The notes under the pieces were generated by a model that was not told the DNA's origin, did no database searches, and saw only the letters and a list, made by a program, of their open reading frames with translations. From the NCBI RefSeq assembly GCF_000166715.1, contig NZ_AEMI01000016.1, positions 124,001 to 188,000 of the forward strand: a stretch of 64,000 nt of DNA. Direction: 5' to 3'. The translations under genes and the position numbers were made by a program. Of this stretch, positions 1 to 64,000 are shown piece by piece. Within the stretch, counting starts at the first letter, position 1; every line of letters starts with the position of its first letter. Source of the stretch: Leuconostoc gelidum subsp. gelidum KCTC 3527 (GTDB taxonomy: Bacteria > Bacillota > Bacilli > Lactobacillales > Lactobacillaceae).

Positions 1-93
1 CGGGTTTCTCAAATCATTATTACGCTGAATAATCATCAAGTCTAATCTCCCAGTGAAGTAGCTGCGCAGTATTCTGTCAATTCTATCTGCCAT
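1..93 (-). CDS. Phage protein, N-terminal part (runs off left edge)
   Basis: An open frame of 31 codons starts at an ATG at 91-93 and is still open at base 1. A good ribosome site (AGGAGTG) precedes the ATG. The visible N-terminus is basic and reads MADRIDRILRSYFTGRLDLM. It is the last visible gene of the leftward early operon. In many lactic acid bacterial phages a small late-transcription regulator (ArpU/RinA/DUF722 type) sits here, but only 31 residues are visible, so this is positional inference. The preceding gene overlaps its start by about 50 bases. Confidence 0.55.
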   Translation of the reverse strand, partial: MADRIDRILRSYFTGRLDLMIIQRNNDLRNP

Positions 94-221
94 GTCACTC
101 CTTTAATTTTAGTTAATGCATCTAATCCAAATTTTAAAATTATCCGCAATCCCAGTATGATAGCCGTGAAAACAATGCCAAACTCGATTACATGTTGTAA
201 ATTAGTACCTATTCCAATCAT
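42..221 (-). CDS. Small phage membrane protein
   Basis: Predicted 59-residue protein beginning MIGIGTNLQH. The ATG at 219-221 has an AAAGG ribosome site about ten bases upstream. I prefer it to a longer upstream start that would lie deeper in the preceding gene. Residues about 10-32 form one hydrophobic segment (IEFGIVFTAIILGLRI), so it is probably a single-pass membrane protein. It overlaps the DUF3850 gene upstream by 20 bases and the partial gene downstream by about 50 bases, typical of packed phage operons. No family recognised. Confidence 0.5.
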   Translation of the reverse strand: MIGIGTNLQHVIEFGIVFTAIILGLRIILKFGLDALTKIKGVTWQIELTEYCAATSLGD

Positions 222-534
222 TTGAAAATACCTTTTTGCTTGGGACAATCGACATAACAACAAAACCATCTTTTTGCGCGTATTCTGAAATGAATGTCAC
301 ATCGAAGAATATAGTTGGTGCTTCCTGCAGTGTGGCTCGATCATAAATCTTTGGTCCACTTTTCGGACCAACACCACGATTCTTAGCATAGTGACCATAT
401 TCAAATGCCGTCAATGCTAACACATCACCAACCTGATAATCACGATCATTCTTACGAATTTCAAATGTCTTCAACCCGCTGTTCACATCATCAAAATATT
501 TTGTATCTAATTTCAAATCTTGTATTCTCATCAC
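202..534 (-). CDS. DUF3850/ASCH-fold phage protein
   Basis: About 110 residues. The central motif (KTFEIRKNDRDYQVGDVLAL, residues ~22-41) is typical of DUF3850 proteins, which have an ASCH-like RNA-binding fold and are common in phage early regions. A GGAGGAGG ribosome site favours the ATG at 531 over the in-frame GTG at 534. The function in phages is not established; RNA binding or modification is inferred from the fold. The C-terminal SNDWNRY follows a beta-rich stretch with no other motif. Confidence 0.75.
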   Translation of the reverse strand: MMRIQDLKLDTKYFDDVNSGLKTFEIRKNDRDYQVGDVLALTAFEYGHYAKNRGVGPKSGPKIYDRATLQEAPTIFFDVTFISEYAQKDGFVVMSIVPSKKVFSNDWNRY

Positions 535-581
535 TCATCTCCTCCTCCACAAGCCCATGCGTATACTTTTTTATCTGCCAT
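531..581 (-). CDS. Candidate 16-residue phage micro-ORF
   Basis: ATG at 579-581 follows GGAGAAAAATA and encodes MADKKVYAWACGGGDE. Its start overlaps the end of the preceding gene, and its own last codons supply the ribosome site and overlapping TGATG for the DUF3850 gene. It may be a real micro-protein or only a translational-coupling device. The GGAGGAGGA run encoding Gly-Gly-Gly-Asp is the next gene's Shine-Dalgarno, so the sequence is constrained for two reasons. Confidence 0.3.
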   Translation of the reverse strand: MADKKVYAWACGGGDE

Positions 582-909
582 TATTTTTCTCCTCAATAAT
601 CTTAATAGTTTCTGGGTGTAACCATGCCTGCATTAAATCTTCATCGGATAGTTTTTCAAAATCATCTGTTTCTAGTGAAAATATATCTTCAATTAACCAA
701 TTAAACGAAGAATTATTTAAATAGCGTAATAGGTATTTTTTCTCATGTTTAGTCATTTCAATAGTTGGCGCATATTCTTTTCGTAAAGAATCAACAACTT
801 TATTTTGAGTTTCCAAAATTACTGCAACATCATGCATGGTCGGTTGATAAAATTTTTCTGGTATTGCTAATCTTAATTCTTCTATTGCTTCATCAAATGT
901 ATATGCCAT
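571..909 (-). CDS. Phage early protein, unknown function
   Basis: 112 residues from the ATG at 907-909, preceded closely by GGGAG; an upstream in-frame ATG has no ribosome site. The protein is acidic and mostly helical. Its C-terminal half contains LSDEDLMQAWLHPETI, a style of ending seen in small early proteins of lactic acid bacterial phages. No catalytic motif or membrane segment is visible. It starts two bases after the upstream gene's stop, so it is translationally coupled. Function unknown. Confidence 0.6.
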   Translation of the reverse strand: MAYTFDEAIEELRLAIPEKFYQPTMHDVAVILETQNKVVDSLRKEYAPTIEMTKHEKKYLLRYLNNSSFNWLIEDIFSLETDDFEKLSDEDLMQAWLHPETIKIIEEKNNGR

Positions 910-911
910 AA

Positions 912-1214
912 TTACTCCCAATCTCCAAATACCATTTCTTTGTTGTCAAAATCAGGTGCTGACGTTTCGTAGTATAGAACATCATCAAGTGTTAACCCTG
1001 CTTGATCCAGTAATTCACATTTTGCTAACATGACATCTGTTAAATATTCATGCCTAGTTGTTGAAAAGTTTTTAGTATACCTGTTAACCGCTGAATTACC
1101 AAATGGGTAATTACTAACAAATTTAGAGTCTTCAAACTTTTCTCGCTCCCACAAAACTACGGTAACTTCTCCCTTGCTGTTCGGAAAAGTCGTAAATAGC
1201 CATTCAGTTCCCAT
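912..1214 (-). CDS. Phage early protein, unknown function
   Basis: 100 residues, probably a small beta/alpha domain (N-terminal MGTEWLFTTFPNSKGEVTVV). No transmembrane segment, HTH or metal-binding motif is visible. It directly follows a 19-residue micro-ORF whose last codons (GGAAGATGA) lie in ribosome-site position. I do not recognise the family. Confidence 0.6.
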   Translation of the reverse strand: MGTEWLFTTFPNSKGEVTVVLWEREKFEDSKFVSNYPFGNSAVNRYTKNFSTTRHEYLTDVMLAKCELLDQAGLTLDDVLYYETSAPDFDNKEMVFGDWE

Positions 1215-1215
1215 C

Positions 1216-1275
1216 TCATCTTCCTTTCAAAAATTCATGTAAATCAACTATAAATTTAGCTTGCCAATCGGTCAT
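1216..1275 (-). CDS. 19-residue phage micro-protein
   Basis: ATG at 1273-1275 overlaps the stop of the upstream XRE gene in a TAATG junction and is preceded by a near-perfect GGAGGAG site, so translation is likely. The product is MTDWQAKFIVDLHEFLKGR, an amphipathic helix with no relatives I recognise. It fills exactly the gap between two larger genes. Confidence 0.5.
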   Translation of the reverse strand: MTDWQAKFIVDLHEFLKGR

Positions 1276-1553
1276 TATTTCTCCTCCAAAAACTTATCTA
1301 AACTCAAATCAAGTGCCTTAGCTAACTTCACTACTGAACTAAATTGCGGGTCACGTCGCTGACCGCGCACAATTAATCTGACATTGTTGCTGTCATTCAA
1401 TCCAGATATTTTAGCTAACTGCGAGTAAGTGTAATCAAGATCTAACATGCCTTTCGCCACAACACGACCAATATGTGAGTTGTATTTTGAGTGCGCGTAA
1501 TACTCAATCGCTTCCTTACGTGAAATGACAATATCTTGCTGTCTTGTGTTCAT
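1275..1553 (-). CDS. HTH (XRE-like) phage regulator
   Basis: 92 residues. Residues ~43-85 (YSQLAKISGLNDSNNVRLIVRGQRR...VVKLAKALDLSLDKFL) match a lambda-repressor-like helix-turn-helix. It lies in the recombination part of the early operon, away from the switch at 8.6-8.9 kb, so it is more likely a middle/late regulator or accessory DNA-binding protein than CI or Cro. An AGGAGGTTGAAAC site precedes the ATG. RusA starts 15 bases upstream. Confidence 0.65.
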   Translation of the reverse strand: MNTRQQDIVISRKEAIEYYAHSKYNSHIGRVVAKGMLDLDYTYSQLAKISGLNDSNNVRLIVRGQRRDPQFSSVVKLAKALDLSLDKFLEEK

Positions 1554-1568
1554 GTTTCAACCTCCTGA

Positions 1569-2000
1569 CTAAAATTTATTATTGTTAATCACTTGCACAT
1601 CTATAATCACTCTTGGTTGCAAGCCGTAAATCTTGCTGTTGATTCCCTGGACGATTGCATTGTCGTCTTGCCACAATATGCCGTTCAACGCGTCTTCTGT
1701 ACTTTTCACAAAATTGCTCAAGTCTGGTTTCTTACGTGGTAGTAACTCGCCATCAATCGCCATCTGTCTCTGCTTAACAGTAAATGACTTAGGTATTGAC
1801 CTGACAAACGTCATACTGACTGACAAGGCACCTTGTGGCATTTCATACCCACGCTTTTTGGTTTCAGAACGTGCTATCAGTCCTAGCGTATCTTTGTACA
1901 ATTTAGTCTTTTTTGGATCGTACATTCTCACGCCATTGCCAAATCTAACTGCTCTGGGTCGCTCCTGTTGTTGTGGTTCAATGAAAAACTTGAATATCAT
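1569..2000 (-). CDS. rusA: RusA-type Holliday junction resolvase
   Basis: 143 residues, close to the usual RusA length. RusA enzymes are dimeric, metal-dependent endonucleases that cut Holliday junctions and process phage recombination and replication intermediates. The family core KKPDLSNFVKSTEDALNG (residues ~90-107) followed by WQDDNAIV (110-117) supplies the acidic residues D93, D103, D112 and D113. The N-terminal EPQQQERPRAVR is also family-typical. RecT lies further upstream in the same operon, consistent with single-strand annealing recombination followed by junction resolution. Confidence 0.88.
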   Translation of the reverse strand: MIFKFFIEPQQQERPRAVRFGNGVRMYDPKKTKLYKDTLGLIARSETKKRGYEMPQGALSVSMTFVRSIPKSFTVKQRQMAIDGELLPRKKPDLSNFVKSTEDALNGILWQDDNAIVQGINSKIYGLQPRVIIDVQVINNNKF

Positions 2001-2024
2001 AATAACGCTCTCTAGTCCTTTCTA

Positions 2025-2048
2025 AGACGTTTGAAATTTTAAACGTCT
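2025..2048. repeat. Perfect 8-bp inverted repeat
   Basis: AGACGTTT (2025-2032) and AAACGTCT (2041-2048) flank an 8-base AT-rich loop in the 87-base gap upstream of rusA. No T-run follows on either strand, so it does not look like an efficient terminator. It could be a protein-binding site or an RNA processing/stabilising hairpin. Confidence 0.6.
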
Positions 2049-2087
2049 ATTTATACCAAACAACTATTTAATAGCAATGGCAGTGTG

Positions 2088-2489
2088 TTAAATTACATTT
2101 AAATCAACATCAGCGTATGACACCTGTTTTATTTTCGCACCGAGGCGTTTGGCGACTGATAGTGCTGTTAAATTATCACTGAATAACTTGACTCGTCTGC
2201 CGTCTCCGTCGTGGTGCCACATGTAAACTTTTGTGCCGTCTTTTTTAACCAAAATCTTTGATAATATGCCGTATTCTTCATGCTTGACAATATGTGTGAG
2301 ATTTATTTTTTGTGGTTTATTTTCAAATTTGCGTTTAGCACCGCGTTCAAACGATAGTACCTTAACTTCATGACCTTTATTGAACAGCTGTGCGACTGTT
2401 CTGTTAGCTGTCACCCTGTCCTTGTAGCTTGTTTCAAACTTTCCGTCGACATACAATTCGTAGTATCTCTTACTCTCTAACCGTCCCAA
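2088..2489 (-). CDS. Phage protein, unknown
   Basis: 133 residues, basic, with no hydrophobic segment. The N-terminal part (RYYELYVDGKFETSYKDRVTANRTVAQLFNKGHEV) looks like a small alpha/beta repeat, and a similar pattern seems to recur near residues 75-120 (KVYMWHHDGDGRRVKLFSDNLTALSVAKRLG). Two related halves are possible. The start overlaps the end of the HNH gene by 20 bases. Function unknown; nucleic-acid binding is plausible from the basic character. Confidence 0.65.
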   Translation of the reverse strand: MGRLESKRYYELYVDGKFETSYKDRVTANRTVAQLFNKGHEVKVLSFERGAKRKFENKPQKINLTHIVKHEEYGILSKILVKKDGTKVYMWHHDGDGRRVKLFSDNLTALSVAKRLGAKIKQVSYADVDLNVI

Positions 2490-3165
2490 ATCTTCGTCCT
2501 CTGCTTTCTAATTCTCTTAATATTTCAGGTGTGACCAACACACCATTAATGTGATATTTACTTTTAAATTCCGGTAATCCAACACGGTGTAACTCCATGT
2601 GATGCGCGTGGCTTAAACTAAACACCGTGTTGCCAACATTGCTAATGGCGTTTCTATCGCGTCCCATACCGACCGCGTGTTCGCCATGAGCTAACTCAAC
2701 TGGCTTTGAGCCATCGATGACATCGAAACCATTAATTAGTGACATATATTCCCAATGTTTAATATCATCTGGTTCAAGCGCATCTAGTGGCTTAAATTTC
2801 AATGGCACATCATGCTCGGCAACGAAGTCCAACATGAATGTGATGAGTTCAGCAGCTACTGACTTTTCAACATCTCGTAGTGAGAATTCATCAACATCTT
2901 TGAACTCTTCAAACCACATCTTGAATAATTGCTTGACATATTCAGGCATATCACCAGACCAGTTCGAGATGTCTCGGAATAAGGCGTAGATGAACTTACG
3001 TTGTTGCGCGCTAATTTCACGATCATCTCGTACTTGTATTTCAATCAACGTTTGTTTAAACAGCTGATAAGTTGCCATGAATTTATTTGCTGACTCATCA
3101 TCTTCAAATCTGAATATGATTTCATTGCCTGCTTTTTTAGTCGGATATGCTTGGAAGATTTTCAT
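2470..3165 (-). CDS. Putative HNHc-type nuclease (DUF968-like)
   Basis: 231 residues, resembling the putative HNH nucleases found in Firmicute phage recombination modules. The C-terminal region has AHGEHAVGMGRDR (residues ~159-171) and SHAHHMELH (185-193), a His-rich arrangement consistent with an HNH metal site. The N-terminal ~130 residues form a helical domain including AQQRKFIYALFRDISNW. An AGGAGAATTA site supports the start. The genes around it (DUF1351, RecT, RusA) suggest a role in recombination or genome processing. The exact substrate is unknown. Confidence 0.72.
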   Translation of the reverse strand: MKIFQAYPTKKAGNEIIFRFEDDESANKFMATYQLFKQTLIEIQVRDDREISAQQRKFIYALFRDISNWSGDMPEYVKQLFKMWFEEFKDVDEFSLRDVEKSVAAELITFMLDFVAEHDVPLKFKPLDALEPDDIKHWEYMSLINGFDVIDGSKPVELAHGEHAVGMGRDRNAISNVGNTVFSLSHAHHMELHRVGLPEFKSKYHINGVLVTPEILRELESRGRRFGTVRE

Positions 3166-3288
3166 TAATTCTCCTCATGGGCTTCACACCCTACCGCATG
3201 GTTACGCCATGTCGTGCGGACGCAGGTAATTCTGACAAACCTCTTCCACTGTTTTTATCAGTTTAACGACGATGATTTGGTCGTCACT

Positions 3289-3954
3289 TCATTTCAGAAA
3301 TTCAGATATTTTTGTCAAAGAATTTTGAAAATCTCTGCCGGTGTACAATTCATCAGCCGAAAACTCTTCAAATAATTTTGAAAATGCCCGTTTGACGTTG
3401 ATTTGATAAATTTCAAATTCTGTTGGCTTTGGCTTTTCGTTCTGTTCAACCTCAGCTAATCGCGCACGCATCACAATTTCATTCTGTATTTTGCTAACTA
3501 TTTTGCCAGTTGCCGTAAACGTCCCTAGCTTTCGCCAATTATCAGCGTTCAACTTATGCTGCGCATCTAAATCATGCAAATAATTTTGTTCTGAAACAAA
3601 TTCTTCAAGAACTGGCATGTTGGCTTCAAGACGTTCACGTTCCCACGTGTTAGTCCGCTCAACCAAATCTTCACGAACACTAATTAATGTGTCTAGCGCT
3701 GCGACTGCTCCGTGATTTTCTTCGTAGAATGCCGCACTTCTTAGTTTGTCTTCTTCTTTCAGACTTTTCTTGATGAGGTCGGCATTCTTTTTCAAATCAC
3801 TCTTCACAGCATTCGTACGTGATCCTTGTTGAGCAGTAGCAATGACATCTGGTAGAGACTTATATTCTTCTGCTACCGAGAGCAAGTCGCTGTAATTTGT
3901 CATGATACCGTTTTCGAAAGTTAATGCTGGCAATACTGTTTTTATTTCTGTCAT
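3289..3954 (-). CDS. DUF1351 phage protein
   Basis: 221 residues, largely charged coiled-coil-like helix (DLIKKSLKEEDKLRSAAFYEENHGAVAALDTLISVREDLVERTN split over residues ~60-105). DUF1351 proteins typically sit beside RecT/Erf-type annealing proteins in phages of low-GC Gram-positives, as here. The start overlaps the recT stop by four bases (ATGA). The biochemical role is not known; an accessory role to RecT is inferred from the constant pairing. In the same frame, 28 sense codons follow its TGA stop (see findings). Confidence 0.8.
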   Translation of the reverse strand: MTEIKTVLPALTFENGIMTNYSDLLSVAEEYKSLPDVIATAQQGSRTNAVKSDLKKNADLIKKSLKEEDKLRSAAFYEENHGAVAALDTLISVREDLVERTNTWERERLEANMPVLEEFVSEQNYLHDLDAQHKLNADNWRKLGTFTATGKIVSKIQNEIVMRARLAEVEQNEKPKPTEFEIYQINVKRAFSKLFEEFSADELYTGRDFQNSLTKISEFLK

Positions 3955-4883
3955 TGTAATTCTCCAATCTCATCAAACAAGGGCGCATCTGTTGGCTTAG
4001 TCTCTTCTACATCTGCAAACGGATTAGGAATGTCATCGTTGATTGTTACTGTTTCTGGTTCTGTTTTTTTCTCAGGCTCACTTTTTGGGACATTAATAAT
4101 TGTATTTTCGTGTGAATCTACCGGTGTCACATCAACAGTTGCACGCTCTTCACGGTCATCTTCTGTCAATGCCTGTGCAATCTTAGATGTCTTTGGTGCA
4201 AATTTAAGTAAGTCTTTCATGACTGTTTTAATGGCCATAGCATCGAAATTTGAATACCATGGTGTCTTGGGGGTGTTGCCCCATTTATCTTTATAATCGG
4301 GTCCCTTAAACGTCTCGCTGAATTCTGTTGCGTGTTTCAGGACACGATGCATTGACCAATATTTAACGATGCGCTCGCCAGTTTTGACGTCGGTATAATA
4401 AGCAATGTAACCAACCTTGTTTGCTTTCTTATCCATTTCTGGGTCATAATCTTCATTACCAATCTTTATCTCGTCAAACAGTGAGTTGTATTTGACATCG
4501 TGACCTTCATAAACAACGCTGCCGCCAATGTGAGAAATCAGTCCTGTATTTTGAACTAGCTTGATGATGCCACGATATCCTAATTGGAATTGTGGTTTAA
4601 CATCTGTCGTGACCCATTCGCCATTAACCTTTTTACGTTTTCCGTAAGGAATTACGTAAGCCTCACCCAAATCAGGCAATACTGATAGGTCAAGTACCGC
4701 TGCACGCATGGCCGTGCTTGTTAACTCGCCCATGTTTGTTTGTGCTAAATCAGGATTGAGTCCAACTAATGTTGATAACCCACTCAAGAATGAGGGCGCG
4801 TTGTCTTTCAAGACTTGCGCAAAATGTTCTTGCATCTTGTCACTGTTAATTAATTTCTGTCGTGTTGCTACTTCATTTGCCAT
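3951..4883 (-). CDS. recT: RecT family single-strand annealing protein
   Basis: 310 residues. RecT proteins bind ssDNA and promote strand annealing and exchange during phage replication. The core is clear: QKLINSDKMQEHFAQVLKD near the N-terminus, LGEAYVIPYGKRKK (~78-91), QFQLGYRGIIKLVQNTG (~105-121) and the MAIKTVMKDLLKF helix (~221-233). The C-terminal ~70 residues are acidic and Pro-rich, probably a disordered partner-binding tail. No RecE-type exonuclease is visible next to it. RusA and DUF1351 are cotranscribed downstream. Confidence 0.93.
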   Translation of the reverse strand: MANEVATRQKLINSDKMQEHFAQVLKDNAPSFLSGLSTLVGLNPDLAQTNMGELTSTAMRAAVLDLSVLPDLGEAYVIPYGKRKKVNGEWVTTDVKPQFQLGYRGIIKLVQNTGLISHIGGSVVYEGHDVKYNSLFDEIKIGNEDYDPEMDKKANKVGYIAYYTDVKTGERIVKYWSMHRVLKHATEFSETFKGPDYKDKWGNTPKTPWYSNFDAMAIKTVMKDLLKFAPKTSKIAQALTEDDREERATVDVTPVDSHENTIINVPKSEPEKKTEPETVTINDDIPNPFADVEETKPTDAPLFDEIGELQ

Positions 4884-4896
4884 ACTAATCTCCTGT

Positions 4897-5082
4897 CTAA
4901 TTAATGCTCAATTTTAATTCACTCAGTTCTTCGTTAATTTCTTCAATGTAATTGAATACCTGATCTACTTCCTCAAGCGCATTGGATCTCTCTGACTCCA
5001 AATACTCAATGCGCGACTGCATGCGCTCCCAATTTCTATCTGGTTTATCAGGATTGTAAAAATCTAACGCGTCCTGCACCAT
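4897..5082 (-). CDS. Small coiled-coil phage protein
   Basis: 61 residues, strongly acidic. Heptad-like helices occupy residues ~18-60 (RMQSRIEYLESERSNALEEV then FNYIEEINEELSELKL), suggesting a coiled coil. The ATG follows a GGAGG site. It lies immediately upstream of recT in the operon. No family recognised. Confidence 0.55.
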   Translation of the reverse strand: MVQDALDFYNPDKPDRNWERMQSRIEYLESERSNALEEVDQVFNYIEEINEELSELKLSIN

Positions 5083-5112
5083 TTGACTACCTCCATATTT
5101 CCTGATATTCTT

Positions 5113-5147
5113 GAGGTATAAATTATCGTTGAAAATATTTATACCTC
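5113..5147. repeat. Perfect 11-bp inverted repeat in early operon
   Basis: GAGGTATAAAT (5113-5123) and ATTTATACCTC (5137-5147) are exact reverse complements around a 13-base loop. The repeat lies in the only sizeable non-coding gap of the replication module (5083-5178). No U-run follows the hairpin in the direction of transcription, so it is more likely a regulatory or processing structure, or an operator, than a terminator. Confidence 0.7.
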
Positions 5148-5178
5148 ACATCTAACCACTCCTATGGCTAGGCGTTTT

Positions 5179-5325
5179 TTATTTGTAAATAACCTCAAAC
5201 CCCCAATCGCCACCGAGAAACGAACTCAACGCCCTCACTCTTGCATCTATCCAGTCAAACGTGTCGTATGTCCTAACATCACGCTCGACAATCACACCAT
5301 TTTCTGTTCTTACCGCTTGAAACAC
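5179..5325 (-). CDS. 48-residue phage protein (GTG start)
   Basis: An open frame from GTG (5323-5325) to TAA (5179-5181) encodes MFQAVRTENGVIVERDVRTY and further residues, ending GDWGFEVIYK. The AAGGGAG site lies eight bases before this GTG; an in-frame GTG three codons earlier lacks spacing for a ribosome site. It overlaps no other gene and immediately follows the DnaC-like gene. It is a compact, beta-rich protein with a C-terminal Trp/Phe cluster. No family recognised. Confidence 0.55.
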   Translation of the reverse strand: MFQAVRTENGVIVERDVRTYDTFDWIDARVRALSSFLGGDWGFEVIYK

Positions 5326-5330
5326 CTTAA

Positions 5331-6107
5331 TCACTCCCTTACATCTTCCAGACCGACAAATAATAAAATGTTTGCTGATTTTTTAGTTACCAATCGACTA
5401 ATTAGCTTGTCATTGTACATAGTGCTTAATTCGCTCCGTGTGTTATTTGAAGTGATAATGGTACACTTAGTCCTTTTATCGTTTTCGTCCACCTCGTAGC
5501 GCGCGTCAGCCACTCTCATGTAAAACTGTTGTAAACGCTCGGTTGCTTGACGAACTGAACCAGCCATACCGACTTCGGAACCAAAATCATCAATCACTAA
5601 GACATCTACTTCTAACATTGATTTCTCAACGCGTTTTAATTTAGCTTTAGCTTGCAAGTCTGAAAAATCAAACATCACCGCTTCACGCAAGGCTACAGCA
5701 CTAACAAACATGGTCGTCTTATTCGTATACTTCTCAAACGCATCAACTATCGCTAATGTCATGGCTGTTTTACCAACACCGGCAGATCCGTTTAAGAAAA
5801 CATTGAATGCTTCACGTCTTAATCGTTTGAACAAGTTTTGTGTTTGCTTTTTAATTTCAATCGCTGCCGTTTTATTTTGTTGTCGTTCTGGTAACCAACG
5901 TTCAAATGAAAATGTCGTCTTCTTACCTGACGGCCACAAACTATCGCGTTCGTAAACCTTGCGTTTTAGTGCCAGATAATCTTGGGCTGATTGTTTTTCC
6001 GCTTTTTGATCTATTGCAACCAACCGTTTTTGCAATTCATCTTGACTAAGAAACTCACCACCCTTATCTCTAATCCATTGCTTAGCCACATCTGATACGT
6101 TTTGCAT
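5331..6107 (-). CDS. DnaC-like helicase loader ATPase
   Basis: 258 residues. AAA+ ATPases of this type load the host replicative helicase onto phage DNA. Walker A is GSAGVGKT (residues ~107-114) and Walker B is VLVIDDFG (~169-176). A sensor-1-like TIITSNN lies near residue 225, and an arginine-containing ISRLV follows. The N-terminal ~95 residues form the helical partner-binding part. The start overlaps the stop of the replisome organizer gene by one base, so the two are coupled, as in lactococcal-type phage replication modules. Confidence 0.88.
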   Translation of the reverse strand: MQNVSDVAKQWIRDKGGEFLSQDELQKRLVAIDQKAEKQSAQDYLALKRKVYERDSLWPSGKKTTFSFERWLPERQQNKTAAIEIKKQTQNLFKRLRREAFNVFLNGSAGVGKTAMTLAIVDAFEKYTNKTTMFVSAVALREAVMFDFSDLQAKAKLKRVEKSMLEVDVLVIDDFGSEVGMAGSVRQATERLQQFYMRVADARYEVDENDKRTKCTIITSNNTRSELSTMYNDKLISRLVTKKSANILLFVGLEDVRE

Positions 6108-6973
6108 TAATCAAACCTCACACCATCTTTCCCCATCACGGCTATTAGTTGTTCCTCTCGTGAGAGATTACTAATATCTTGTTTTGGTTCTGCATTGGGT
6201 TTGCCGCGGTGCTTAATCTCACTAGCTTCAATATCAGATACTGTGAATAATTTAGACTGATACCAACGTTTGGTGATTGACAATACATAATTTAAATTAC
6301 TGACACCATTCACTACTGAAATTTCAAACGCTTTGTTCAAAATATTAAATGACTCATCAGTGTTGCCATTTTCTTTGGTGAAATCTATCAGCTCATCATT
6401 TAATTTTTGAGAAGCAATTGGAGAAATTGTACCGAAGCCATTTTTTTCAAACACCGCCACCAATTTTTGGTAGCTTGTTTCTGGTTGTTTCTCTATATCT
6501 TTCTCTATCTCTAAACTCTTACTCTTACTCTTACTCTTACTCTTACTCTGTGTGACATTTTTGCGACTGTCTTGCGACAATGTCGCATTCTCTGTTTTAG
6601 CCCGTTCTAATCGCTTTTGTTTGGCTGCTTCAGTTTCAGAACCTATCATTTCTTCAATTTGGTTCATATATATTTCGCCACTGTCCAATATGTTAATTAA
6701 TCCAATTTGTTCAAACATTTTCATCGCAACTCTGACGGTGTCTACGTTTGAATTAACTAGCTTAGCAAGTGTTGGAATATCATAAGGAATGATTGTATTG
6801 CCAACAACTCGTTTCAAATACCCATCAAGCTTCAAAGATTTCAAGCACATTTTCAAATAGATAAGTGCGTACTCTTTTCCGTTTGGTTGATCTTCAATGT
6901 ATGCCATGGTGTCGTCATCGAAGAAATCTTCTTTGAGTTGTAGCCAGAAATAACGTTTTTTTCTGTCTGCCAT
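6107..6973 (-). CDS. Phage replisome organizer
   Basis: 288 residues. The N-terminal ~115 residues (KKRYFWLQLKEDFF...EYALIYLKMCLKSLKLDGYL) match the phage replisome organizer N-terminal domain, a winged helix that binds origin repeats. A low-complexity SKSKSKSKSKS linker (~residues 142-152) joins it to a helical C-terminal DnaD/DnaB-like region (NGFGTISPIASQKLNDELIDF). In related phages the origin lies inside this gene. The hexamer array that encodes the linker may therefore double as origin DNA. Confidence 0.85.
   Translation of the reverse strand: MADRKKRYFWLQLKEDFFDDDTMAYIEDQPNGKEYALIYLKMCLKSLKLDGYLKRVVGNTIIPYDIPTLAKLVNSNVDTVRVAMKMFEQIGLINILDSGEIYMNQIEEMIGSETEAAKQKRLERAKTENATLSQDSRKNVTQSKSKSKSKSKSLEIEKDIEKQPETSYQKLVAVFEKNGFGTISPIASQKLNDELIDFTKENGNTDESFNILNKAFEISVVNGVSNLNYVLSITKRWYQSKLFTVSDIEASEIKHRGKPNAEPKQDISNLSREEQLIAVMGKDGVRFD
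6515..6550. repeat. Hexamer array inside the replisome organizer gene
   Basis: Five perfect copies of ACTCTT (6515-6544) and one ACTCTG (6545-6550) lie in tandem on the plus strand, within a pyrimidine-rich tract starting near 6484. They encode Ser-Lys repeats on the minus strand. The array could be an iteron set or strand-biased unwinding element of the phage origin, or a slippage-prone linker. Confidence 0.85.
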
Positions 6974-6975
6974 CT

Positions 6976-7149
6976 CTACCCCTCTACCGCATGATTAATT
7001 TGCCATGCTGCTTCTTCTGGCGTATATCCCATTGAGATGAGCTTTTCGTAATCACGCTGTGCTTCGCGCTCATCAAACTTGCGTTCGTCGTGTGTGAACC
7101 AGACAATGCCACCAATGATGATGACGAACCATACTACTGCTGTTATCAT
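6976..7149 (-). CDS. Small phage membrane protein, 57 aa
   Basis: ATG at 7147-7149, preceded by GGAGG, opens a 57-codon frame ending with TAG two bases before the replisome organizer start. Residues 2-18 (ITAVVWFVIIIGGIVWF) form one membrane anchor. The rest is charged (THDERKFDEREAQRDYEKLI, then MGYTPEEAAWQIN). Such one-TM proteins are common in phage early operons. The function is unknown. Confidence 0.6.
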   Translation of the reverse strand: MITAVVWFVIIIGGIVWFTHDERKFDEREAQRDYEKLISMGYTPEEAAWQINHAVEG

Positions 7150-7159
7150 GTGTTACCTC

Positions 7160-7375
7160 CTAATCGAAATTGTATTGCGTCTTAGATGCGATAAATTTAA
7201 GCACCCCTTGTTTCGGGAATTTCAAACGGCCGTTACCATCTTCAAATTTCGGAAAACCTTTCATGCTGACTAAATCATAATAATTTTCCTTGTTGTATCC
7301 AGTCATCTTTTGCAGTTGACCGATTGATAATAATTCTGGGAAGAATAGCACTTCTTCTTTTTGCGTTAATGTCAT
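7160..7375 (-). CDS. Small DNA-binding protein (excisionase/AlpA-like)
   Basis: 71 residues with a GGAGG site. The arrangement LSIGQLQKMTGYNKENYYDLVSMKGFPKF resembles the winged-helix MerR/AlpA fold of phage excisionases and small regulators: an LL(S/T)xxx-helix followed by a 'GFPKF' turn. It might be an excisionase (Xis) or an early regulator; the integrase is far away and opposite in strand. The assignment rests on fold resemblance only. Confidence 0.55.
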   Translation of the reverse strand: MTLTQKEEVLFFPELLSIGQLQKMTGYNKENYYDLVSMKGFPKFEDGNGRLKFPKQGVLKFIASKTQYNFD

Positions 7376-7386
7376 AAGTATGCCTC

Positions 7387-7629
7387 CTAATCAATGTCCA
7401 ATGGCATGTATGAAACATCGTTGCCATTGGATTGAATTTCGCTATTAGCAATCAATGCTGATCTAATAGCACCATGAAACATTTCTTTTTGAATGAAATA
7501 TTCATATTCGATTGTATTTTCCGTATGCGGATCAAAATCACTAGATGAATTCATCATGATTGAATCTGCTTCCGCTAACAGAGCAATTACTTTTCCCGAT
7601 ACTTTTTGGTATGATTCTTTATTTGTCAT
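7387..7629 (-). CDS. Phage early protein, unknown
   Basis: 80 residues, acidic and probably helical, with AGGAAAAAAT before the ATG. There is no HTH, membrane or metal-binding motif. It lies between the antirepressor and the AlpA-like gene with gaps of about ten bases, so it belongs to the same transcript. The family is not recognised. Confidence 0.55.
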   Translation of the reverse strand: MTNKESYQKVSGKVIALLAEADSIMMNSSSDFDPHTENTIEYEYFIQKEMFHGAIRSALIANSEIQSNGNDVSYMPLDID

Positions 7630-7637
7630 ATTTTTTC

Positions 7638-8348
7638 CTATGCCGTCTCATTTAAATCCAGTGGAATTTGTTCAATAATCGTTTTTGTTGCCGTCGATGG
7701 TTCCCATGTATCAATGAACCGAATAACTGAATCGTAATCTTTAGACTTAATACGCGAACGGTTGCCAGCGCCTGTTACCTGTTTGATCTGACTATTCAAG
7801 TCTTTAAACAATGGACCGCGATTTTCTTTAGATATACGATGTATCGAAGCGTAACTGTGAACACGATGTGTAACTGCTGTCCCTATTGCTCCGTAGTCCG
7901 TGGCGTTAACAGGTTGATTTTCTATGAATGTGTCTACTTTTTCATCAATGTGTTCAACACGTTCGCTAACTTCCAAAATTGAATCATTTTGCAATTTCAG
8001 CATTTCGGTTGGTGTTAGCTGTTTAAGTTGATATCCTCCCGTTTTACGAATTCTTGGCAAAACTTCTGACGTGACCCAATCTTGGAAATTTTCAGCTGTT
8101 TCGTTATTAGCTTTGATTGCTAATTTATAAAACTGTGGTTCGGTGATGAAATCACCTCGTTTTATTTTCGACACTTTTGTCGAATTTTTTAAATATTGAT
8201 TAACGCGGTTCCAAATCACATATACAATTCCATTATTCTTCGTTTCAACCAATCCCAATCCGATTGCTACGCTTTCTGCATCGAACATGACTTGTCCGTT
8301 TTCTTCTTTGACTTTCAGGTTGTCAAATACCTTAATTTCTTGTGTCAT
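7638..8348 (-). CDS. Phage antirepressor (BRO-N + ORF6C)
   Basis: 236 residues. The N-terminal ~115 residues carry a divergent BRO-N domain (VFDNLKVKEENGQVMFDAESV, then FKLAIKANNETAENFQDWVTSEVLPRIRKTGGY-like sequence), which has a DNA-binding fold. A coiled-coil-like linker and a C-terminal ORF6C-type region follow. Phage antirepressors with this build counteract the CI-type repressor. Its place as second gene of the lytic transcript fits. The GGAGGTGTCAC site supports the start. Confidence 0.85.
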   Translation of the reverse strand: MTQEIKVFDNLKVKEENGQVMFDAESVAIGLGLVETKNNGIVYVIWNRVNQYLKNSTKVSKIKRGDFITEPQFYKLAIKANNETAENFQDWVTSEVLPRIRKTGGYQLKQLTPTEMLKLQNDSILEVSERVEHIDEKVDTFIENQPVNATDYGAIGTAVTHRVHSYASIHRISKENRGPLFKDLNSQIKQVTGAGNRSRIKSKDYDSVIRFIDTWEPSTATKTIIEQIPLDLNETA

Positions 8349-8358
8349 GTGACACCTC

Positions 8359-8589
8359 CTATACTCCAGTTAGATCTCGCATAATCCTAATAGCATTTTC
8401 TGCCGCCGGACCTTGCGTTCTTCCAGATACGATGTTCGACCAATCTGCCGGACTTAAATTTCTGCCTGACTTACCATTGATGTAGTCTGCAATTTCTTTG
8501 TTACTCATCTTTCGTAAAATACGCGCAACCGCTTGTATCTGGTCAATTACTGGCGCGGTCTTAAATTCTAGAACTGCTCGTTCCGTCAT
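8359..8589 (-). CDS. First gene of lytic operon, probable Cro-like/DNA-binding protein
   Basis: 76 residues from the ATG at 8587-8589, preceded by AAAGGAG; an upstream in-frame start lacks this. The sequence (MSNKEIADYINGKSGRNLSPADWSNIVSGRTQG, residues ~38-70) has the spacing of a helix-turn-helix, though not a textbook XRE. As the first gene transcribed leftward from the switch it occupies the Cro position. I infer a regulatory role and am unsure of the family. Confidence 0.6.
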   Translation of the reverse strand: MTERAVLEFKTAPVIDQIQAVARILRKMSNKEIADYINGKSGRNLSPADWSNIVSGRTQGPAAENAIRIMRDLTGV

Positions 8590-8625
8590 AACTAAACTCC
8601 TTTCTATTATGTTTAGCAAATTTAT

Positions 8626-8654
8626 TTGACAACTATAAAACTTTATAGTATGAT
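8626..8654 (+). promoter_or_regulatory. Repressor-direction promoter with operator in spacer
   Basis: TTGACA (8626-8631), 17-base spacer, TATGAT (8649-8654). The spacer contains the palindrome CTATAAAACTTTATAG (8633-8648). It points right, towards the repressor start at 8853, and fires across the opposing promoter at 8771-8799. Confidence 0.8.
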
Positions 8655-8770
8655 TGCATTATTAAAAACACTAACAACAACCCTGTTATCACGCGGTTTG
8701 TAAACTCTCACATCTCATATCGCGGGGTGTTTTTAGCAACGCTTATTACAAATATCTTTGCTGTATCTAT

Positions 8771-8799
8771 AGAATACTATAAAGTTTTATAATTGTCAA
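8771..8799 (-). promoter_or_regulatory. Lytic-direction promoter with operator in spacer
   Basis: Reading the minus strand: TTGACA (8799-8794), 17-base spacer, TATTCT (8776-8771). The spacer holds the same palindrome as the opposing promoter (plus-strand CTATAAAGTTTTATAA, 8777-8792). It points left, towards the antirepressor operon, so the two promoters face one another. Confidence 0.8.
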
Positions 8800-8806
8800 C
8801 TTTTTT

Positions 8807-8822
8807 CTATAAAGTTTTCTAT
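8807..8822. promoter_or_regulatory. Third operator-like site
   Basis: CTATAAAGTTTTCTAT matches the two promoter-embedded palindromes at most positions and starts exactly 30 bp (about three helical turns) from the second. It lies between the lytic promoter -35 and the repressor gene, in the transcribed leader of the repressor. Confidence 0.6.
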
Positions 8823-8852
8823 TTTCAGCAATTTATACGGAGAAATACTATC

Positions 8853-9197
8853 ATGACCCTATTTGACAGAACAAAAGAAGCTGCACAACTACAAGGATTA
8901 TCGGTATCAATGCTCGAGAAACGGGCAGGAATATCAGAGAATGCGTTGTATAGTTGGCGAAAAAGTAGCCCTAAATCAGAAAACCTACAAAAAGTAGCTG
9001 ACGTCTTACATGTATCAACAGACTATTTACTTGGTCGCACTGACGAACCGAACCATTATATGACGGAAACAGAAAAGATGTTAAGCGGCGTTGATTTATC
9101 TGAAGCCATTGACCGTTCTATTCCATTAACTTATGGCGGTCACGAACTAGATGATAATGATAAAGAAATAATACGACGCCTATTTGAGGAAAAATAA
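8853..9197 (+). CDS. CI-like phage repressor (XRE family)
   Basis: 114 residues from the ATG at 8853 with a GGAG site; upstream in-frame codons cross the operator region. Residues ~8-60 form a lambda-type HTH (AAQLQGLSVSMLEKRAGISENALYSWRKSSPKSENLQKVADVLHVSTDYLLGR in pieces). The C-terminal ~50 residues are acidic, with no LexA/CI peptidase domain. This fits repressors controlled by an ImmA-type protease, which is encoded four bases downstream. It probably binds the three CTATAAA palindromes upstream. Confidence 0.88.
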   Translation: MTLFDRTKEAAQLQGLSVSMLEKRAGISENALYSWRKSSPKSENLQKVADVLHVSTDYLLGRTDEPNHYMTETEKMLSGVDLSEAIDRSIPLTYGGHELDDNDKEIIRRLFEEK

Positions 9198-9200
9198 TGT

Positions 9201-9572
9201 ATGAATAACGAAGAAAAGGTTTGGAATGTTCTTGAAAAATTAGGGTTAACCGTAACCGTTTATGACAATCTTCACGCTAATGCCGTGACTGTTGATAAAC
9301 AAATATTGGTTAGCGGAACTATTTTAAATAGTACTGAATTTGTATATGTAATGGCTCACGAAGTAGCGCATTATGTGCTTCATACAGATCATCGCCATAA
9401 CAGCATCAAAAATGAAGCAGAAGCTAATAGATGGGCTATCAGATTTTTAACAACAGATGTTCATCACATCAGAAGTTATGTTGAATTTATGCAAATAAAC
9501 GGTATCCCGGGTAAATTACTTGATATGGTACAAGATGTATTAACACCGATAATGCTTTCACGTGTAGAATAA
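9201..9572 (+). CDS. ImmA/IrrE-type metallopeptidase
   Basis: 123 residues. The zinc-protease motif HEVAH is at residues 53-57 (YVMAHEVAHYVLH), with a downstream EAEANRWAIRFL that supplies the third ligand (E72 or E74). ImmA-like proteases cleave XRE repressors to induce mobile elements. It directly follows the repressor gene, is on the same strand and is surely cotranscribed. Length and pairing match the domain of unknown function DUF955 in phages of lactic acid bacteria. Confidence 0.9.
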   Translation: MNNEEKVWNVLEKLGLTVTVYDNLHANAVTVDKQILVSGTILNSTEFVYVMAHEVAHYVLHTDHRHNSIKNEAEANRWAIRFLTTDVHHIRSYVEFMQINGIPGKLLDMVQDVLTPIMLSRVE

Positions 9573-9618
9573 ATATATGTGCCAAGCAACCACATTAAAA
9601 GGTTTTGGGAGAGATAAT

Positions 9619-10878
9619 ATGTTAAGTGGGATTTTGTTGTTACTGTGGATTGTAACATCTATAGTATTTTTGGTAACGCTAATCATATTTATAGTTGAAA
9701 AACAAAGAAAAAAACAAGGAAGTATAAATAAAAAAGTACTAATAATAATATTTGCTATTGGGATTATTTTTTTAATCGCAGGTATCACATCCGGCAATTT
9801 AAATAAAGATAGTAATAGCAGCTCAAATAATAAAAAAACAGCAAAAGAACAAACTGTCTATAAGGTCAAAGTTGACAGTGTAAAAGTAGATGATATGTCA
9901 AATTGGGAAATTAAAGGAACTACAAATGCACCAGATGGGGCGAAAATGTTCGCCACTTACGGAGACAAGACAGACAGTGACTTTTTTGGAATAAACGCTG
10001 CATCTTCAAAATCTACTATTTATTGGTCAACAACTAGAAATGGTAGATTTACAATGCTGGTTGATCCATTGACCATGCACTATGAAAAAGCGTATCAAGG
10101 TAATCAAGCTGTCAAAGCTTATTTGTTTGCCGTGACAGGATTAAAAGGAAAATTAGATTATTATAGTCTAAATCCGAAAATCAATAGTAATTTAAAGTCA
10201 ACCATTATTGATAGTATCAAAATAACTAATTTAACATTAAGCGACTCACAAGCAAAATATTACAACAATTTAGGAAGTTCAAGTTCTAGTTCTTCATCAA
10301 ATAGCAGTGAAGAATCATCGAGTTCTTCATCATCAGATGCAGATACTGATTCATCATTAAGTCCCAAGGGAACTGCAAAAGATCTAGCTACAGGCACGTG
10401 GTCAGCAGGAAAAGATTTTGATAAAGGTTATTATAAAATAACAGCAACAGGTGGTAGTGGTAATCTAAGTTCAACTAATAATTCAGATGGATTTGATTTT
10501 TCAGCAATATTAGGAACAGACGCAGATAATGATTTAGGACAAGTTACTTCTTATACTGGATTTATATTAAAAAATACAGAATTAGAAATATCTGGTCTTC
10601 AAGGCGTCCATTTAGAACCTGTTAGTCCAACACAAGAAATAGATATTACTAATATACCCGCTGGTGATTATATAGTAGGCGGATCAATACCAGCTGGTCG
10701 TTACAAATTATCTGCTGTTCAAGGAAGCGGTAATGTCACTTCGACGGGTGGTTTAAATGAGGTAATAGGAACTCAAGCTGATACAGATATTAATCAAGTT
10801 ACTAATACAACTGTCACATTAAAATCAGGCGATATATTGACAACCGGTCTTCAGCAAATATCGTTATCAAAACAATAA
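9619..10878 (+). CDS. Membrane-anchored Ser-rich protein between immA and integrase (possible lysogenic-conversion gene)
   Basis: 419 residues from the ATG at 9619, preceded by GGGAGAGATAAT; this start is preferred to one 14 codons upstream. Two hydrophobic segments (residues ~4-27 and ~41-60) anchor it. A domain follows at ~75-200 (containing WEIKGTTNAPDGAKMFATYG) and then a Ser/Glu/Asp linker around 220-250. Two related C-terminal repeats follow, each with (G)Y(Y/K)(I/L)(T/S)A...GSGN and a GT(D/Q)AD...QVT core. Surface display is likely. The location between lysogeny genes suggests expression from the prophage, perhaps in superinfection exclusion or adhesion. This is inference. Confidence 0.65.
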   Translation: MLSGILLLLWIVTSIVFLVTLIIFIVEKQRKKQGSINKKVLIIIFAIGIIFLIAGITSGNLNKDSNSSSNNKKTAKEQTVYKVKVDSVKVDDMSNWEIKGTTNAPDGAKMFATYGDKTDSDFFGINAASSKSTIYWSTTRNGRFTMLVDPLTMHYEKAYQGNQAVKAYLFAVTGLKGKLDYYSLNPKINSNLKSTIIDSIKITNLTLSDSQAKYYNNLGSSSSSSSSNSSEESSSSSSSDADTDSSLSPKGTAKDLATGTWSAGKDFDKGYYKITATGGSGNLSSTNNSDGFDFSAILGTDADNDLGQVTSYTGFILKNTELEISGLQGVHLEPVSPTQEIDITNIPAGDYIVGGSIPAGRYKLSAVQGSGNVTSTGGLNEVIGTQADTDINQVTNTTVTLKSGDILTTGLQQISLSKQ

Positions 10879-10880
10879 TA

Positions 10881-10924
10881 AAATAAAAAAAGCACACCTT
10901 GTCGGGCAGACAATCAGGTGTGCT
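10881..10924 (-). terminator. Hairpin with T-run on the minus strand
   Basis: AGCACACCT (10891-10899) pairs with AGGTGTGCT (10916-10924), extended inside by TTGTC/GACAA-like pairing. An A-rich run at 10881-10890 becomes a T-run on the minus strand. It would block antisense transcription coming from the integrase side. Confidence 0.6.
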
Positions 10925-10932
10925 AAAGACTA

Positions 10933-10954
10933 AACGCACGGGGCGTTCTTTTAT
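10933..10954 (+). terminator. Short terminator after the Ser-rich gene
   Basis: AACGC (10933-10937) pairs with GCGTT (10943-10947), followed by CTTTTAT. The stem is only five base pairs, so efficiency is uncertain. Confidence 0.4.
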
Positions 10955-11007
10955 ATTATACCATGTAAGCCCCTTTTTTAAGTATGAGCTTGAGGAGGCT
11001 TTTTATT

Positions 11008-12051
11008 ATGGCATCAATTTATAAACGCGGTACTAGTTGGACGGTAAATGTGTCATTGGTTACTGGCGGAAAGCGTACTAGAAAAACAAAATCAGGGTTT
11101 AAAACAAAACGCGAAGCTGGTATATGGGCTACTACTATTGAAAATAAAAAGAATAATGATGAGCTGTCATCTGTTTTTGTTCCTGATATTACTGTGCCTG
11201 AATATTTTGGCAAGTGGTTAGAAATTTATAAGGGTAATATAAAGAGTAGCAGCATGACCGTGTATTTAGCCACGCTACACACAATTGAACGTAGTGACAT
11301 ACTTTCTACCACCAAAGCATTTAAACTAACCAGAGCGCGTGCGCAAGAGTACTTAAATGAATTTGGGACTACACACGGCAGAGCAACTACTGCAAAGCGA
11401 AAAACACAATTAAAGTCAGCTTACCAAGATGCAGTTCTTGATGGACTGATTAGAACTAACCCATTTGAAAGAACGGTAATAACTGGAAGTGATCCAAAAG
11501 ACAGTGAGTTGAAATTTTTGGAAACAGAAGAATATTTAAATTTAATTGAAGAAACAAAAATAGTTAGTTCGCCAACAAGAGACATCATATTAATAGGCGC
11601 GTTAACAGGCGCAAGAATTGGGGAAATATTAGCTTTAACTACCGACGACATAAAAGATGGTATCATTGATATTAATAAGACGGAACAATCAGCAACTCGA
11701 AAAATAGACACCACTAAAACAAAGAATTCTATCAGACAAATAGATGTTCCGGTATGGCTCACTGAAAAGTTATTAAATAAGTATCATGGAAAATTATTCA
11801 ATATAACACAGGTTGCTGTTAATAAGGCTTTTAAAAAATTGCAACGACAATTAGAATTTAAAAATATTGTTTCATTCCATGGATTGCGCCATACTCACGC
11901 TAGTTATTTAGTATCACAAGACATATCGATTGAGTACATCAGTAAAAGATTAGGACACGCTGATACAACCACCACGATGAGAATATATGCTCATCTTTTA
12001 CACTCGAAACGTCAGCAGGAAGTTAAAAAAACGATCGAATTATTTAAATAA
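11008..12051 (+). CDS. int: Phage tyrosine integrase
   Basis: 347 residues from the ATG at 11008, which a GAGGAGG site supports; a start eight codons upstream lacks one. It is a site-specific recombinase that integrates and excises the prophage. The N-terminal AP2-like arm-binding domain (SIYKRGTSWTVNVSL) is followed by a SAM-like core-binding domain (~60-160). The catalytic domain has R203 (TGARIGEIL), HGLRHTHAS with H291 and R294, LGH with H317, and nucleophile Y327. It is the rightmost prophage gene, transcribed towards the host junction. Confidence 0.95.
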   Translation: MASIYKRGTSWTVNVSLVTGGKRTRKTKSGFKTKREAGIWATTIENKKNNDELSSVFVPDITVPEYFGKWLEIYKGNIKSSSMTVYLATLHTIERSDILSTTKAFKLTRARAQEYLNEFGTTHGRATTAKRKTQLKSAYQDAVLDGLIRTNPFERTVITGSDPKDSELKFLETEEYLNLIEETKIVSSPTRDIILIGALTGARIGEILALTTDDIKDGIIDINKTEQSATRKIDTTKTKNSIRQIDVPVWLTEKLLNKYHGKLFNITQVAVNKAFKKLQRQLEFKNIVSFHGLRHTHASYLVSQDISIEYISKRLGHADTTTTMRIYAHLLHSKRQQEVKKTIELFK

Positions 12052-12061
12052 AAGGCTACAA

Positions 12062-12108
12062 AAAGGCTACAAAGCAACCAATAAAGTTGATTTGTAGCCT
12101 TATTTTTT
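12062..12108 (+). terminator. Integrase terminator
   Basis: AAGGCTACAAA (12063-12073) pairs with TTTGTAGCCTT (12091-12101), followed by ATTTTTTAT. The left arm is also directly repeated just upstream (AAAGGCTACAAA at 12051-12062). The prophage right end (attR) probably lies near here or just beyond, but the left end is not in view, so I cannot define the core. Confidence 0.8.
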
Positions 12109-12232
12109 ATCCTGGGCAGTTTACGAACCAGTCCAATAAACAATTTATTGATTTTGATAAATGCGTATTAAGTATAACAAATATTTTGTGAGAATACTGC
12201 TTAAATGATCATTTTATACGATATATTTAAAG

Positions 12233-12628
12233 TTATTTTTTATGATCCCTTTGCGTTAATGCTTGATTAATACGACGCGCATTATTGTGTCCTTGTTTTC
12301 TGAAATAGATAAAAATAATGATATAGGTAATCACGAATGTTGGTATATTAGTAATCGTAATCACATGACTTCCAAAAGTTAACCAGATGAAAATACCATA
12401 TGTTAACATCTCTAAAATGAAATGACTAATGAGTTGTGCCATAAACGTTATTTTATCATACTCAAATATGAGAGATAATAAGCCCATAATTGCACTCATG
12501 GTCATTAACAAGTAAAATTGCTTCATTGTTGGTGTGCCATGATTTAAAGTAAACGATAATAATGAGATAAATGATCCAACGCCAATGCCAACTAATAGAT
12601 AGGTTATTGATTTTTTAAAGTATTTCAT
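12233..12628 (-). CDS. DUF3021 family membrane protein
   Basis: 131 residues with four hydrophobic segments (~10-28, 38-55, 62-85, 95-112). DUF3021 proteins almost always sit beside a LytTR-domain regulator, as here. The start overlaps the upstream LytTR gene by 14 bases. The pair is thought to form a membrane protein/regulator unit like LytTR regulatory systems, in which the membrane protein restrains the regulator; that role is known only for related families. It is the first host gene right of the prophage. Confidence 0.85.
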   Translation of the reverse strand: MKYFKKSITYLLVGIGVGSFISLLSFTLNHGTPTMKQFYLLMTMSAIMGLLSLIFEYDKITFMAQLISHFILEMLTYGIFIWLTFGSHVITITNIPTFVITYIIIFIYFRKQGHNNARRINQALTQRDHKK

Positions 12629-13082
12629 CTTCTGCGCTCCCTTCCAATCTACTTAGAATACCCTTAATAAACCGCCTAGACACAGTAACGCGTGTCTGAT
12701 TTGTCAAAAAAGCATAATAGTTACCAGAAAATGCAGATTCCATCTTTGACAAATACGACAAATTCATGACTTCAGATTTAGAAATTTGCACAAAATCATA
12801 TTTTGAATTTTCTTCTAAAAATTTTTTTAGTGTCTTTCTAGTCGTTAATTTCTGGTTATTTTTTAACGTAAATGTTAGATCATTGCCAAAACTTTCAACG
12901 ACAATAATGTCTGCCTTATCCACAACTCGAATATTGTCAGCCGTTTTAATGGCAAGTTGGCGTGATGATGTATTTTTGGATTTAAGGTACCGTGCTATAT
13001 CCGCTAATTGTTCAATATCACTACCTGAAATAAGCACTTGAACATCTTTTAGTTTGTCATCAATATTGATGTTTATTTCCAT
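12615..13082 (-). CDS. LytTR-domain transcriptional regulator
   Basis: 155 residues from the ATG at 13080-13082 (MEININIDD). A short N-terminal region is followed by a LytTR DNA-binding domain at ~55-150, with the typical KADIIVVESFGNDLTF, KKFLEENSKYDFVQISKSEVMNL and VTVSRRFIKGI segments. There is no receiver domain, so it is not a classical response regulator. It overlaps the ABC permease upstream and DUF3021 downstream, forming one translationally coupled operon, and probably controls the ABC transporter. Confidence 0.87.
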   Translation of the reverse strand: MEININIDDKLKDVQVLISGSDIEQLADIARYLKSKNTSSRQLAIKTADNIRVVDKADIIVVESFGNDLTFTLKNNQKLTTRKTLKKFLEENSKYDFVQISKSEVMNLSYLSKMESAFSGNYYAFLTNQTRVTVSRRFIKGILSRLEGSAEDEIL

Positions 13083-13788
13083 TATTATTGCCCACAACCA
13101 CTTTCATAATTACGCTAAGAATACCTAATAAAATAAATAGATATAAACCTATTTTACCAGATATATAATCTGTATCATTGAGACGATTTGTATAATCAGT
13201 TATAAATAATTTAATTGGCAAATAATTCCCTAATTTACCAACATTCAGATTACCCATAATTCCCGAAACAATCATGATAACAAAATAGCTAATCATAGAA
13301 ATACCATAAACACGCGAAAATTTCTTCAAAAATGTTGTGAGTAAAAATACAACCATAAAATATATAGCCGCGTTTAAAATTTGAAAAATACCCATTTGAA
13401 TCATTATTGATTGACTTGGTATCAACAAGTTAAAATGCGATAGAAAAATCCAAGAGTATATGATGCTGGACAATAAAACAAATCCTGTTAATGCTATAAA
13501 TTTGTGTATAACTTGTGACATACGTGAGTAACCAAAGAGTTCAGCGCGTAATGTGAAACCTTGTTCTACTTCTTGCGAAAACAATGAACTAAATCCAACA
13601 AGTACCATTGAAAGTGGTATCGTACAAAAGAAAGTCAAGTAAACTTGGTTCAGTGCTTGCGGTACATTAGAATAACTACTACCAAACACGAATGCCATCA
13701 TTGGCGCGAACATAAATCCAAAGAATAACGTTATCATATTGCCTAATAAATTTTGAAATTCAAAGACTAATTTTCTTTTTTTAATCAT
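13060..13788 (-). CDS. ABC-2 type permease
   Basis: 242 residues from the ATG at 13786-13788, one base after the ATPase stop; longer upstream frames overlap the ATPase gene. Six hydrophobic segments (starting with FQNLLGNMITLFFGFMFAPM) and an RAELFGYSRMSQV connector are typical of ABC-2 permeases of drug or lantibiotic exporters. The partner ATPase is immediately upstream. Substrate unknown. Confidence 0.85.
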   Translation of the reverse strand: MIKKRKLVFEFQNLLGNMITLFFGFMFAPMMAFVFGSSYSNVPQALNQVYLTFFCTIPLSMVLVGFSSLFSQEVEQGFTLRAELFGYSRMSQVIHKFIALTGFVLLSSIIYSWIFLSHFNLLIPSQSIMIQMGIFQILNAAIYFMVVFLLTTFLKKFSRVYGISMISYFVIMIVSGIMGNLNVGKLGNYLPIKLFITDYTNRLNDTDYISGKIGLYLFILLGILSVIMKVVVGNNNGNKHQY

Positions 13789-13789
13789 G

Positions 13790-14584
13790 TCATTGTCCCT
13801 TCGTGATTGCCGTATAAACCAATTCAATATCACCTTGTGTCCGCCTAAAATCATCACCATTATCAATAAGTTGTCGCGCGACTGAATACTCTTCCTCCGG
13901 CTGGTGTATGCTAATACTGTTCCCCGCATTATTGCCGACAATAAAGGCTGAATAGCCGATATATTGATTAAACAAATTCTTTGGTTTATCAAACGCCATC
14001 ACTTGTCCATCATGAATAATTAGTAATTTATCCGCTAACTGTTCAATCTCTTGTGCATAGTGCGTCACCATAATAACAGTTGTTTGATGTTGTTTGAAAT
14101 ATACTTTTAAATGATTAATGAGTGCCTGTCGACTTTCAAAATCAAGTCCAGTCGTCATTTCATCTAAAAATAGTAATTCTGGTTCTTGATAAAGGACCAT
14201 GATTAAACTCATACGTTGTTTTTGTCCACCAGATAAATTCTTAAAATGCAAAGACAATTGTGATCCAAAATCAAAAAAATTAATTAATTCAGCCAATTTA
14301 TCATCTCGCTTAATACGTGTATTTAGTAATCCCTCTATTATTTTTTGATTCGTCATGGTATCAACGTAGTGCTGCTCCTGCATTAATACTCCTACATTAT
14401 CAGTCTCAAGTGTTACTTGCCCCTTAAATCGCACTAATCCCAAACAACTATTCACTAACGTTGATTTTCCTGACCCTGATTCCCCCATCACGCCAATAAT
14501 CTCGCCTTTATTGATGTTCAAATTTGGCACAGTCAAAGCAACTTTACTACCATAAGTTACGCTTAAATTCTTAATTTCTAACAT
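13790..14584 (-). CDS. ABC transporter ATP-binding protein
   Basis: 264 residues. Walker A GESGSGKST (34-42), signature LSGGQ (117-121), Walker B LLFLDE (137-142) and the H-loop MVTHYAQE are complete, so it should hydrolyse ATP. It is the first gene of a four-gene operon with an ABC-2 permease, LytTR regulator and DUF3021. That layout is common for small exporters in lactic acid bacteria. Confidence 0.92.
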   Translation of the reverse strand: MLEIKNLSVTYGSKVALTVPNLNINKGEIIGVMGESGSGKSTLVNSCLGLVRFKGQVTLETDNVGVLMQEQHYVDTMTNQKIIEGLLNTRIKRDDKLAELINFFDFGSQLSLHFKNLSGGQKQRMSLIMVLYQEPELLFLDEMTTGLDFESRQALINHLKVYFKQHQTTVIMVTHYAQEIEQLADKLLIIHDGQVMAFDKPKNLFNQYIGYSAFIVGNNAGNSISIHQPEEEYSVARQLIDNGDDFRRTQGDIELVYTAITKGQ

Positions 14585-14636
14585 AGTATCTCCCTTCTCT
14601 TACTGGCTTTATTGTAGCAATTTAGGACATCAAAAA

Positions 14637-14659
14637 AACCGCTTTTGTGATAAGCGGTT
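14637..14659 (-). terminator. Terminator of the purine permease gene
   Basis: AACCGCTT (14637-14644) pairs with AAGCGGTT (14652-14659). The A-run just left of the hairpin gives a U-run on the minus strand, correct for the permease ending at 14684. Confidence 0.8.
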
Positions 14660-14683
14660 ACATACAAGCTATAAGATTTTTGT

Positions 14684-16135
14684 TTAATGTATCAATGCAA
14701 GAACAACAAAATTAATCAAAAAGAAAGCGGATACGATTAATAGTACAGGTGAGACTTCCTTAAATTTGCCTAAGGCAAACTTCACAATGATAAAGAAGAT
14801 GAAGCCAGCCGCAATCCCATAAGAAATTGAGTAACTAAAGGCCATAAACACAGAAGTAAAGAATGCCGGTATAGCAACCTCCAATGATTCCCATGAAATT
14901 TTCTTAAATTCACCCATCATCATAATACCAACTAAAATAAGCAATGGTGAGGTAGCTGCTGTCGGCACAACACCCACGAAAGGTGCAAATAATATCATCA
15001 AAGCAAAGCCTATGGCTGTGACAATATTTGCCAATCCAGTTCTGGCTCCTGCAGCCACACCAGATGCTGATTCAATAAAAGTTGTTGTATTTGATGTACC
15101 GACAATGCCAGCTAAAGCTGTTGTAAACGTATCAACAATTAGCGCACGATCCATTTTGGAATTGAAACCATTACTAGAATCAAAAGCTTTTTGATCTTGT
15201 TTTGAAAAAATACCCGTTTGATTCCCAATACCAATTAATGTGCCAATGGCATCAAACAATCCGCTAAGTCCCATAGCGAAAATCGTAACCAACGCCAATG
15301 ACGCATTATGCCAATTATTAAATAAACTACCTATGCCTTGTGCTCCTAATGACTGACCAAAAACATGACCCAATTCACCAAATGCATGACCAACTGATGT
15401 ACCAGCACCAATGTGCGTATTCGTAACACCCATTGGAATCCCAATTAGTGTGGTTACTATCAACGATATCAGAAATGCACCCGGTACGCGTCGCATAACT
15501 AATATAATTAAAATAATAAAACCAATTAATGCTAGTACCGTACTTGAACTATTGAACTTAGTTAATTCTGGCGTCACACCACCGTTAGCTAAAATACTAT
15601 TCAACGCGCCATGTACTTCGCCAGTAAAAGGTTTGCCATTTAATGTGATGATATTTCCCGGATCAACAATAAAGTTAATAAAGCCAGCATTTTTTAAACC
15701 AATATAGGTTACAAAAAGTCCAATACCACCGCCAATAGCTGCTTTTAATTCAGATGGAATTCCTTGAACGATAGCCCGTCGGCCGTGTGTCAACGTAATC
15801 ACAATATCGACTAGGCCAACTAAAAATACAATAGCCAATGCCTGTTGCCAAGTAAAGCCAAACCCAAATACAATGGTATACGTGAAGTAGGCTTGCATAC
15901 CAATACCTGGTGCCAGCGCAAATGGCACGTTAGCAAACAGACCCATGAATAATGTACCAAAAACTGCCACTAAAATGGCTGCTAAAAATACAGCTTGAGT
16001 TGGTATGCCGGTCTGTCCTAAAATTTGGGGGTTTAAAAAGAAAATATATGCCATTGACACAAATGTTGTAATTCCGGCAACAATTTCACGACGAACAGTC
16101 GTTTTATTCTCTTTTAATTGAAATAATTTCTCCAT
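14684..16135 (-). CDS. AzgA/NCS2-type purine permease
   Basis: 483 residues, 12-14 hydrophobic segments. The AzgA-branch start (TTVRREIVAGITTFVSMAYIFFLNPQIL in pieces), the APGIGMQAYF helix and the SASGVAAGARTGLANIV motif mark a hypoxanthine/guanine/adenine-proton symporter like PbuG. It is monocistronic, with its own promoter, a purine-riboswitch-like leader and a terminator. Guanine- or hypoxanthine-responsive control is therefore expected. The exact purine cannot be read from sequence. Confidence 0.9.
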   Translation of the reverse strand: MEKLFQLKENKTTVRREIVAGITTFVSMAYIFFLNPQILGQTGIPTQAVFLAAILVAVFGTLFMGLFANVPFALAPGIGMQAYFTYTIVFGFGFTWQQALAIVFLVGLVDIVITLTHGRRAIVQGIPSELKAAIGGGIGLFVTYIGLKNAGFINFIVDPGNIITLNGKPFTGEVHGALNSILANGGVTPELTKFNSSSTVLALIGFIILIILVMRRVPGAFLISLIVTTLIGIPMGVTNTHIGAGTSVGHAFGELGHVFGQSLGAQGIGSLFNNWHNASLALVTIFAMGLSGLFDAIGTLIGIGNQTGIFSKQDQKAFDSSNGFNSKMDRALIVDTFTTALAGIVGTSNTTTFIESASGVAAGARTGLANIVTAIGFALMILFAPFVGVVPTAATSPLLILVGIMMMGEFKKISWESLEVAIPAFFTSVFMAFSYSISYGIAAGFIFFIIVKFALGKFKEVSPVLLIVSAFFLINFVVLALIH

Positions 16136-16193
16136 TATTTTCTCCTATACAATGATGTCAATTAACAGCCTATTTGTATGAATATATTAATGG

Positions 16194-16301
16194 AAAATAA
16201 AAAATTGACGCACAAATGGCGATCAATTCAGTAACTTATTTATGATAGTTCCAGCATGGGTGCTGGCTAGAAACAATCGACCATTATTCGATACTATATC
16301 A
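16194..16301 (-). promoter_or_regulatory. Purine-riboswitch-like aptamer plus terminator
   Basis: On the minus strand, P1 is UGAUA (16301-16297) with UAUCA (16247-16243). P2 is UCGA/UCGA with loop AUAAUGG, and J2/3 contains the hallmark GUUUCUA. P3 is CCAGC/GCUGG, and J3/1 is AAC directly before P1', with C at the guanine-specifying position. Downstream, AATTGA-CGC pairs with GCG-TCAATT (16229-16203) and a U-run follows. The L3 loop is much shorter than the usual CCGUAAA-containing loop, so this is a variant. The AzgA-type permease downstream supports the call. Confidence 0.72.
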
Positions 16302-16320
16302 GCTAAATTTCACATAGAAT

Positions 16321-16349
16321 AGTTTAGCATTGATATTCCAAAATAACAA
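16321..16349 (-). promoter_or_regulatory. Promoter of the purine permease leader
   Basis: Minus strand: TTGTTA (16349-16344), 17-base spacer, TAAACT (16326-16321). The start would fall about 15 bases before the aptamer. Confidence 0.5.
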
Positions 16350-16471
16350 GTCTGTATCATGATTAGCATGTAAAAAAATAGGTTTGGTGTTAGAAATATA
16401 TACTGTCATGGCGTTATCATTCAAATGATCTAGGACATCTTGATACTCAAAAAACTAAAAACCGTCTGCCA

Positions 16472-16893
16472 CTAGTCAGTTTGAGCATTTTTACCAACTA
16501 GCAGTTTATATAAGTAAATAACAATATGAATAATCATCACTAAAGCAAAAATAATATAAAACCGTTGATGTGAATCGAATCCATGGGTGATGTATCCATA
16601 AAGTAAAACAATTATAGTTGCTAATAATAAACCAACATTGAAAATATTGTCTACTGTTTTACCGATTTTCTTTTCTAGTAACACTTCCTTATAATTTTTA
16701 TCTTCACGTATCAATTCATCGAGTGAGATATCATATATTTCTGATAAACGAATAATGTTTGATATATCCGGATAACCTTTTCCACGTTCCCAATTTGAAA
16801 CAGCTTGACCTGATACGTTTAAATTTTTAGCCATCTGTTCTTGTGATATTTTTCTATCTTCACGTATGATTTTTATTTTTCATCAATAAGCAT
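16472..16893 (-). pseudogene. Frameshifted XRE regulator with membrane tail
   Basis: The intact-looking part (16472-16834) begins inside an HTH: MAKNLNVSGQAVSNWERGKGYPDISNIIRLSEIYDISLDELI. Upstream, the same protein continues in another frame: an ATG at 16891-16893 with a GAGGGA site reads MLIDEK, then stops. Removing a one-base slip in the AAAAA run near 16876-16880 joins it to IKIIREDRKISQEQM and the HTH. The C-terminal half has two hydrophobic segments (~67-85 and 90-110). It is either recently inactivated or a sequencing-type indel. Function would be a membrane-tethered XRE regulator. Confidence 0.7.
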
Positions 16894-17030
16894 TTGAGTC
16901 CCTCTTTTGATAATTAATAATATCATCTTATCAGTAAAGCGTTTGTATTGTCACTAAAGTATTACTTGAGTTGCTTTTAGGCTATAGTAATTCTCCTCGT
17001 CACATAGATTTTTTTAAAAGATCGGGACGC

Positions 17031-17981
17031 TTACAAACATATTTTATCATCAGCCACCTCCAAACGATTATTAACTAACTGCACTGTTTGTCCAAATAGT
17101 TGGTCACTTTGTCCTTCTTTCAAATTCGAAAATAAATCTAGTACTTCTGTTATCTTCGGTGTTGTCATGCCTTTCTCACCTTTTCGTATGGCAGTGCCGG
17201 AAATATTATCTCGTCGCAATTTCACAAATGGCTTAATCCAAGTTTCGTCATAGATATCATGTGATAACATACCACCTTCATCCGTTCCCAATAAGCCATG
17301 CAACTTCATATGGGGGTGGCGTTTTTTGATAGCTTTAATAATGGCATAAAATCCATCTTTTTGATAAAGGTTGGGTTCAAATAATATCTCTACTTTATTC
17401 TCTAACCCAGCTTCTTTTATTGCAATTTTTAACATTAATAAACGATTTTCTGCCTCGTAAAAAACTTGACCGGTTGGAAAAAAATTGACAAGTGGGTCAG
17501 CAATCGCTGATTTTTCATAGTAACGTTTACCAGCACGCTGATCAACAATCTTAATCATTTTCTTATCTAAAAGATACTGATGAATCTTAGGAATAACTGT
17601 TGGGTGAATGTAAACTTTATCTAACTGTCGTTTATCAATGAAATTCTTTAAAATTGCAATATGTGACTTGTGTACGGGGTTAAACGTCCCTAGGAATAAG
17701 CCAATCCCACCTTTAGATGGTAGAAACCCCCAAATATCTGTTATCAAACTGATGAGTACGCCAATGACACCCAGCAGTAGCCCCATAATAATGAAAAACA
17801 CTTGCACATTCTTGTATCCTAGTGCAGCCAATGCACTGATAATTACATTCAAGCTCAAAGCAAAAAAAATATTAGCGAATCGATTCCCTTTCCCATGATT
17901 ACTTAGCGTAATTGCCAGATATTGTAGGCCTTGTGATGCCAAAGAAGTTAAACAAACAGCTCCAATTAAACCACCAACCAT
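17031..17981 (-). CDS. Membrane-anchored nucleotidyltransferase (downstream part of a split gene)
   Basis: 316 residues from the first ATG. Hydrophobic segments occupy ~5-25, 36-55 and 60-82. The domain that follows has GTFNPVHKSH (98-107) and ISGTAIR near the C-terminus, the two signature motifs of the HxGH-type cytidylyl/adenylyltransferase superfamily (NadD/NadM, CoaD). The first His of HxGH is H104 and the second H107, so catalysis is plausible. The frame stays open upstream of the ATG and resumes the preceding small ORF after a one-base shift near 18079-18084. The true gene may be longer and broken. Substrate unknown. Confidence 0.65.
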   Translation of the reverse strand: MVGGLIGAVCLTSLASQGLQYLAITLSNHGKGNRFANIFFALSLNVIISALAALGYKNVQVFFIIMGLLLGVIGVLISLITDIWGFLPSKGGIGLFLGTFNPVHKSHIAILKNFIDKRQLDKVYIHPTVIPKIHQYLLDKKMIKIVDQRAGKRYYEKSAIADPLVNFFPTGQVFYEAENRLLMLKIAIKEAGLENKVEILFEPNLYQKDGFYAIIKAIKKRHPHMKLHGLLGTDEGGMLSHDIYDETWIKPFVKLRRDNISGTAIRKGEKGMTTPKITEVLDLFSNLKEGQSDQLFGQTVQLVNNRLEVADDKICL

Positions 17982-18075
17982 TTTGAGATTATTAGGATCG
18001 ATAATATTTCCTTTAACTAGCAGACCTAAGGCTAGAAAATTGTAAAGACTCTGCCATACTAATTTTGCTAACTTA

Positions 18076-18285
18076 CTAAGGAAACATCGAACCAGTTAAC
18101 CTAAAACCTTTTTGTTCTAAATAAGTACTTATAAGTGTGAAAATGGGTAAGAACAGTGCTGTAAAGGCGCTAACGCCAATCAAATAAAGATTCGCATATT
18201 TTCCAGTTGGTACAGCATAAGCAAAGTACATGATCAATCCCATACTCAGTGCAATTTTCAAAAAAATACTATGAACTATTTTCAT
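18076..18285 (-). CDS. Small membrane ORF, probable N-terminus of the split nucleotidyltransferase gene
   Basis: 69 residues with two hydrophobic segments (~5-25 and 31-53), ending LEQKGFRLTGSMFP. Its ATG overlaps the permease stop (ATGA), so it is coupled to the ABC genes. Just at its stop the next frame is open and runs on through further membrane segments into the nucleotidyltransferase. A single base lost from TTTCC would fuse them. It may be a frameshift mutation or a true small membrane protein. Confidence 0.55.
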   Translation of the reverse strand: MKIVHSIFLKIALSMGLIMYFAYAVPTGKYANLYLIGVSAFTALFLPIFTLISTYLEQKGFRLTGSMFP

Positions 18286-20495
18286 AAAAAGTCTCCAATT
18301 TTAATTTTTGTGATACGACGGCTGGCAGATGCAACAATTAAGCTACTTTCAAAAACGAGTAGTAAAATAATGACAATGTCATATGATAACGGCAACTGAA
18401 CAGAAAATTGTGTTAATCCACCTAAATTAACAAGACCATTCAATAAAAATGATCCAATAAATTTATCAAGAATCAAGCTCAATCCAATGCCCAGAGCAAG
18501 TGCAAATCCCGATCTAAATAAATACTGAATTTTCAACTGTACGTTGGTGAAACCTAACATTTTTTTCAAGGCTAACTGCCGTTTTTCTGTTTCAATCGTC
18601 AAGTAGCTCACGAGATAAACAAACAGTCCGGAAATAACGAGTGTCAAAATTAAGATCATATTGGCTAACAATTTAACTGCAGTTTGGATTGTTGTGATTA
18701 AACTTTTTGAACTTGCGCTTATATCTGTCAGTTGGACATTATCTCGGTGAAACCCAGCCAACAGCTTATCTTTCTGACTTGTACTTTTCAGGTTAATATA
18801 AGTACTGTTCATTGGTAAATCTAAATCAACTAAACTGTACGCTTCTTTTCCTAGGTTATTAATGGTTTGATATGTCCCCACAATAGTCATCTCTGTGTTA
18901 TTAGATAGCTGCGTTTTGACATGAACTTTTTGTCCAACTTTAAGTTTTAATGTTTTTATGAGATTACTTGATAGCAATAATTCATGCTGGTTTTTGGGCG
19001 TATGCCCTGATAATACTTTCATTTCAGACGGCATTTTACTGTAACGGTGTAAAGGTATCACTTCATTTTTTAGAAGAACCTTAGTTTCTTGAATATAACC
19101 ACTTGATTTAATTGGCGTCAGAGCATTGATTTGTTGTAACGCTTCACCTCGTATTGTGTTATCTGGCGTGCGCATGACAACATCAACCTTTGGTAATCCA
19201 AAAAGACTGTCAACATGACCTTTAAAGCCTTGATTGAGAGTGGCAATCATTAAACTCAAAAATAAAAAAAGTCCTATCACAAGCGTAAAGGTCATATAAT
19301 GTCCAATTTTTTGAATATAGTCTTTAAATGCCACCCCTATTTGCAGAGGTAGCGGATTTTTAATCAAATTAAAATTAAATTTGCCTTGATTGGATTTACT
19401 TTGCCCATCTTGAAAAACTGATGCTGGCGAAATACTACCAGTCTCTTTAAGTGATAATAAGATAATCATCATGGAGAGACCTAACATCAGCAAAGTGATA
19501 GCAAGTACAACAACAATATTAAGTGATATATGTCTAACACTTGTAAAGCCATTTAAGTGCCAGAAAAATTTAAATGCTAAATTACTTGTCACAAAACTCG
19601 CCAGTATAGCAACAACTAGCCCAGCTATGTTACTCAATAAAAAAGCAGACACATAAGCCAACTTAACTTGACGACCACTCATGCCTAACGTTTTGAATGT
19701 CGCAATTTTTTTACGATCCTTGGCTATGCCAGACACAAGTGCAAAGCGTATCACAAACTGACAAATTCCAAACAAGAAAATAGCAGCTAAAATAATAACC
19801 AAAGCCACAATAGTAGGTAACATCGTGTAGGCTTTCTGAATGTAGCCTTTATCATAAATCAAATCTGCTTTTAGTCGATCGTGATAATCTGTTAAAAGCT
19901 TCTCTGAATTTTTAGGTGCTTTCACTAAGTTAACAAAGGCCAGCTGAGTCATTTGGCTACCTTTTTGAGCTATCAAAGTATTGAAAGTCGTTTGTGACAC
20001 AATGCCCTGCTTATACTTGAACAGTGGGCTACCAAGGAGCTGATCTTCGTAAAATCCCTTCACAGTCAAATTTTTATCACCAATTTGAATCGCATCACCA
20101 CGCTTAAAATTACCAGTTGATTCTAGGTATGACGCAAGTACAATCTCATGGTTTGACGGTGCCTGTACATTGAAATGTGAGGTATCATCAGAGAGCAGCA
20201 AAGTAATATTTTGCTTATCTTTGCCTTCAACTTGCGTCATAAGACTAGGTGCAGATGACACCCTTTTTACATTTTTAAGACCTTTTAAATCAGCCGCCAC
20301 ATCTTGTTGCGTATCTTGTTTGACAAGGATATCAGGTAACTTATGAGTGCGGTATGCTGTTTGATAGTGCGAGACATTTGCTTGATAAGCAGTTAAGACC
20401 GTAATCATCGTTAAACTTGATAAAAAAGTTAGAATAACAATTGTCACCATAAAGGCTTTTTGTCCTAAAATCAATGACTTGATAATCTTTTGCAT
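18282..20495 (-). CDS. ABC transporter permease, FtsX/BceB-like
   Basis: 737 residues. Ten or so hydrophobic segments frame two large extracellular regions (~40-215 and ~440-600). There is an FtsX-type domain near residues 240-350 and a second at the C-terminus (MILILTLVISGLFVYLVSYLTIETEKRQLALKKMLGF). This is the MacB/BceB-like architecture. Such permeases export or sense antimicrobial peptides, lipids or signals. The cognate ATPase is one base upstream, and a divergent HxlR regulator lies beyond it. Confidence 0.85.
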   Translation of the reverse strand: MQKIIKSLILGQKAFMVTIVILTFLSSLTMITVLTAYQANVSHYQTAYRTHKLPDILVKQDTQQDVAADLKGLKNVKRVSSAPSLMTQVEGKDKQNITLLLSDDTSHFNVQAPSNHEIVLASYLESTGNFKRGDAIQIGDKNLTVKGFYEDQLLGSPLFKYKQGIVSQTTFNTLIAQKGSQMTQLAFVNLVKAPKNSEKLLTDYHDRLKADLIYDKGYIQKAYTMLPTIVALVIILAAIFLFGICQFVIRFALVSGIAKDRKKIATFKTLGMSGRQVKLAYVSAFLLSNIAGLVVAILASFVTSNLAFKFFWHLNGFTSVRHISLNIVVVLAITLLMLGLSMMIILLSLKETGSISPASVFQDGQSKSNQGKFNFNLIKNPLPLQIGVAFKDYIQKIGHYMTFTLVIGLFLFLSLMIATLNQGFKGHVDSLFGLPKVDVVMRTPDNTIRGEALQQINALTPIKSSGYIQETKVLLKNEVIPLHRYSKMPSEMKVLSGHTPKNQHELLLSSNLIKTLKLKVGQKVHVKTQLSNNTEMTIVGTYQTINNLGKEAYSLVDLDLPMNSTYINLKSTSQKDKLLAGFHRDNVQLTDISASSKSLITTIQTAVKLLANMILILTLVISGLFVYLVSYLTIETEKRQLALKKMLGFTNVQLKIQYLFRSGFALALGIGLSLILDKFIGSFLLNGLVNLGGLTQFSVQLPLSYDIVIILLLVFESSLIVASASRRITKIKIGDFL

Positions 20496-20496
20496 G

Positions 20497-21252
20497 TTAC
20501 CACCCCATCTCTAGTAGCCAAGCTTCAACTTCTGCTCGCCTAGTTTTGAGTTGACTAGCGTCATAAGGTGTAAAACGACGATCACCATAAATCTGCCCAT
20601 CTTTGATGAACAAAATTCTATCAGCACGAAGCGCTGCCTTTAAATCATGTGTGACCATGACAATAGTTTGTCCGCTTTGATTATTTAAAGTGAGATTATC
20701 TAATACCTCTATACCAGAAGTTGAGTCCAAGGCACCAGTTGGTTCATCTGCAAAGAGGATTTTCGGTTGATTAATCAAACTTCTAGCAATCGCCACACGT
20801 TGCTTTTGACCACCTGATAAATGATTAATTGCTTGATTGGCATGAGTCTCTAATCCCAAGCCAGTAAGCAAATCTTTAGCACGTTGTATCACTTGCTTTT
20901 TAGTCTTTGATTTCAGTAGAAATCCTGGCAAACACACATTTTCTAACACACTCAAATGTTCAATCAGGTTAAATGATTGAAAAATAAAACCAATTTCTTT
21001 GCGTCTAAATCTTGATAATGATTTATCAGAGAGTTTTGTTAAGTCTTGGTCTTCAAAAATCACGTGTCCGCTTGTCGGCTGATCCATGGTTGATATGTTT
21101 TGTAGTAGTGTTGATTTCCCTGCACCTGAAGGTCCCATAATCACGGTAAATGCCGATTCAAAAATGTCTAAATCAATGCCCTCTAAAATTTGGTTATTGT
21201 CGTCATATCGCTTAGATAAGTTTTTAACTTGGATAATACTTTTCTCTATCAT
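20497..21252 (-). CDS. ABC transporter ATP-binding protein (MacB/LolD-like)
   Basis: 251 residues. Walker A GPSGAGKST (~40-48), Q-loop FQSFNLIEHLSVLENV, signature LSGGQKQR and Walker B ILFADEP are intact; the ADEPTGALDS ending is typical of the MacB/BceA branch. It is paired with the 737-residue permease. An HxlR regulator gene starts 82 bases away on the opposite strand and probably controls this operon. Confidence 0.92.
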   Translation of the reverse strand: MIEKSIIQVKNLSKRYDDNNQILEGIDLDIFESAFTVIMGPSGAGKSTLLQNISTMDQPTSGHVIFEDQDLTKLSDKSLSRFRRKEIGFIFQSFNLIEHLSVLENVCLPGFLLKSKTKKQVIQRAKDLLTGLGLETHANQAINHLSGGQKQRVAIARSLINQPKILFADEPTGALDSTSGIEVLDNLTLNNQSGQTIVMVTHDLKAALRADRILFIKDGQIYGDRRFTPYDASQLKTRRAEVEAWLLEMGW

Positions 21253-21333
21253 TGGTTTATGCCCCTTCTTGTGATATATTAACTATAATAAACAGAAGTT
21301 ATATTATTCACAATAAGGGAAAAAAAGTATACT

Positions 21334-21636
21334 ATGCCAACTACCTGTCCAGTTCAAGACACAATTGCTGTCGTTAAAGGAAAATTTACCGTTGAAATTC
21401 TAGAAGCGATTCATAATGGTTATAATCATTACGGCACGATGAAAAACCAGATTCCCACTATCAATCCTAGAATCCTTGCGACAAGGATAAAGGACCTTGA
21501 AGCCAATGGCATCATTACACGGGAACATTTGCCCACTATTCCGCCACAAATTGCCTATCATTTTACAGATAAAGGATTAAAGCTATTGCAACTCGTGCCT
21601 GAAATTAAGGCTTGGTATGGTGATTATCATGAATGA
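21334..21636 (+). CDS. HxlR family transcriptional regulator
   Basis: 100 residues. The HxlR winged helix is clear: CPVQDTIAVVKGKFTVEILEAI, GTMKNQIPTINPRILATRIKDLEANGII, then YHFTDKGLKLLQLVPEIKAW. One Cys (C5) precedes the DNA-binding domain, the position used for redox or aldehyde sensing in several HxlR proteins. The gene is divergent from the ABC operon at 17-21 kb, so it is likely its regulator. Confidence 0.88.
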   Translation: MPTTCPVQDTIAVVKGKFTVEILEAIHNGYNHYGTMKNQIPTINPRILATRIKDLEANGIITREHLPTIPPQIAYHFTDKGLKLLQLVPEIKAWYGDYHE

Positions 21637-21800
21637 GTTATGAGTTGATTCATTCACCTAATTCGAATTTTGGTGTCCAATCGGCAAAAAACTCCTCGGT
21701 AATTTAGCATACATATCAACATATAATACTATGATAAATCTATAAAGCACTTGATTTTGAATTATCGAATGTCGTTAAAATTACTCGAAATAGATATTAA

Positions 21801-21835
21801 AAACGGATGACCAGCAAATTGCCGATCATCCGTTT
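21801..21835. terminator. Bidirectional terminator between hxlR and the SIR2 gene
   Basis: AAACGGATGA (21801-21810) and TCATCCGTTT (21826-21835) form a ten-pair stem. T-runs exist on both strands, so it serves the convergent hxlR-type and SIR2 transcripts. Confidence 0.85.
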
Positions 21836-24800
21836 TTATATCGTTGAATATTTTGTTTCCAATCGGCTCAAATCACCTGGATCCATCGATGTTCTTAAGC
21901 CACTAAACAGTTTTGCTCGCTCCTCTTTTTCTGAAAGTTCTAACACCATTTCAATAGTCTGCATTGACGTTCCATTAATTTTGACTCTACCACTACTGAT
22001 GATTAACGTGAGTATCCTAAGAAACAGTGGTTGCAAATTTTCATCAATTTCATCAATTTTTGATGTTACTAGATTGAGACTAATTTTCTCGCTACTTAAT
22101 TCCAAAACTTTCTCTGGATTCGACAGGAGTTTACCAAGCTTAACCTTCGAACTTTCACTATTTTTTCTAAACATTCTAAAAATAATATCAAAGTATTTAT
22201 TAGCTTGACTAGTCATAATTTCTTTCAACCACTCATGTTGATGAGGAAAATCATAATTCGTGTAAAAAATATACCTAAAAATCGTATATACATTAATTTT
22301 ATCCCACGTAATACAGTCTTCTGATGGATTTATTTCATGTAGTGCAACAACAGCAACATTTTGCTCTATCAATGGATCATTATAACCTTCATGTAGAGCA
22401 AAAAGAGTAGCATCTTTAAATGCGCCTGTCCCTTTATTACCTAACCGATATGCTGATGAAAAACCTTTAAGATCATAAATTGTCTTTGGAATACTATCCT
22501 TGTACATTTCATAATGTCTTCCCATCATGAAATGACGAATATTATCATCTTCAATATCATTAATTTTTTGTTGTGCAAGCTCTTTATCATCTGGAACTTT
22601 TTCAACTACAAGTTTAAACAAATCAAGATAACTTCCTAAACTTGAATTAATAAAGTGATTGTAAGTAAATTCCTCTCCCTTATTTTTATCAGGGTAAGGT
22701 AAATCAAAATCACTTGAATCTATTTGCCAAAAAGCTGTGCTGGCCTCAGCAACGAAATAATGACTATTCAATAAATTTTTAAACATCTGGGCATCATAAT
22801 AATCAAATTTAGAGATTTTGATGTCACTGTACATTTTTATAACGTCGTGGACCATCTCATCATCTGACTTTACTTCGCTACTTTCTTCAAATAAATACCA
22901 ACAATACCAGTCCTTATATTCATTATAAAGTTGTTGGATATTGTCAGTAAACAGTTTTACAATTTTATTTGCAACTGTCGTTTCAGGGTTAACAAGTATC
23001 TTTTTGAAAAACTTCGTAGTTCCAGCAGCAGATTGCTCAAAAAGGTCATTTTCCAACCCAAATTGAACACCATTATTTTCGTGTCTTGTTAATTTTTTAA
23101 CTATGACACTATCATTATCCAAAGCCAGATCTTTCTCCGTCACAAAAGAAGTTTGCTGAACTTCCTTTGCCACACCACCAAAAGTCATGCCATCCTCATA
23201 CTGTACTTTTTCAATGTCTCCACGCAATTGTATTATTTCAGAATGATTTTCAGCAAAAAAATTATTGAACAAAAAACCTAAATTTTTATCGGAAAAATCA
23301 ACCTTACTGATAATTTGACTAACAATATGCTCAGAGAGTTTTTTCTTCTCATTAACCTTCATTAATATTTTGATAAATATAGGATGACACAATAATCTTT
23401 TATCTATCTTACTTTCCCAGTTTTTATTCTCTATTTTAAATTTATCATCTAAAATAGCATGAAAAAGCTGAGAAAAGCCACCATCGTCGATAATATCTGC
23501 AGCAGATTCCAATATTATAAGTTTAAAATCATCACTGTTTAATATATTGATAAGTTCTTCTTGAGCTTGAGGTACCAAGTTATAAGTTAGTGGGTTTTCC
23601 GCGTCATAGTAGCCTTCCTGATAGCTATGCTTTTTAATTTCTTTAACTAGAAACCATCCCATAACATTTGGCCAATCATAGAAACTCAAATACTCAATGT
23701 CCGGTTTAGATCCCAATGATTTCTCCAGATTTAGAGTTTGTTCTTCAAGTAATTCTAATCCTCTAAGAAAAGAAACAGCAGATTCTATGCGGTATGCCCA
23801 ATTTTGTTCTCTAATATAGTTAATGATGCTATCAATTTGGGCAGGATTTAAAACCTTATGATTTGTTTCTAATGCCTTCCAAATTGATTCAGGAATATTT
23901 TTATCGCGACTTTCAAAAATATCACTACTTAAAATTTGCGGCACTCGTTTTGTAATAATTTTAGAATTCAAGCCATCAAAATAGTGTTCAAGACGTCCAG
24001 AATCCGTATTGTTTAATATGTTTACAATGATTTCATCTGGTGTATTTTCATCTCTAAATTGATACCAATCATCATTACTTTCTGGATATGCTACATTACG
24101 TATGTCATTAACTAATTTTTCCACAAATGAAGATAGCATATTATAATCATCACCATACCAAAAAACTTGTGTGTGATTTTGATCAGAGTGATAGTCTTTA
24201 ATAATTTTTCTGATATAATCACCTGACTCATCCTCTCCATGATTTGAAGCTAAAAATGAAACATGGTCACCACTTATTCCAGAAAGAAGCGAAAGTATCT
24301 CATCCTCTTCCATACTAGAGCCAAGGAACACCAGCAAAAGTTTTTTCTCATCAATCCAATGACGAATCTTGCTAATTGGCTGGGAATCAGAATAATAATG
24401 TTTTTTGTATGAGGATGATGAACTAATAAAATGTTCTGGTCTACCACTTGGCATACCATGCAAATGAATAACCGTATTCAGTGAAACCTGATCTGTTCGC
24501 TCGTCAAAGTCTTCAATATCAGTGACCGTTGCACTAACTGTTTTCATATTATCAAGATGCTTTTCAATCTGATTATCATAGTTTGTCGTAATATAAGAAG
24601 CATCAAGATTTGCTAATTTCGTTAAGACAGGATTATATTCAGTGATGGGTGGTAACGCTTCAAAATAGTATTTCTCAAAGTCTAGCTGCCTCTCTTCAAA
24701 AGTGTCCTGACCAAACGCTTGCTTAATCATTTGATGAACTAAGTCAACTTTACGTTTTTTATCAATATTTGAGCTTAAAATTTGGTCCAGCGCGTTAACA

Positions 24801-25015
24801 TATACTCTAGATTTTTGCATTGCAGGGTCATCATTAATATGAGATTCCCAATATTTTATCAATCTATCAATATATTCATCCCAACTCGGATAGCCTTGAA
24901 TTCTTGAAATACCCGCACCAATAAAAAACATGAGTTTGCCATTTTTCATTGCTTCGGCCATTTTGTTAACAATTTGCTCGTACTCAGGATGTGTATGAAA
25001 TTTAAACTCTGGCAT
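21836..25015 (-). CDS. Large SIR2-domain protein, candidate anti-phage NADase
   Basis: 1059 residues. The N-terminal ~300 residues are a SIR2-like domain: GAGIS (33-37), TTNYDN (143-148, N145), HLHG (184-187, H186) and a GSSMEEDEI segment (~232-240). The rest is a long helical region with no motif I recognise. Known anti-phage SIR2 proteins (DSR1/DSR2-type) share this plan: an N-terminal NADase and a ~700-residue C-terminal sensor, with a total near 1000. NAD+ depletion in infected cells is inferred. A ribosome site AAAGGATTGAA supports the start. It stands alone, with no partner gene obvious. Confidence 0.78.
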   Translation of the reverse strand: MPEFKFHTHPEYEQIVNKMAEAMKNGKLMFFIGAGISRIQGYPSWDEYIDRLIKYWESHINDDPAMQKSRVYVNALDQILSSNIDKKRKVDLVHQMIKQAFGQDTFEERQLDFEKYYFEALPPITEYNPVLTKLANLDASYITTNYDNQIEKHLDNMKTVSATVTDIEDFDERTDQVSLNTVIHLHGMPSGRPEHFISSSSSYKKHYYSDSQPISKIRHWIDEKKLLLVFLGSSMEEDEILSLLSGISGDHVSFLASNHGEDESGDYIRKIIKDYHSDQNHTQVFWYGDDYNMLSSFVEKLVNDIRNVAYPESNDDWYQFRDENTPDEIIVNILNNTDSGRLEHYFDGLNSKIITKRVPQILSSDIFESRDKNIPESIWKALETNHKVLNPAQIDSIINYIREQNWAYRIESAVSFLRGLELLEEQTLNLEKSLGSKPDIEYLSFYDWPNVMGWFLVKEIKKHSYQEGYYDAENPLTYNLVPQAQEELINILNSDDFKLIILESAADIIDDGGFSQLFHAILDDKFKIENKNWESKIDKRLLCHPIFIKILMKVNEKKKLSEHIVSQIISKVDFSDKNLGFLFNNFFAENHSEIIQLRGDIEKVQYEDGMTFGGVAKEVQQTSFVTEKDLALDNDSVIVKKLTRHENNGVQFGLENDLFEQSAAGTTKFFKKILVNPETTVANKIVKLFTDNIQQLYNEYKDWYCWYLFEESSEVKSDDEMVHDVIKMYSDIKISKFDYYDAQMFKNLLNSHYFVAEASTAFWQIDSSDFDLPYPDKNKGEEFTYNHFINSSLGSYLDLFKLVVEKVPDDKELAQQKINDIEDDNIRHFMMGRHYEMYKDSIPKTIYDLKGFSSAYRLGNKGTGAFKDATLFALHEGYNDPLIEQNVAVVALHEINPSEDCITWDKINVYTIFRYIFYTNYDFPHQHEWLKEIMTSQANKYFDIIFRMFRKNSESSKVKLGKLLSNPEKVLELSSEKISLNLVTSKIDEIDENLQPLFLRILTLIISSGRVKINGTSMQTIEMVLELSEKEERAKLFSGLRTSMDPGDLSRLETKYSTI

Positions 25016-25118
25016 TTCAATCCTTTCTCATTTTATTGCTTTCACAGTATCTTCGATAAAATTGATTTCATTATACCTCCAAAAATTTTTGATTAATATC
25101 ACATGTTATGCTGGTGAC

Positions 25119-26516
25119 CTAATTCATTTCATTCCCCACACCCTCAAACTTCGCCTTCATCGTCGGATTACCACGTGTTAGTTTCTTAACGCTCACATCA
25201 TCCAACTTATTATTAGCTAAACGCAATTGATTCTCAGATGTCGTCAATGACCGTTTAACGGCTTCCATGCGTGCAATCGATTTATCAATCTCGTCAATAG
25301 CATTTTTGAAATTCTTTGAAGCACTCTGGTAGTTTTTACCAAAAGCACTTTTAAAGTTGGTTAGATCACTTTCAAAATGCGTAATATCAATATTTTGTTC
25401 ACGAACTTGTTCTAATTCCTGCTTATATGCAACAGTATTCAGTGCAGCGTTACGCAACACGCCGATAAATTGAATGAAGAATTGCGGGCGAATAACATAC
25501 ATTTTTTCATAGTCATTAACTTGCACAATGCCTGTATTATATAAGTCGCTATCAGCTTCAAGCATTGAGACAAGGACGGCGTACTCAGTCTCTTTTTCAC
25601 GACGATCTTTGTCTAATTCTTTAAAGAAATCAGCATTCTTATGCTTAGAGGCTGTTGTGTCACCTTCGTTCTTCATATCAAACATAATACTAACAAATTC
25701 AGTCTCATCTTGATAATCACGGAAGATAAAGTCGCCTTTTGAATTCGTTTCAGATAGGGTATTGTCTTTTTCAAAATAAGCATTAGGAAAGGCATATGGG
25801 CGGATTTTATTGAATTCAGTCATCGCATACTGTTCCAAACTTTCACCAATCTCTTTAGTTGATTGACGTGCCTTGAAATTCTTATAAAATTCTACCTGTT
25901 CGTTTGCCGTCTTTAATTGGGCTTCATACTGGCTTTGAATATTAGCGAGCTGTAACTGCTTTTCTTGGTCTTTTAATTGCAATTGAGACGTTAACTCTGA
26001 CAATTCCTGTTTCCGTTGCGCTAATTCACTTTGTGTTGCCGCATCTTTTTTCAATAACTGCGTTTCTAAGTCAGATTGGCTTTGTTGCTTAATTGAAGTA
26101 ATCTGAGCTTCAAGTGCAACAATTTCTGATTCTTTTTTAGTAATAGTTTCTTGTAGGTCTAAGTCTTTTTGCACTAATTGTGATTTAAGTTCAACTTCAT
26201 TTTGTTTGGCAATGCTTTTAAGCTGTGTTTCTAATTCAACGATTCGTGTTGCCTTATCATTAATATTTTCTTGTAACTGTTGTTTTTGTTGCTGTAGTTG
26301 GTTCGCTAACTCGGCCTTAGTTTGTTTGTCTTGCTGCAATTCCCAGTCTTCCTTAGCCTGTGCCAACTTTTCTTCAAGAATTTCCGCTATTTTGCCATTA
26401 ATCACACTGGTATCAATATTCTGCTCATCAGTTAGGTCAACAACATCCCCTAATTGGGCAGCTTGATCCAAGACAAGTTCTGTCTGTGACGCAATATGAA
26501 ATTTAATTTTTGACAT
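25119..26516 (-). CDS. DUF2130 protein with long coiled coil
   Basis: 465 residues. Residues ~45-220 are a Gln/Lys/Glu-rich coiled coil (repeats of LELQLKQ type). The C-terminal ~200 residues match DUF2130, with GDFIFRDYQDETEFVSIMFDMKNEGD (~255-280) and YAVLVSMLEADSDLYNTGI, suggesting a PD-(D/E)XK-like nuclease fold (D, then DxK). Function is not established. It neighbours the SIR2 gene, but the gap and lack of overlap mean joint function is only a guess. Confidence 0.75.
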   Translation of the reverse strand: MSKIKFHIASQTELVLDQAAQLGDVVDLTDEQNIDTSVINGKIAEILEEKLAQAKEDWELQQDKQTKAELANQLQQQKQQLQENINDKATRIVELETQLKSIAKQNEVELKSQLVQKDLDLQETITKKESEIVALEAQITSIKQQSQSDLETQLLKKDAATQSELAQRKQELSELTSQLQLKDQEKQLQLANIQSQYEAQLKTANEQVEFYKNFKARQSTKEIGESLEQYAMTEFNKIRPYAFPNAYFEKDNTLSETNSKGDFIFRDYQDETEFVSIMFDMKNEGDTTASKHKNADFFKELDKDRREKETEYAVLVSMLEADSDLYNTGIVQVNDYEKMYVIRPQFFIQFIGVLRNAALNTVAYKQELEQVREQNIDITHFESDLTNFKSAFGKNYQSASKNFKNAIDEIDKSIARMEAVKRSLTTSENQLRLANNKLDDVSVKKLTRGNPTMKAKFEGVGNEMN

Positions 26517-26641
26517 ACTCAGTTAGTCTCCTACCCGCTGCTTTTTAGCAAGCGCAATTAGTTTCATTATAACAAAAATTGTTTTAACAATTAAATTTTA
26601 TCATACCAATTTAATAAAATATCTGTATCACTTACGTAAAT

Positions 26642-26693
26642 AAAAAACGTCTTAAACTGCACTCCAGTTTTTGGGTTCAGTTCCAGACGTTTT
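26642..26693 (-). terminator. Terminator of the APC permease
   Basis: AAAACGTCT (26644-26652) pairs with AGACGTTTT (26685-26693), with inner AACTG/CAGTT pairing. The minus-strand U-run lies just downstream of the hairpin. Confidence 0.7.
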
Positions 26694-26704
26694 GATATAC
26701 CTAT

Positions 26705-28027
26705 TTATTTTTGACGTTTTTGCATGATGAAGTACAATGGTAATCCTGCAAGTGTTGCAGCGACGCCAATCAATGCTAATTGCCATTCTGTTAGAAGTGT
26801 CATTACAATAATGAATAAACCACCTAAAATAGCAATAATTGGCACAACTGGATATAGTGGTACACGATACGGACGCTTTAGATCAGGCTCTGTATGGCGT
26901 AACTTAATGACTGCAACAAAAACCAAGGTGTAGAATAACCAAATAACGAAAACCAGCATGTCTGTTAGCATATCAAAGCCACCCACAAACATTAACCCAA
27001 TCGCTAGGACAAGTTGAAAGATGCCAGCAACATAAGGTATCTGAAAACGATTTAACTTCACTAATTGATCCGAGAAGGGTAAGCCTTTTTCCAAAGCCAT
27101 GGCATATGGTAATCGCATACCGGTCATTGTATAGCCATTCAACGTACCATAAATAGAAATTAAGATACCAATTGTAATCAACTTACCACCGAAACCACCA
27201 AAAATTTGTTGCGCAGCATCCATCGCAGTGTTAGCATTTCCTTGAATCGCACTAAATGGTAAGGCATGCAAGAAAGCATAATTCACAAGCAAATAAATTA
27301 CCATGATACCGAGTAGACCACCAGCAATAGCGCGAGGCAAGTCACGCGTTGGATTTTTCATCTCACCAGCAATATTGCCGACATGAATCCAACCATCATA
27401 AGCATACATGGTTGCCAATAATCCAGCTCCCATAGCAGAAGCCCAGCCACCAACCGCATGACCCGGAGTCACTGGGAAAATACTGACGTCAACACCCCCT
27501 GGCTGTAATAACCCAAAAATAATAATTAGTGCCAATGGAATCAGCTTGAAAAATAAAGTAATCGATTGAAATTGACCAGCAATTTTTGAGCCCAGCATAT
27601 TTATGGCTGCGACTGACACCAGTGCGGCAATTCCGGAAGGAATAATAGCCATATATCCCCAGTGAAAGAGATTAGCTACCTGCGTGCCAAAAATAATGCC
27701 TTTAGCTGCCAAACTAGCTGGAAAATAAATAATGATTTGTGCCCAACCTAGTATGTAACTTGCTAATTTACCGTAGGCGCGTTCGATATAGACCAACATA
27801 CCACCGGTTTGTGGTAATGCAGCGGCTAATTCAGCCCCTGTCAAACCCGCAGCTAAACTGATCAAGCCACCAACTAACCATACAAACAATGACATGCTCG
27901 TTGAGCCTGTCGCATCAGCGACACTTGAAGCCTTATAGAACACACCAGCACCAATGACTGTTCCCACGACAGTTGAAATTGCCGGAATTAGCGTCATAGT
28001 GCGATTAAGATTTTGATTTGTCCCCAT
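26705..28027 (-). CDS. APC family amino-acid permease
   Basis: 440 residues with 12 predicted membrane helices. The first helix has the APC signature (ISTVVGTVIGAGVFYKASSV), and the helix-6 region (YAYDGWIHVGNIAGEMKNPTRDLPRAI) matches LAT-type exchangers and their YkbA/SteT relatives. It probably imports or exchanges amino acids such as serine/threonine; specificity cannot be read. Monocistronic, with its own terminator. Confidence 0.88.
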   Translation of the reverse strand: MGTNQNLNRTMTLIPAISTVVGTVIGAGVFYKASSVADATGSTSMSLFVWLVGGLISLAAGLTGAELAAALPQTGGMLVYIERAYGKLASYILGWAQIIIYFPASLAAKGIIFGTQVANLFHWGYMAIIPSGIAALVSVAAINMLGSKIAGQFQSITLFFKLIPLALIIIFGLLQPGGVDVSIFPVTPGHAVGGWASAMGAGLLATMYAYDGWIHVGNIAGEMKNPTRDLPRAIAGGLLGIMVIYLLVNYAFLHALPFSAIQGNANTAMDAAQQIFGGFGGKLITIGILISIYGTLNGYTMTGMRLPYAMALEKGLPFSDQLVKLNRFQIPYVAGIFQLVLAIGLMFVGGFDMLTDMLVFVIWLFYTLVFVAVIKLRHTEPDLKRPYRVPLYPVVPIIAILGGLFIIVMTLLTEWQLALIGVAATLAGLPLYFIMQKRQK

Positions 28028-28147
28028 TTTTTCCTCTTTAACTACATTTAATCATACTCTTCTATATTACCAGTTTGCGCGCCGCAAAGAAATCACTTTA
28101 CTCATTTTTTTCCCGATACTGATTAAAACTGAAGTAGCATCATTTAC

Positions 28148-28176
28148 TTGACACTAACTTTTTTTGATGATATTCT
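28148..28176 (+). promoter_or_regulatory. Promoter of the MFS gene leader
   Basis: TTGACA (28148-28153), 17-base spacer, TATTCT (28171-28176). Transcription would start about 140 bases before the MFS start codon, giving a long leader. Confidence 0.75.
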
Positions 28177-28184
28177 GTTTTGAG

Positions 28185-28280
28185 ATAGTAATAGCTACTG
28201 ACACGATTAAAATCGTGTTTGCGTTATCCTGCAATAGTGGATGTAGACTGGGCGTTGTCAATGCGACGCCCTCTTTTTTA
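28185..28280 (+). promoter_or_regulatory. Leader with hairpins and intrinsic terminator (attenuator)
   Basis: The leader can fold AGTA/TACT (28186-28198) and CACGATT/AATCGTG (28202-28217). It then forms a terminator: GGGCGT (28250-28255) with ACGCCC (28266-28271), followed by TCTTTTTTA. The terminator lies before the MFS start at 28323. No known riboswitch consensus or leader peptide with a ribosome site is apparent. Confidence 0.6.
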
Positions 28281-28322
28281 TACACTTTTTTACAAAATTG
28301 AAAGAAAGCGTGCTTATTTCTC

Positions 28323-29489
28323 ATGACAAAAATTCAACAGCGTGCCTTAATATTATTGGTCGGCTCACAACTTTTAATTATGCTTGGTATTGGTTTGATT
28401 ATTCCAGTTGAACCTTATATTAAAGCAGATATGTCACTCACAGCAACTGATATGGGCATCATGGCAGCCTTATTTGCTGCTGTCCAATTTATTGCCTCCC
28501 CCATCATCGGTCGTTTTTCAGACAAATTCGCACGTGTACCGCTAATTGCTGCTGGTTTGCTCCTTTTTGCCGTTTCAGAGGGTCTGTTTGCATTCGGTAT
28601 TGGTCATTCACTCTTGCAGCTAAACATCGCACGTGCCTTAGGAGGATTAGCGGCAGCATTGTCAATGCCAGCGATTACTGCACTGGCATCAAACATGACA
28701 ACGAGTGAAAATCGTGCGCGAGTTATTGGTTGGCTATCAGCTTCATTTAGTGGCGGTATTATTTTGGGTCCAGGTATCGGTGGTGTGCTAGCGAATATCG
28801 ATCACACCTTACCTTTCTTTGGTTCTGCGATTTTAGGTCTGGTTGCTTTTATCATCTTTATTCTTTTTATGCCTGACGAAAAAAAAATTCGCATAACACA
28901 AAGTTCAACGCAATATAATGATATCAAATTAACCGGTCAGTTTTGGTCTGTCGCGCTAATCATGTTACTCATTATGATTCTCGTAGCTTCATTCGGATTA
29001 GCAGCATTTGAAAACATGTTTAGTCTCTATTTTCATGATGTTCGCGGTTTTAATTTAACTGAAATTGCCTGGTTTTTAGTTGTCAACGGTTTCTTATCAT
29101 TAATCATACAGGTTGTCTTTTTTGAAAAAATGGTACGCTATATCGGTGAATTAATGGTCATTCGTATCAGCTTCATATCAGGATTTCTAGCCATTATATG
29201 GATCCTGTTTTCGCAAACTAAATGGGAAGTCTTTGTCGCCACACTCATCGCCTTCGTTGGCTTTGACATCTTACGTCCAGCAATCACGACATTATTGTCA
29301 CATGTGAACGAGGAACGACAAGGTCTAATCAACGGTTTGAACATGTCCCTAACCAGTGTCGGTAATATCATTGGCCCAGTGTTAGGTGGTGTCCTCTTGG
29401 ATATCGGTAGTAACTTACCTTACACATTTGTAGCGGTTATTTTAGCAATTGCTAGTGTGTTGACGTTTACAATTCGGTTTAAGAGATAA
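28323..29489 (+). CDS. MFS multidrug-type exporter
   Basis: 388 residues with 12 membrane helices. Motif A (IGRFSDKFARVPLI) and the helix-5 GGIILGPGIGGVL motif C identify a drug:H+ antiporter of the NorA/TetA-like DHA1 branch. It sits alone on the plus strand behind a long leader with a terminator, suggesting inducible attenuation. The start codon ATG at 28323 follows GAAAGAAAGCG. Confidence 0.9.
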   Translation: MTKIQQRALILLVGSQLLIMLGIGLIIPVEPYIKADMSLTATDMGIMAALFAAVQFIASPIIGRFSDKFARVPLIAAGLLLFAVSEGLFAFGIGHSLLQLNIARALGGLAAALSMPAITALASNMTTSENRARVIGWLSASFSGGIILGPGIGGVLANIDHTLPFFGSAILGLVAFIIFILFMPDEKKIRITQSSTQYNDIKLTGQFWSVALIMLLIMILVASFGLAAFENMFSLYFHDVRGFNLTEIAWFLVVNGFLSLIIQVVFFEKMVRYIGELMVIRISFISGFLAIIWILFSQTKWEVFVATLIAFVGFDILRPAITTLLSHVNEERQGLINGLNMSLTSVGNIIGPVLGGVLLDIGSNLPYTFVAVILAIASVLTFTIRFKR

Positions 29490-29499
29490 AAATTGATTT

Positions 29500-29770
29500 T
29501 CTTTTTAAAAGCATCTTGAAAAGGATGTTTTTTTATGTTCAGTGTTGGTAATACAGCTTCTGAGTAATCTTGGTTTAATTGAGAATACCAAGTATGTTTT
29601 AATGACACACGATCAACGTCTTTGTTAACGTAACCCGCATTCATCTTATTATCATTAAAATTACGGTTACGATATTGCTCAAAGTCATTTCCATAATATT
29701 CTAATTTACCGTTACCCTAGTAATGAGTCCTCTTGACTGAATTACCATCGGTGCCATAGAAATAATATGT
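29500..29770 (-). pseudogene. Decayed fragment of a surface/secreted protein
   Basis: Read on the minus strand, one frame gives YYFYGTDGNSVKRTHY, then an in-frame TAG, then GNGKLEYYGNDFEQYRN, MNAGYVNKDVDRVSLKHTWY and a short tail. The YYFYGTDGNSV motif resembles YG/cell-wall-binding repeats of secreted lactic acid bacterial proteins, but I cannot name the parent. No ribosome site or 5' end is present. This explains the otherwise empty stretch between the MFS gene and the tRNAs. Confidence 0.55.
29508..29534 (+). terminator. Terminator of the MFS gene
   Basis: AAAGCATC (29508-29515) pairs with GATGTTTT (29524-29531), with one G-U pair, and is followed by T residues. Confidence 0.65.
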
Positions 29771-29800
29771 GCACTATGCACCTGTCACTTCAAACAAAAA

Positions 29801-29824
29801 AAGTAAACCAATCAAGGCTTACTT
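29801..29824 (-). terminator. Terminator after tRNA-Thr
   Basis: AAGTAAACC (29801-29809) pairs with GGCTTACTT (29816-29824), with one mismatch. An A-run to the left gives the U-run on the minus strand. Confidence 0.7.
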
Positions 29825-29845
29825 CTACAAATATAACGTCATTAG

Positions 29846-29918
29846 TGCCGACGAGAGGAATCGAACCTCCGACCCCAGGTTTACGATACCCGTGCTCTAC
29901 CAACTGAGCTACATCGGC
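29846..29918 (-). tRNA. tRNA-Thr (CGT)
   Basis: 73 bases. Acceptor GCCGATG/CGTCGGC with discriminator A, D arm GCTCAGTTGGTAGAGC, anticodon loop ATCGTAA (anticodon CGT) and T arm GGAGG-TTCGATT-CCTCT all fold. CCA is not encoded. Confidence 0.92.
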
Positions 29919-29947
29919 AAGTAGATAATTTAATAATTATCTGATAA

Positions 29948-30020
29948 CTCCGACTGCCGGGCTCGAACCGGCGACAACCTGATTAACAGTCAGGTGCTCT
30001 ACCAACTGAGCTAAGTCGGA
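29948..30020 (-). tRNA. tRNA-Asn (GTT), copy 1
   Basis: 73 bases. Acceptor TCCGACT/AGTCGGA with discriminator G, anticodon stem CCTGA/TCAGG with loop CTGTTAA (anticodon GTT), and T stem GCCGG/CCGGC. Confidence 0.93.
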
Positions 30021-30094
30021 ATAATTGCTTAACACAACTATTTAATTATGCCAGTTTCCTTCTCATTTGTCAATACTTTTCAAGACATAAAAAA

Positions 30095-30116
30095 AGCAAA
30101 CCCAGTTAGGTTTGCT
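30095..30116 (-). terminator. Terminator between the tRNA-Asn copies
   Basis: AGCAAACC (30095-30102) pairs with GGTTTGCT (30109-30116). The A-run on the left makes a U-run for leftward transcription from tRNA-Asn copy 2. Confidence 0.8.
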
Positions 30117-30126
30117 TCTCATAAAA

Positions 30127-30199
30127 CTCCGACTGTCGGGCTCGAACCGACGACAACCTGATTAACAGTCAGGTGCTCTACCAACTGAGCTAAGTCGGA
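30127..30199 (-). tRNA. tRNA-Asn (GTT), copy 2
   Basis: Identical to copy 1 except for one compensated pair in the T stem (GTCGG/CCGAC). The 5' flank (ATAATTGCTTAACACAACT) is also shared with copy 1, so this is a tandem duplication. Confidence 0.93.
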
Positions 30200-30279
30200 A
30201 TAATTGCTTAACACAACTTAACTATTATATCTAATAACTATGGTTTGTGTCAAGCTTTTTTGATAATTAATTATATTAA

Positions 30280-31848
<1,569 letters not shown>

Positions 31849-31902
31849 CTAAAATTTCTCACTAACAATTACTATACCAAAAAACAGCCTTAATCTCAAA
31901 GA

Positions 31903-32799
31903 TCAGTCAGCATTATTGGCATTAATTTCCAAAATGACGTCTTGCAATTCTTCAGGTGTAAAAAAATACCGTTTACCTGAAAACTTTCCAACAATTTCAG
32001 CACCATTATCTTCATCAATCATAGCTTGAATTTCAACAGCTGGTAGTGTTGTTAACATTTCTCTATAGGCATCTTTTGTTGGCTCTGCTGCTAAACCAAC
32101 ACCCGCCACCTGCAAAATTTCGACTTCACCTTCTCCAAAAATAGCTTCCAATATTTTCAAAGGTGTATAATTTTCAATCAACATATCAGACAAAGGTTTC
32201 ATATTTTTTAAATCTACTTCGAGTTGATCAATTGCTTCATCAGTTGCATCGGGTAATGCTTGAACTAAAAATCCACCAGCAGATTTCACTGAATCATCAT
32301 CATTCATATAAACAGAAACACCAACAACCGATGGAATTTGTTCTGATTGCGCCAAATAATACGTGAAATCGTCTCCAATTTCACCAGATATCAGCTGACT
32401 TTGACCAATATAAGGATTTGAGTATGGCGCGAATTTAGTAATCTGCAAAAAGCCATTAGTCCCTACCGCCTGCGCAACATCTAATTGATTATTATCATCA
32501 AAAATAGGCGCTAACTTATCATTTGTGACATAACCACGTACACTGCCTTTAGCATCTGCTTCAACGACAACATTGCCAATCGGCCCACGGCCATTAATCT
32601 GGATTGACATGCGTTCTTCACCTTTAAGAACAGATTGCGCGGTTAAACTTGTTGCTAACAGGCCACGGCCTAATACGACAGAGGCCAAACGAGATGTTTC
32701 ATGTGCTGCGGTTGCTTGACGTACAAGATTGGTGCCATTCAAAGCAAAGGCACGGAAATATTTATTTTTAGTGATTGTTTTAATAAATTGATCTGCCAT
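31903..32799 (-). CDS. hslO: Hsp33 (HslO) homolog without cysteines
   Basis: 298 residues, full length. HslO is a redox-switch holdase. The N-terminal domain (MADQFIKTITKNKYFRAFALNGT, ETSRLASVVLGRGLLATSLTAQSVLKG in pieces) and the linker are conserved. The four zinc-binding cysteines (CxC...CxxC) of the C-terminal domain are replaced: the first pair lies in ILQVAGVGLAA, and the second in AEIVGKFSGKRYFF (G271 and S274 in place of Cys). The whole protein contains no Cys. Classical oxidative activation is therefore not expected. Confidence 0.92.
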   Translation of the reverse strand: MADQFIKTITKNKYFRAFALNGTNLVRQATAAHETSRLASVVLGRGLLATSLTAQSVLKGEERMSIQINGRGPIGNVVVEADAKGSVRGYVTNDKLAPIFDDNNQLDVAQAVGTNGFLQITKFAPYSNPYIGQSQLISGEIGDDFTYYLAQSEQIPSVVGVSVYMNDDDSVKSAGGFLVQALPDATDEAIDQLEVDLKNMKPLSDMLIENYTPLKILEAIFGEGEVEILQVAGVGLAAEPTKDAYREMLTTLPAVEIQAMIDEDNGAEIVGKFSGKRYFFTPEELQDVILEINANNAD

Positions 32800-32842
32800 T
32801 TTTTCCCTTTCTTTTTTAAATATTATCGATTATTTAAAATAA

Positions 32843-32866
32843 AAAAGTTGACGCTATCGTCAACTC
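32843..32866 (-). terminator. Terminator of ftsH
   Basis: AGTTGACG (32846-32853) pairs with CGTCAACT (32858-32865). The adjacent A-run on the left becomes U-rich on the minus strand. Confidence 0.8.
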
Positions 32867-32871
32867 TTATT

Positions 32872-34956
32872 TTACTTATTTTCATCAACTTTGTCATCAT
32901 TTGAAGAATCACTTGAATGATCTGCTTCTGAATGATCATCGTCTTCAGGTTCATCATGATTTTCAAAGCGTGCTTCCGCTTCAGAATCCTTAGCATCGAC
33001 TGCTGCTTTGGCTTCATCAAATGATTTAGCTGTTGCCAACTCATCATTATCTTGAATATCTTTACGAGTAAATTTACCTGTTTCATAGATATCTTTAATT
33101 TGCTTTTCGTCCAAAGTTTCGACTTCTAGCAAGGCTTCAGCAATAGCAATCAACTTATCTTTATGTTCAGAAATGATTTTTGTGGCATCATCGAATGCCT
33201 CTTTAGACAACCGACGCACTTCTTCATCAATCAAGCGCGCTGTTTCTTCAGAATAGCCACGGTTTCCTGCTTGTTCGCCATAACCAACACTCGCGTTGCC
33301 TTCTAACTGAACCATGCCTAATTTATCTGACATACCAAATGCAGTAACCATTTGACGTGTCAATCCAGTTGCTTGTTGGAAATCATTTGAAGCACCTGAA
33401 CTTGCTTCATTGAACATGAACAATTCAGCCGCTCGACCACCCATTAATCCAGCTAATTGTTCCTTAGCTTCTGAATAACGTAAATTATAGCGATCCGTCT
33501 TAGGTGTCATTAGAGCATAACCGCCAATACGACCACGCGGTACAATTGTTACTTTACGAACAATTGATGCCTCAGAACGAATAAGTCCTACTAAAGCATG
33601 ACCTGCTTCATGATAGGCTGTTGTACGACGTTCTCTTTCAGACATGCTGCGATTTGTTTTAGCTGGACCTTGGAAGATACGATCTTCAGCTTCATCAATA
33701 TCTGCCGCGTCCACTTTTTTCTTATTACGACGGGCTGCCAACAAGGCAGCTTCATTTAAGAGGTTTTCCAGGTCAGCACCAACATAACCTGGTGTTTGTT
33801 GCGCCACAGCTTTCAAATCAACATTATCAGCTAGTGGCTTGTTTTTGGCGTGAACATTAAGTATGGCTTCACGACCCTTAACATCCGGCGCCCCAATCAA
33901 TATTTTACGATCGAATCGACCTGAACGGAGCAAGGCTGGATCTAACACATCAGAACGGTTAGTTGAAGCAAGAATGATAACACCTTCTGAGCCTTCAAAA
34001 CCATCCATTTCAATCAAAATTTGGTTAAGTGTTTGTTCACGTTCATCGTTTCCACCACCCATACCAGTACCACGGCGACGACCAACAGCATCTATTTCAT
34101 CAATGAAAATAATAGCTGGCGCTGATTTCTTTGCGTTTTCAAACAAATCACGAACACGTGAAGCACCAACACCAACAAACATTTCAACGAAATCTGATCC
34201 AGACATTGAAAAGAATGGCACGTTTGCTTCACCGGCAACCGCTTTAGCCAATAAGGTTTTACCAGTTCCCGGAGGGCCTTCAAGTAAAACACCCTTTGGA
34301 ATACGGGCACCTAAACTAACGAATTTTTTAGGTGACTTTAAGAATTCAACAACTTCAACTAATTCTTGTTTTTCTTCTTCTGCACCAGCAACATCAGAAA
34401 AACGTACTTTATTATCTTTTGGATCTGACGGTTTAGCTTTAGATTTACCAAAGCTCATCATACCGCCTTGACCACCCTTGCCACCTGCTTGACTCATCAT
34501 CAGATAAAAAACACCAACAATCAGTACAATTGGCACAACTGAAACTAGGAGATTTAACCAAAATCCAGATGATTCCTGTTGTTTAGTTACCAGATCAGTT
34601 TTAGTCGTTTTAGCTGTGTCTGTCACTGACTTCAACGATGCATCATTTGGTAATACAGTTGAAGTAAACTTTGTGACTTTTTGTGACTGCTGTAAAATAC
34701 TAAAACCTTTATCTGATTTAACAGTCTTTGCTTTTCTATACTCACCAGAAATGTTATAAATACCATTGCCCGGCTGAACTGTGATTGACTTAAGGTCTTT
34801 ATCGCTCAATGCTTTCAAAAATTCGCTTGATGTTAAGGTTTTAGAAGTTGACTTATCGTTACCAAACAAACCATAAATCATACCAACCACAGCAAGAAAA
34901 ATGAAAACATAGAAGATAGAACTCTTTAAGAAACCACCTTTTTGATTATTATTCAT
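32872..34956 (-). CDS. ftsH: ATP-dependent zinc metalloprotease FtsH
   Basis: 694 residues. Two membrane segments (~12-31 and ~134-155) flank an extracytoplasmic loop. AAA+ Walker A GPPGTGKT (227-234), Walker B IIFIDEID (~282-289), the pore motif MFVGVGA (~259-265) and the zinc site HEAGH (449-453) are intact. The C-terminus is a long acidic tail ([17 protein letters not shown]). FtsH degrades misfolded membrane and regulatory proteins. It lies in the conserved tilS-hpt-ftsH-hslO order. Confidence 0.97.
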
Positions 34957-34979
34957 GAAGTTTCCCCAATTTCTAGAAG

Positions 34980-35519
34980 TTACTTAGTATAAACTTCTTT
35001 TTTCAAAATGCCAACATATGGCAAGTTCCGATACAACTCTTTGTAATCTAAACCATAGCCAACAACAAACTCATTGCGCACATTGAAACCAACATAATCA
35101 GCCTCAATGTCTACTTTTCGTCCAGCCTTTTTATCAAGTAACGTAGCCACTTTAATGGACGCTGCACCACGTTTTGCGAGTAACGCTTTCATAAAGAGTA
35201 AAGATTGGCCAGTGTCTACAATGTCTTCTAAGATAATGACTTGACGTCCCATGATATCAGAACGAATATCAGTCACTAGGGTGATTTCATCTGTACTCTT
35301 AACACCACCATGATAGCTTGACACATTGATAAATTCTAAATCAATATACAAATCTACCTCGCGTAATAAATCGGCTGTCCAAAGATAGGCACCCTTTAGC
35401 ACTGACAACACAACTGGCTTTTCCCCAGCATAGTCTTGTGTAATTTGTTGACCTAATCGTACTGCTGCATCGTGTATGTTAGCTTGATCAAACAATACTT
35501 CTTGTATATCATTATTCAC
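34980..35519 (-). CDS. hpt: Hypoxanthine-guanine phosphoribosyltransferase
   Basis: 179 residues. It salvages hypoxanthine and guanine with PRPP. The PRPP-binding loop [14 protein letters not shown] (~94-107) and the catalytic loop region SSYHGG (~68-73) are clear. One base overlaps the tilS stop/start junction, as is typical for the tilS-hpt pair. Confidence 0.95.
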
Positions 35520-36826
35520 TACTTTTCCTCAATTCGCCATGCTAACCAATATGGTTTCACATCTTGTTTGCTAACAAAATCCGCATTCACACGCCAATGT
35601 TTACGCATTTTGACTGCGATAACCTCATCATTTTGAGTTGCCAAGACTTGCATATCTTGACGTTCTAACGTTGACAATTTCTCATCAATTGCTAACCGTC
35701 GCAACTTTTTATGTCCATGTACGAGTGCCAGTTTATCACTGGTTTTCACTGGACGCAAATATAATTGTGTCGGCAATTGCGCTAGATTAAATGAGAAGCA
35801 TTGTTCATCGCTGTTTGGTTCAGAATTTGTCCACAAAAACGTGTTTTCTGCGAAATTTTGCCACTGGTTTAATTTTAACATAATTGGTGGCAAAACTTGC
35901 AGTGTATTTGTCATTTTTGTACTGTTTTCGAGATGAATATATTGATAAGACTTAACAAAGTTAACATTTTTCGATAATTGTACCGTACCAGTAGGCTTTT
36001 TATCGTTATTAAGTAACTGAATGACTTGCAAAATCTGTGCTTGCTTAAACTGATAAATACCTTTTTTTTGAATATAATGTTTAATCGTCGGTTCTAGCCA
36101 AATATTGGGAATAGCTTGCCAACTATTCTCAATTGCTTGCACATATATTTCAACTTGAGCAGTGATTAAATCATCTTGTTTTTTGATTTGCTGAGCAAAT
36201 GCATTAATATGAGGAACCACACGGGGATTAATTTTTTTAAGTTGTGGAATAATGATTTGTCGCAGAAAATTTCGAGGGGTATACATGGCATCATGATTTG
36301 TTTTGTCTTCATGCCAATTTAAGTTGTGATTTTGTGCATAACTAACCAATTCCTGCTTAGTTATCAACAAAAAAGGTCTAACAATCCGCCGATTTTGTTG
36401 CCGCATGCCAGCTAATTGCATCAATTGTCCACCACGTATTAACTTTAATAATACCGTTTCTGCTTGATCATCTGCATGATGTGCCACTACGACAGTCGCC
36501 GTATGGTATTTACTAGCCAGTTGCTCAAAAAATTGATACCTGAAATCACGTGCTTGCTTTTCTACTGCAGTATCTGGCACATTCAACCATGCTGTTTGTT
36601 CAAATATTGCATGATATTTATCTGCTAAGTGACGGACGAATTTTTCGTCCGCATCACTTTCCTCACGTAAATGGTAGTTAACATGGGCAACAACAAGTTT
36701 TGTATCTGGCAACTGCTGGCGTAATGTATGCAATAGCACAACAGAATCGACACCACCAGAAACAGCCACAATAATTGTGGCTTCCCAATGATGTAATTGT
36801 AATTGTTTTTGAATTTTTTCAGTCAT
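35519..36826 (-). CDS. tilS: tRNA(Ile)-lysidine synthase
   Basis: 435 residues. It converts C34 of tRNA-Ile(CAU) to lysidine. The PP-loop SGGVDS (23-28), the HHADDQAET motif and the RPFLLITKQEL segment mark the N-type ATPase domain. The C-terminal half matches TilS substrate-binding domains. It lies in the conserved divIC-tilS-hpt order. Confidence 0.95.
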   Translation of the reverse strand: MTEKIQKQLQLHHWEATIIVAVSGGVDSVVLLHTLRQQLPDTKLVVAHVNYHLREESDADEKFVRHLADKYHAIFEQTAWLNVPDTAVEKQARDFRYQFFEQLASKYHTATVVVAHHADDQAETVLLKLIRGGQLMQLAGMRQQNRRIVRPFLLITKQELVSYAQNHNLNWHEDKTNHDAMYTPRNFLRQIIIPQLKKINPRVVPHINAFAQQIKKQDDLITAQVEIYVQAIENSWQAIPNIWLEPTIKHYIQKKGIYQFKQAQILQVIQLLNNDKKPTGTVQLSKNVNFVKSYQYIHLENSTKMTNTLQVLPPIMLKLNQWQNFAENTFLWTNSEPNSDEQCFSFNLAQLPTQLYLRPVKTSDKLALVHGHKKLRRLAIDEKLSTLERQDMQVLATQNDEVIAVKMRKHWRVNADFVSKQDVKPYWLAWRIEEK

Positions 36827-36855
36827 TATAGAAAAAGCACCAATTAGGTGCTAAA

Positions 36856-37251
36856 TTAATTATTATCTGATGGTAAGTTATAAATTATCTCACCTTGCTT
36901 TGTGTAACCATATTTGTCACGTAAAATTTGCTGTAAGTAAGTCGGATCATCTAAACGTTTTCGACTAGATTTCAAATCACTATTAGTCTTTTGAACAGCC
37001 GTTAAGCGATCTTGAGAAGCAGTTAACGTCACATTTGCCGTATGCAGTTTAACTTGGCTAATCAACAATTGTATCGCAAAGATTGTTGCAAAAACTGCAC
37101 CAAAAAAGAGAATCTTCTTCTCACGATTAGCATGTGCCCTTTGATAATGCTTTTTAGCTTGCATATTGGCCGGTTCAGAATTACGAATAATAGCTCGTAT
37201 CTCTGGGTTAACACGCTGTTTATGCGATTGTCTTCTGTTGTAAGTCGACAT
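36856..37251 (-). CDS. divIC: Septum formation initiator family protein (DivIC)
   Basis: 131 residues. A basic cytoplasmic N-terminus (~1-45), one membrane helix (ILFFGAVFATIFAIQLLI, ~47-64), a coiled coil with LTAVQKTNSDLKSSRKRL, then the family end (YLQQILRDKYGYTKQGEIIYNLP). DivIC/FtsB-like proteins bridge FtsL and DivIB at the division septum. It sits between rqcP and tilS as in Bacillus. Confidence 0.92.
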   Translation of the reverse strand: MSTYNRRQSHKQRVNPEIRAIIRNSEPANMQAKKHYQRAHANREKKILFFGAVFATIFAIQLLISQVKLHTANVTLTASQDRLTAVQKTNSDLKSSRKRLDDPTYLQQILRDKYGYTKQGEIIYNLPSDNN

Positions 37252-37323
37252 ATTTCACCTATCCCTAGTGTGACATGTTCTTAGCATTTTTTCAACAATC
37301 TTTAGATTTGTTTAAACATTAAG

Positions 37324-37608
37324 TTATTTTTCATCACTAGTTTCTCGAAAATCTTGTGAAAAAGTCTCACTCACAATTTCATACATATCGGCAGAAGCCT
37401 CTTTTTTTGTTGTTTCAACAATTTTAGCTACCTTCACTGTCAAAGTTTTATTTCCAAATCGCACCTCAAGCTCATCATTTGTCGAAACATCTGATGACGA
37501 TTTAGCCACTTTACCATTAATTGAAATACGGCCTTGATCAGCAATTTCTTTAGCAACTGTTCGACGCTTAATTAAGCGTGACACTTTTAAATATTTATCT
37601 AAACGCAT
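37324..37608 (-). CDS. rqcP: RqcP (S4-domain ribosome-quality-control protein)
   Basis: 94 residues. The S4 RNA-binding domain ([24 protein letters not shown], then [16 protein letters not shown]) spans residues 1-65. The C-terminal tail is acidic/basic mixed. In Bacillus (YabO) this protein assists RqcH in tailing stalled nascent chains. The position next to divIC is conserved. Confidence 0.92.
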
Positions 37609-37649
37609 AGTTTTTTCCTCTTGATATTCTTAATTTTTATGACAAAATT

Positions 37650-40600
37650 TCATTTCGTTACTTGCTGACGTGTGATTACGACCAACAAAAAATCACGTAA
37701 AATATTCAACCAAATACTACTCTCAGCCACATCATTGACTGTTATGCTAATTTGTAAATTACCGGTCTCTGTTCGCACCGCCACCTTTAATGGCACATTG
37801 GCCAATGTTTCAAAAATTGCTTCACCGGCTAATGTCGACGTCGCATCAGAATTAAATACTATTGCTAACTGTTGCTTCTGTCGTCTTATATTCGTTACTT
37901 GTGCCTGATCAGCCAGTTGTTTGATTTGACCAACAAGCAAAAGCCTAGCCACTTCATCTGGCATATCACCAAAACGGTCAAGCATGTCAGTTTCGATTTC
38001 TTCAAATTCTTTATCTGTTCGTGCTTGACGAATACGTGTATATAATTCAATTTTTTGTGCATTATCGGGCACATAAGTATCTGGTAAGTAAGCCAGTACG
38101 CCAAGAATTAATTCGGCATCTGTTTCTGTTGGTTTGCTCGTTGTCACTGTTTGGCCCTGTTTTGTGGCAACAGCGTCTTTTAACATCTTCGTATACATAT
38201 CATAACCAACTGAATCGATGAACCCATGCTGTTGTTTACCCAGTATATCACCTGCGCCACGAATACTTAAATCACGCATGGCAATACGGAATCCTGAACC
38301 CAATTCTGTAAAATCACGAATCGCTTCTAGACGTTTCTCCGCTTCTTCACTTGGTGTTCTTGAAAACGGATAAGTAAAGTAGGCGTATGCTAAACGAGCT
38401 GAACGGCCGACACGACCACGTAGTTGATATAGTTGTGACAAACCCATATGATCTGCGTTTTCAACAATTAACGTATTTGCATTGGGAATATCAACACCTG
38501 TTTCGATAATTGTTGTTGTGACTAAAACATCATAGTTGCCATTTAAGAAATCGTATAAAACACTTTCTAACTGTGTTTCAGACATTTGTCCATGAATGGC
38601 ACCAACACGTGCAGATGGCACTAAATCCTCTATTTGACTAGCAACACGATCAATGTCGGCTACGCGATTATGCAAATAAAATACCTGACCACCACGGGCA
38701 AGTTCCTTTTCAATGGCATTTCTCACAATTATCCAATCTGCCTCTAGAACATAGGTTTGAATCGGATAACGATTGGCCGGAGGCGTTTCAATAATTGATA
38801 AATCTCGCGCACCAACCATCGCCATATTCAATGTTCGTGGGATCGGTGTTGCAGTTAAGGTTAATACATCAACGCTATGACGCAATTGCTTGAGCCGTTC
38901 CTTATGTTTTACCCCAAAACGTTGTTCCTCATCAATAATTAACAGACCAAGATCTAAAAAATCAACATCTTTACTCAGCAAGCGATGTGTGCCAACAACA
39001 ATATCAATTTGATGTTCATTTAATTGTTTGATCACAAATTTGTTTTGTGCAGTTGTCTGGAAACGACTCAGTACGCCAATTTTAATATTTGGAAAATCAT
39101 TGAAGCGTGCTAACATCGTTTCATAATGTTGTTGGACTAAAATTGTTGTTGGTGCTAAAAATGCCACCTGTTTTCCCGCATGTACTGCTTTAAAAACTGC
39201 ACGCAAGGCCACCTCTGTTTTGCCAAAGCCAACATCCCCTACTAATAGACGATCCATTGGTCGCACTTTTTGCATGTCAACTTTAATTTCTTCAATAGAG
39301 CGGATTTGATCTGGTGTTTCTGGATAACCAAATGCCATGTCAAATTTCAATTGTTCTGTATCATCTGGCGGAAAAGCATATCCCTGTTGCGCTTCACGCT
39401 TGGCATAAAGATCTAATAAATCATCAGCAATATCTTCAATTTTTGCTGCCACTTGGCGCTTAGTTTTAGCCCATTCAACACCCCCGAGTTTATTTAATTT
39501 AGGTGCTTTTGCAGCATCTGACGCACCAATATACTTCTGGATTAAATTCAACTGCGTGACTGGAATAAAAATCTTAGCATTTTTTTGATAGGCAATAGAT
39601 AAATAATCTTGTTTACCACCATCAACTGTCATTGTCTGTAAACCTTCATAACGACCAATACCATGATTGATATGAACAACGTAGTCACCAACATTTAATT
39701 CACTATATGACTTTAAACGCTCCGCATTATTAATTTTACGCTGTCTTGGCGCCACTTGCCGAGTTTGAGTAAACAATTCATGTGCTGTTAATACGATTAA
39801 ATGTAATTTAGGCCATTCAAATCCTATGGCCAGGTTGCCTTTCATTATCTGCGCCTGATTTGGTTGAACCTGACGGGTTTCAATAATTGGTACCTTAAAA
39901 TCACTTAAAGACTCGCTGAGATGGTGGCTTTGTTTTTCATCGTTAATCAATAAAATAACCGTCATACCCGCATCTTGTGCATACTGTAAATCAGTTCTAA
40001 GTGTCTCAATTTGACCATAGTATTGGTTAGCCGGCCGAGTAGTGACTTCTTCAATATTGGTGAACTTAATGTTATTCAAGCCACGTTGAAAATTTGCTAA
40101 ATAAATAACCGCACTTTGATTTTGCGTTAACAGATCAGCAAAGTCTGCGCGTAACACTTGTCCAGGAATGAGTTGATAGGCTGACAACTGCTTGTCTAAC
40201 CATTCTTGATCATAAGTTAACTGTTGGATCTGCATATCTTTTAATCGCGTGAATTCATCCACAAAGACCAAAACATCATCCGAAAAATAATCCAATAAAG
40301 TTGTTTCACCCTCAAAAAAATGGGTCGCATAAGGTAATAATTGGTTCACACGCCCATGCTCATTTAACACATGTTGTGTTGCTGAAAATCCTTCTGTCGC
40401 ATGTTTTTTTGCAACACCAGTCAGCTCTTTGCGATAGTTATTAAATGCCGTCTCAATCGTTTGTTTAGCAATATCATACTGCGTCTCTGAGACAATGAAA
40501 TCAGTCGCTGGCTGCACATGATATTTTTTAAGTACAGTCGTACTTTTTTGTGTCGATACATCAAAATTTTTCAATTGGTCCAATTCATCATCAAAAAAGT

Positions 40601-41168
40601 CTAAACGAATAGGCTCATCACTAGTCAATGGGTAAATATCAATAATAGAACCACGTTGTGCAAATTCACCAGCACCTTGCACTAATTTTGTAGGTGTATA
40701 ACCCATCATCATTAAGGTTTTTTTGATATCATTTAACTGATAAGTTTGACCAACTGTCAATGACAATTTCGCCGCATCAACTGTTTCTGGTTTGGGTAGT
40801 AAACGTTCAACTCCAGCTAGACTTGTCACAATAACTTTAGCCTCGCCTTTTCGCAAGGCTAATAAACTAGCAACTCGCTGCAATCGTAGGTCAGGTGAAC
40901 TAATAGCAATTTCTGTTGCCAAAGACTCTTCTGCAGGAAAATTAAAAACATTTGTCATAAGACTTGATAAATCTGAAAATAGTTGATCAGCATGCACTTG
41001 TGTGTCTGTAACGACTAACATTTGACGTGGATTTTCTTGATATAAGGCTGCGACGCTCGCAGCTCGTGCACTACCATTGACGCCTAAAAGCAACTGTGAA
41101 GAACCATCAGTCGCTTGCTCATTAAGATGTTTAATTGTATCCGATTGCGCTAAAAAATGAGTTAACAT
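37650..41168 (-). CDS. mfd: Transcription-repair coupling factor Mfd
   Basis: 1172 residues. Mfd displaces stalled RNA polymerase and recruits UvrA. The UvrB-like N-terminal part ([15 protein letters not shown]), the RNAP-binding CarD-like domain ([16 protein letters not shown]), and the RecG-like helicase motifs ([51 protein letters not shown]) are complete, as is the C-terminal TRCF domain. Confidence 0.97.
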
Positions 41169-41227
41169 ACTTTAAAATTTGTTCCCCTATCAGTCGTTTG
41201 ATATACGCGTTAAATTATTCTTAAATA

Positions 41228-41797
41228 TTAGCCGTTATATTTATTACTCAATTCTGATACGCCGTTACCTTGAATCCATTCTTCTATTGCCAATGTGCTA
41301 CGATCTAACATATGATTAACATCATCAGTTTCAGCGCGTGAAAATTTGCCTAAAACATAATGAATGACTGCCTGCTGTTCATGATTTGGATGCCCTAAAC
41401 CAAACTTAAGTCGTAAAAATGTTTGTGAGCCAGTATGTGCCATGATGGATTTCAAACCATTATGACCACCTGCTGACCCTTTTGCGCGAAAACGCAATTT
41501 ACTAAAAGGTAAATCCATATCATCAACTAACACCATCACATCAGTGTTGATGTCACCCCCATAGTAATCTAATATTGCGCGAACTGCTTTACCAGAGTCA
41601 TTCATATACGTCGTTGGCTTAACCAATACCACTTGCTCACCATCAACAGTTAACTTCGCTATTGTAGCAAATTGTTTGCTAGGTGCAAATGACACACTGT
41701 GCGCTGACGCAAAGGCATCAATAGCCATAAATCCAATATTATGCCTTGTTTTATCATATTCTAAACCAATATTACCTAATCCAATGATATATTTCAT
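41228..41797 (-). CDS. pth: Peptidyl-tRNA hydrolase
   Basis: 189 residues from MKYIIGLGN, the conserved Pth start. Longer upstream codons are not typical of the family and lack a ribosome site, although none is ideal for this ATG either. Catalytic H is in YDKTRHNIGFM (H20), and N in TYMNDSGKAV, D in VLVDDMDLPFSKLR and the GSAGGHNGLKS loop are conserved. It releases peptides from peptidyl-tRNA. Upstream of mfd, as in other Firmicutes. Confidence 0.95.
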   Translation of the reverse strand: MKYIIGLGNIGLEYDKTRHNIGFMAIDAFASAHSVSFAPSKQFATIAKLTVDGEQVVLVKPTTYMNDSGKAVRAILDYYGGDINTDVMVLVDDMDLPFSKLRFRAKGSAGGHNGLKSIMAHTGSQTFLRLKFGLGHPNHEQQAVIHYVLGKFSRAETDDVNHMLDRSTLAIEEWIQGNGVSELSNKYNG

Positions 41798-41849
41798 ATT
41801 AATTATACGCGTTTCCTTACTAAAATTCTCAATCTTAACTACCAGTATA

Positions 41850-41861
41850 ACAGAATTCTGT
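41850..41861. promoter_or_regulatory. 12-bp perfect palindrome between pth and the CBS gene
   Basis: ACAGAATTCTGT (41850-41861) lies within a broader near-palindrome (ATAACA...TGTGTTAT) in the short divergent intergenic gap. A regulatory protein could bind here and serve both genes. No T-run follows on either strand, so a terminator is not indicated. Confidence 0.4.
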
Positions 41862-41916
41862 GTTATCATGATATATGGCTATTTAATGATAAAAAAATTA
41901 ATTTTAGGATAAGTAT

Positions 41917-42561
41917 ATGCTCCATGAAACTTTAATCACCCCAAAGTCAGAACTAACTACCGTGACTGAAAATACAACTATTGCACAAGTGAACGATTTA
42001 TTTAATTCACCAAGCGAGTCACATACGCGTACTATGCCAATTTTAGATGAATCTGGCAACCTTTTTCGTGGCAATGTTTATAAGCAGCATGTGTACGAAC
42101 ATATTGCTAAAAATGGTGATATGAACCTGCCAGTCACGACAATTATGCGCAATTCAACTAAGTTTATTTATACAACCAGTCAATTTTATGAGGTTTTTTT
42201 TGCCATTCGCGACCTGCCTTTTATTGCTGTACTAGATGATAATCATCATTTTACCGGCATATTCACACACGATGCATTAATGGATTTATTATCGCAAAGT
42301 TGGTCTGTTCGCACTGGTGGTGTTGCCCTCTCTGTTGCAACACATAAAGCACAAGGCGATCTTAAAAAAATTTCGACAATCATAGCCAAATATTCAAATA
42401 TTGAATCTGTGTTAAGTTTACAGCCATCAAATGGCACCATTACTTTAATGTTCACCTTACCACTTGTATTTGATAGTATCACATTACAAAAACTCGTTAA
42501 ACATTTAGAAAAAAGACACTTTGAAGTGATCAGTATTGAAAATTTACAACGTTTTAACTAA
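41917..42561 (+). CDS. CBS-domain protein with C-terminal ACT-like domain (CbpA-like)
   Basis: 214 residues. Two CBS motifs (residues ~1-65 and ~70-135, with GIFTHDALMDLLSQ) form a Bateman module, followed by an ACT-like region (~140-212, GGVALSVATHKAQGDLKKISTIIAKYSNIESVLSL in pieces). In Listeria and related bacteria such proteins bind c-di-AMP or nucleotides and signal metabolic state. Ligand here is inferred. It is divergent from pth. Confidence 0.75.
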   Translation: MLHETLITPKSELTTVTENTTIAQVNDLFNSPSESHTRTMPILDESGNLFRGNVYKQHVYEHIAKNGDMNLPVTTIMRNSTKFIYTTSQFYEVFFAIRDLPFIAVLDDNHHFTGIFTHDALMDLLSQSWSVRTGGVALSVATHKAQGDLKKISTIIAKYSNIESVLSLQPSNGTITLMFTLPLVFDSITLQKLVKHLEKRHFEVISIENLQRFN

Positions 42562-42586
42562 AAAAAGCCCTAACGGGCTTTTTTTA
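42561..42586. terminator. Bidirectional terminator between CBS gene and menA
   Basis: AAAAAAGCCC (42561-42570) pairs with GGGCTTTTTT, with runs on both strands. It serves the convergent CBS and menA transcripts. Confidence 0.85.
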
Positions 42587-43471
42587 TAACCATATACCAG
42601 CTAAAATAACTATTGTCATGCCACACATCACGATGACTAAGTTTTTAATAGCCAAAACAAAGGTTTCTTGCTTCACCGGTCGTCTAATAAACGCACGTGC
42701 ATTTTTAATGACAATTGGCAATAATATCACCATAGCATAGCTCGTAATCGGTAACCAGCCAACTGACGTCGCAATTATAATCTCAATAAAAGCAGCGATT
42801 GTCCAAAACACATAGACTTTTTTACTTGACTCAATACCAATATAATGGACAAGTGTTTGTCGTTGATTCTCCTCATCTTCATCGTGGTCTGCAATGTTGT
42901 TAGCAAACATAATTTCGGCAATGAAAATAGTTAAAGGTAAACTAACAATTAACCATTGGAACAGGACATTTACTGTGGGTACCATACGTGTATTGACGTA
43001 AACTTGTGCGATAAAAATGAAATATCCCATTGTTATACCAGACACAACTTCACCAAACGGTGTGTTTGTAATTGGTTTTGGACCAGCAGAATATAGATAA
43101 CCAATCAAAAAACTAATAATACCAATAATCCAAGTAATATAATCCGTTCTGAATGCAACAGCAATACCAGCTAAAACAGCAATACCAGCTAAAGTTTCAG
43201 CAACATGAAGCACTTGCTTATTAGTTATTACCTCACCTTGCGCCTTTTCACGTAAAAATTCATTGGATTTTTGACGTTTTGCATCTTCATATCGGTTAAA
43301 TGTATTAACTGCCAGATGTACACTGATGGTTGCAATAATTAATAACACTGCATTCAACCAATTGACGCGAGCATATTGCCATTGACTGTACGCCAAGCCA
43401 ACCATCAAGGGTGCAACGCTAGGAATTACCACGCGAATTTCAACTAAATCTAAAAACTGTTTTGGTGTCAT
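42584..43471 (-). CDS. menA: UbiA-family prenyltransferase (MenA-like)
   Basis: 295 residues, eight or nine membrane helices. The first aspartate-rich site is in NTFNRYEDAKRQ (~57-69), and the second in NNIADHDEDEENQR (~191-204). MenA attaches the polyprenyl chain to 1,4-dihydroxy-2-naphthoate in menaquinone synthesis. No other men gene is nearby, which is common in lactic acid bacteria that keep partial pathways. Confidence 0.85.
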   Translation of the reverse strand: MTPKQFLDLVEIRVVIPSVAPLMVGLAYSQWQYARVNWLNAVLLIIATISVHLAVNTFNRYEDAKRQKSNEFLREKAQGEVITNKQVLHVAETLAGIAVLAGIAVAFRTDYITWIIGIISFLIGYLYSAGPKPITNTPFGEVVSGITMGYFIFIAQVYVNTRMVPTVNVLFQWLIVSLPLTIFIAEIMFANNIADHDEDEENQRQTLVHYIGIESSKKVYVFWTIAAFIEIIIATSVGWLPITSYAMVILLPIVIKNARAFIRRPVKQETFVLAIKNLVIVMCGMTIVILAGIWL

Positions 43472-43558
43472 TCTTAATTTAAACCTCTAATAAAACATTT
43501 TACCAGAAAATAACCCCAAACGGTTTCTCATATCTTGATTTTTATAACAGACTACAAA

Positions 43559-43939
43559 TTATTTAGTAGTGAAGACTTGGTAAGCTTCACGCAAACTACT
43601 AGCATACTCGCCATTGTCACGCATTGGTGCGTCCATAGCAAATCCCAACAAAAAGTCCTGCACGTCGTCATCAATCAATTGTTCCGCCAAGGACATCAAG
43701 TCATCAGACGTTGGCACATCAACATTATTTTTGAGCGTTGCAACACCAATATCACCATAATTTAGCTCTGCACGAAAACCTACGCCAGCTGACTTAATAT
43801 CAACGTAAATATTTTCATCTTTATCAATCCATACGCGAAAAGGTGCTTGGCTTTCAAATGTGTAGGGAATATTAATAATTTCGGCGGCAGCAGTCAATGC
43901 TTCGCCTTGTTCTTTTTCAGTTAAGCCGTGTTTTTTCAT
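43559..43939 (-). CDS. Conserved small protein, unknown function
   Basis: 126 residues from the ATG at 43937-43939, eight bases after AAGGA; earlier ATGs have no correct spacing. It begins MKKHGLTEKEQGEALTAAAE and has alternating alpha/beta segments (RVWIDKDENIYVDI, GVATLKNNVDVPTSDDL), with no membrane segment. I do not recognise a function. The leader upstream is unusual: a six-residue ORF and mutually exclusive hairpins. Confidence 0.6.
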   Translation of the reverse strand: MKKHGLTEKEQGEALTAAAEIINIPYTFESQAPFRVWIDKDENIYVDIKSAGVGFRAELNYGDIGVATLKNNVDVPTSDDLMSLAEQLIDDDVQDFLLGFAMDAPMRDNGEYASSLREAYQVFTTK

Positions 43940-44090
43940 TATCATGATCCTTATTTTCATTTTTTGACCATGTCAGACAACTTGCACAGTCTACCTTAAC
44001 TATGCACCTTATTACAAAATTTGCAAGTTATAGCTCTTATAACAAGAGGCTATAAAGCAAGTTTCATCATTGTGCGTCTCCTGATTATTT
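43940..44090 (-). promoter_or_regulatory. Leader with six-residue ORF and alternative hairpins
   Basis: On the minus strand AGGAG precedes ATG (44070) and encodes MMKLAL, stop. A hairpin (TATAGCCTCTT with AAGAGCTATA, ~44057-44031) overlaps its stop. Further down, AACTTGCA (44029-44022) can pair with TGCAAGTT (43986-43979). The leader-ORF sequence AAACTTGC (44064-44057) can pair with the same TGCAAGTT. This is the geometry of a translation-controlled switch. Confidence 0.5.
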
Positions 44091-44105
44091 TTATTTCACA
44101 AGTAC

Positions 44106-44134
44106 TTGTTCTTTATACTTAATCGCGTTATATT
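44106..44134 (+). promoter_or_regulatory. pepC promoter
   Basis: TTGTTC (44106-44111), 17-base spacer, TATATT (44129-44134), about 27 bases before the pepC start codon. Confidence 0.65.
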
Positions 44135-44160
44135 GTATTTATATGAAAAAGGAGCTCATA

Positions 44161-45498
44161 ATGTCTTCAGAAATAACAAAACAACAAATCGCTGAATTTA
44201 AACAATCAGCACAATCACCGTTAACGACAATCGCTCGTCGTGCTACCACAAAAAACGGGATTCACAATGCAAGTTTTAATCAAGAAATTGTTAATGCAAA
44301 TGTACCGACTTTTTCAATTGATTTGAACACGGGTAAAGTAGCCAATCAGAAAAAATCTGGCCGTTGCTGGATGTTTGCCGCACTTAATACGATGCGTCAT
44401 GATATTAAAGATTTATTCCATTTAGATGGTGATTTTCAGTTGTCTCAAAGCTACACTTTTTTTTGGGATAAATTTGAAAAGGCTAATTACTTTTACGAAA
44501 ATGTGCTAAACACTGCTAATGCCCCTCTTGACTCACGCCAGGTTTCTTTTTTAATGGCAACGCCACAACAAGATGGTGGTCAGTGGGATATGATTGTATC
44601 ACTGATCGAAAAATACGGTGTCGTACCTCAATCTGTTTACCCAGAGTCAGCAGCAACATCAGATTCTCATGAGTTTAACATAACATTTAACACCTTATTA
44701 CGCCATGATGCGATTATATTACGTGAACTTGTGTCTCAAAAATCATCGCAGAGTGATATAGACCGCACACGTAAAAATATGTTATCTCATATTTACCGTG
44801 TCTTATCGATTACATTTGGTGAACCACCAGTCACTTTTGATTTTGAATACCGTGATACTGAAAAGCAATTTCAAATTGAACGACAGTTAACACCACAAAC
44901 TTACTTTGAAAAATTTGTTAACTGGGACTTGTCAGAATATATATCAATTATTAACGCGCCAACCGCAGATAAGCCCTTCAATGCAACGTACAATGTTGAC
45001 ATGTTAGGTAATGTTATTGGTGGTCGTCAAGTGAAACATTTAAATGTGCCTATTGAGACAATGAAATCATTTGCTATCGCGCAACTAAAAGATGGCAAAT
45101 CCGTCTGGTTCGGTGTTGACATGGGTCCGCAAGTCGATCGTACAAGTGGTCTCATGGCTGACGGTATTTTTGCCACAGATGACTTATTCCAAGTTCATTC
45201 AGATATGACAAAAGCGCAGCGTTTAGCCTATGGCGACAGCTTGATGACACATGCCATGGTTTTGACAGGTGTTGATTTGGATGACAATGGTCACCCAATA
45301 AAATGGCAAGTTGAAAACTCATGGGGTGAAGAAGCCGGCAAAAATGGTTACTTCACAATGTCAGATGAATGGATGAGCGAATACGCCTATCAAGTTGTTG
45401 TCAAAAAAGAATATCTTGGTCCAGAATTAGTCGATATCTACGATAATGCCACACCAAAACTATTAGCACCATGGGATCCCATGGGTGCCTTAGCATAA
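44161..45498 (+). CDS. pepC: Aminopeptidase C (bleomycin hydrolase family)
   Basis: 445 residues from the ATG at 44161 with an AAGGAG site; an ATG six codons earlier overlaps the ribosome site. Cys peptidase of family C1B: C69 in KSGRCWMFAAL, His in MTHAMVLTGVD (near 360) and Asn in WQVENSWGEEAGKNGYF (near 382). PepC removes N-terminal amino acids from peptides in the cytoplasm of lactic acid bacteria. The C-terminus (PWDPMGALA) is the family self-processing tail. Its 3' end is duplicated at 48.9 kb. Confidence 0.95.
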   Translation: MSSEITKQQIAEFKQSAQSPLTTIARRATTKNGIHNASFNQEIVNANVPTFSIDLNTGKVANQKKSGRCWMFAALNTMRHDIKDLFHLDGDFQLSQSYTFFWDKFEKANYFYENVLNTANAPLDSRQVSFLMATPQQDGGQWDMIVSLIEKYGVVPQSVYPESAATSDSHEFNITFNTLLRHDAIILRELVSQKSSQSDIDRTRKNMLSHIYRVLSITFGEPPVTFDFEYRDTEKQFQIERQLTPQTYFEKFVNWDLSEYISIINAPTADKPFNATYNVDMLGNVIGGRQVKHLNVPIETMKSFAIAQLKDGKSVWFGVDMGPQVDRTSGLMADGIFATDDLFQVHSDMTKAQRLAYGDSLMTHAMVLTGVDLDDNGHPIKWQVENSWGEEAGKNGYFTMSDEWMSEYAYQVVVKKEYLGPELVDIYDNATPKLLAPWDPMGALA

Positions 45499-45600
45499 AT
45501 AATTCTGCGACTATAACATGTCAGAGTTAAAGTTAGCATCAATCATTGCATCAGGTGCTAACTTTTTTAGTGTCTTTAAACTCATTTTCACGGTACTTGT
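45452..45600. repeat. Direct repeat, left copy (pepC 3' end + flavodoxin 3' end)
   Basis: From 45481 to 45600 the sequence matches 48897-49016 with only about three mismatches. The similarity continues leftward into the last pepC codons (45452-45480 against 48876-48896) with a nine-base gap. The copy holds intact pepC and a fragment of the flavodoxin gene end. Confidence 0.92.
45531..45569 (+). terminator. pepC terminator
   Basis: AGTTAGCA (45531-45538) pairs with TGCTAACT (45556-45563), followed by TTTTTT. In the right repeat the same hairpin lies inside the flavodoxin coding region. Confidence 0.65.
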
Positions 45601-45874
45601 GCTTGTATAAAAATATCATTCTTTGAAAATTCGTCTCACCAAAAATATAAGTTCCTAATACCAGTTCCTTGGTAGCATTTGTTAACAATCCCAATAGGAT
45701 TTTGTCAATTCCAGGCGTATAAGACTGTTTCAATTTTTCTGAAAGTTGATAAAACTTGAGAAATAAATCCAAGGGAAAGCCTTTAATCCTAAACGTTCCA
45801 ATAATAATATTTGATTCTTGAATATTCCAATTAACCTTAGTACACCAATAATATATGGAATCATCCTTAACCAT
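45551..45874 (-). CDS. 107-residue ORF with chimeric C-terminus
   Basis: ATG at 45872-45874 overlaps the MFS stop (TAATG). The body (MVKDDSIYYWCTKVNWN...LDLFLKFYQLSEKLKQ) has no recognised domain. The last ~14 residues (YRENEFKDTKKVST) come from reading the duplicated flavodoxin fragment in a different frame. Its original end was therefore lost or replaced at insertion. Confidence 0.5.
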   Translation of the reverse strand: MVKDDSIYYWCTKVNWNIQESNIIIGTFRIKGFPLDLFLKFYQLSEKLKQSYTPGIDKILLGLLTNATKELVLGTYIFGETNFQRMIFLYKHKYRENEFKDTKKVST

Positions 45875-47961
45875 TAAGATCGTTTCCTTCCAGTAAAGAT
45901 ACCTACAAATGTAAATGCGGTAATAATCCAAGCAGCTAGTAAAAATGTTTGTGTGAAAGCACGAGTTAGTTGATTGTTCTTCAAATATTTGAGCTGCACG
46001 AACAAATCTTTAAGTCGTTCACCAATATCTAGCCTCGAAACACCTTGATTTATATTCGTAATCGACGTGTTGATTTTTCCTTTTTGCGATAGTGTTGTAG
46101 CCAGTTTTTCTTGTGCTTGTAACAACTGTTGTTGCGGATTTGATTCCTCTTTTGCCATCAAATCAGTTAATTTTTTTCTGAAATCAGTCGCATTATGAAT
46201 TGTTGAATCCGTTCCAGCCTGATAAATAACTATTAACCCTGACAACTGACGCATACTCGTTTCTTTATTAGATGAGTCTGACATGTCATTTAGGATACCT
46301 AATTGTTGTTGATACCCCATCAAAACTGTTGCTGCACTTGGATTGCTTTTAACTAATGTATATAGAACGTCTGTATTGGCTGTTTCTATTTCTTTCTGTA
46401 CACTTACGATTTGATCAGACGCTCTTGAGACTGTCTCAGGTTTATCTTCAAATTGTTTCTGAAGATCAGACAAACCATTATGAATTTTTCGCAAATTGTT
46501 ATCTTGCGGTGATTCTCTTGTAGTTGTCTGTGTCACTAGCTTAGCCACATCACGCTTAAGCGAATTCTGAAAATCAGGCTTGCTTTTTATTTCTTTTGAC
46601 TCAATTCCCTTAGTAACACGATCATTAATTAAAGTTGCAATGTTTTCAGGCAACTTTTTTCCGGTAACCTGTTTAATTGAGTCATGTCGAATGATTGTTT
46701 TTTCAACATCGACATTGTGAGTCATTGTGCCGACCAACAAAGCAATACCCAAACACGTGCCCAACTGTCTAGCGGCATTGACCACACCCGAAGCAATACC
46801 AGCTTTATTTTCTGGAATATACTGAACGGCTGCCACGATTGATAAACAAGCAAAACCAAATCCGATACCCAACACAATCATATAACCAACCATGAATTGT
46901 TTTGTGGTAGTTGACGACAATGTTGCTAATAAAAACATACTGACTGCCATCAATCCCATTCCAGTAGTAATAACGATTCGATACCCGATTTTTTCAGCCA
47001 ACTGAGAACCGATTGGCATTGAGATCATGACAGTAATTGACATAAACATAATAATGTATGACGTATTTAGCGCACTATAATCTCGAATATCTTCCAAGTA
47101 AAAATTAAAAATCAATGATGAACAAACAATCGCAAATCCACACATAAAGTAAATCATTGTCGATGCAAAAAAGGTAATTTCCTTAAACAAATGTAATTCA
47201 ATTAAAGGTGATTTTACTTTCCTTTCAATTAAAAAAAAGATGATGAGTGAAACCAACGAACCGCCCATTAAAATAAAACTATTGCGAGATTGCCAGCCTA
47301 TATCGTAGCCCTTGACCAAAAGAAAAGTTAACAATGATAAACCCAAAGTAAGGAAAAGTAACCCACCAAAATCAATTTTCTTTGAAATAGTTGGGTCAAC
47401 AGATTCTTCAAAACAACTCAACAATAAAATAAAAGTTATTATTACAATGGGAGTATTTACAAAAAAAATCCATTGCCAACTTAAAAATTTAAGTAATAAT
47501 CCCCCAATAGGAGGTCCTGCTGCTGCTGCAACTGCCGTAACTGCACCGATAATTCCAACTGCCTGATTGGCTTGTTTACGTCCGAAAAGTTCAACTGATA
47601 GTGGAATCATAATTGGTGTCACAATCGCACCACCAACTCCCTGAATAAGTCGCATGATAATTAATATCGGTAAACTATTTGAAAAACCACATAACATCGA
47701 TCCCACGCCGAAAATAATCAGACCGACTGCCATAGTTTTCTTTCTACCAAATTGATCACCAAATTTTGAAGCAGGAATGATGACAACGGACATTACCAAT
47801 ACGTAAATTGTGCTAATCCAATTTGTATCGGTTAAATTTGACTTAAAAAAATCTGTCATATTTGGCAAGGCAATATTAGTAATAGTTGTATCTAATGTCA
47901 CCATAAACATAATGAGTGACAAGGTAATTAATCCAAAAATTTTTTTCTTACTTGAAAACAT
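45874..47961 (-). CDS. DHA2-type multidrug efflux MFS with large extra loop
   Basis: 695 residues. Fourteen membrane helices of the EmrB/QacA group: helix 1 LDTTITNIALPNM motif (~23-35), motif A FGDQFGRKKTM (~67-77) and motif C GIIGAVTAVAAAAGPPIGG (~136-154). Between the thirteenth and last helices lies a ~250-residue hydrophilic insert (~415-665), rich in Gln/Lys and coiled-coil-like; usual DHA2 loops here are far shorter. A MarR regulator gene precedes it, sharing an operator-like sequence. Confidence 0.88.
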   Translation of the reverse strand: MFSSKKKIFGLITLSLIMFMVTLDTTITNIALPNMTDFFKSNLTDTNWISTIYVLVMSVVIIPASKFGDQFGRKKTMAVGLIIFGVGSMLCGFSNSLPILIIMRLIQGVGGAIVTPIMIPLSVELFGRKQANQAVGIIGAVTAVAAAAGPPIGGLLLKFLSWQWIFFVNTPIVIITFILLLSCFEESVDPTISKKIDFGGLLFLTLGLSLLTFLLVKGYDIGWQSRNSFILMGGSLVSLIIFFLIERKVKSPLIELHLFKEITFFASTMIYFMCGFAIVCSSLIFNFYLEDIRDYSALNTSYIIMFMSITVMISMPIGSQLAEKIGYRIVITTGMGLMAVSMFLLATLSSTTTKQFMVGYMIVLGIGFGFACLSIVAAVQYIPENKAGIASGVVNAARQLGTCLGIALLVGTMTHNVDVEKTIIRHDSIKQVTGKKLPENIATLINDRVTKGIESKEIKSKPDFQNSLKRDVAKLVTQTTTRESPQDNNLRKIHNGLSDLQKQFEDKPETVSRASDQIVSVQKEIETANTDVLYTLVKSNPSAATVLMGYQQQLGILNDMSDSSNKETSMRQLSGLIVIYQAGTDSTIHNATDFRKKLTDLMAKEESNPQQQLLQAQEKLATTLSQKGKINTSITNINQGVSRLDIGERLKDLFVQLKYLKNNQLTRAFTQTFLLAAWIITAFTFVGIFTGRKRS

Positions 47962-47983
47962 CTACAAAAGTCCTCCATTATTC

Positions 47984-48023
47984 TTTGTGTTTCTATTAGA
48001 TACAGTTTACAAAGGAAACACAA
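47984..48023. promoter_or_regulatory. MarR operator-like site upstream of the MFS gene
   Basis: GTTTACAAAGGAAAC (palindromic ends GTTT...AAAC) is flanked by GTGTTTCTAT. The same ~35 bases recur inverted at 48571-48605 upstream of marR. Autoregulation and pump control by the MarR protein are inferred. Confidence 0.6.
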
Positions 48024-48041
48024 GTAGCAAAAAAATTCGCT

Positions 48042-48518
48042 CTATTCGGCTGATTCTTTTCTTTCTTCTAAAATTTTTATAAACAGCTGTTCTGTATCAT
48101 TACCGACTTTTTCAAGGTCATTCAAAATTTCATCTGGTAACCCAGTATATATCTGAGCAATACTTTTATTTAATTCTTTTGAATAACGCTGATGTGCTTG
48201 AAAAACTTGATTGCCTTTATCCGTCAACGTTATCACAACCTCATTTTCTGTCACCGGAGAGATTGCCTTATTAACTAAGCCGCGATTTCTAAGATTTTGA
48301 ATTCTTTTTGAAACAGCGCCTTTGGTGATTCCTTGCATCAATGCTAATCGAGTAACGTTGATATTAGGTTTATTACCAATCATCTCAATTGTATGAACCT
48401 CTGAAACATGTAGTTGCGTGTCGGTGCCATAAGCGAATGGTGTTTTTTCGATCTCATTATAGCGGTTCACAATTCGTAAAAAAACATCACTTAATTCTGC
48501 TAACATTTCCTTTTTCAA
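48042..48518 (-). CDS. MarR family regulator
   Basis: 158 residues if TTG at 48518 is used (GAGGA site seven bases upstream), 154 from the ATG at 48506. The winged helix is clear: LHVSEVHTIEMIGNKPNINVTRLALMQGITKGAVSKRIQNLRNRGLVNKAI in pieces, then ENEVVITLTDKGNQVF. It most likely represses the adjacent efflux gene, 80 bases downstream on the same strand. Confidence 0.82.
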   Translation of the reverse strand: MKKEMLAELSDVFLRIVNRYNEIEKTPFAYGTDTQLHVSEVHTIEMIGNKPNINVTRLALMQGITKGAVSKRIQNLRNRGLVNKAISPVTENEVVITLTDKGNQVFQAHQRYSKELNKSIAQIYTGLPDEILNDLEKVGNDTEQLFIKILEERKESAE

Positions 48519-48570
48519 TTTCAGTCCTCGAAAATATTTATTTTTAATGCAAAATAAGCTTACTACTTTT

Positions 48571-48605
48571 TGTTTCCTTTGTAAACACATTCCATTAGAA
48601 ACACA
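48571..48605. promoter_or_regulatory. MarR operator-like site upstream of marR
   Basis: TGTTTCCTTTGTAAAC followed by ...TTAGAAACACA, the inverted counterpart of the site before the MFS gene. Confidence 0.6.
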
Positions 48606-48830
48606 TCGATTTTAAGATTTGAGACTATAATTTGTGGATTCTCAATATCAATGCCAACTTCATGTTCATTTGAAAGATAAATTGCTACATAATGGTTTTC
48701 ATGTGCATAATTAAAGAAAGCGTGATCAAATTTATAAACGGTTTATTATTTGAATCATTGAAAATAGATATTTCTGATATAGGAATATGGCAGTGTTGTT
48801 GCAAAAGGAATTTACTAAAATTAAGACCTA
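48585..48830 (-). pseudogene. Broken Sfp-type phosphopantetheinyl transferase fragment
   Basis: Read on the minus strand with one frameshift: LQQHCHIPISEISIFNDSNNKPF, then FDHAFFNYAHENHYVAIYLS and EVGIDIENPQIIV. The VGIDIE motif and the preceding F(N)xxH-like stretch are the core of 4'-phosphopantetheinyl transferases. The 5' and 3' ends are missing and stops interrupt the frame near 48725. It is a relic carried with, or broken by, the efflux module insertion. Confidence 0.6.
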
Positions 48831-48875
48831 CAATAGCATTAATTTAATGTCATACCAATTATTATGCCCTTTTTC

Positions 48876-49016
48876 ACACTAAAACCATTAGCACCCATGG
48901 GTGCCTTAGCATAAATAATTCTGCGACTATAACATGTCAGGCTTAAAGTTAGCATCAATCATTGCATCAGGTGCTAACTTTTTTAGTGTCTTTAAACTCA
49001 TTTTCAAGGTACTTGT
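48876..49016. repeat. Direct repeat, right copy
   Basis: Matches 45452-45600. It includes a truncated pepC end and the genuine 3' end of the flavodoxin gene. Confidence 0.92.
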
Positions 49017-49328
49017 CCCACTTGTAATGAACGGTTTAATATGTTTACCGGATAAATCATTTGCCATTAAAAATCCTTGCATCGCTAAAGACATATCCCC
49101 TCCCCACATAGGATAACCTAAATAAATCACATCATCTTCTATATCAATTTTATGAGCAGTCGGGATAACACCCGTTGCTTTTTCTTTCGTAAACCGCGCC
49201 AAAACAAGTGGATTATTTTTATATGGTTTATCAAGTTGTATTTCGTAAAGTTTGTCTTCAGTCTTTTTGGCAATTTCTAGCGCTAATTTTTTAGTATGCC
49301 CTGTTAAAGAATAGTAAATAATCATCAT
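48927..49328 (-). CDS. Flavodoxin-like protein
   Basis: 133 residues. The FMN-phosphate-binding loop YYSLTGHTKK (~4-13), YLGYPMWGGDMS (~70-81) and TSGTST mark a short-chain flavodoxin-like fold. Electron-transfer or quinone-linked role is inferred. It is convergent with pepC in the presumed ancestral order; its 3' end is duplicated at 45.5 kb. Confidence 0.8.
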   Translation of the reverse strand: MMIIYYSLTGHTKKLALEIAKKTEDKLYEIQLDKPYKNNPLVLARFTKEKATGVIPTAHKIDIEDDVIYLGYPMWGGDMSLAMQGFLMANDLSGKHIKPFITSGTSTLKMSLKTLKKLAPDAMIDANFKPDML

Positions 49329-49430
49329 TTCTCCAGTAAATATCTTATAGTACAGTCATTGATAGTATTATAGTTTATTGTGAAAATAATATCAAATTTA
49401 ATATATGACATAATCTGCTATATATAAAAA

Positions 49431-49461
49431 ACGGGTGCTAAGTATATAACCTAGCATCCGT
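49431..49461. terminator. Bidirectional terminator downstream of groEL
   Basis: ACGGGTGCTA (49431-49440) pairs with TAGCATCCGT (49452-49461), with one mismatch. Runs of A before and T after provide both directions. Confidence 0.75.
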
Positions 49462-49507
49462 TTTTAAAATATTTATAATTAATCACAGCAATAACAATAA
49501 GATTAAA

Positions 49508-51142
<1,635 letters not shown>

Positions 51143-51194
51143 TTAGAATTTTTTATTTAATACCAATTTTTTGACGTCGATTATTTTGTGTTGT

Positions 51195-51479
51195 TTACTC
51201 TACAATTGCAACAATATCTTTTTCATGGAGTGCGAGGTAATCTGTACCCTCAAAGGATACTTCTTGTCCTGCATACTTGTCAAACAATACTTCGTCGTCA
51301 ACTTTAACTGCTAATTCACGAACAGACCCATCATTTAATACATATCCTGTACCTGCAGCAACAATCTTACCAGTTACTGGCTTATCCTTAGCATTATTTG
51401 CTAACACAATGCCACCAACTGTTTGTTCTGCAGCTTCTGTTACTTCAATAATCACGCGATCACCTAATGGCTTTAACAT
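51195..51479 (-). CDS. groS: Co-chaperonin GroES
   Basis: 94 residues; [13 protein letters not shown] start, mobile loop [18 protein letters not shown] (~21-38) and C-terminal [14 protein letters not shown] site in AATCGGAGGTG precedes the ATG. It is the first gene of the groESL operon. Confidence 0.98.
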
Positions 51480-51504
51480 GAGAAAACACCTCCGATTTTT
51501 AGTT

Positions 51505-51531
51505 TTAGCACTCTTTTTAATTGAGTGCTAA
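51505..51531 (-). promoter_or_regulatory. CIRCE element
   Basis: TTAGCACTC (51505-51513), nine-base spacer, GAGTGCTAA (51523-51531): a perfect HrcA operator in the groES leader. Confidence 0.98.
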
Positions 51532-51542
51532 ATACAACTTTA

Positions 51543-51570
51543 AGTATATCACTTTAGTACCTATTGTCAA
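51543..51570 (-). promoter_or_regulatory. groESL promoter
   Basis: Minus strand: TTGACA (51570-51565), 16-base spacer, TATACT (51548-51543). CIRCE lies just downstream of the start site. Confidence 0.85.
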
Positions 51571-51652
51571 TAAAAAGCGCTTCAAGTTGGTTAAATTTTA
51601 TCTAACCTTCTTGAAACTCTTGATTTATAATATTTTATCGTGATACTTTTAA

Positions 51653-52486
51653 TTAAACAAACGTACCACCGTGTGCTTCACTTATGTCATATGCAATTAT
51701 GAACGCTTGCGGATCTACTGCATGCAGGCCACGTACTAAATGATTATATTCGTGATTATCTAAGATAACCATCAACATTTCACGGGCATCGCCCGTATAA
51801 CCACCACGCACACCCATCGCCGTATAACTAGTTTCGTTTTCAGTAAGATAGACTTTCACATCTTCAATACGTGTATTACTCGTAATATAAATCATCTTTC
51901 GACGATCTAATCCAGTTTCAATGTAGTTCATTACGGCTGCTGTAATGATCAAAGAAAACAGTGCCAGTATTAATGCTCCAAGTCCCTCCGTTAATAAGTT
52001 TCCAAAAGACACAACAGTATCAATAATTAATAATGATAACGCTGGCGCAATTCGAAAATATTTTTTTAAAATCATAGGTGGAACGGCCGTCCCACCACTA
52101 GAAGCATCAACACGATACAGCATTGCGACACCTAAGGCAAAAATAGTGCCACCAACTAGCACTGCAAAAGTCCGGTCTGTCAGTATTTGAAAACTTGGTG
52201 TCACTTTTAATAATATCGGCAGTACTAGACTACCAAATGTAATACGAGCAGTCGTGCCACGATCTAAAAAAATCGCCGCCAAGATGATCATCAGTAGATT
52301 GACAACCAAAACTGTGATTGCCCTGTCAAAACCGGCTAACTCATACATCAAGATGGCAAAACCTGTCGCACCACCTGCAGCCACTTTCGCTGGCACATAG
52401 AAAAAATTAATACTTACCGCAACAATTTCTAATGCAATAACAATTGTTAAATATCGTACAACTTGAAACTTCTGCAACAATTTCAT
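51653..52486 (-). CDS. YitT family membrane protein
   Basis: 277 residues. Five or six N-terminal membrane helices (ALEIVAVSINFFYVPAKVAAGGATGFAILMYELAGFD in pieces) and a C-terminal cytosolic DUF2179 domain (~200-277). YitT proteins are common but of unknown function. Start overlaps the stop of the DUF956 gene, so it may be the last gene of the mannose PTS operon. Confidence 0.85.
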   Translation of the reverse strand: MKLLQKFQVVRYLTIVIALEIVAVSINFFYVPAKVAAGGATGFAILMYELAGFDRAITVLVVNLLMIILAAIFLDRGTTARITFGSLVLPILLKVTPSFQILTDRTFAVLVGGTIFALGVAMLYRVDASSGGTAVPPMILKKYFRIAPALSLLIIDTVVSFGNLLTEGLGALILALFSLIITAAVMNYIETGLDRRKMIYITSNTRIEDVKVYLTENETSYTAMGVRGGYTGDAREMLMVILDNHEYNHLVRGLHAVDPQAFIIAYDISEAHGGTFV

Positions 52487-52863
52487 TAAACGCCCTTCTT
52501 GTTTTTCTTCTTAAATATCATCGATAATCGCTTTAGAACTGTTGGATTTTTTAATACTTTATCATTACCAATATGCCCGCGAACTATTTTTAATAACCGA
52601 CCAGATTCTGATGACGAAAAATCAAACTTACCTTTATCAGTCTCTATTCGAAAACGCCGACTCACTTTATTATTTGATGATACACTGGTATACACAGCTG
52701 TGATGTTATCCCAGGGAACTTGGATGAAATCATCAATATTATTGTCATTGAAAAATTCAAAAGCTTTGTCACCAATTAAGAACTTGCCATATTGTGCACC
52801 AATGCCTAAAAAAGAGATGCCTTGTACAGTGAATTCTACCTTTTTATTCAGTGATTGTACCAT
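52486..52863 (-). CDS. manO: DUF956 protein (ManO-like)
   Basis: 125 residues with the DUF956 pattern (GIGAQYGKFLIGDKAFEFFNDNNIDDFIQVPWDNI in pieces; GRHIGND-like C-part). DUF956/ManO genes follow mannose-class PTS genes in lactic acid bacteria and are thought to modulate the PTS. A GC-rich hairpin lies between it and the IID gene, so expression may depend on read-through. Confidence 0.75.
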   Translation of the reverse strand: MVQSLNKKVEFTVQGISFLGIGAQYGKFLIGDKAFEFFNDNNIDDFIQVPWDNITAVYTSVSSNNKVSRRFRIETDKGKFDFSSSESGRLLKIVRGHIGNDKVLKNPTVLKRLSMIFKKKNKKGV

Positions 52864-52936
52864 TTATTTGTCCCCCTTTTTTCTATACTCATTTGTATAA
52901 TTGTAACAATTATTTAAACAAGCAATATGTACAAAG

Positions 52937-52959
52937 GCGCTCGTCAAATTGGCGAGCGC
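52937..52959 (-). terminator. Hairpin between the PTS IID and DUF956 genes
   Basis: GCGCTCG (52937-52943) pairs with CGAGCGC (52953-52959). The U-run on the minus strand is poor (CTTTGT), so partial termination is likely. Confidence 0.5.
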
Positions 52960-52982
52960 ACTTTATTAATTCAAGTATTCAA

Positions 52983-53894
52983 TTACATAATGTGAAGTAC
53001 ACGCATCAAGATACCAAAGATAAAGATACCTACAATCATAACAATAGGTGAAACCTTTTTCTTAAGCAACCACATAGCCAAGAATGTTAACAACAAGCCC
53101 ATCAATCCAGGAATCAAGCTATCTAAGTTAGCTTGCAAAGTATTGGGTGCCATCTTTGTTAAAGATAAGCCAGAAGCTTGATCGGCCAATATTTGTTGTA
53201 ATTTACCACCGGTAACTGAACCACTAGGGAAGTTAATGTAAGCCCCTTCGGCTAGTTTCTTAGCTGGCAATGAAACAGCAAATTTAATCGAAACCCAGCG
53301 TTCCACTAAGACTGCCAGGATAAACATACCAAGAATTGATGCCCCTTTGGTAATATCCTTCAATAAACCACCTGAAAGATCTTGTGTAATAGCAGATCCT
53401 GCACGATAACCAAATTCTTGTGTATACCAGATAAATGACATACGAATCAGGTTCCACAAAACAAAGAACAGGATTGGACCTAAGATGTTTCCTGAGAGTG
53501 CTAATGAGGCACCAAGTGCACCTAATATAGGACGAACGGTGAACCAGAAGACTGGATCGCCTATACCGGCCAAAGGACCCATCATACCTATTTTAACACC
53601 TTGAATCGCAGTATCATCAATTGCAGCACCGTTGGCACGTTCCTCTTCCAAGGCCAATGTCACACCAATAATAGGTGAAGCAACATATGGATGAGTATTA
53701 AAGAATTCCAAGTGTCGCTTCAATGCGGCTGTACGGTCTTCTTTTGTTGTGTATAACTTTTTAATAGCTGGAATTAAAGTATACGCCCAGCCGACGTTTT
53801 GCATACGTTCGTAGTTCCATGAACCCTGTAAAAATTGTGAACGCCATGCGACAGACAAACGATCATTACGTGTTAGTTCAATCTTTTCAGTCAT
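52983..53894 (-). CDS. manZ: Mannose-class PTS component IID
   Basis: 303 residues. PTS EIID-Man: QGSWNYERMQNVGWAYTLIPAI, the GIGDPVFWFTVRPILGALG loop (~113-131) and the C-terminal membrane helix MGLLLTFLAMWLLKKKVSP. It is the membrane partner of IIC, forming the mannose/glucose channel; the same channel is a class II bacteriocin receptor in lactic acid bacteria. Confidence 0.95.
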   Translation of the reverse strand: MTEKIELTRNDRLSVAWRSQFLQGSWNYERMQNVGWAYTLIPAIKKLYTTKEDRTAALKRHLEFFNTHPYVASPIIGVTLALEEERANGAAIDDTAIQGVKIGMMGPLAGIGDPVFWFTVRPILGALGASLALSGNILGPILFFVLWNLIRMSFIWYTQEFGYRAGSAITQDLSGGLLKDITKGASILGMFILAVLVERWVSIKFAVSLPAKKLAEGAYINFPSGSVTGGKLQQILADQASGLSLTKMAPNTLQANLDSLIPGLMGLLLTFLAMWLLKKKVSPIVMIVGIFIFGILMRVLHIM

Positions 53895-53908
53895 CGTATC
53901 GCTCCCTT

Positions 53909-54718
53909 CTAATACTGGTTCAAAATGTCGCCAACCGGATCACCCGAATTACCGCCATTTGAACCACCGCCATTATTGCCACCCATCTTTGATAGATTGA
54001 TGTAAATCAAAGCAAGTGAAACCCCAATGGCACCAAGAGCAATTAATGTTAACTGACTAACAGCAGCCAAGGCAAAGCCAATAGCAAAGAATGGCCATAC
54101 TTCACGTGTTGCCATCATATTAATAACCATTGCATAACCAACAGCAACAACCATACCACCACCAATTGTCATACCACCGGTAAGCCAATCAGGCATTGCA
54201 GTTAATGCTGCTTGCACTGCAGCAGCCGGAATAGCAATTAGCAAACCAGCTGGAATAGCAATACGCAAACCTTGTAGCAAAATACCAACCAAATGTAAGC
54301 GTTCAATGGTCTGATACTTACCTTCCTTGGCTGCCGCATCAGCACCATGGGTCAAACCAACAGCGATTGTACGGACAATCATGGTCAGGAACAAACCGGC
54401 AACAGCCAACGGAATAGCTGAAGCAACGGCAACACCAATACCAGTTGACGTGAAGTTGCCACCTTTAACCATGATAATGGACGAAGCAACTGAGGCTAGC
54501 GCAATATCTGGTGCCACAGCTGCCCCGATATTAGCCCAGCCAAGGGCGATCATTTGTAATGAACCACCCAGCATAATTCCTGCTGTTAAATGGCCTGTGA
54601 CCATTCCAATTAATGTTGCCGAAACCAATGGTTGATGAATTTGAAATTCATCTAAAATACCTTCCATACCCGCGAAGAAGGCAATGATTACGACTAAAAC
54701 CATTGCGATTATAGACAT
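53909..54718 (-). CDS. manY: Mannose-class PTS component IIC
   Basis: 269 residues, polytopic, with the GGSLQMIALGWANIGAAVAPDIALASVASSIIM motif in pieces (~50-82) typical of EIIC-Man. It is the sugar-binding transmembrane component, cotranscribed between IIAB and IID. Confidence 0.96.
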   Translation of the reverse strand: MSIIAMVLVVIIAFFAGMEGILDEFQIHQPLVSATLIGMVTGHLTAGIMLGGSLQMIALGWANIGAAVAPDIALASVASSIIMVKGGNFTSTGIGVAVASAIPLAVAGLFLTMIVRTIAVGLTHGADAAAKEGKYQTIERLHLVGILLQGLRIAIPAGLLIAIPAAAVQAALTAMPDWLTGGMTIGGGMVVAVGYAMVINMMATREVWPFFAIGFALAAVSQLTLIALGAIGVSLALIYINLSKMGGNNGGGSNGGNSGDPVGDILNQY

Positions 54719-54753
54719 AGTTTAAACACCTTTCCTAATAAACGTTTTTTAAA

Positions 54754-55704
54754 TTACTTAACGTTAGCTTTCTTAATTAAATCAAACAAGTTCGCACTGC
54801 TATCACTTGGTACCTTACGAACATCAAACTCAACGCCCATGTCACGCAACTTCTCAAAGGCCGCAACGTCTGTTTTATCCATTGACAACACTTTGTTAAC
54901 CATCGTTTTACCTTCTGAATGTGCCATAGAACCAACGTTCAAAGATTTAATTGGCACACCACCTTCTACGGCTCTTAGAACATCTTCCACTGTTTCAAAC
55001 AATAGGAATGCATCTACACCACCTAGACGGTCATCAGAAGCAACTTCTACCATTTTACTAATTGGTACGATGTTAGCTTGGACGCCATTAGGTGCAGCTT
55101 GTTGAATCAAACTCTTACGTAATTCATCATGAGCAACCGCGTCAGAAACAACAATAATGCGGTTTGCTTTTGAATCCGGTGTCCAAGCAGTTGCAACTTG
55201 TCCGTGCAACAACCGTGTGTCAAGCCGTACCAGTTTAATGTTAATGTGACCTGACTTTAAGCCTGCGGTAGAACTCGTTGCTTTGGCTGTTTTTGGTGTA
55301 GCCACCTCAGCCTCAGGCACTGATCTCACACCATCTTTAGCCACTGGTACTAAATACTTGGCCAAATCGGCCGCTGTGTTCATCCCAAGTCGACCACCAT
55401 ATGCTTCAATAAGCATGGGCAAATTCAAACCAGCAACAATTGCTTTATGTTCTGCATCTTGCTTTTGAATTAAGCTAGCTCGGTTGAATGGTGATCCTCC
55501 CCATAAATCGACCAAAAACAATGTGTCATCATCATTATCAAATTTTGCTAATGCCTCTTGATAATGCTTATCTAAATCGTCTGGCCCTTCTGTGGGCTGA
55601 AATGTGACAACTTCGACGTTTTTTTGCTCTCCGAAAATCATTGAACCTGACATTAAAATGCCTTTTGCAAAGTCACCATGACTGGCAACAATAAGATTAA
55701 CCAT
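54754..55704 (-). CDS. manX: Mannose-class PTS component IIAB
   Basis: 316 residues. IIA domain with phospho-accepting H9 (LIVASHGDFAKGI). An Ala/Thr/Ser-rich linker (~132-152) connects it to a IIB domain with H167 (RLDTRLLHGQVATAW). It passes phosphate from HPr to the sugar. First gene of the PTS operon, with two cre-like boxes upstream. Confidence 0.96.
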   Translation of the reverse strand: MVNLIVASHGDFAKGILMSGSMIFGEQKNVEVVTFQPTEGPDDLDKHYQEALAKFDNDDDTLFLVDLWGGSPFNRASLIQKQDAEHKAIVAGLNLPMLIEAYGGRLGMNTAADLAKYLVPVAKDGVRSVPEAEVATPKTAKATSSTAGLKSGHINIKLVRLDTRLLHGQVATAWTPDSKANRIIVVSDAVAHDELRKSLIQQAAPNGVQANIVPISKMVEVASDDRLGGVDAFLLFETVEDVLRAVEGGVPIKSLNVGSMAHSEGKTMVNKVLSMDKTDVAAFEKLRDMGVEFDVRKVPSDSSANLFDLIKKANVK

Positions 55705-55764
55705 CGATAATCTCCTTCTACATAAATTGTTTACCTATTGATTATAACAAGGTACTCTCCAACG

Positions 55765-55778
55765 TGTAAACGCTTTCA
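55765..55778. promoter_or_regulatory. cre-like box 1 (CcpA site)
   Basis: TGTAAACGCTTTCA matches the cre consensus. It lies downstream of the promoter -10, a typical roadblock position. Confidence 0.8.
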
Positions 55779-55811
55779 CCAAAATATAAAATATTATGGT
55801 TTACATTTAAT

Positions 55812-55840
55812 AGTATACGCTAATTGTAAAACAAAGTAAA
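55812..55840 (-). promoter_or_regulatory. Mannose PTS promoter
   Basis: Minus strand: TTTACT (55840-55835), 17-base spacer, TATACT (55817-55812). The -35 overlaps cre box 2. Confidence 0.65.
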
Positions 55841-55848
55841 CGCTTTCA
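55835..55848. promoter_or_regulatory. cre-like box 2 overlapping the -35
   Basis: AGTAAACGCTTTCA, cre-like, overlapping the -35 of the PTS promoter, so CcpA would compete with polymerase. Confidence 0.8.
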
Positions 55849-55912
55849 TTATATTTCATACATAATCATTTTAAAAAATTACAATTCGTTTTCTGAAAAT
55901 TTACAGTATTTC

Positions 55913-56893
55913 TTAGTTATCTAGGTAGGCAAGCTCTTGGTTGCTATAACTATCAGGTGTGACAAAACTCACCATCACGTCCCCTTGACCCTTTAACGTG
56001 TAATTCCCAGTGTCTTTTAGCATGATGAAATTATCACCTTTTTTGAGATAATATGTTGTTTCATTGTCAGTTAATGTCACTTCTCCGGCAATTACATTAA
56101 ATAGCTCATAAGAATGGTGTTGATTGAATTTGCTTAGACCACGAACTGATAATTTATCAATTGTAAATTTAGGAGATGTTAAAAGTCGTGTTAAAATTGT
56201 GCTGCCTTGAATACGCGTCCGTTGATTTAAAATCGGGTCAACGTGCGGTACTTTTGTCACTGAGATTGCCTCGTCAATTTGCAATGGACGTAACTTGTTT
56301 GTTGTCACGTCTACTCTATCAAAATCATAAAAACGATAGGTCGTATCAGAACTCTGCTGAATTTCCAATGCTAATACACCAGCACCCAACGCATGAAATG
56401 TGCCAGCAGGGACATAAAAAAAGTCACCTTTTTGAACTGGAATTGTTCGTAATAGTTTATCCCATGCTTTTTCTGCTACTAGATTTTTAAGATCCGCCTG
56501 ATCAGTTGCGTAATGGCCATAATACAACTTGGCATCTGGTGTTGCATCTAAGATGTACCAACTTTCAGTTTTCCCAAAATTTTCTGAGGATTGCTTATCG
56601 TTTGGATGCACCTGAATTGATAGATTTTCATGCGCATCAAGTATTTTGACTAGCAATGGAAACTCTTGATTTTCATCATGACCACCAAATAGCTCCGGCT
56701 TTTCATTCCATATTTCGGTTAATGTTTGACCCTTATATTGGCCATTAATAATGGTTGAGACACCATTATTATGCGCTGCAATAACCCACGCCTCACCAAC
56801 ATGGTCAGACGTTAAGCTATAATTGAATTGTTTCAGATTTGTACCACCCCAAATCTTGTTGTGAAGCTCTGGCTGTAAGATCAACACTGTCAT
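55913..56893 (-). CDS. manA: Mannose-6-phosphate isomerase, class I
   Basis: 326 residues. Zinc-binding QVHPND (~96-101), FYVPAGTFHALGAGVLALEIQQSSDTTYR in pieces (~159-188) and the cupin end are typical of type I PMI. It converts mannose-6-phosphate from the PTS into fructose-6-phosphate. It is transcribed separately with its own cre-like box upstream. Confidence 0.93.
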   Translation of the reverse strand: MTVLILQPELHNKIWGGTNLKQFNYSLTSDHVGEAWVIAAHNNGVSTIINGQYKGQTLTEIWNEKPELFGGHDENQEFPLLVKILDAHENLSIQVHPNDKQSSENFGKTESWYILDATPDAKLYYGHYATDQADLKNLVAEKAWDKLLRTIPVQKGDFFYVPAGTFHALGAGVLALEIQQSSDTTYRFYDFDRVDVTTNKLRPLQIDEAISVTKVPHVDPILNQRTRIQGSTILTRLLTSPKFTIDKLSVRGLSKFNQHHSYELFNVIAGEVTLTDNETTYYLKKGDNFIMLKDTGNYTLKGQGDVMVSFVTPDSYSNQELAYLDN

Positions 56894-56970
56894 TGTCTAA
56901 TTCTCCTTTTCATACAAAAAATAAGATAGTTTAACACAATATCTTTTAAAACGTTTTACTACATCTATTT

Positions 56971-56984
56971 GTATGCGCTTTCAT
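56971..56984. promoter_or_regulatory. cre-like box upstream of manA
   Basis: GTATGCGCTTTCAT, about 80 bases before the manA start, followed leftward by AAAACGTTTT. This indicates catabolite control. Confidence 0.55.
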
Positions 56985-57105
56985 TTTAACACAAAAAAAA
57001 GAAAAGACCCACATAATATCATAGCTCATTTTCTTATCGCCCAAATATTCTTCTATCACTTTGATTTAACTTATCAAATCAACGCAATTAACTGCCCCTT
57101 TTATC

Positions 57106-57855
57106 TTAATATGGCAAACCATTGCCAAGATACACCAATTTCTGTATTTTTATGGTATCAGCTAGTCCGGTCATATTATTTTTTTGCATATACTGATAAA
57201 CAAGCTGTGCGTTCTTACCCCTTGTCAGTCCAATCTTATTTTTTTCATCAGGAGATACTTCCCAGTCATCATTAAAATTAACCGCATTTTGAACAATGTC
57301 TCCTCTGTCATTCAATGCATAGTTTTTTAAAATAGCCACAAAACTACCATCTTGCTGTGTCATAAACTCTAATTGGCAGTTCGGTTCCCACCAGTACCCA
57401 TGATACTTTTGATTTGCAAATGTAATCAAATTTTGGCGTCGTTTAAATGACCACTGAGCAAAACCAATATCCTTATTGGTATCCGTACTACTTTTTGTAT
57501 TTTCCAAAGAACGATACGCCCAATCGCCTGCAACAGCAATTGGATCAATTCCTGATTCTTGAATCCAATTCCCTAAGATACCAGCTATACTAGTACCAGA
57601 CATCCCATACTCATCATGCAAGTAGGCATAAATTTGACGAATATAGCTTTTATTACCAATGTTGTCATCATTATTTTGATTCGAGTTTTGGTTCTTTTTT
57701 TCTTCTACACTGTTGTGTGTTAACTTTGAAACTGATTGGTCAGCCTGATTACTTTTAATTGTTTGCGTTTGTGCTATTGTCACACCTACCAATAAAATAC
57801 TCGACATGACTAAAACAATTTTAACAAAACTACTCTTAAATATTTGCATGATCAT
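57106..57855 (-). CDS. Secreted phage-tail-type lysozyme
   Basis: 249 residues. N-terminal signal/anchor (~10-28, VKIVLVMSSILLVGVTIA), a Ser/Asn-rich linker, then a phage tail lysozyme-type domain (~70-205). It has MSGTSIAGILGNWIQESGIDP with catalytic-type Glu, and DIGFAQWSFKRRQNLI. It would cleave cell-wall glycan. Last gene of the polysaccharide operon; such muralytic enzymes may open the wall for the polymer. Confidence 0.75.
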   Translation of the reverse strand: MIMQIFKSSFVKIVLVMSSILLVGVTIAQTQTIKSNQADQSVSKLTHNSVEEKKNQNSNQNNDDNIGNKSYIRQIYAYLHDEYGMSGTSIAGILGNWIQESGIDPIAVAGDWAYRSLENTKSSTDTNKDIGFAQWSFKRRQNLITFANQKYHGYWWEPNCQLEFMTQQDGSFVAILKNYALNDRGDIVQNAVNFNDDWEVSPDEKNKIGLTRGKNAQLVYQYMQKNNMTGLADTIKIQKLVYLGNGLPY

Positions 57856-57861
57856 TCTCGA

Positions 57862-59712
57862 CTAATTATTGTCTACATACTTTAACAAATAAGTTGTCGA
57901 ATACATTCCCTTCTTAATATTTCGGTGTAGATATTTACGACTCATATCTTGAAACGTATAATGCTCATCAATTACTAGAATGCTATCATATTTTGAAATC
58001 ATATTAATGAACTGCATACGATTCAATTGGCTGATGTCTTCTTTCGCGTCCACATTGTTGGCATATAAATAATATTTGCCAACATATTGTACAAAATAGT
58101 TATCTACTTGTGTTTTATCCGCACTAATAATCAAATATTTCTTATGAGTCAACATCATATGGTCACCAACAATATGACTTATTTTGTATGGTACACTTTC
58201 CGGATAGGTGCTTAAATTATAACGCATACCATTATTTTCAGATAATATTAGCAATGCACTCACAAAAAACAATGAAATACTCGTATACTGGTATATATAT
58301 TTCTTCTTAATACTCGCAAAAGATCGTATTGTTCTTAAAGTAATGTCTTGTTCATAAAATGCTTGATCAATTGCTCGTACAGCAAAAAAAGCATAAATAC
58401 CTAAGCCTAGTATGACAATACTAGAAGCATAACGATCAAAACCAGCTAATGCTAATGCCTCTTCACTAGGCATCGAAAACACGAACATTAATAACATGCC
58501 AATGTAATAAAAAGTAATGATAATATTGACGCTTATTAAACCCTTAAGTAACATTGTTTTTTGATGTGACACAATATGTATTAAAAAAATTGTCACAATA
58601 AATAGTGTATTAATTAATAATATTCCTTGAGTTGGTATAGTAGACAGTGTCATGATATGCTGGCAAAATTTCTGGACTATACTGCTAATAATTTCTGGTG
58701 TTTTAGCTTCATAAATATCGTGATAAGCAGTGACACTAATTTCATGTTTAGATAATTGATGTCCAAACGTCTGATTAACATGCCACAACCACAGAAGATA
58801 AGATGACATACTAACTATCATCGTGCTTAACATCAATAGTAACTTTTTGACTACGGTCCAATGACTGTCATGATATTTCACGACAGTCAATAAAAAATAA
58901 CCGAGCACAATCATGACAAAAAACAAACTATTATTTTTAACTATACCCAAGACGTTAGTTAAACAGATAGTCATAATTGCCATCAAGTACATATTTTTGC
59001 GATAAAAAAAAATACTCGCTATTGATGCCAAGGTAAGCATTGGCAACACGTAATCAACTAATAAATTATTCATACGTATCGCAATATTAAAATAATTAAA
59101 TAGTGTCATAACCAAAAACATCACGGCAAACGCCAACATTTTATTTTTATCTCTAATAACCGCTATCATGGCATACAAGCAAGCCATAAGTAAGCAAAAC
59201 TGAGCAAAAATCATGACCCCATCGTCGAACCCAACAAAATTGACAAAATAGTAGCACCATAAAGAAGTTCCAATCGGATAAGATGAAAAACCAATAATAG
59301 CGCTATTAACATCTGGTAAAGCTTGCTGAGTCAACAAGTGTTTAACGATCAACGCCCAATGCGAGAAATTGTCATAGTGTAACAGCCGACTTTGCATTAA
59401 TGTTGGCGTTAACAACATAAAGTAACCAAAAAAAGCAACTGTTATCATGTTAATTTTTTTAATAATTATGCCATTTTTTCGCCAATTATAAATAATAAAA
59501 TAAATTCCTAAAATTACACCTATTCGTGGAAGTATCAAACCAAAAAATGATAATAAACTCACGAAACTGGCTAAATATAATATCATGATTAAGATACATG
59601 TCTCTAATAACCAAGCAAAATATTTATAACACTTAAATTTAGTTCTTAAAAGACTGACATACCCATAGTTAGAAAATACTAGTATTATTATTTTTATGCC
59701 AATAATTATCAT
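57862..59712 (-). CDS. Polytopic membrane protein of the polysaccharide operon (GT-C-like)
   Basis: 616 residues. Twelve or more hydrophobic segments spread over residues ~1-470, followed by a soluble C-terminal part (~480-616). A DNF-S-W loop (LLHYDNFSHWALIVKHLL, ~109-126) lies early in the protein, resembling the acidic external loop of GT-C transferases. It may be a glycosyltransferase or a polymer-modifying acyl/glycan transferase. Function not established. Confidence 0.55.
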   Translation of the reverse strand: MIIIGIKIIILVFSNYGYVSLLRTKFKCYKYFAWLLETCILIMILYLASFVSLLSFFGLILPRIGVILGIYFIIYNWRKNGIIIKKINMITVAFFGYFMLLTPTLMQSRLLHYDNFSHWALIVKHLLTQQALPDVNSAIIGFSSYPIGTSLWCYYFVNFVGFDDGVMIFAQFCLLMACLYAMIAVIRDKNKMLAFAVMFLVMTLFNYFNIAIRMNNLLVDYVLPMLTLASIASIFFYRKNMYLMAIMTICLTNVLGIVKNNSLFFVMIVLGYFLLTVVKYHDSHWTVVKKLLLMLSTMIVSMSSYLLWLWHVNQTFGHQLSKHEISVTAYHDIYEAKTPEIISSIVQKFCQHIMTLSTIPTQGILLINTLFIVTIFLIHIVSHQKTMLLKGLISVNIIITFYYIGMLLMFVFSMPSEEALALAGFDRYASSIVILGLGIYAFFAVRAIDQAFYEQDITLRTIRSFASIKKKYIYQYTSISLFFVSALLILSENNGMRYNLSTYPESVPYKISHIVGDHMMLTHKKYLIISADKTQVDNYFVQYVGKYYLYANNVDAKEDISQLNRMQFINMISKYDSILVIDEHYTFQDMSRKYLHRNIKKGMYSTTYLLKYVDNN

Positions 59713-59716
59713 GTTA

Positions 59717-61639
59717 CTACCCCTTATTACCCTTTGGCAGCGCTTTATTTAATCGTTCGATACGCTTATTGATATTCTCAAAAAGAAGATCGAATGTCGT
59801 CACCCATTTGTCTCGTTTTTGAGGTAATCTCTGATTGAAACCGTCATGTATAATTTGTAATAATATTTGATAATTCAACTCATCATTTGATTCGATTTGT
59901 AATGTACAACTATTATGTTCATCAAAGTTTTTAAGATATGCTTGTACGTGTGCTGTGTATTGTGCCGTTTCAATTGACATAGCATACTTTTTTGACCAGA
60001 GTAACGTTGTTCCTTGTGGCAAATTAATTGCAATTTCTGAGGCTGTTAAATAGCTAATGCTCAAATTTGTACCCAACTGAATATCACTAATATGCACCTG
60101 ACCTTCGACGTCAAACTTCGGTTCTCTATTTTTAGGTTCACCAATAAACACTAGTACAGCCAACAAAGTATTGATCAAATTATTTAATAACCAAAAAGTA
60201 ATAACACTGCCATACATTATTTCTGATCCGAATTTTCCGTAATTAAATTTAATTAAGCTCACAACAGTTAGACCCAACATGATAGCCTGTGGTATCATGT
60301 ACAAAAAATCTTTTTTATTATTACCGGAAATGTTCTTTTTAGTGACCTTAAACTGAGAATTTTTAATACCTATTGTCTCTAATATGACCGGTAATACTAA
60401 ATATGGTGCAAAAAAAAGCTCTTGGATTTCACCCCATCTTTGGTTTGTTAAACTACTGGAAATATCTTGTTTAACTAACAACAACAATAAATAACCTGGT
60501 ACCCAAAAGATTAATAATAACCAAAAATTGGTATTAACAACACGAAAATCAAATAATGCAAATAGTATTGGCGCAAATACAAACAACATACGACCAAGAA
60601 ACGACCACCAATAGAGATAACCATTAAAGTATATTAATTTTTGCGCCCAAGTTAGCCCTTTGTTCGTCAATAGATGCAAGTTTTTGGTGCTTTGAATCAT
60701 ACCCCGAGCCCATCTTGTTCGCTGTTTAAATACACTCCCAGTATCTGTTGGTGTTACCCCACTTCCCATAGGTTCTGTCGTTGATATACTGCTGTAACCA
60801 CAACTATTGATTTGAGCTCCCAGTTGGAAATCTTCAGTGAGAGTATTGGTCGGAAATCCACCTGCTTCAACGATAGCCTCACGCAAAAACACTGTATTTG
60901 AACCTGTATATATCGCACTGCTATGATTAGCATTTAAAACATTTACTTCTTTAGAAAAAAAATCTTGTTCATTGGGAATCACACGATTAGCGTAAAGATT
61001 ATGTTGAAAAACATCTTCATTATAAAAGCTCTGTGGTGTTTGAACAAAGCCAATTTTTTTATGGACGCGTTTACCATAGCTCGCAAAAAAATAAGGTACG
61101 ACTGTTGTTAAAAAATCAGTATACGGAATCATATCAGCATCAAACGTTCCGACTAATGATGAGTGGCTATATTTTAACGCATGATTAAAATTACCAGATT
61201 TAGCGTATTGATTGTGACTTAAACCAATATAGTTAATATTAAATTTTTGCGCTAACACTTTCATTTCACTTCTATTTTGATCATCACATAAATAAATATG
61301 TATTTTATTTTTGTTTGGATACTTTAAAAAAGTACATGCATTGATTGTTTGATAGAGTAAATCGACTGTTTCATTATGTGTGGCAATTAAAATATCAACA
61401 TCAGGAAAAACATCCGCCGATGTCACCACAGGTGTCGGCGTTGCTTGATACGTTTTTTTATTCCAAATCAAAATAAAAGCTGTTGCAATAGACAAAACTT
61501 CACTCACCCACAACAATATGCCATAAATTATCTCAAAAAAAGATTGATTCAAAGGTAGTGTAAATAATAACCGCCACACAAGATAAACAACTGAACAGAC
61601 TAATGCACCAGTATAATAGATTTTTTTCATTCTACCCAT
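59717..61639 (-). CDS. BcsA-like processive glycosyltransferase (GT2)
   Basis: 640 residues. Two N-terminal helices, then a GT2 domain: first Asp pair D119-D120, DAD (167-169), TED (268-270) and QRTRW (306-310). This is the full D,D,D,QxxRW set of cellulose/curdlan-type synthases. Further membrane helices follow, and a C-terminal region (~500-620) takes the PilZ place but lacks clear RxxxR and (D/N)xSxxG residues. Starts within the TAATG junction with the GT2-GtrA gene. Confidence 0.85.
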   Translation of the reverse strand: MGRMKKIYYTGALVCSVVYLVWRLLFTLPLNQSFFEIIYGILLWVSEVLSIATAFILIWNKKTYQATPTPVVTSADVFPDVDILIATHNETVDLLYQTINACTFLKYPNKNKIHIYLCDDQNRSEMKVLAQKFNINYIGLSHNQYAKSGNFNHALKYSHSSLVGTFDADMIPYTDFLTTVVPYFFASYGKRVHKKIGFVQTPQSFYNEDVFQHNLYANRVIPNEQDFFSKEVNVLNANHSSAIYTGSNTVFLREAIVEAGGFPTNTLTEDFQLGAQINSCGYSSISTTEPMGSGVTPTDTGSVFKQRTRWARGMIQSTKNLHLLTNKGLTWAQKLIYFNGYLYWWSFLGRMLFVFAPILFALFDFRVVNTNFWLLLIFWVPGYLLLLLVKQDISSSLTNQRWGEIQELFFAPYLVLPVILETIGIKNSQFKVTKKNISGNNKKDFLYMIPQAIMLGLTVVSLIKFNYGKFGSEIMYGSVITFWLLNNLINTLLAVLVFIGEPKNREPKFDVEGQVHISDIQLGTNLSISYLTASEIAINLPQGTTLLWSKKYAMSIETAQYTAHVQAYLKNFDEHNSCTLQIESNDELNYQILLQIIHDGFNQRLPQKRDKWVTTFDLLFENINKRIERLNKALPKGNKG

Positions 61640-62694
61640 TATCGTGGACCTTTAAATACAACATGTTTTTGTACCTGATAACTCACAAAAAACAAGCCCG
61701 CATCGATAATCACTTTTAACATTGTAATATTAACGTGTGTGACATATTGATTTGATATAATAACAAGCCCTGTAGATAATAGCATTTGAGTTAACACTAG
61801 CGTATAGTAGCTAATTAGGCTCAAGCGATTGTTGTTTTTAAAAACAATTTTCCGATTAATATAGTAATTAAATACGGATGATGTTACTCGAGACACAATT
61901 GACGCAATAACTATCGCCGCACTCACCGATAATTTGTTTAGTACGCCAATCATGAACATAAAAATAAGAATATCTACAATAAATGAACTGATTGCCCCAA
62001 ATATATATTTGAAAAACACGCCATAAATACTCAAAGAATCATGAATTATTCTAAAATGAGATGATTTATTATCATTTAAATAAATTGTTTTGATAGGTAC
62101 CTCAACAATATTAATGTCATAATTTGCTGCTTCTAAAATCATATTCATTTCAAATTCAAATCTGTCACCTTTCATATTAATCAATGCTTTAAAATACATT
62201 TTAGGAATAACTCGCAGACCAGTTTGCGTATCTGATATTTTTATGCCTGTCGTTATCTGCATAAATTTTGCTGTTACAAGATTTCCAAATTTACTGCGTA
62301 GAGGTACTTCATGATCAAAAGCTCTTGTTCCTAGTATTAAATCTTTTGGCTTTGTTAAAAAAGTGTCCGTACACTTTATCATATCAGTCACACTATGTTG
62401 TCCGTCAGAGTCGATCGTAATTAAACCAATCGCTTCTGGTATACCTTTAAAAACATAATTAATAGCTGTTTTTATTGCTCGTCCCTTACCAAAATTAATG
62501 GGATGTTTTAAAATAGTGACTTGAAAATTTTTTTGAATATATTCAAAAATATCATCATATTTTTTTGAACTACCATCATTAACGATGATGATTTTTTGCT
62601 TAGATCCGTTCTTAGAACTGTGTAATTGCTTTATTAACGTTATTAATCTATCATCTGGATTGAAAGATGGAATAACAATTGGTATGTGAGTCAT
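61639..62694 (-). CDS. GT2 glycosyltransferase with C-terminal GtrA domain
   Basis: 351 residues. GT2/DPM1-like domain at ~1-225: IPIVIPSFNPDDRLITLI, IIVNDGSSK, TIDSDGQHS (the DxD-like site), RAFDHEVPLRSKFGN. Residues ~230-351 are a GtrA-like four-helix membrane domain. Such fusions load sugar onto polyprenyl phosphate and flip it. First gene of the operon, supplying lipid-linked sugar to the GT-C-like protein is plausible. Confidence 0.82.
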   Translation of the reverse strand: MTHIPIVIPSFNPDDRLITLIKQLHSSKNGSKQKIIIVNDGSSKKYDDIFEYIQKNFQVTILKHPINFGKGRAIKTAINYVFKGIPEAIGLITIDSDGQHSVTDMIKCTDTFLTKPKDLILGTRAFDHEVPLRSKFGNLVTAKFMQITTGIKISDTQTGLRVIPKMYFKALINMKGDRFEFEMNMILEAANYDINIVEVPIKTIYLNDNKSSHFRIIHDSLSIYGVFFKYIFGAISSFIVDILIFMFMIGVLNKLSVSAAIVIASIVSRVTSSVFNYYINRKIVFKNNNRLSLISYYTLVLTQMLLSTGLVIISNQYVTHVNITMLKVIIDAGLFFVSYQVQKHVVFKGPR

Positions 62695-62758
62695 CTATTT
62701 TCCTTATCCTATATTATTAAATACAACAACTTAATTTTTATGTGAATATATCTGTTAT

Positions 62759-62795
62759 TGATACAAATTAACTAATTTTAAGTTAATTTGTATCA
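62759..62795. repeat. Perfect 15-bp inverted repeat
   Basis: TGATACAAATTAACT (62759-62773) and AGTTAATTTGTATCA (62781-62795) are exact reverse complements around a seven-base loop. No T-run follows on either strand. It lies between the polysaccharide operon and the XRE gene and could be an operator. Confidence 0.8.
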
Positions 62796-62808
62796 CATTA
62801 GTAAACAC

Positions 62809-63021
62809 TTACGCAAAAAAAATATCGATTATTTCAACACTTAGCCCATCCGCTATCTTCTTGGCGGTTGGCGGTGATGGAAATTTTTTACCGTTTAAAT
62901 ACTCGATCATTAGTGAATAATTAACTTTAATACGCCGAGAAAAACCTGCAATACTTTCACCTTGCATCGCAATTTTTTCTTTGACGTTAATCGGGTCACG
63001 AAATTTCAATGTTACTGCCAT
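62809..63021 (-). CDS. Small XRE/Cro-like DNA-binding protein
   Basis: 70 residues from MAVTLKFRD. GESIAGFSRRIKVNYSLMIEYLNGKKFPSPPTAKKIADGL in pieces has the HTH pattern of small Cro-type proteins. It diverges from the XRE-ImmA pair, as in a phage switch. A related ~30-base sequence flanks it on both sides. Confidence 0.7.
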   Translation of the reverse strand: MAVTLKFRDPINVKEKIAMQGESIAGFSRRIKVNYSLMIEYLNGKKFPSPPTAKKIADGLSVEIIDIFFA

Positions 63022-63177
63022 ATACATTTTCCTTTTTTATTATTATCTTGTTATATTATACAGTTAATGTATCACATCGTCAAACACTTTATGACATACT
63101 TGTTTTACATTTGTTATGTATATGTTTTATATTTGTATATAATAAAAAGTATATCGTTATGGAGAATAGTTATAATC

Positions 63178-63558
63178 ATGATCACGAATAAAAAATTTGG
63201 TACACAAATTAAAGCAATCCGAGAAAACAAACATTTTACTGTACGTCAAACAGCATTACAGGGTGGGTTTTCTTCAGCCTACTTGTCACAAATTGAGAAT
63301 GGTAAAAAGAATATTCCCAAAGTAGCAACTTTGTATAAAATTGCTAAGGGTTTACGTATTTCACAAGATGACATTTTAATACTTGCCGGTATTACTCATA
63401 TCGAAGATGTATCAACAGATACAAATGTAGACCTTGGTGAACAACTTGAAAACAATTCTTTACTTTTGTCATTCGAAGGTAAAGAATTATCACCAGAATA
63501 TCGCCAAGCAATTCTGTCTATTTTGAAAACACTTCCTGATGCTGACCATAATTCGTAG
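63178..63558 (+). CDS. XRE family repressor
   Basis: 126 residues from the ATG at 63178. HTH at ~5-60: FGTQIKAIRENKHFTVRQTALQGGFSSAYLSQIENGKKNIPKVATLYKIAKGLRIS in pieces. The rest is acidic, without a protease domain. It pairs with an ImmA-type gene downstream. Confidence 0.82.
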   Translation: MITNKKFGTQIKAIRENKHFTVRQTALQGGFSSAYLSQIENGKKNIPKVATLYKIAKGLRISQDDILILAGITHIEDVSTDTNVDLGEQLENNSLLLSFEGKELSPEYRQAILSILKTLPDADHNS

Positions 63559-63572
63559 AGGACTAAATACCT

Positions 63573-63983
63573 ATGTCTACCTATAATTCCGTTATAAATT
63601 ACTTGGAAAACATTATACAAACCAATCACATAACTCTAATTCATATATCTTGTTCATCATACGATCCAGATGTTGTCAATGCCCAAAAAAGAGCTATCAT
63701 TATTAATCGTAATTATCAGACACATTTTAGTTACCACTTTCGTCTAGCACATGAAATTGCTCATTTACTGACTGAAACAACACACACTTATAATTTCAGT
63801 CAACTTGCAAAATCAACCTCTGAAAAGAAAGCTAATTTAACTGGTATTAAAATATTAGCTGATTGTTACTTTTCCGATCATCAATCAAAAATAATGTGCT
63901 GGGAACGCCGATTTCAATTCATAGAAACATTTGGTTTAGGACAACTGACACACTTAGTGGAACATGTGTTAACACCCAAATAA
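63573..63983 (+). CDS. ImmA/IrrE-type metallopeptidase
   Basis: 136 residues. HEIAH zinc motif (LAHEIAHLLTE, ~59-69) with a downstream EKKANLTGIKILADC segment. Forms a repressor-protease pair with the XRE gene. No integrase or phage gene is visible before the window ends, so the element is partial here. Confidence 0.85.
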   Translation: MSTYNSVINYLENIIQTNHITLIHISCSSYDPDVVNAQKRAIIINRNYQTHFSYHFRLAHEIAHLLTETTHTYNFSQLAKSTSEKKANLTGIKILADCYFSDHQSKIMCWERRFQFIETFGLGQLTHLVEHVLTPK

Positions 63984-64000
63984 AAAGACAAAAATCATAT

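Follow-up and report, generated by a model that had tools for sequence, protein, structure and literature searches.

The lysogenic and lytic promoters of a prophage in the window (the whole 64,000-nucleotide stretch of Leuconostoc gelidum DNA analysed here) very probably face each other within the control region. This predicted layout recurs in Firmicutes prophages and is not special to the window, and in many relatives the overlap between the two transcripts appears to encode a hairpin that covaries and whose loop is often of the kissing type. The best single account of the switch, to which a probability of about 0.6 is given from the comparison of sequences, combines repressor occlusion, transcriptional interference and, less certainly, antisense pairing between the cI and cro leaders.

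The control region and its two promoters

The element reads as a prophage related to Leuconostoc phages, its early genes resembling those of phages LLC-1 and phiMH1 (73–74% identity over 28% and 18%, respectively, of a 2.4-kb query). A preliminary description of this DNA had placed a lysis–lysogeny control region here, and the gene content agrees, with an HTH_3 repressor, an M78 protease and an integrase running rightward and a small gene and a Bro-N/ORF6C antirepressor running leftward:

7638–8348, minus strand: antirepressor with Bro-N and ORF6C domains (Pfam E = 7e-13 and 3e-9), beyond the 76-aa gene on its left side
8359–8589, minus strand: small protein of 76 aa in the cro position (assigned by position alone), leading the leftward operon; ATG at 8589
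8853–9197, plus strand: CI-like repressor of 114 aa (HTH_3, Pfam E = 8.3e-8; phrog_8, E = 1.1e-21); ATG at 8853
9201–9572, plus strand: ImmA/IrrE-type metalloprotease (Peptidase_M78, Pfam E = 1.1e-5)
10984–12051, plus strand: tyrosine integrase (Pfam Phage_integrase, E = 6.1e-19)

An intergenic region (8590–8852) separates the leftward 76-aa gene, for which the list of open reading frames gives a longer start at a TTG (8619), from the rightward gene of the 114-aa repressor, whose best solved relatives by profile comparison are SinR and the ICEBs1 regulator. The 76-aa protein is named cro by position alone because it has no Pfam or PHROG match, no useful PDB match (a single one at E = 0.5) and an all-helical predicted structure of low confidence (mean pLDDT 62.8). 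A serine-rich protein of 433 aa with hydrophobic N-terminal stretches (window 9577–10878; phrog_32160, E = 2.6e-16) separates the M78 protease from the integrase, in a slot that is a usual home of lysogenic-conversion or superinfection-exclusion genes.

The following promoter and operator features were located in and around the intergenic region, each transcription start being predicted seven bases past the −10 box:

8626–8654, plus strand: lysogenic (cI-ward) promoter, TTGACA (8626–8631), 17-base spacer, TATGAT (8649–8654); 11 of 12 consensus bases; predicted +1 at about 8661; position and orientation kept in relatives
8771–8799, minus strand: lytic (cro-ward) promoter, TTGACA (8799–8794), 17-base spacer, TATTCT (8776–8771); 10 of 12 consensus bases; predicted +1 at about 8764; position and orientation kept in relatives
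8661–8764, both strands when both promoters are active: mutually complementary cI and cro 5′ leaders, 104 nt, from the predicted start sites
8633–8648, no strand assigned: putative operator CTATAAAACTTTATAG between the −35 and −10 boxes of the cI-ward promoter, an exact palindrome on both strands; other sequences stand there in relatives with other repressors
8777–8792, no strand assigned: putative operator CTATAAAGTTTTATAA between the −35 and −10 boxes of the cro-ward promoter; a single mismatch, on one of the strands
8807–8822, no strand assigned: third putative operator copy, with two mismatches, 30 bp from the second copy and just upstream of the cro-ward −35 box

The preliminary description had proposed two near-perfect promoters with 17-base spacers pointing at each other. 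The positions, the spacers and, by sequence, the convergent orientation all stand, the facing layout recurring in relatives, but "near-perfect" is generous for the leftward promoter, whose −10 box TATTCT matches four of the six consensus bases. The leader overlap of about 100 bases that it expected comes to the 104 nt listed above, with a predicted cI leader of 192 nt (8661–8852) and a predicted cro leader of 175 nt (8764–8590). The promoters face each other because each sits far upstream of its own gene, the cI-ward promoter being placed towards cro and the cro-ward promoter towards cI, and each transcript must therefore traverse the other promoter.

The promoter pair forms the arms (8626–8651 and 8774–8799) of a 26-nt inverted repeat that is 96% complementary. 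Promoter-like sites over 7600–9900 are in no excess over chance (9 found vs. 9.7 ± 3.3 in shuffles), and since single sites of this kind are common by chance, the case for the promoters rests on the inverted repeat, the palindromes and the comparison with relatives. A second inverted repeat, of 14 nt (8615–8628 and 8749–8762, AGCAAATTTATTTG and CAAATATCTTTGCT; 86%), would let the cro leader base-pair through its 5′ end with RNA immediately beyond the cI-ward promoter, enclosing the entire leader structure.

The palindromes that had been described in both promoter spacers, as well as the third copy at 8807, were all recovered with the mismatches given above. Across the 64 kb, the palindrome pattern with up to two mismatches has seven matches vs. 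1.36 expected, a number reached by none of 100 shuffles; six of the seven are the three sites of the control region read on both strands, and the pattern was built from these three sites, so the count is descriptive and not an independent test.

Predicted facing promoters and putative exchangeable operators in repressor relatives

The loci used for comparison were chosen by the repressor protein alone, blind to promoters. A first set of 15 viral loci was found with a single protein, and the best 80 genome contigs and the best 80 viral contigs of larger sets were then added with an alignment of 14 repressors. Six loci (L024, L063, L101, L103, L107 and L108) were dropped beforehand, the match lying off the repressor start or the locus being incomplete, and 169 loci were kept, some of them near-duplicates, with the window's own prophage present twice. 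When the 330 bp upstream of each repressor gene were scanned with a hand-set promoter matrix, the best cI-ward promoter was found to the left of, and facing, the best cro-ward promoter in 162 of the 169 loci.

A strict test asked for scores of at least 17 from both promoters and 60–170 bp between the −10 boxes. Among 98 non-redundant regions, 94 face and 71 pass this test, compared with 1 of 980 dinucleotide shuffles, and a single region carries two strong promoters in another order. Over the 94 loci, the commonest −35 box is TTGACA on both sides (44 and 50 loci), the spacer has 17 bases in 81 and 88, and the distance between predicted start sites has a median of 105 bp (5–95% range 89–119, extremes 46 and 154). 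The layout is present in 71 of the 75 genome-contig loci analysed from the best 80, with L066, L080, L104 and L105 as exceptions; according to their records, the hosts of the loci analysed include Leuconostoc, Fructobacillus, several lactobacilli, Pediococcus, Weissella, Enterococcus, Vagococcus, Streptococcus, Listeria, Bacillus, Lysinibacillus, Oceanobacillus, Gracilibacillus and Paenibacillus. Named phages that face by the same scan are phiFL1A, PLE2, Javan514, B025, MM1 and phiMH1; TP901-1, A2, Sfi21 and A118 do not.

A held-out second set, obtained with other repressors, contained 94 loci, nine of which are unlike each other and the first set; all nine face, eight of them strictly, and none of 90 shuffles passed the strict test. 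Two whole-genome searches, of 395 and 398 genomes, supplied a held-out third set of 57 loci, 37 of them unlike the rest. Here, 30 of the 37 face within 60–170 bp and 24 pass the strict test (0 of 370 shuffles), and the other seven consist of L306 and L353, which face at a wider distance, L359, in which the promoters overlap, and L351, L354, L358 and L361, which look back-to-back with a weak cI-ward site. Given these back-to-back-like distant relatives, the facing layout is assigned to part of the repressor family. As a separate observation, the same four loci suggest that the shift from one promoter orientation to the other might be followed through that family.

These results bear on the reading that the switch is an ordinary back-to-back one whose real promoters were missed, the facing sites being weak or accidental. 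The abundance of chance promoter-like sites in the stretch would favour it, as would the distant relatives (L351, L354, L358 and L361, and also L104 and L105) that look back-to-back with a weak cI-ward site. However, the hexamers are near-consensus and stand at similar positions in most loci amid surrounding DNA that diverges, and the strict test was reached by so few shuffles (1 of 980 and 0 of 370) that this reading is barely credible. The facing layout had also been presented as unusual, a view that is not sustained: it recurs across Firmicutes prophages, and a face-to-face switch is already known in P2-like phages, as the available text of PMC7498355 describes.

The same comparison supports the palindromes as putative operators, which vary between relatives while the hexamers stay, as operators should. 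The two spacers of one locus share at least 11 matching bases in 60 of the 94 loci, vs. 5.8% for spacers taken from different loci, and spacer palindromy is weak across loci (14% vs. 7% at 12 or more matches). An extra operator copy accompanies the cro-ward promoter in 55 of the 94 loci, most commonly at a distance of 30 bp, and the cI-ward promoter in three (background about 4%); in held-out loci, the corresponding counts are 20 of 30 and 4 of 29 (background 10%). An operator between the −35 and −10 boxes is known from the Ptec promoter of Lactobacillus phage mv4, according to the accessible part of PMC10848424.

Within the window's own subfamily, five operator types surround one conserved centre. 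On the contig recorded as L015, L026 and L208, the leftward gene is 97% identical to that of the window, the repressor is 73% identical and the palindrome is different, and L207 has the operator type of the window with a slightly different centre; both patterns are what joint exchange of repressor and operator would give. The close relatives of this switch (L200, L201, L202, L204, L207 and L208) form a natural set for the study of immunity exchange.

Predicted leader structures in the overlap

In relatives, the bases after the cI-ward −10 box are strongly conserved (consensus CATAGTTAAATAAGC, its T being present in 88 of 94 loci), and the central regions average fold z-scores of −1.6 and −1.4 against 40 shuffles each. 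A set of short motifs, picked by eye from 78 central regions, occurs in 64 of the 94 loci (CGCCAA in 26, CCCC in 13, GGGG in 9, TTGGCG in 9 and xCCGAC in 7), compared with a mean of 4.6 and a maximum of 13 in shuffles, and is absent from the other 30. The motif is apical in the minimum-energy fold of 92% (plus strand) and 95% (minus strand) of the 64, vs. 30% and 21% when the flanks are shuffled. Of 30 held-out loci, 15 carry the motif and 15 lack it, shuffles averaging 1.9 and never exceeding 5, and it is apical in 12 and 14 of the 15 vs. 20% and 23%; in a smaller held-out set, it is present in five of nine, always apical, and absent from four. The motifs appear in either orientation. Five of seven facing named phages have a motif from the set in their central region; the two without are PLE2 and MM1.

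RNAalifold applied to the sequence alignments A2 and A4 returned 3 and 0 pairs. Sequence alignment fails to bring the variable stems into register, and a closer cluster, a covariance model and per-locus folding were therefore used. For the closer cluster (A5), RNAalifold predicted 28 pairs. The covariance model, built from nine loci, matches the inter-promoter site at E ≤ 0.01 in 30 of 89 and 31 of 80 sources, counting the nine it was built from, with over half of the sources short of that threshold. In an alignment of 56 loci to this model, which leans to the model's own structure and took in only sources already matching, 86.2% of cells are paired (at most 60.7% in slid controls), double changes affect 21 of 28 pairs, and double-change cells number 138 vs. 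53.5 ± 5.7 in shuffles. No known Rfam family was found in the leader, the two matches in window 8500–9000 lying far below the gathering threshold and the four matches in 20 relatives all lying outside the leader. The Rfam family Spy779816, a small RNA of S. pyogenes, matches two streptococcal loci (L058:3955–4042 and L076:3819–3909) about 1.0–1.1 kb downstream of the repressor match.

Neither strand is preferred in the per-locus folds, the plus strand being more stable in 40 of 94 loci and the in-helix counts being 128 for A-C and 105 for G-T; in the model-fitted alignment, G-U cells outnumber A-C cells (114 vs. 45), but that alignment was fitted to the plus strand. The lack of a consistently better-folding strand is expected of a sense–antisense pair, and equally of a DNA-level feature. 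The central dyad could be a DNA site for another protein, such as an excisionase, a host factor or the product of the cro-position gene, with the hairpin as a by-product. Besides the equal folding of the strands, the occurrence of the motif in both orientations would suit this reading, and P2-like phages such as 186 and P2 do place Apl/Cox sites between or over their facing promoters (PMC7498355, available portion). However, 86% and 70% of the 64 loci with the motif have predicted stems of at least 20 pairs with internal loops, whose variation takes the form of double changes and G-U pairs, unlike a compact operator, and no direct-repeat family was detected within 8655–8770 at the settings used, which makes the DNA-site reading distinctly improbable.

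The window itself carries a variant of the leader, whose predicted elements are as follows:

8662–8671, plus strand: closing stem of the leader hairpin, 5′ arm (predicted fold and subfamily alignment)
8674–8689, no strand assigned: inner hairpin with loop ACCC (GGGU on the minus strand); one pair changed on both sides among seven sequences
8692–8724, no strand assigned: inner hairpin with a CGCGGT stem and a large loop (AACTCTCACAT at 8703–8713); two stem pairs changed on both sides
8727–8736, no strand assigned: closing stem of the leader hairpin, 3′ arm, GTGTTTTTAG (predicted fold and subfamily alignment)

The covariance model has no match in the window at E values up to 1, nor in the rest of its genome at E values up to 0.001, and the motif set found at the apex in other loci is absent from the window's subfamily, which differs from the model by a different, larger loop. 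The loop core AACTCTCACAT is identical in seven sequences, six of which were fetched by protein first and one, L207, by a pattern containing the core. The predicted central RNA is kept in this subfamily while the operator type changes. The subfamily alignment is small, with seven sequences, two of which (L200 and L204) fit badly over the closing stem. It has 88.3% of its cells paired, compared with 51.3% at best for slid versions, and double changes occur in 3 of 22 pairs. The number of such pairs is not above that in shuffles (170 of 500 reach it); the double-change cells and the covariation score do exceed the shuffles (9 and 2 of 500 reach them). Complementary hairpins are predicted on both strands of the window, with fold z-scores of −1.6 for the plus-strand leader (14 of 200 shuffles as good) and −2.3 for the minus strand (3 of 200); the 220-nt cI leader taken as a whole, with z = −0.7, is not clearly better than shuffles.

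The hairpins could also act in cis, as 5′ stabilisers or partial terminators, in which case the facing promoters would work by repressor binding and polymerase interference alone, as in phage 186, and leader pairing would have no role. There, pR inhibits pL through transcriptional interference, in the available accounts (PMC7498355, PMC6593788), and a hairpin followed by a U-rich stretch was found in 63 (plus) and 56 (minus) of 94 leaders, a loose count made without a shuffle control and weak as support. Loop conservation is not required of such a hairpin, yet a small number of motifs recur in the loops in either orientation; both strands fold about equally well; and a standard scan detected no terminator-like site between the promoters of the window. 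The cis-acting explanation is therefore regarded as unlikely, although less so than the DNA-site reading.

Proposed switch and comparison with known systems

In the preferred account, which joins occlusion, interference and leader pairing, the repressor would fill the lytic promoter first and cooperatively, and its own promoter later; cooperative filling is suggested by the extra operator copy beside the lytic promoter. The best palindrome of the window lies in the cI promoter rather than in the lytic one, so the proposed asymmetry of filling is weaker unless cooperativity is strong. Once the lytic promoter is ahead, its RNA polymerases would cross and occlude the cI promoter, and the hairpin of the cro leader would meet its mirror image on the cI leader, pairing at the loops before extending into a duplex, which might be cut or might halt elongation. 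Since both presumed ribosome-binding sites lie downstream of the overlap, pairing would affect stability or elongation and not translation directly. In the lysogen, pairing would work in the reverse direction, and occlusion together with antisense pairing would provide fast mutual exclusion on top of a slower repressor loop.

Symmetric exclusion is not a given, because the interference in phage 186 is one-way: the lytic pR interferes with pL and pL does not interfere with pR, as far as the accessible portions of PMC7498355 and PMC6593788 go. For plasmid antisense RNAs, the available text of PMC4485353 states that the YUNR motif is ubiquitous in recognition loops when pairing begins loop to loop, and that loop kissing is not critical for pairing in plasmid pMV158.

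More broadly, and with odds somewhat below even, a widespread class of Firmicutes temperate phages may be envisaged in which the lysogenic and lytic regulator messages are mutual antisense RNAs through kissing-hairpin leaders, the dominant message removing the other. The decision would then be made by RNA pairing, polymerase interference and repressor binding together, and the RNA module would stay constant while operator and repressor are exchanged. Phage antisense RNAs as such are known, OOP and STnc6030 being examples in the available part of PMC7067206. Facing switch promoters in P2-like phages and a spacer operator in mv4 are likewise already known, from the portions at hand of PMC7498355 and PMC10848424. 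Among the titles and abstract beginnings listed by searches of the open-licence literature, none describes a Firmicutes facing-promoter class, and nothing on facing promoters was found in the available parts of the papers on C. difficile phage phiCDKH01 (PMC11172241) and S. thermophilus phages of the TP-J34 type (PMC3952083). The experimentally studied Gram-positive switches compared here are drawn back-to-back, whereas the prophage group represented in Lactobacillales and in Listeria, Bacillus and Paenibacillus relatives seems to be wired differently, with an extra lytic operator, one lysogenic operator and a conserved RNA in the overlap. This layout makes the role of RNA pairing and polymerase traffic in the lysogeny decision testable and may offer, for lactic acid bacteria, compact switch components whose specificity can be swapped.

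Among known systems, the P2 and 186 switches (Pe–Pc and pR–pL) resemble that of the window in having facing lytic and lysogenic promoters, with each transcript crossing the other promoter and lytic transcription interfering with the lysogenic one (PMC7498355 and PMC6593788, accessible parts). Their promoters are 40–60 bp apart according to the available text of PMC7498355, whereas the predicted starts in the window are separated by about 104 bp. The same accounts place Apl/Cox sites between or over the promoters of P2 and 186 and the primary operators over the lytic promoter, whereas the window has a predicted structured leader between its promoters and a putative operator copy in both spacers.

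Phages TP901-1, A2, Sfi21 and A118 share with the window a divergent pair of repressor and cro/mor-type genes, and in TP901-1, Sfi21 and A118 an annotated metallo-protease also adjoins the repressor. Their intergenic regions (168, 161, 152 and 125 bp, respectively) are shorter than that of the window, and their promoters are arranged otherwise: those of TP901-1 are back-to-back (PMC7250872, available portion), as are those of A2 by its annotated hexamers and of A118 by its annotated putative promoters, and in Sfi21 the best sites of the scan overlap, the cI-ward one being weak. Lactobacillus phage phig1e, like the window, has repeats in the spacers of both predicted promoters (GATAC, in our reading), but in mv4 and phig1e the promoters predicted by the same scan are back-to-back, unlike those of the window.

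Lactobacillus gasseri phage phiadh (rad/tec) has the same gene order as the window, predicted facing promoters with −10 boxes 96 bp apart and a central GAATCCCCATTC hairpin. Its rad-ward promoter is weak (TTGCAT, score 14.8) and tied with a site further upstream, and the facing pair is a choice made here. The phiadh promoters were reportedly mapped in a study of 1998 (Gene 210:61), which may be a precedent and could hold mapped rad and tec starts. The intergenic region of phiadh (L362, 3162–3597), at 436 bp, is longer than in most relatives and contains a CCCC-loop hairpin near the rad side.

The kissing YUNR pairs of plasmids resemble the predicted leaders of the window's relatives in their complementary hairpins, and the loop motifs TTGGCG and TTGGGG read UUGG on one strand, which fits YUNR as given in the available part of PMC4485353; the counts above are those of the motif set picked by eye. 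The plasmid antisense pairs consist of a small RNA and its target, whereas here two leaders of opposed regulator messages are predicted to pair. In the prgQ/prgX system of pCF10, opposed promoters with overlapping transcripts lead to bistability, much as in the switch proposed here, although pCF10 is a pheromone-regulated conjugation plasmid and not a phage switch.
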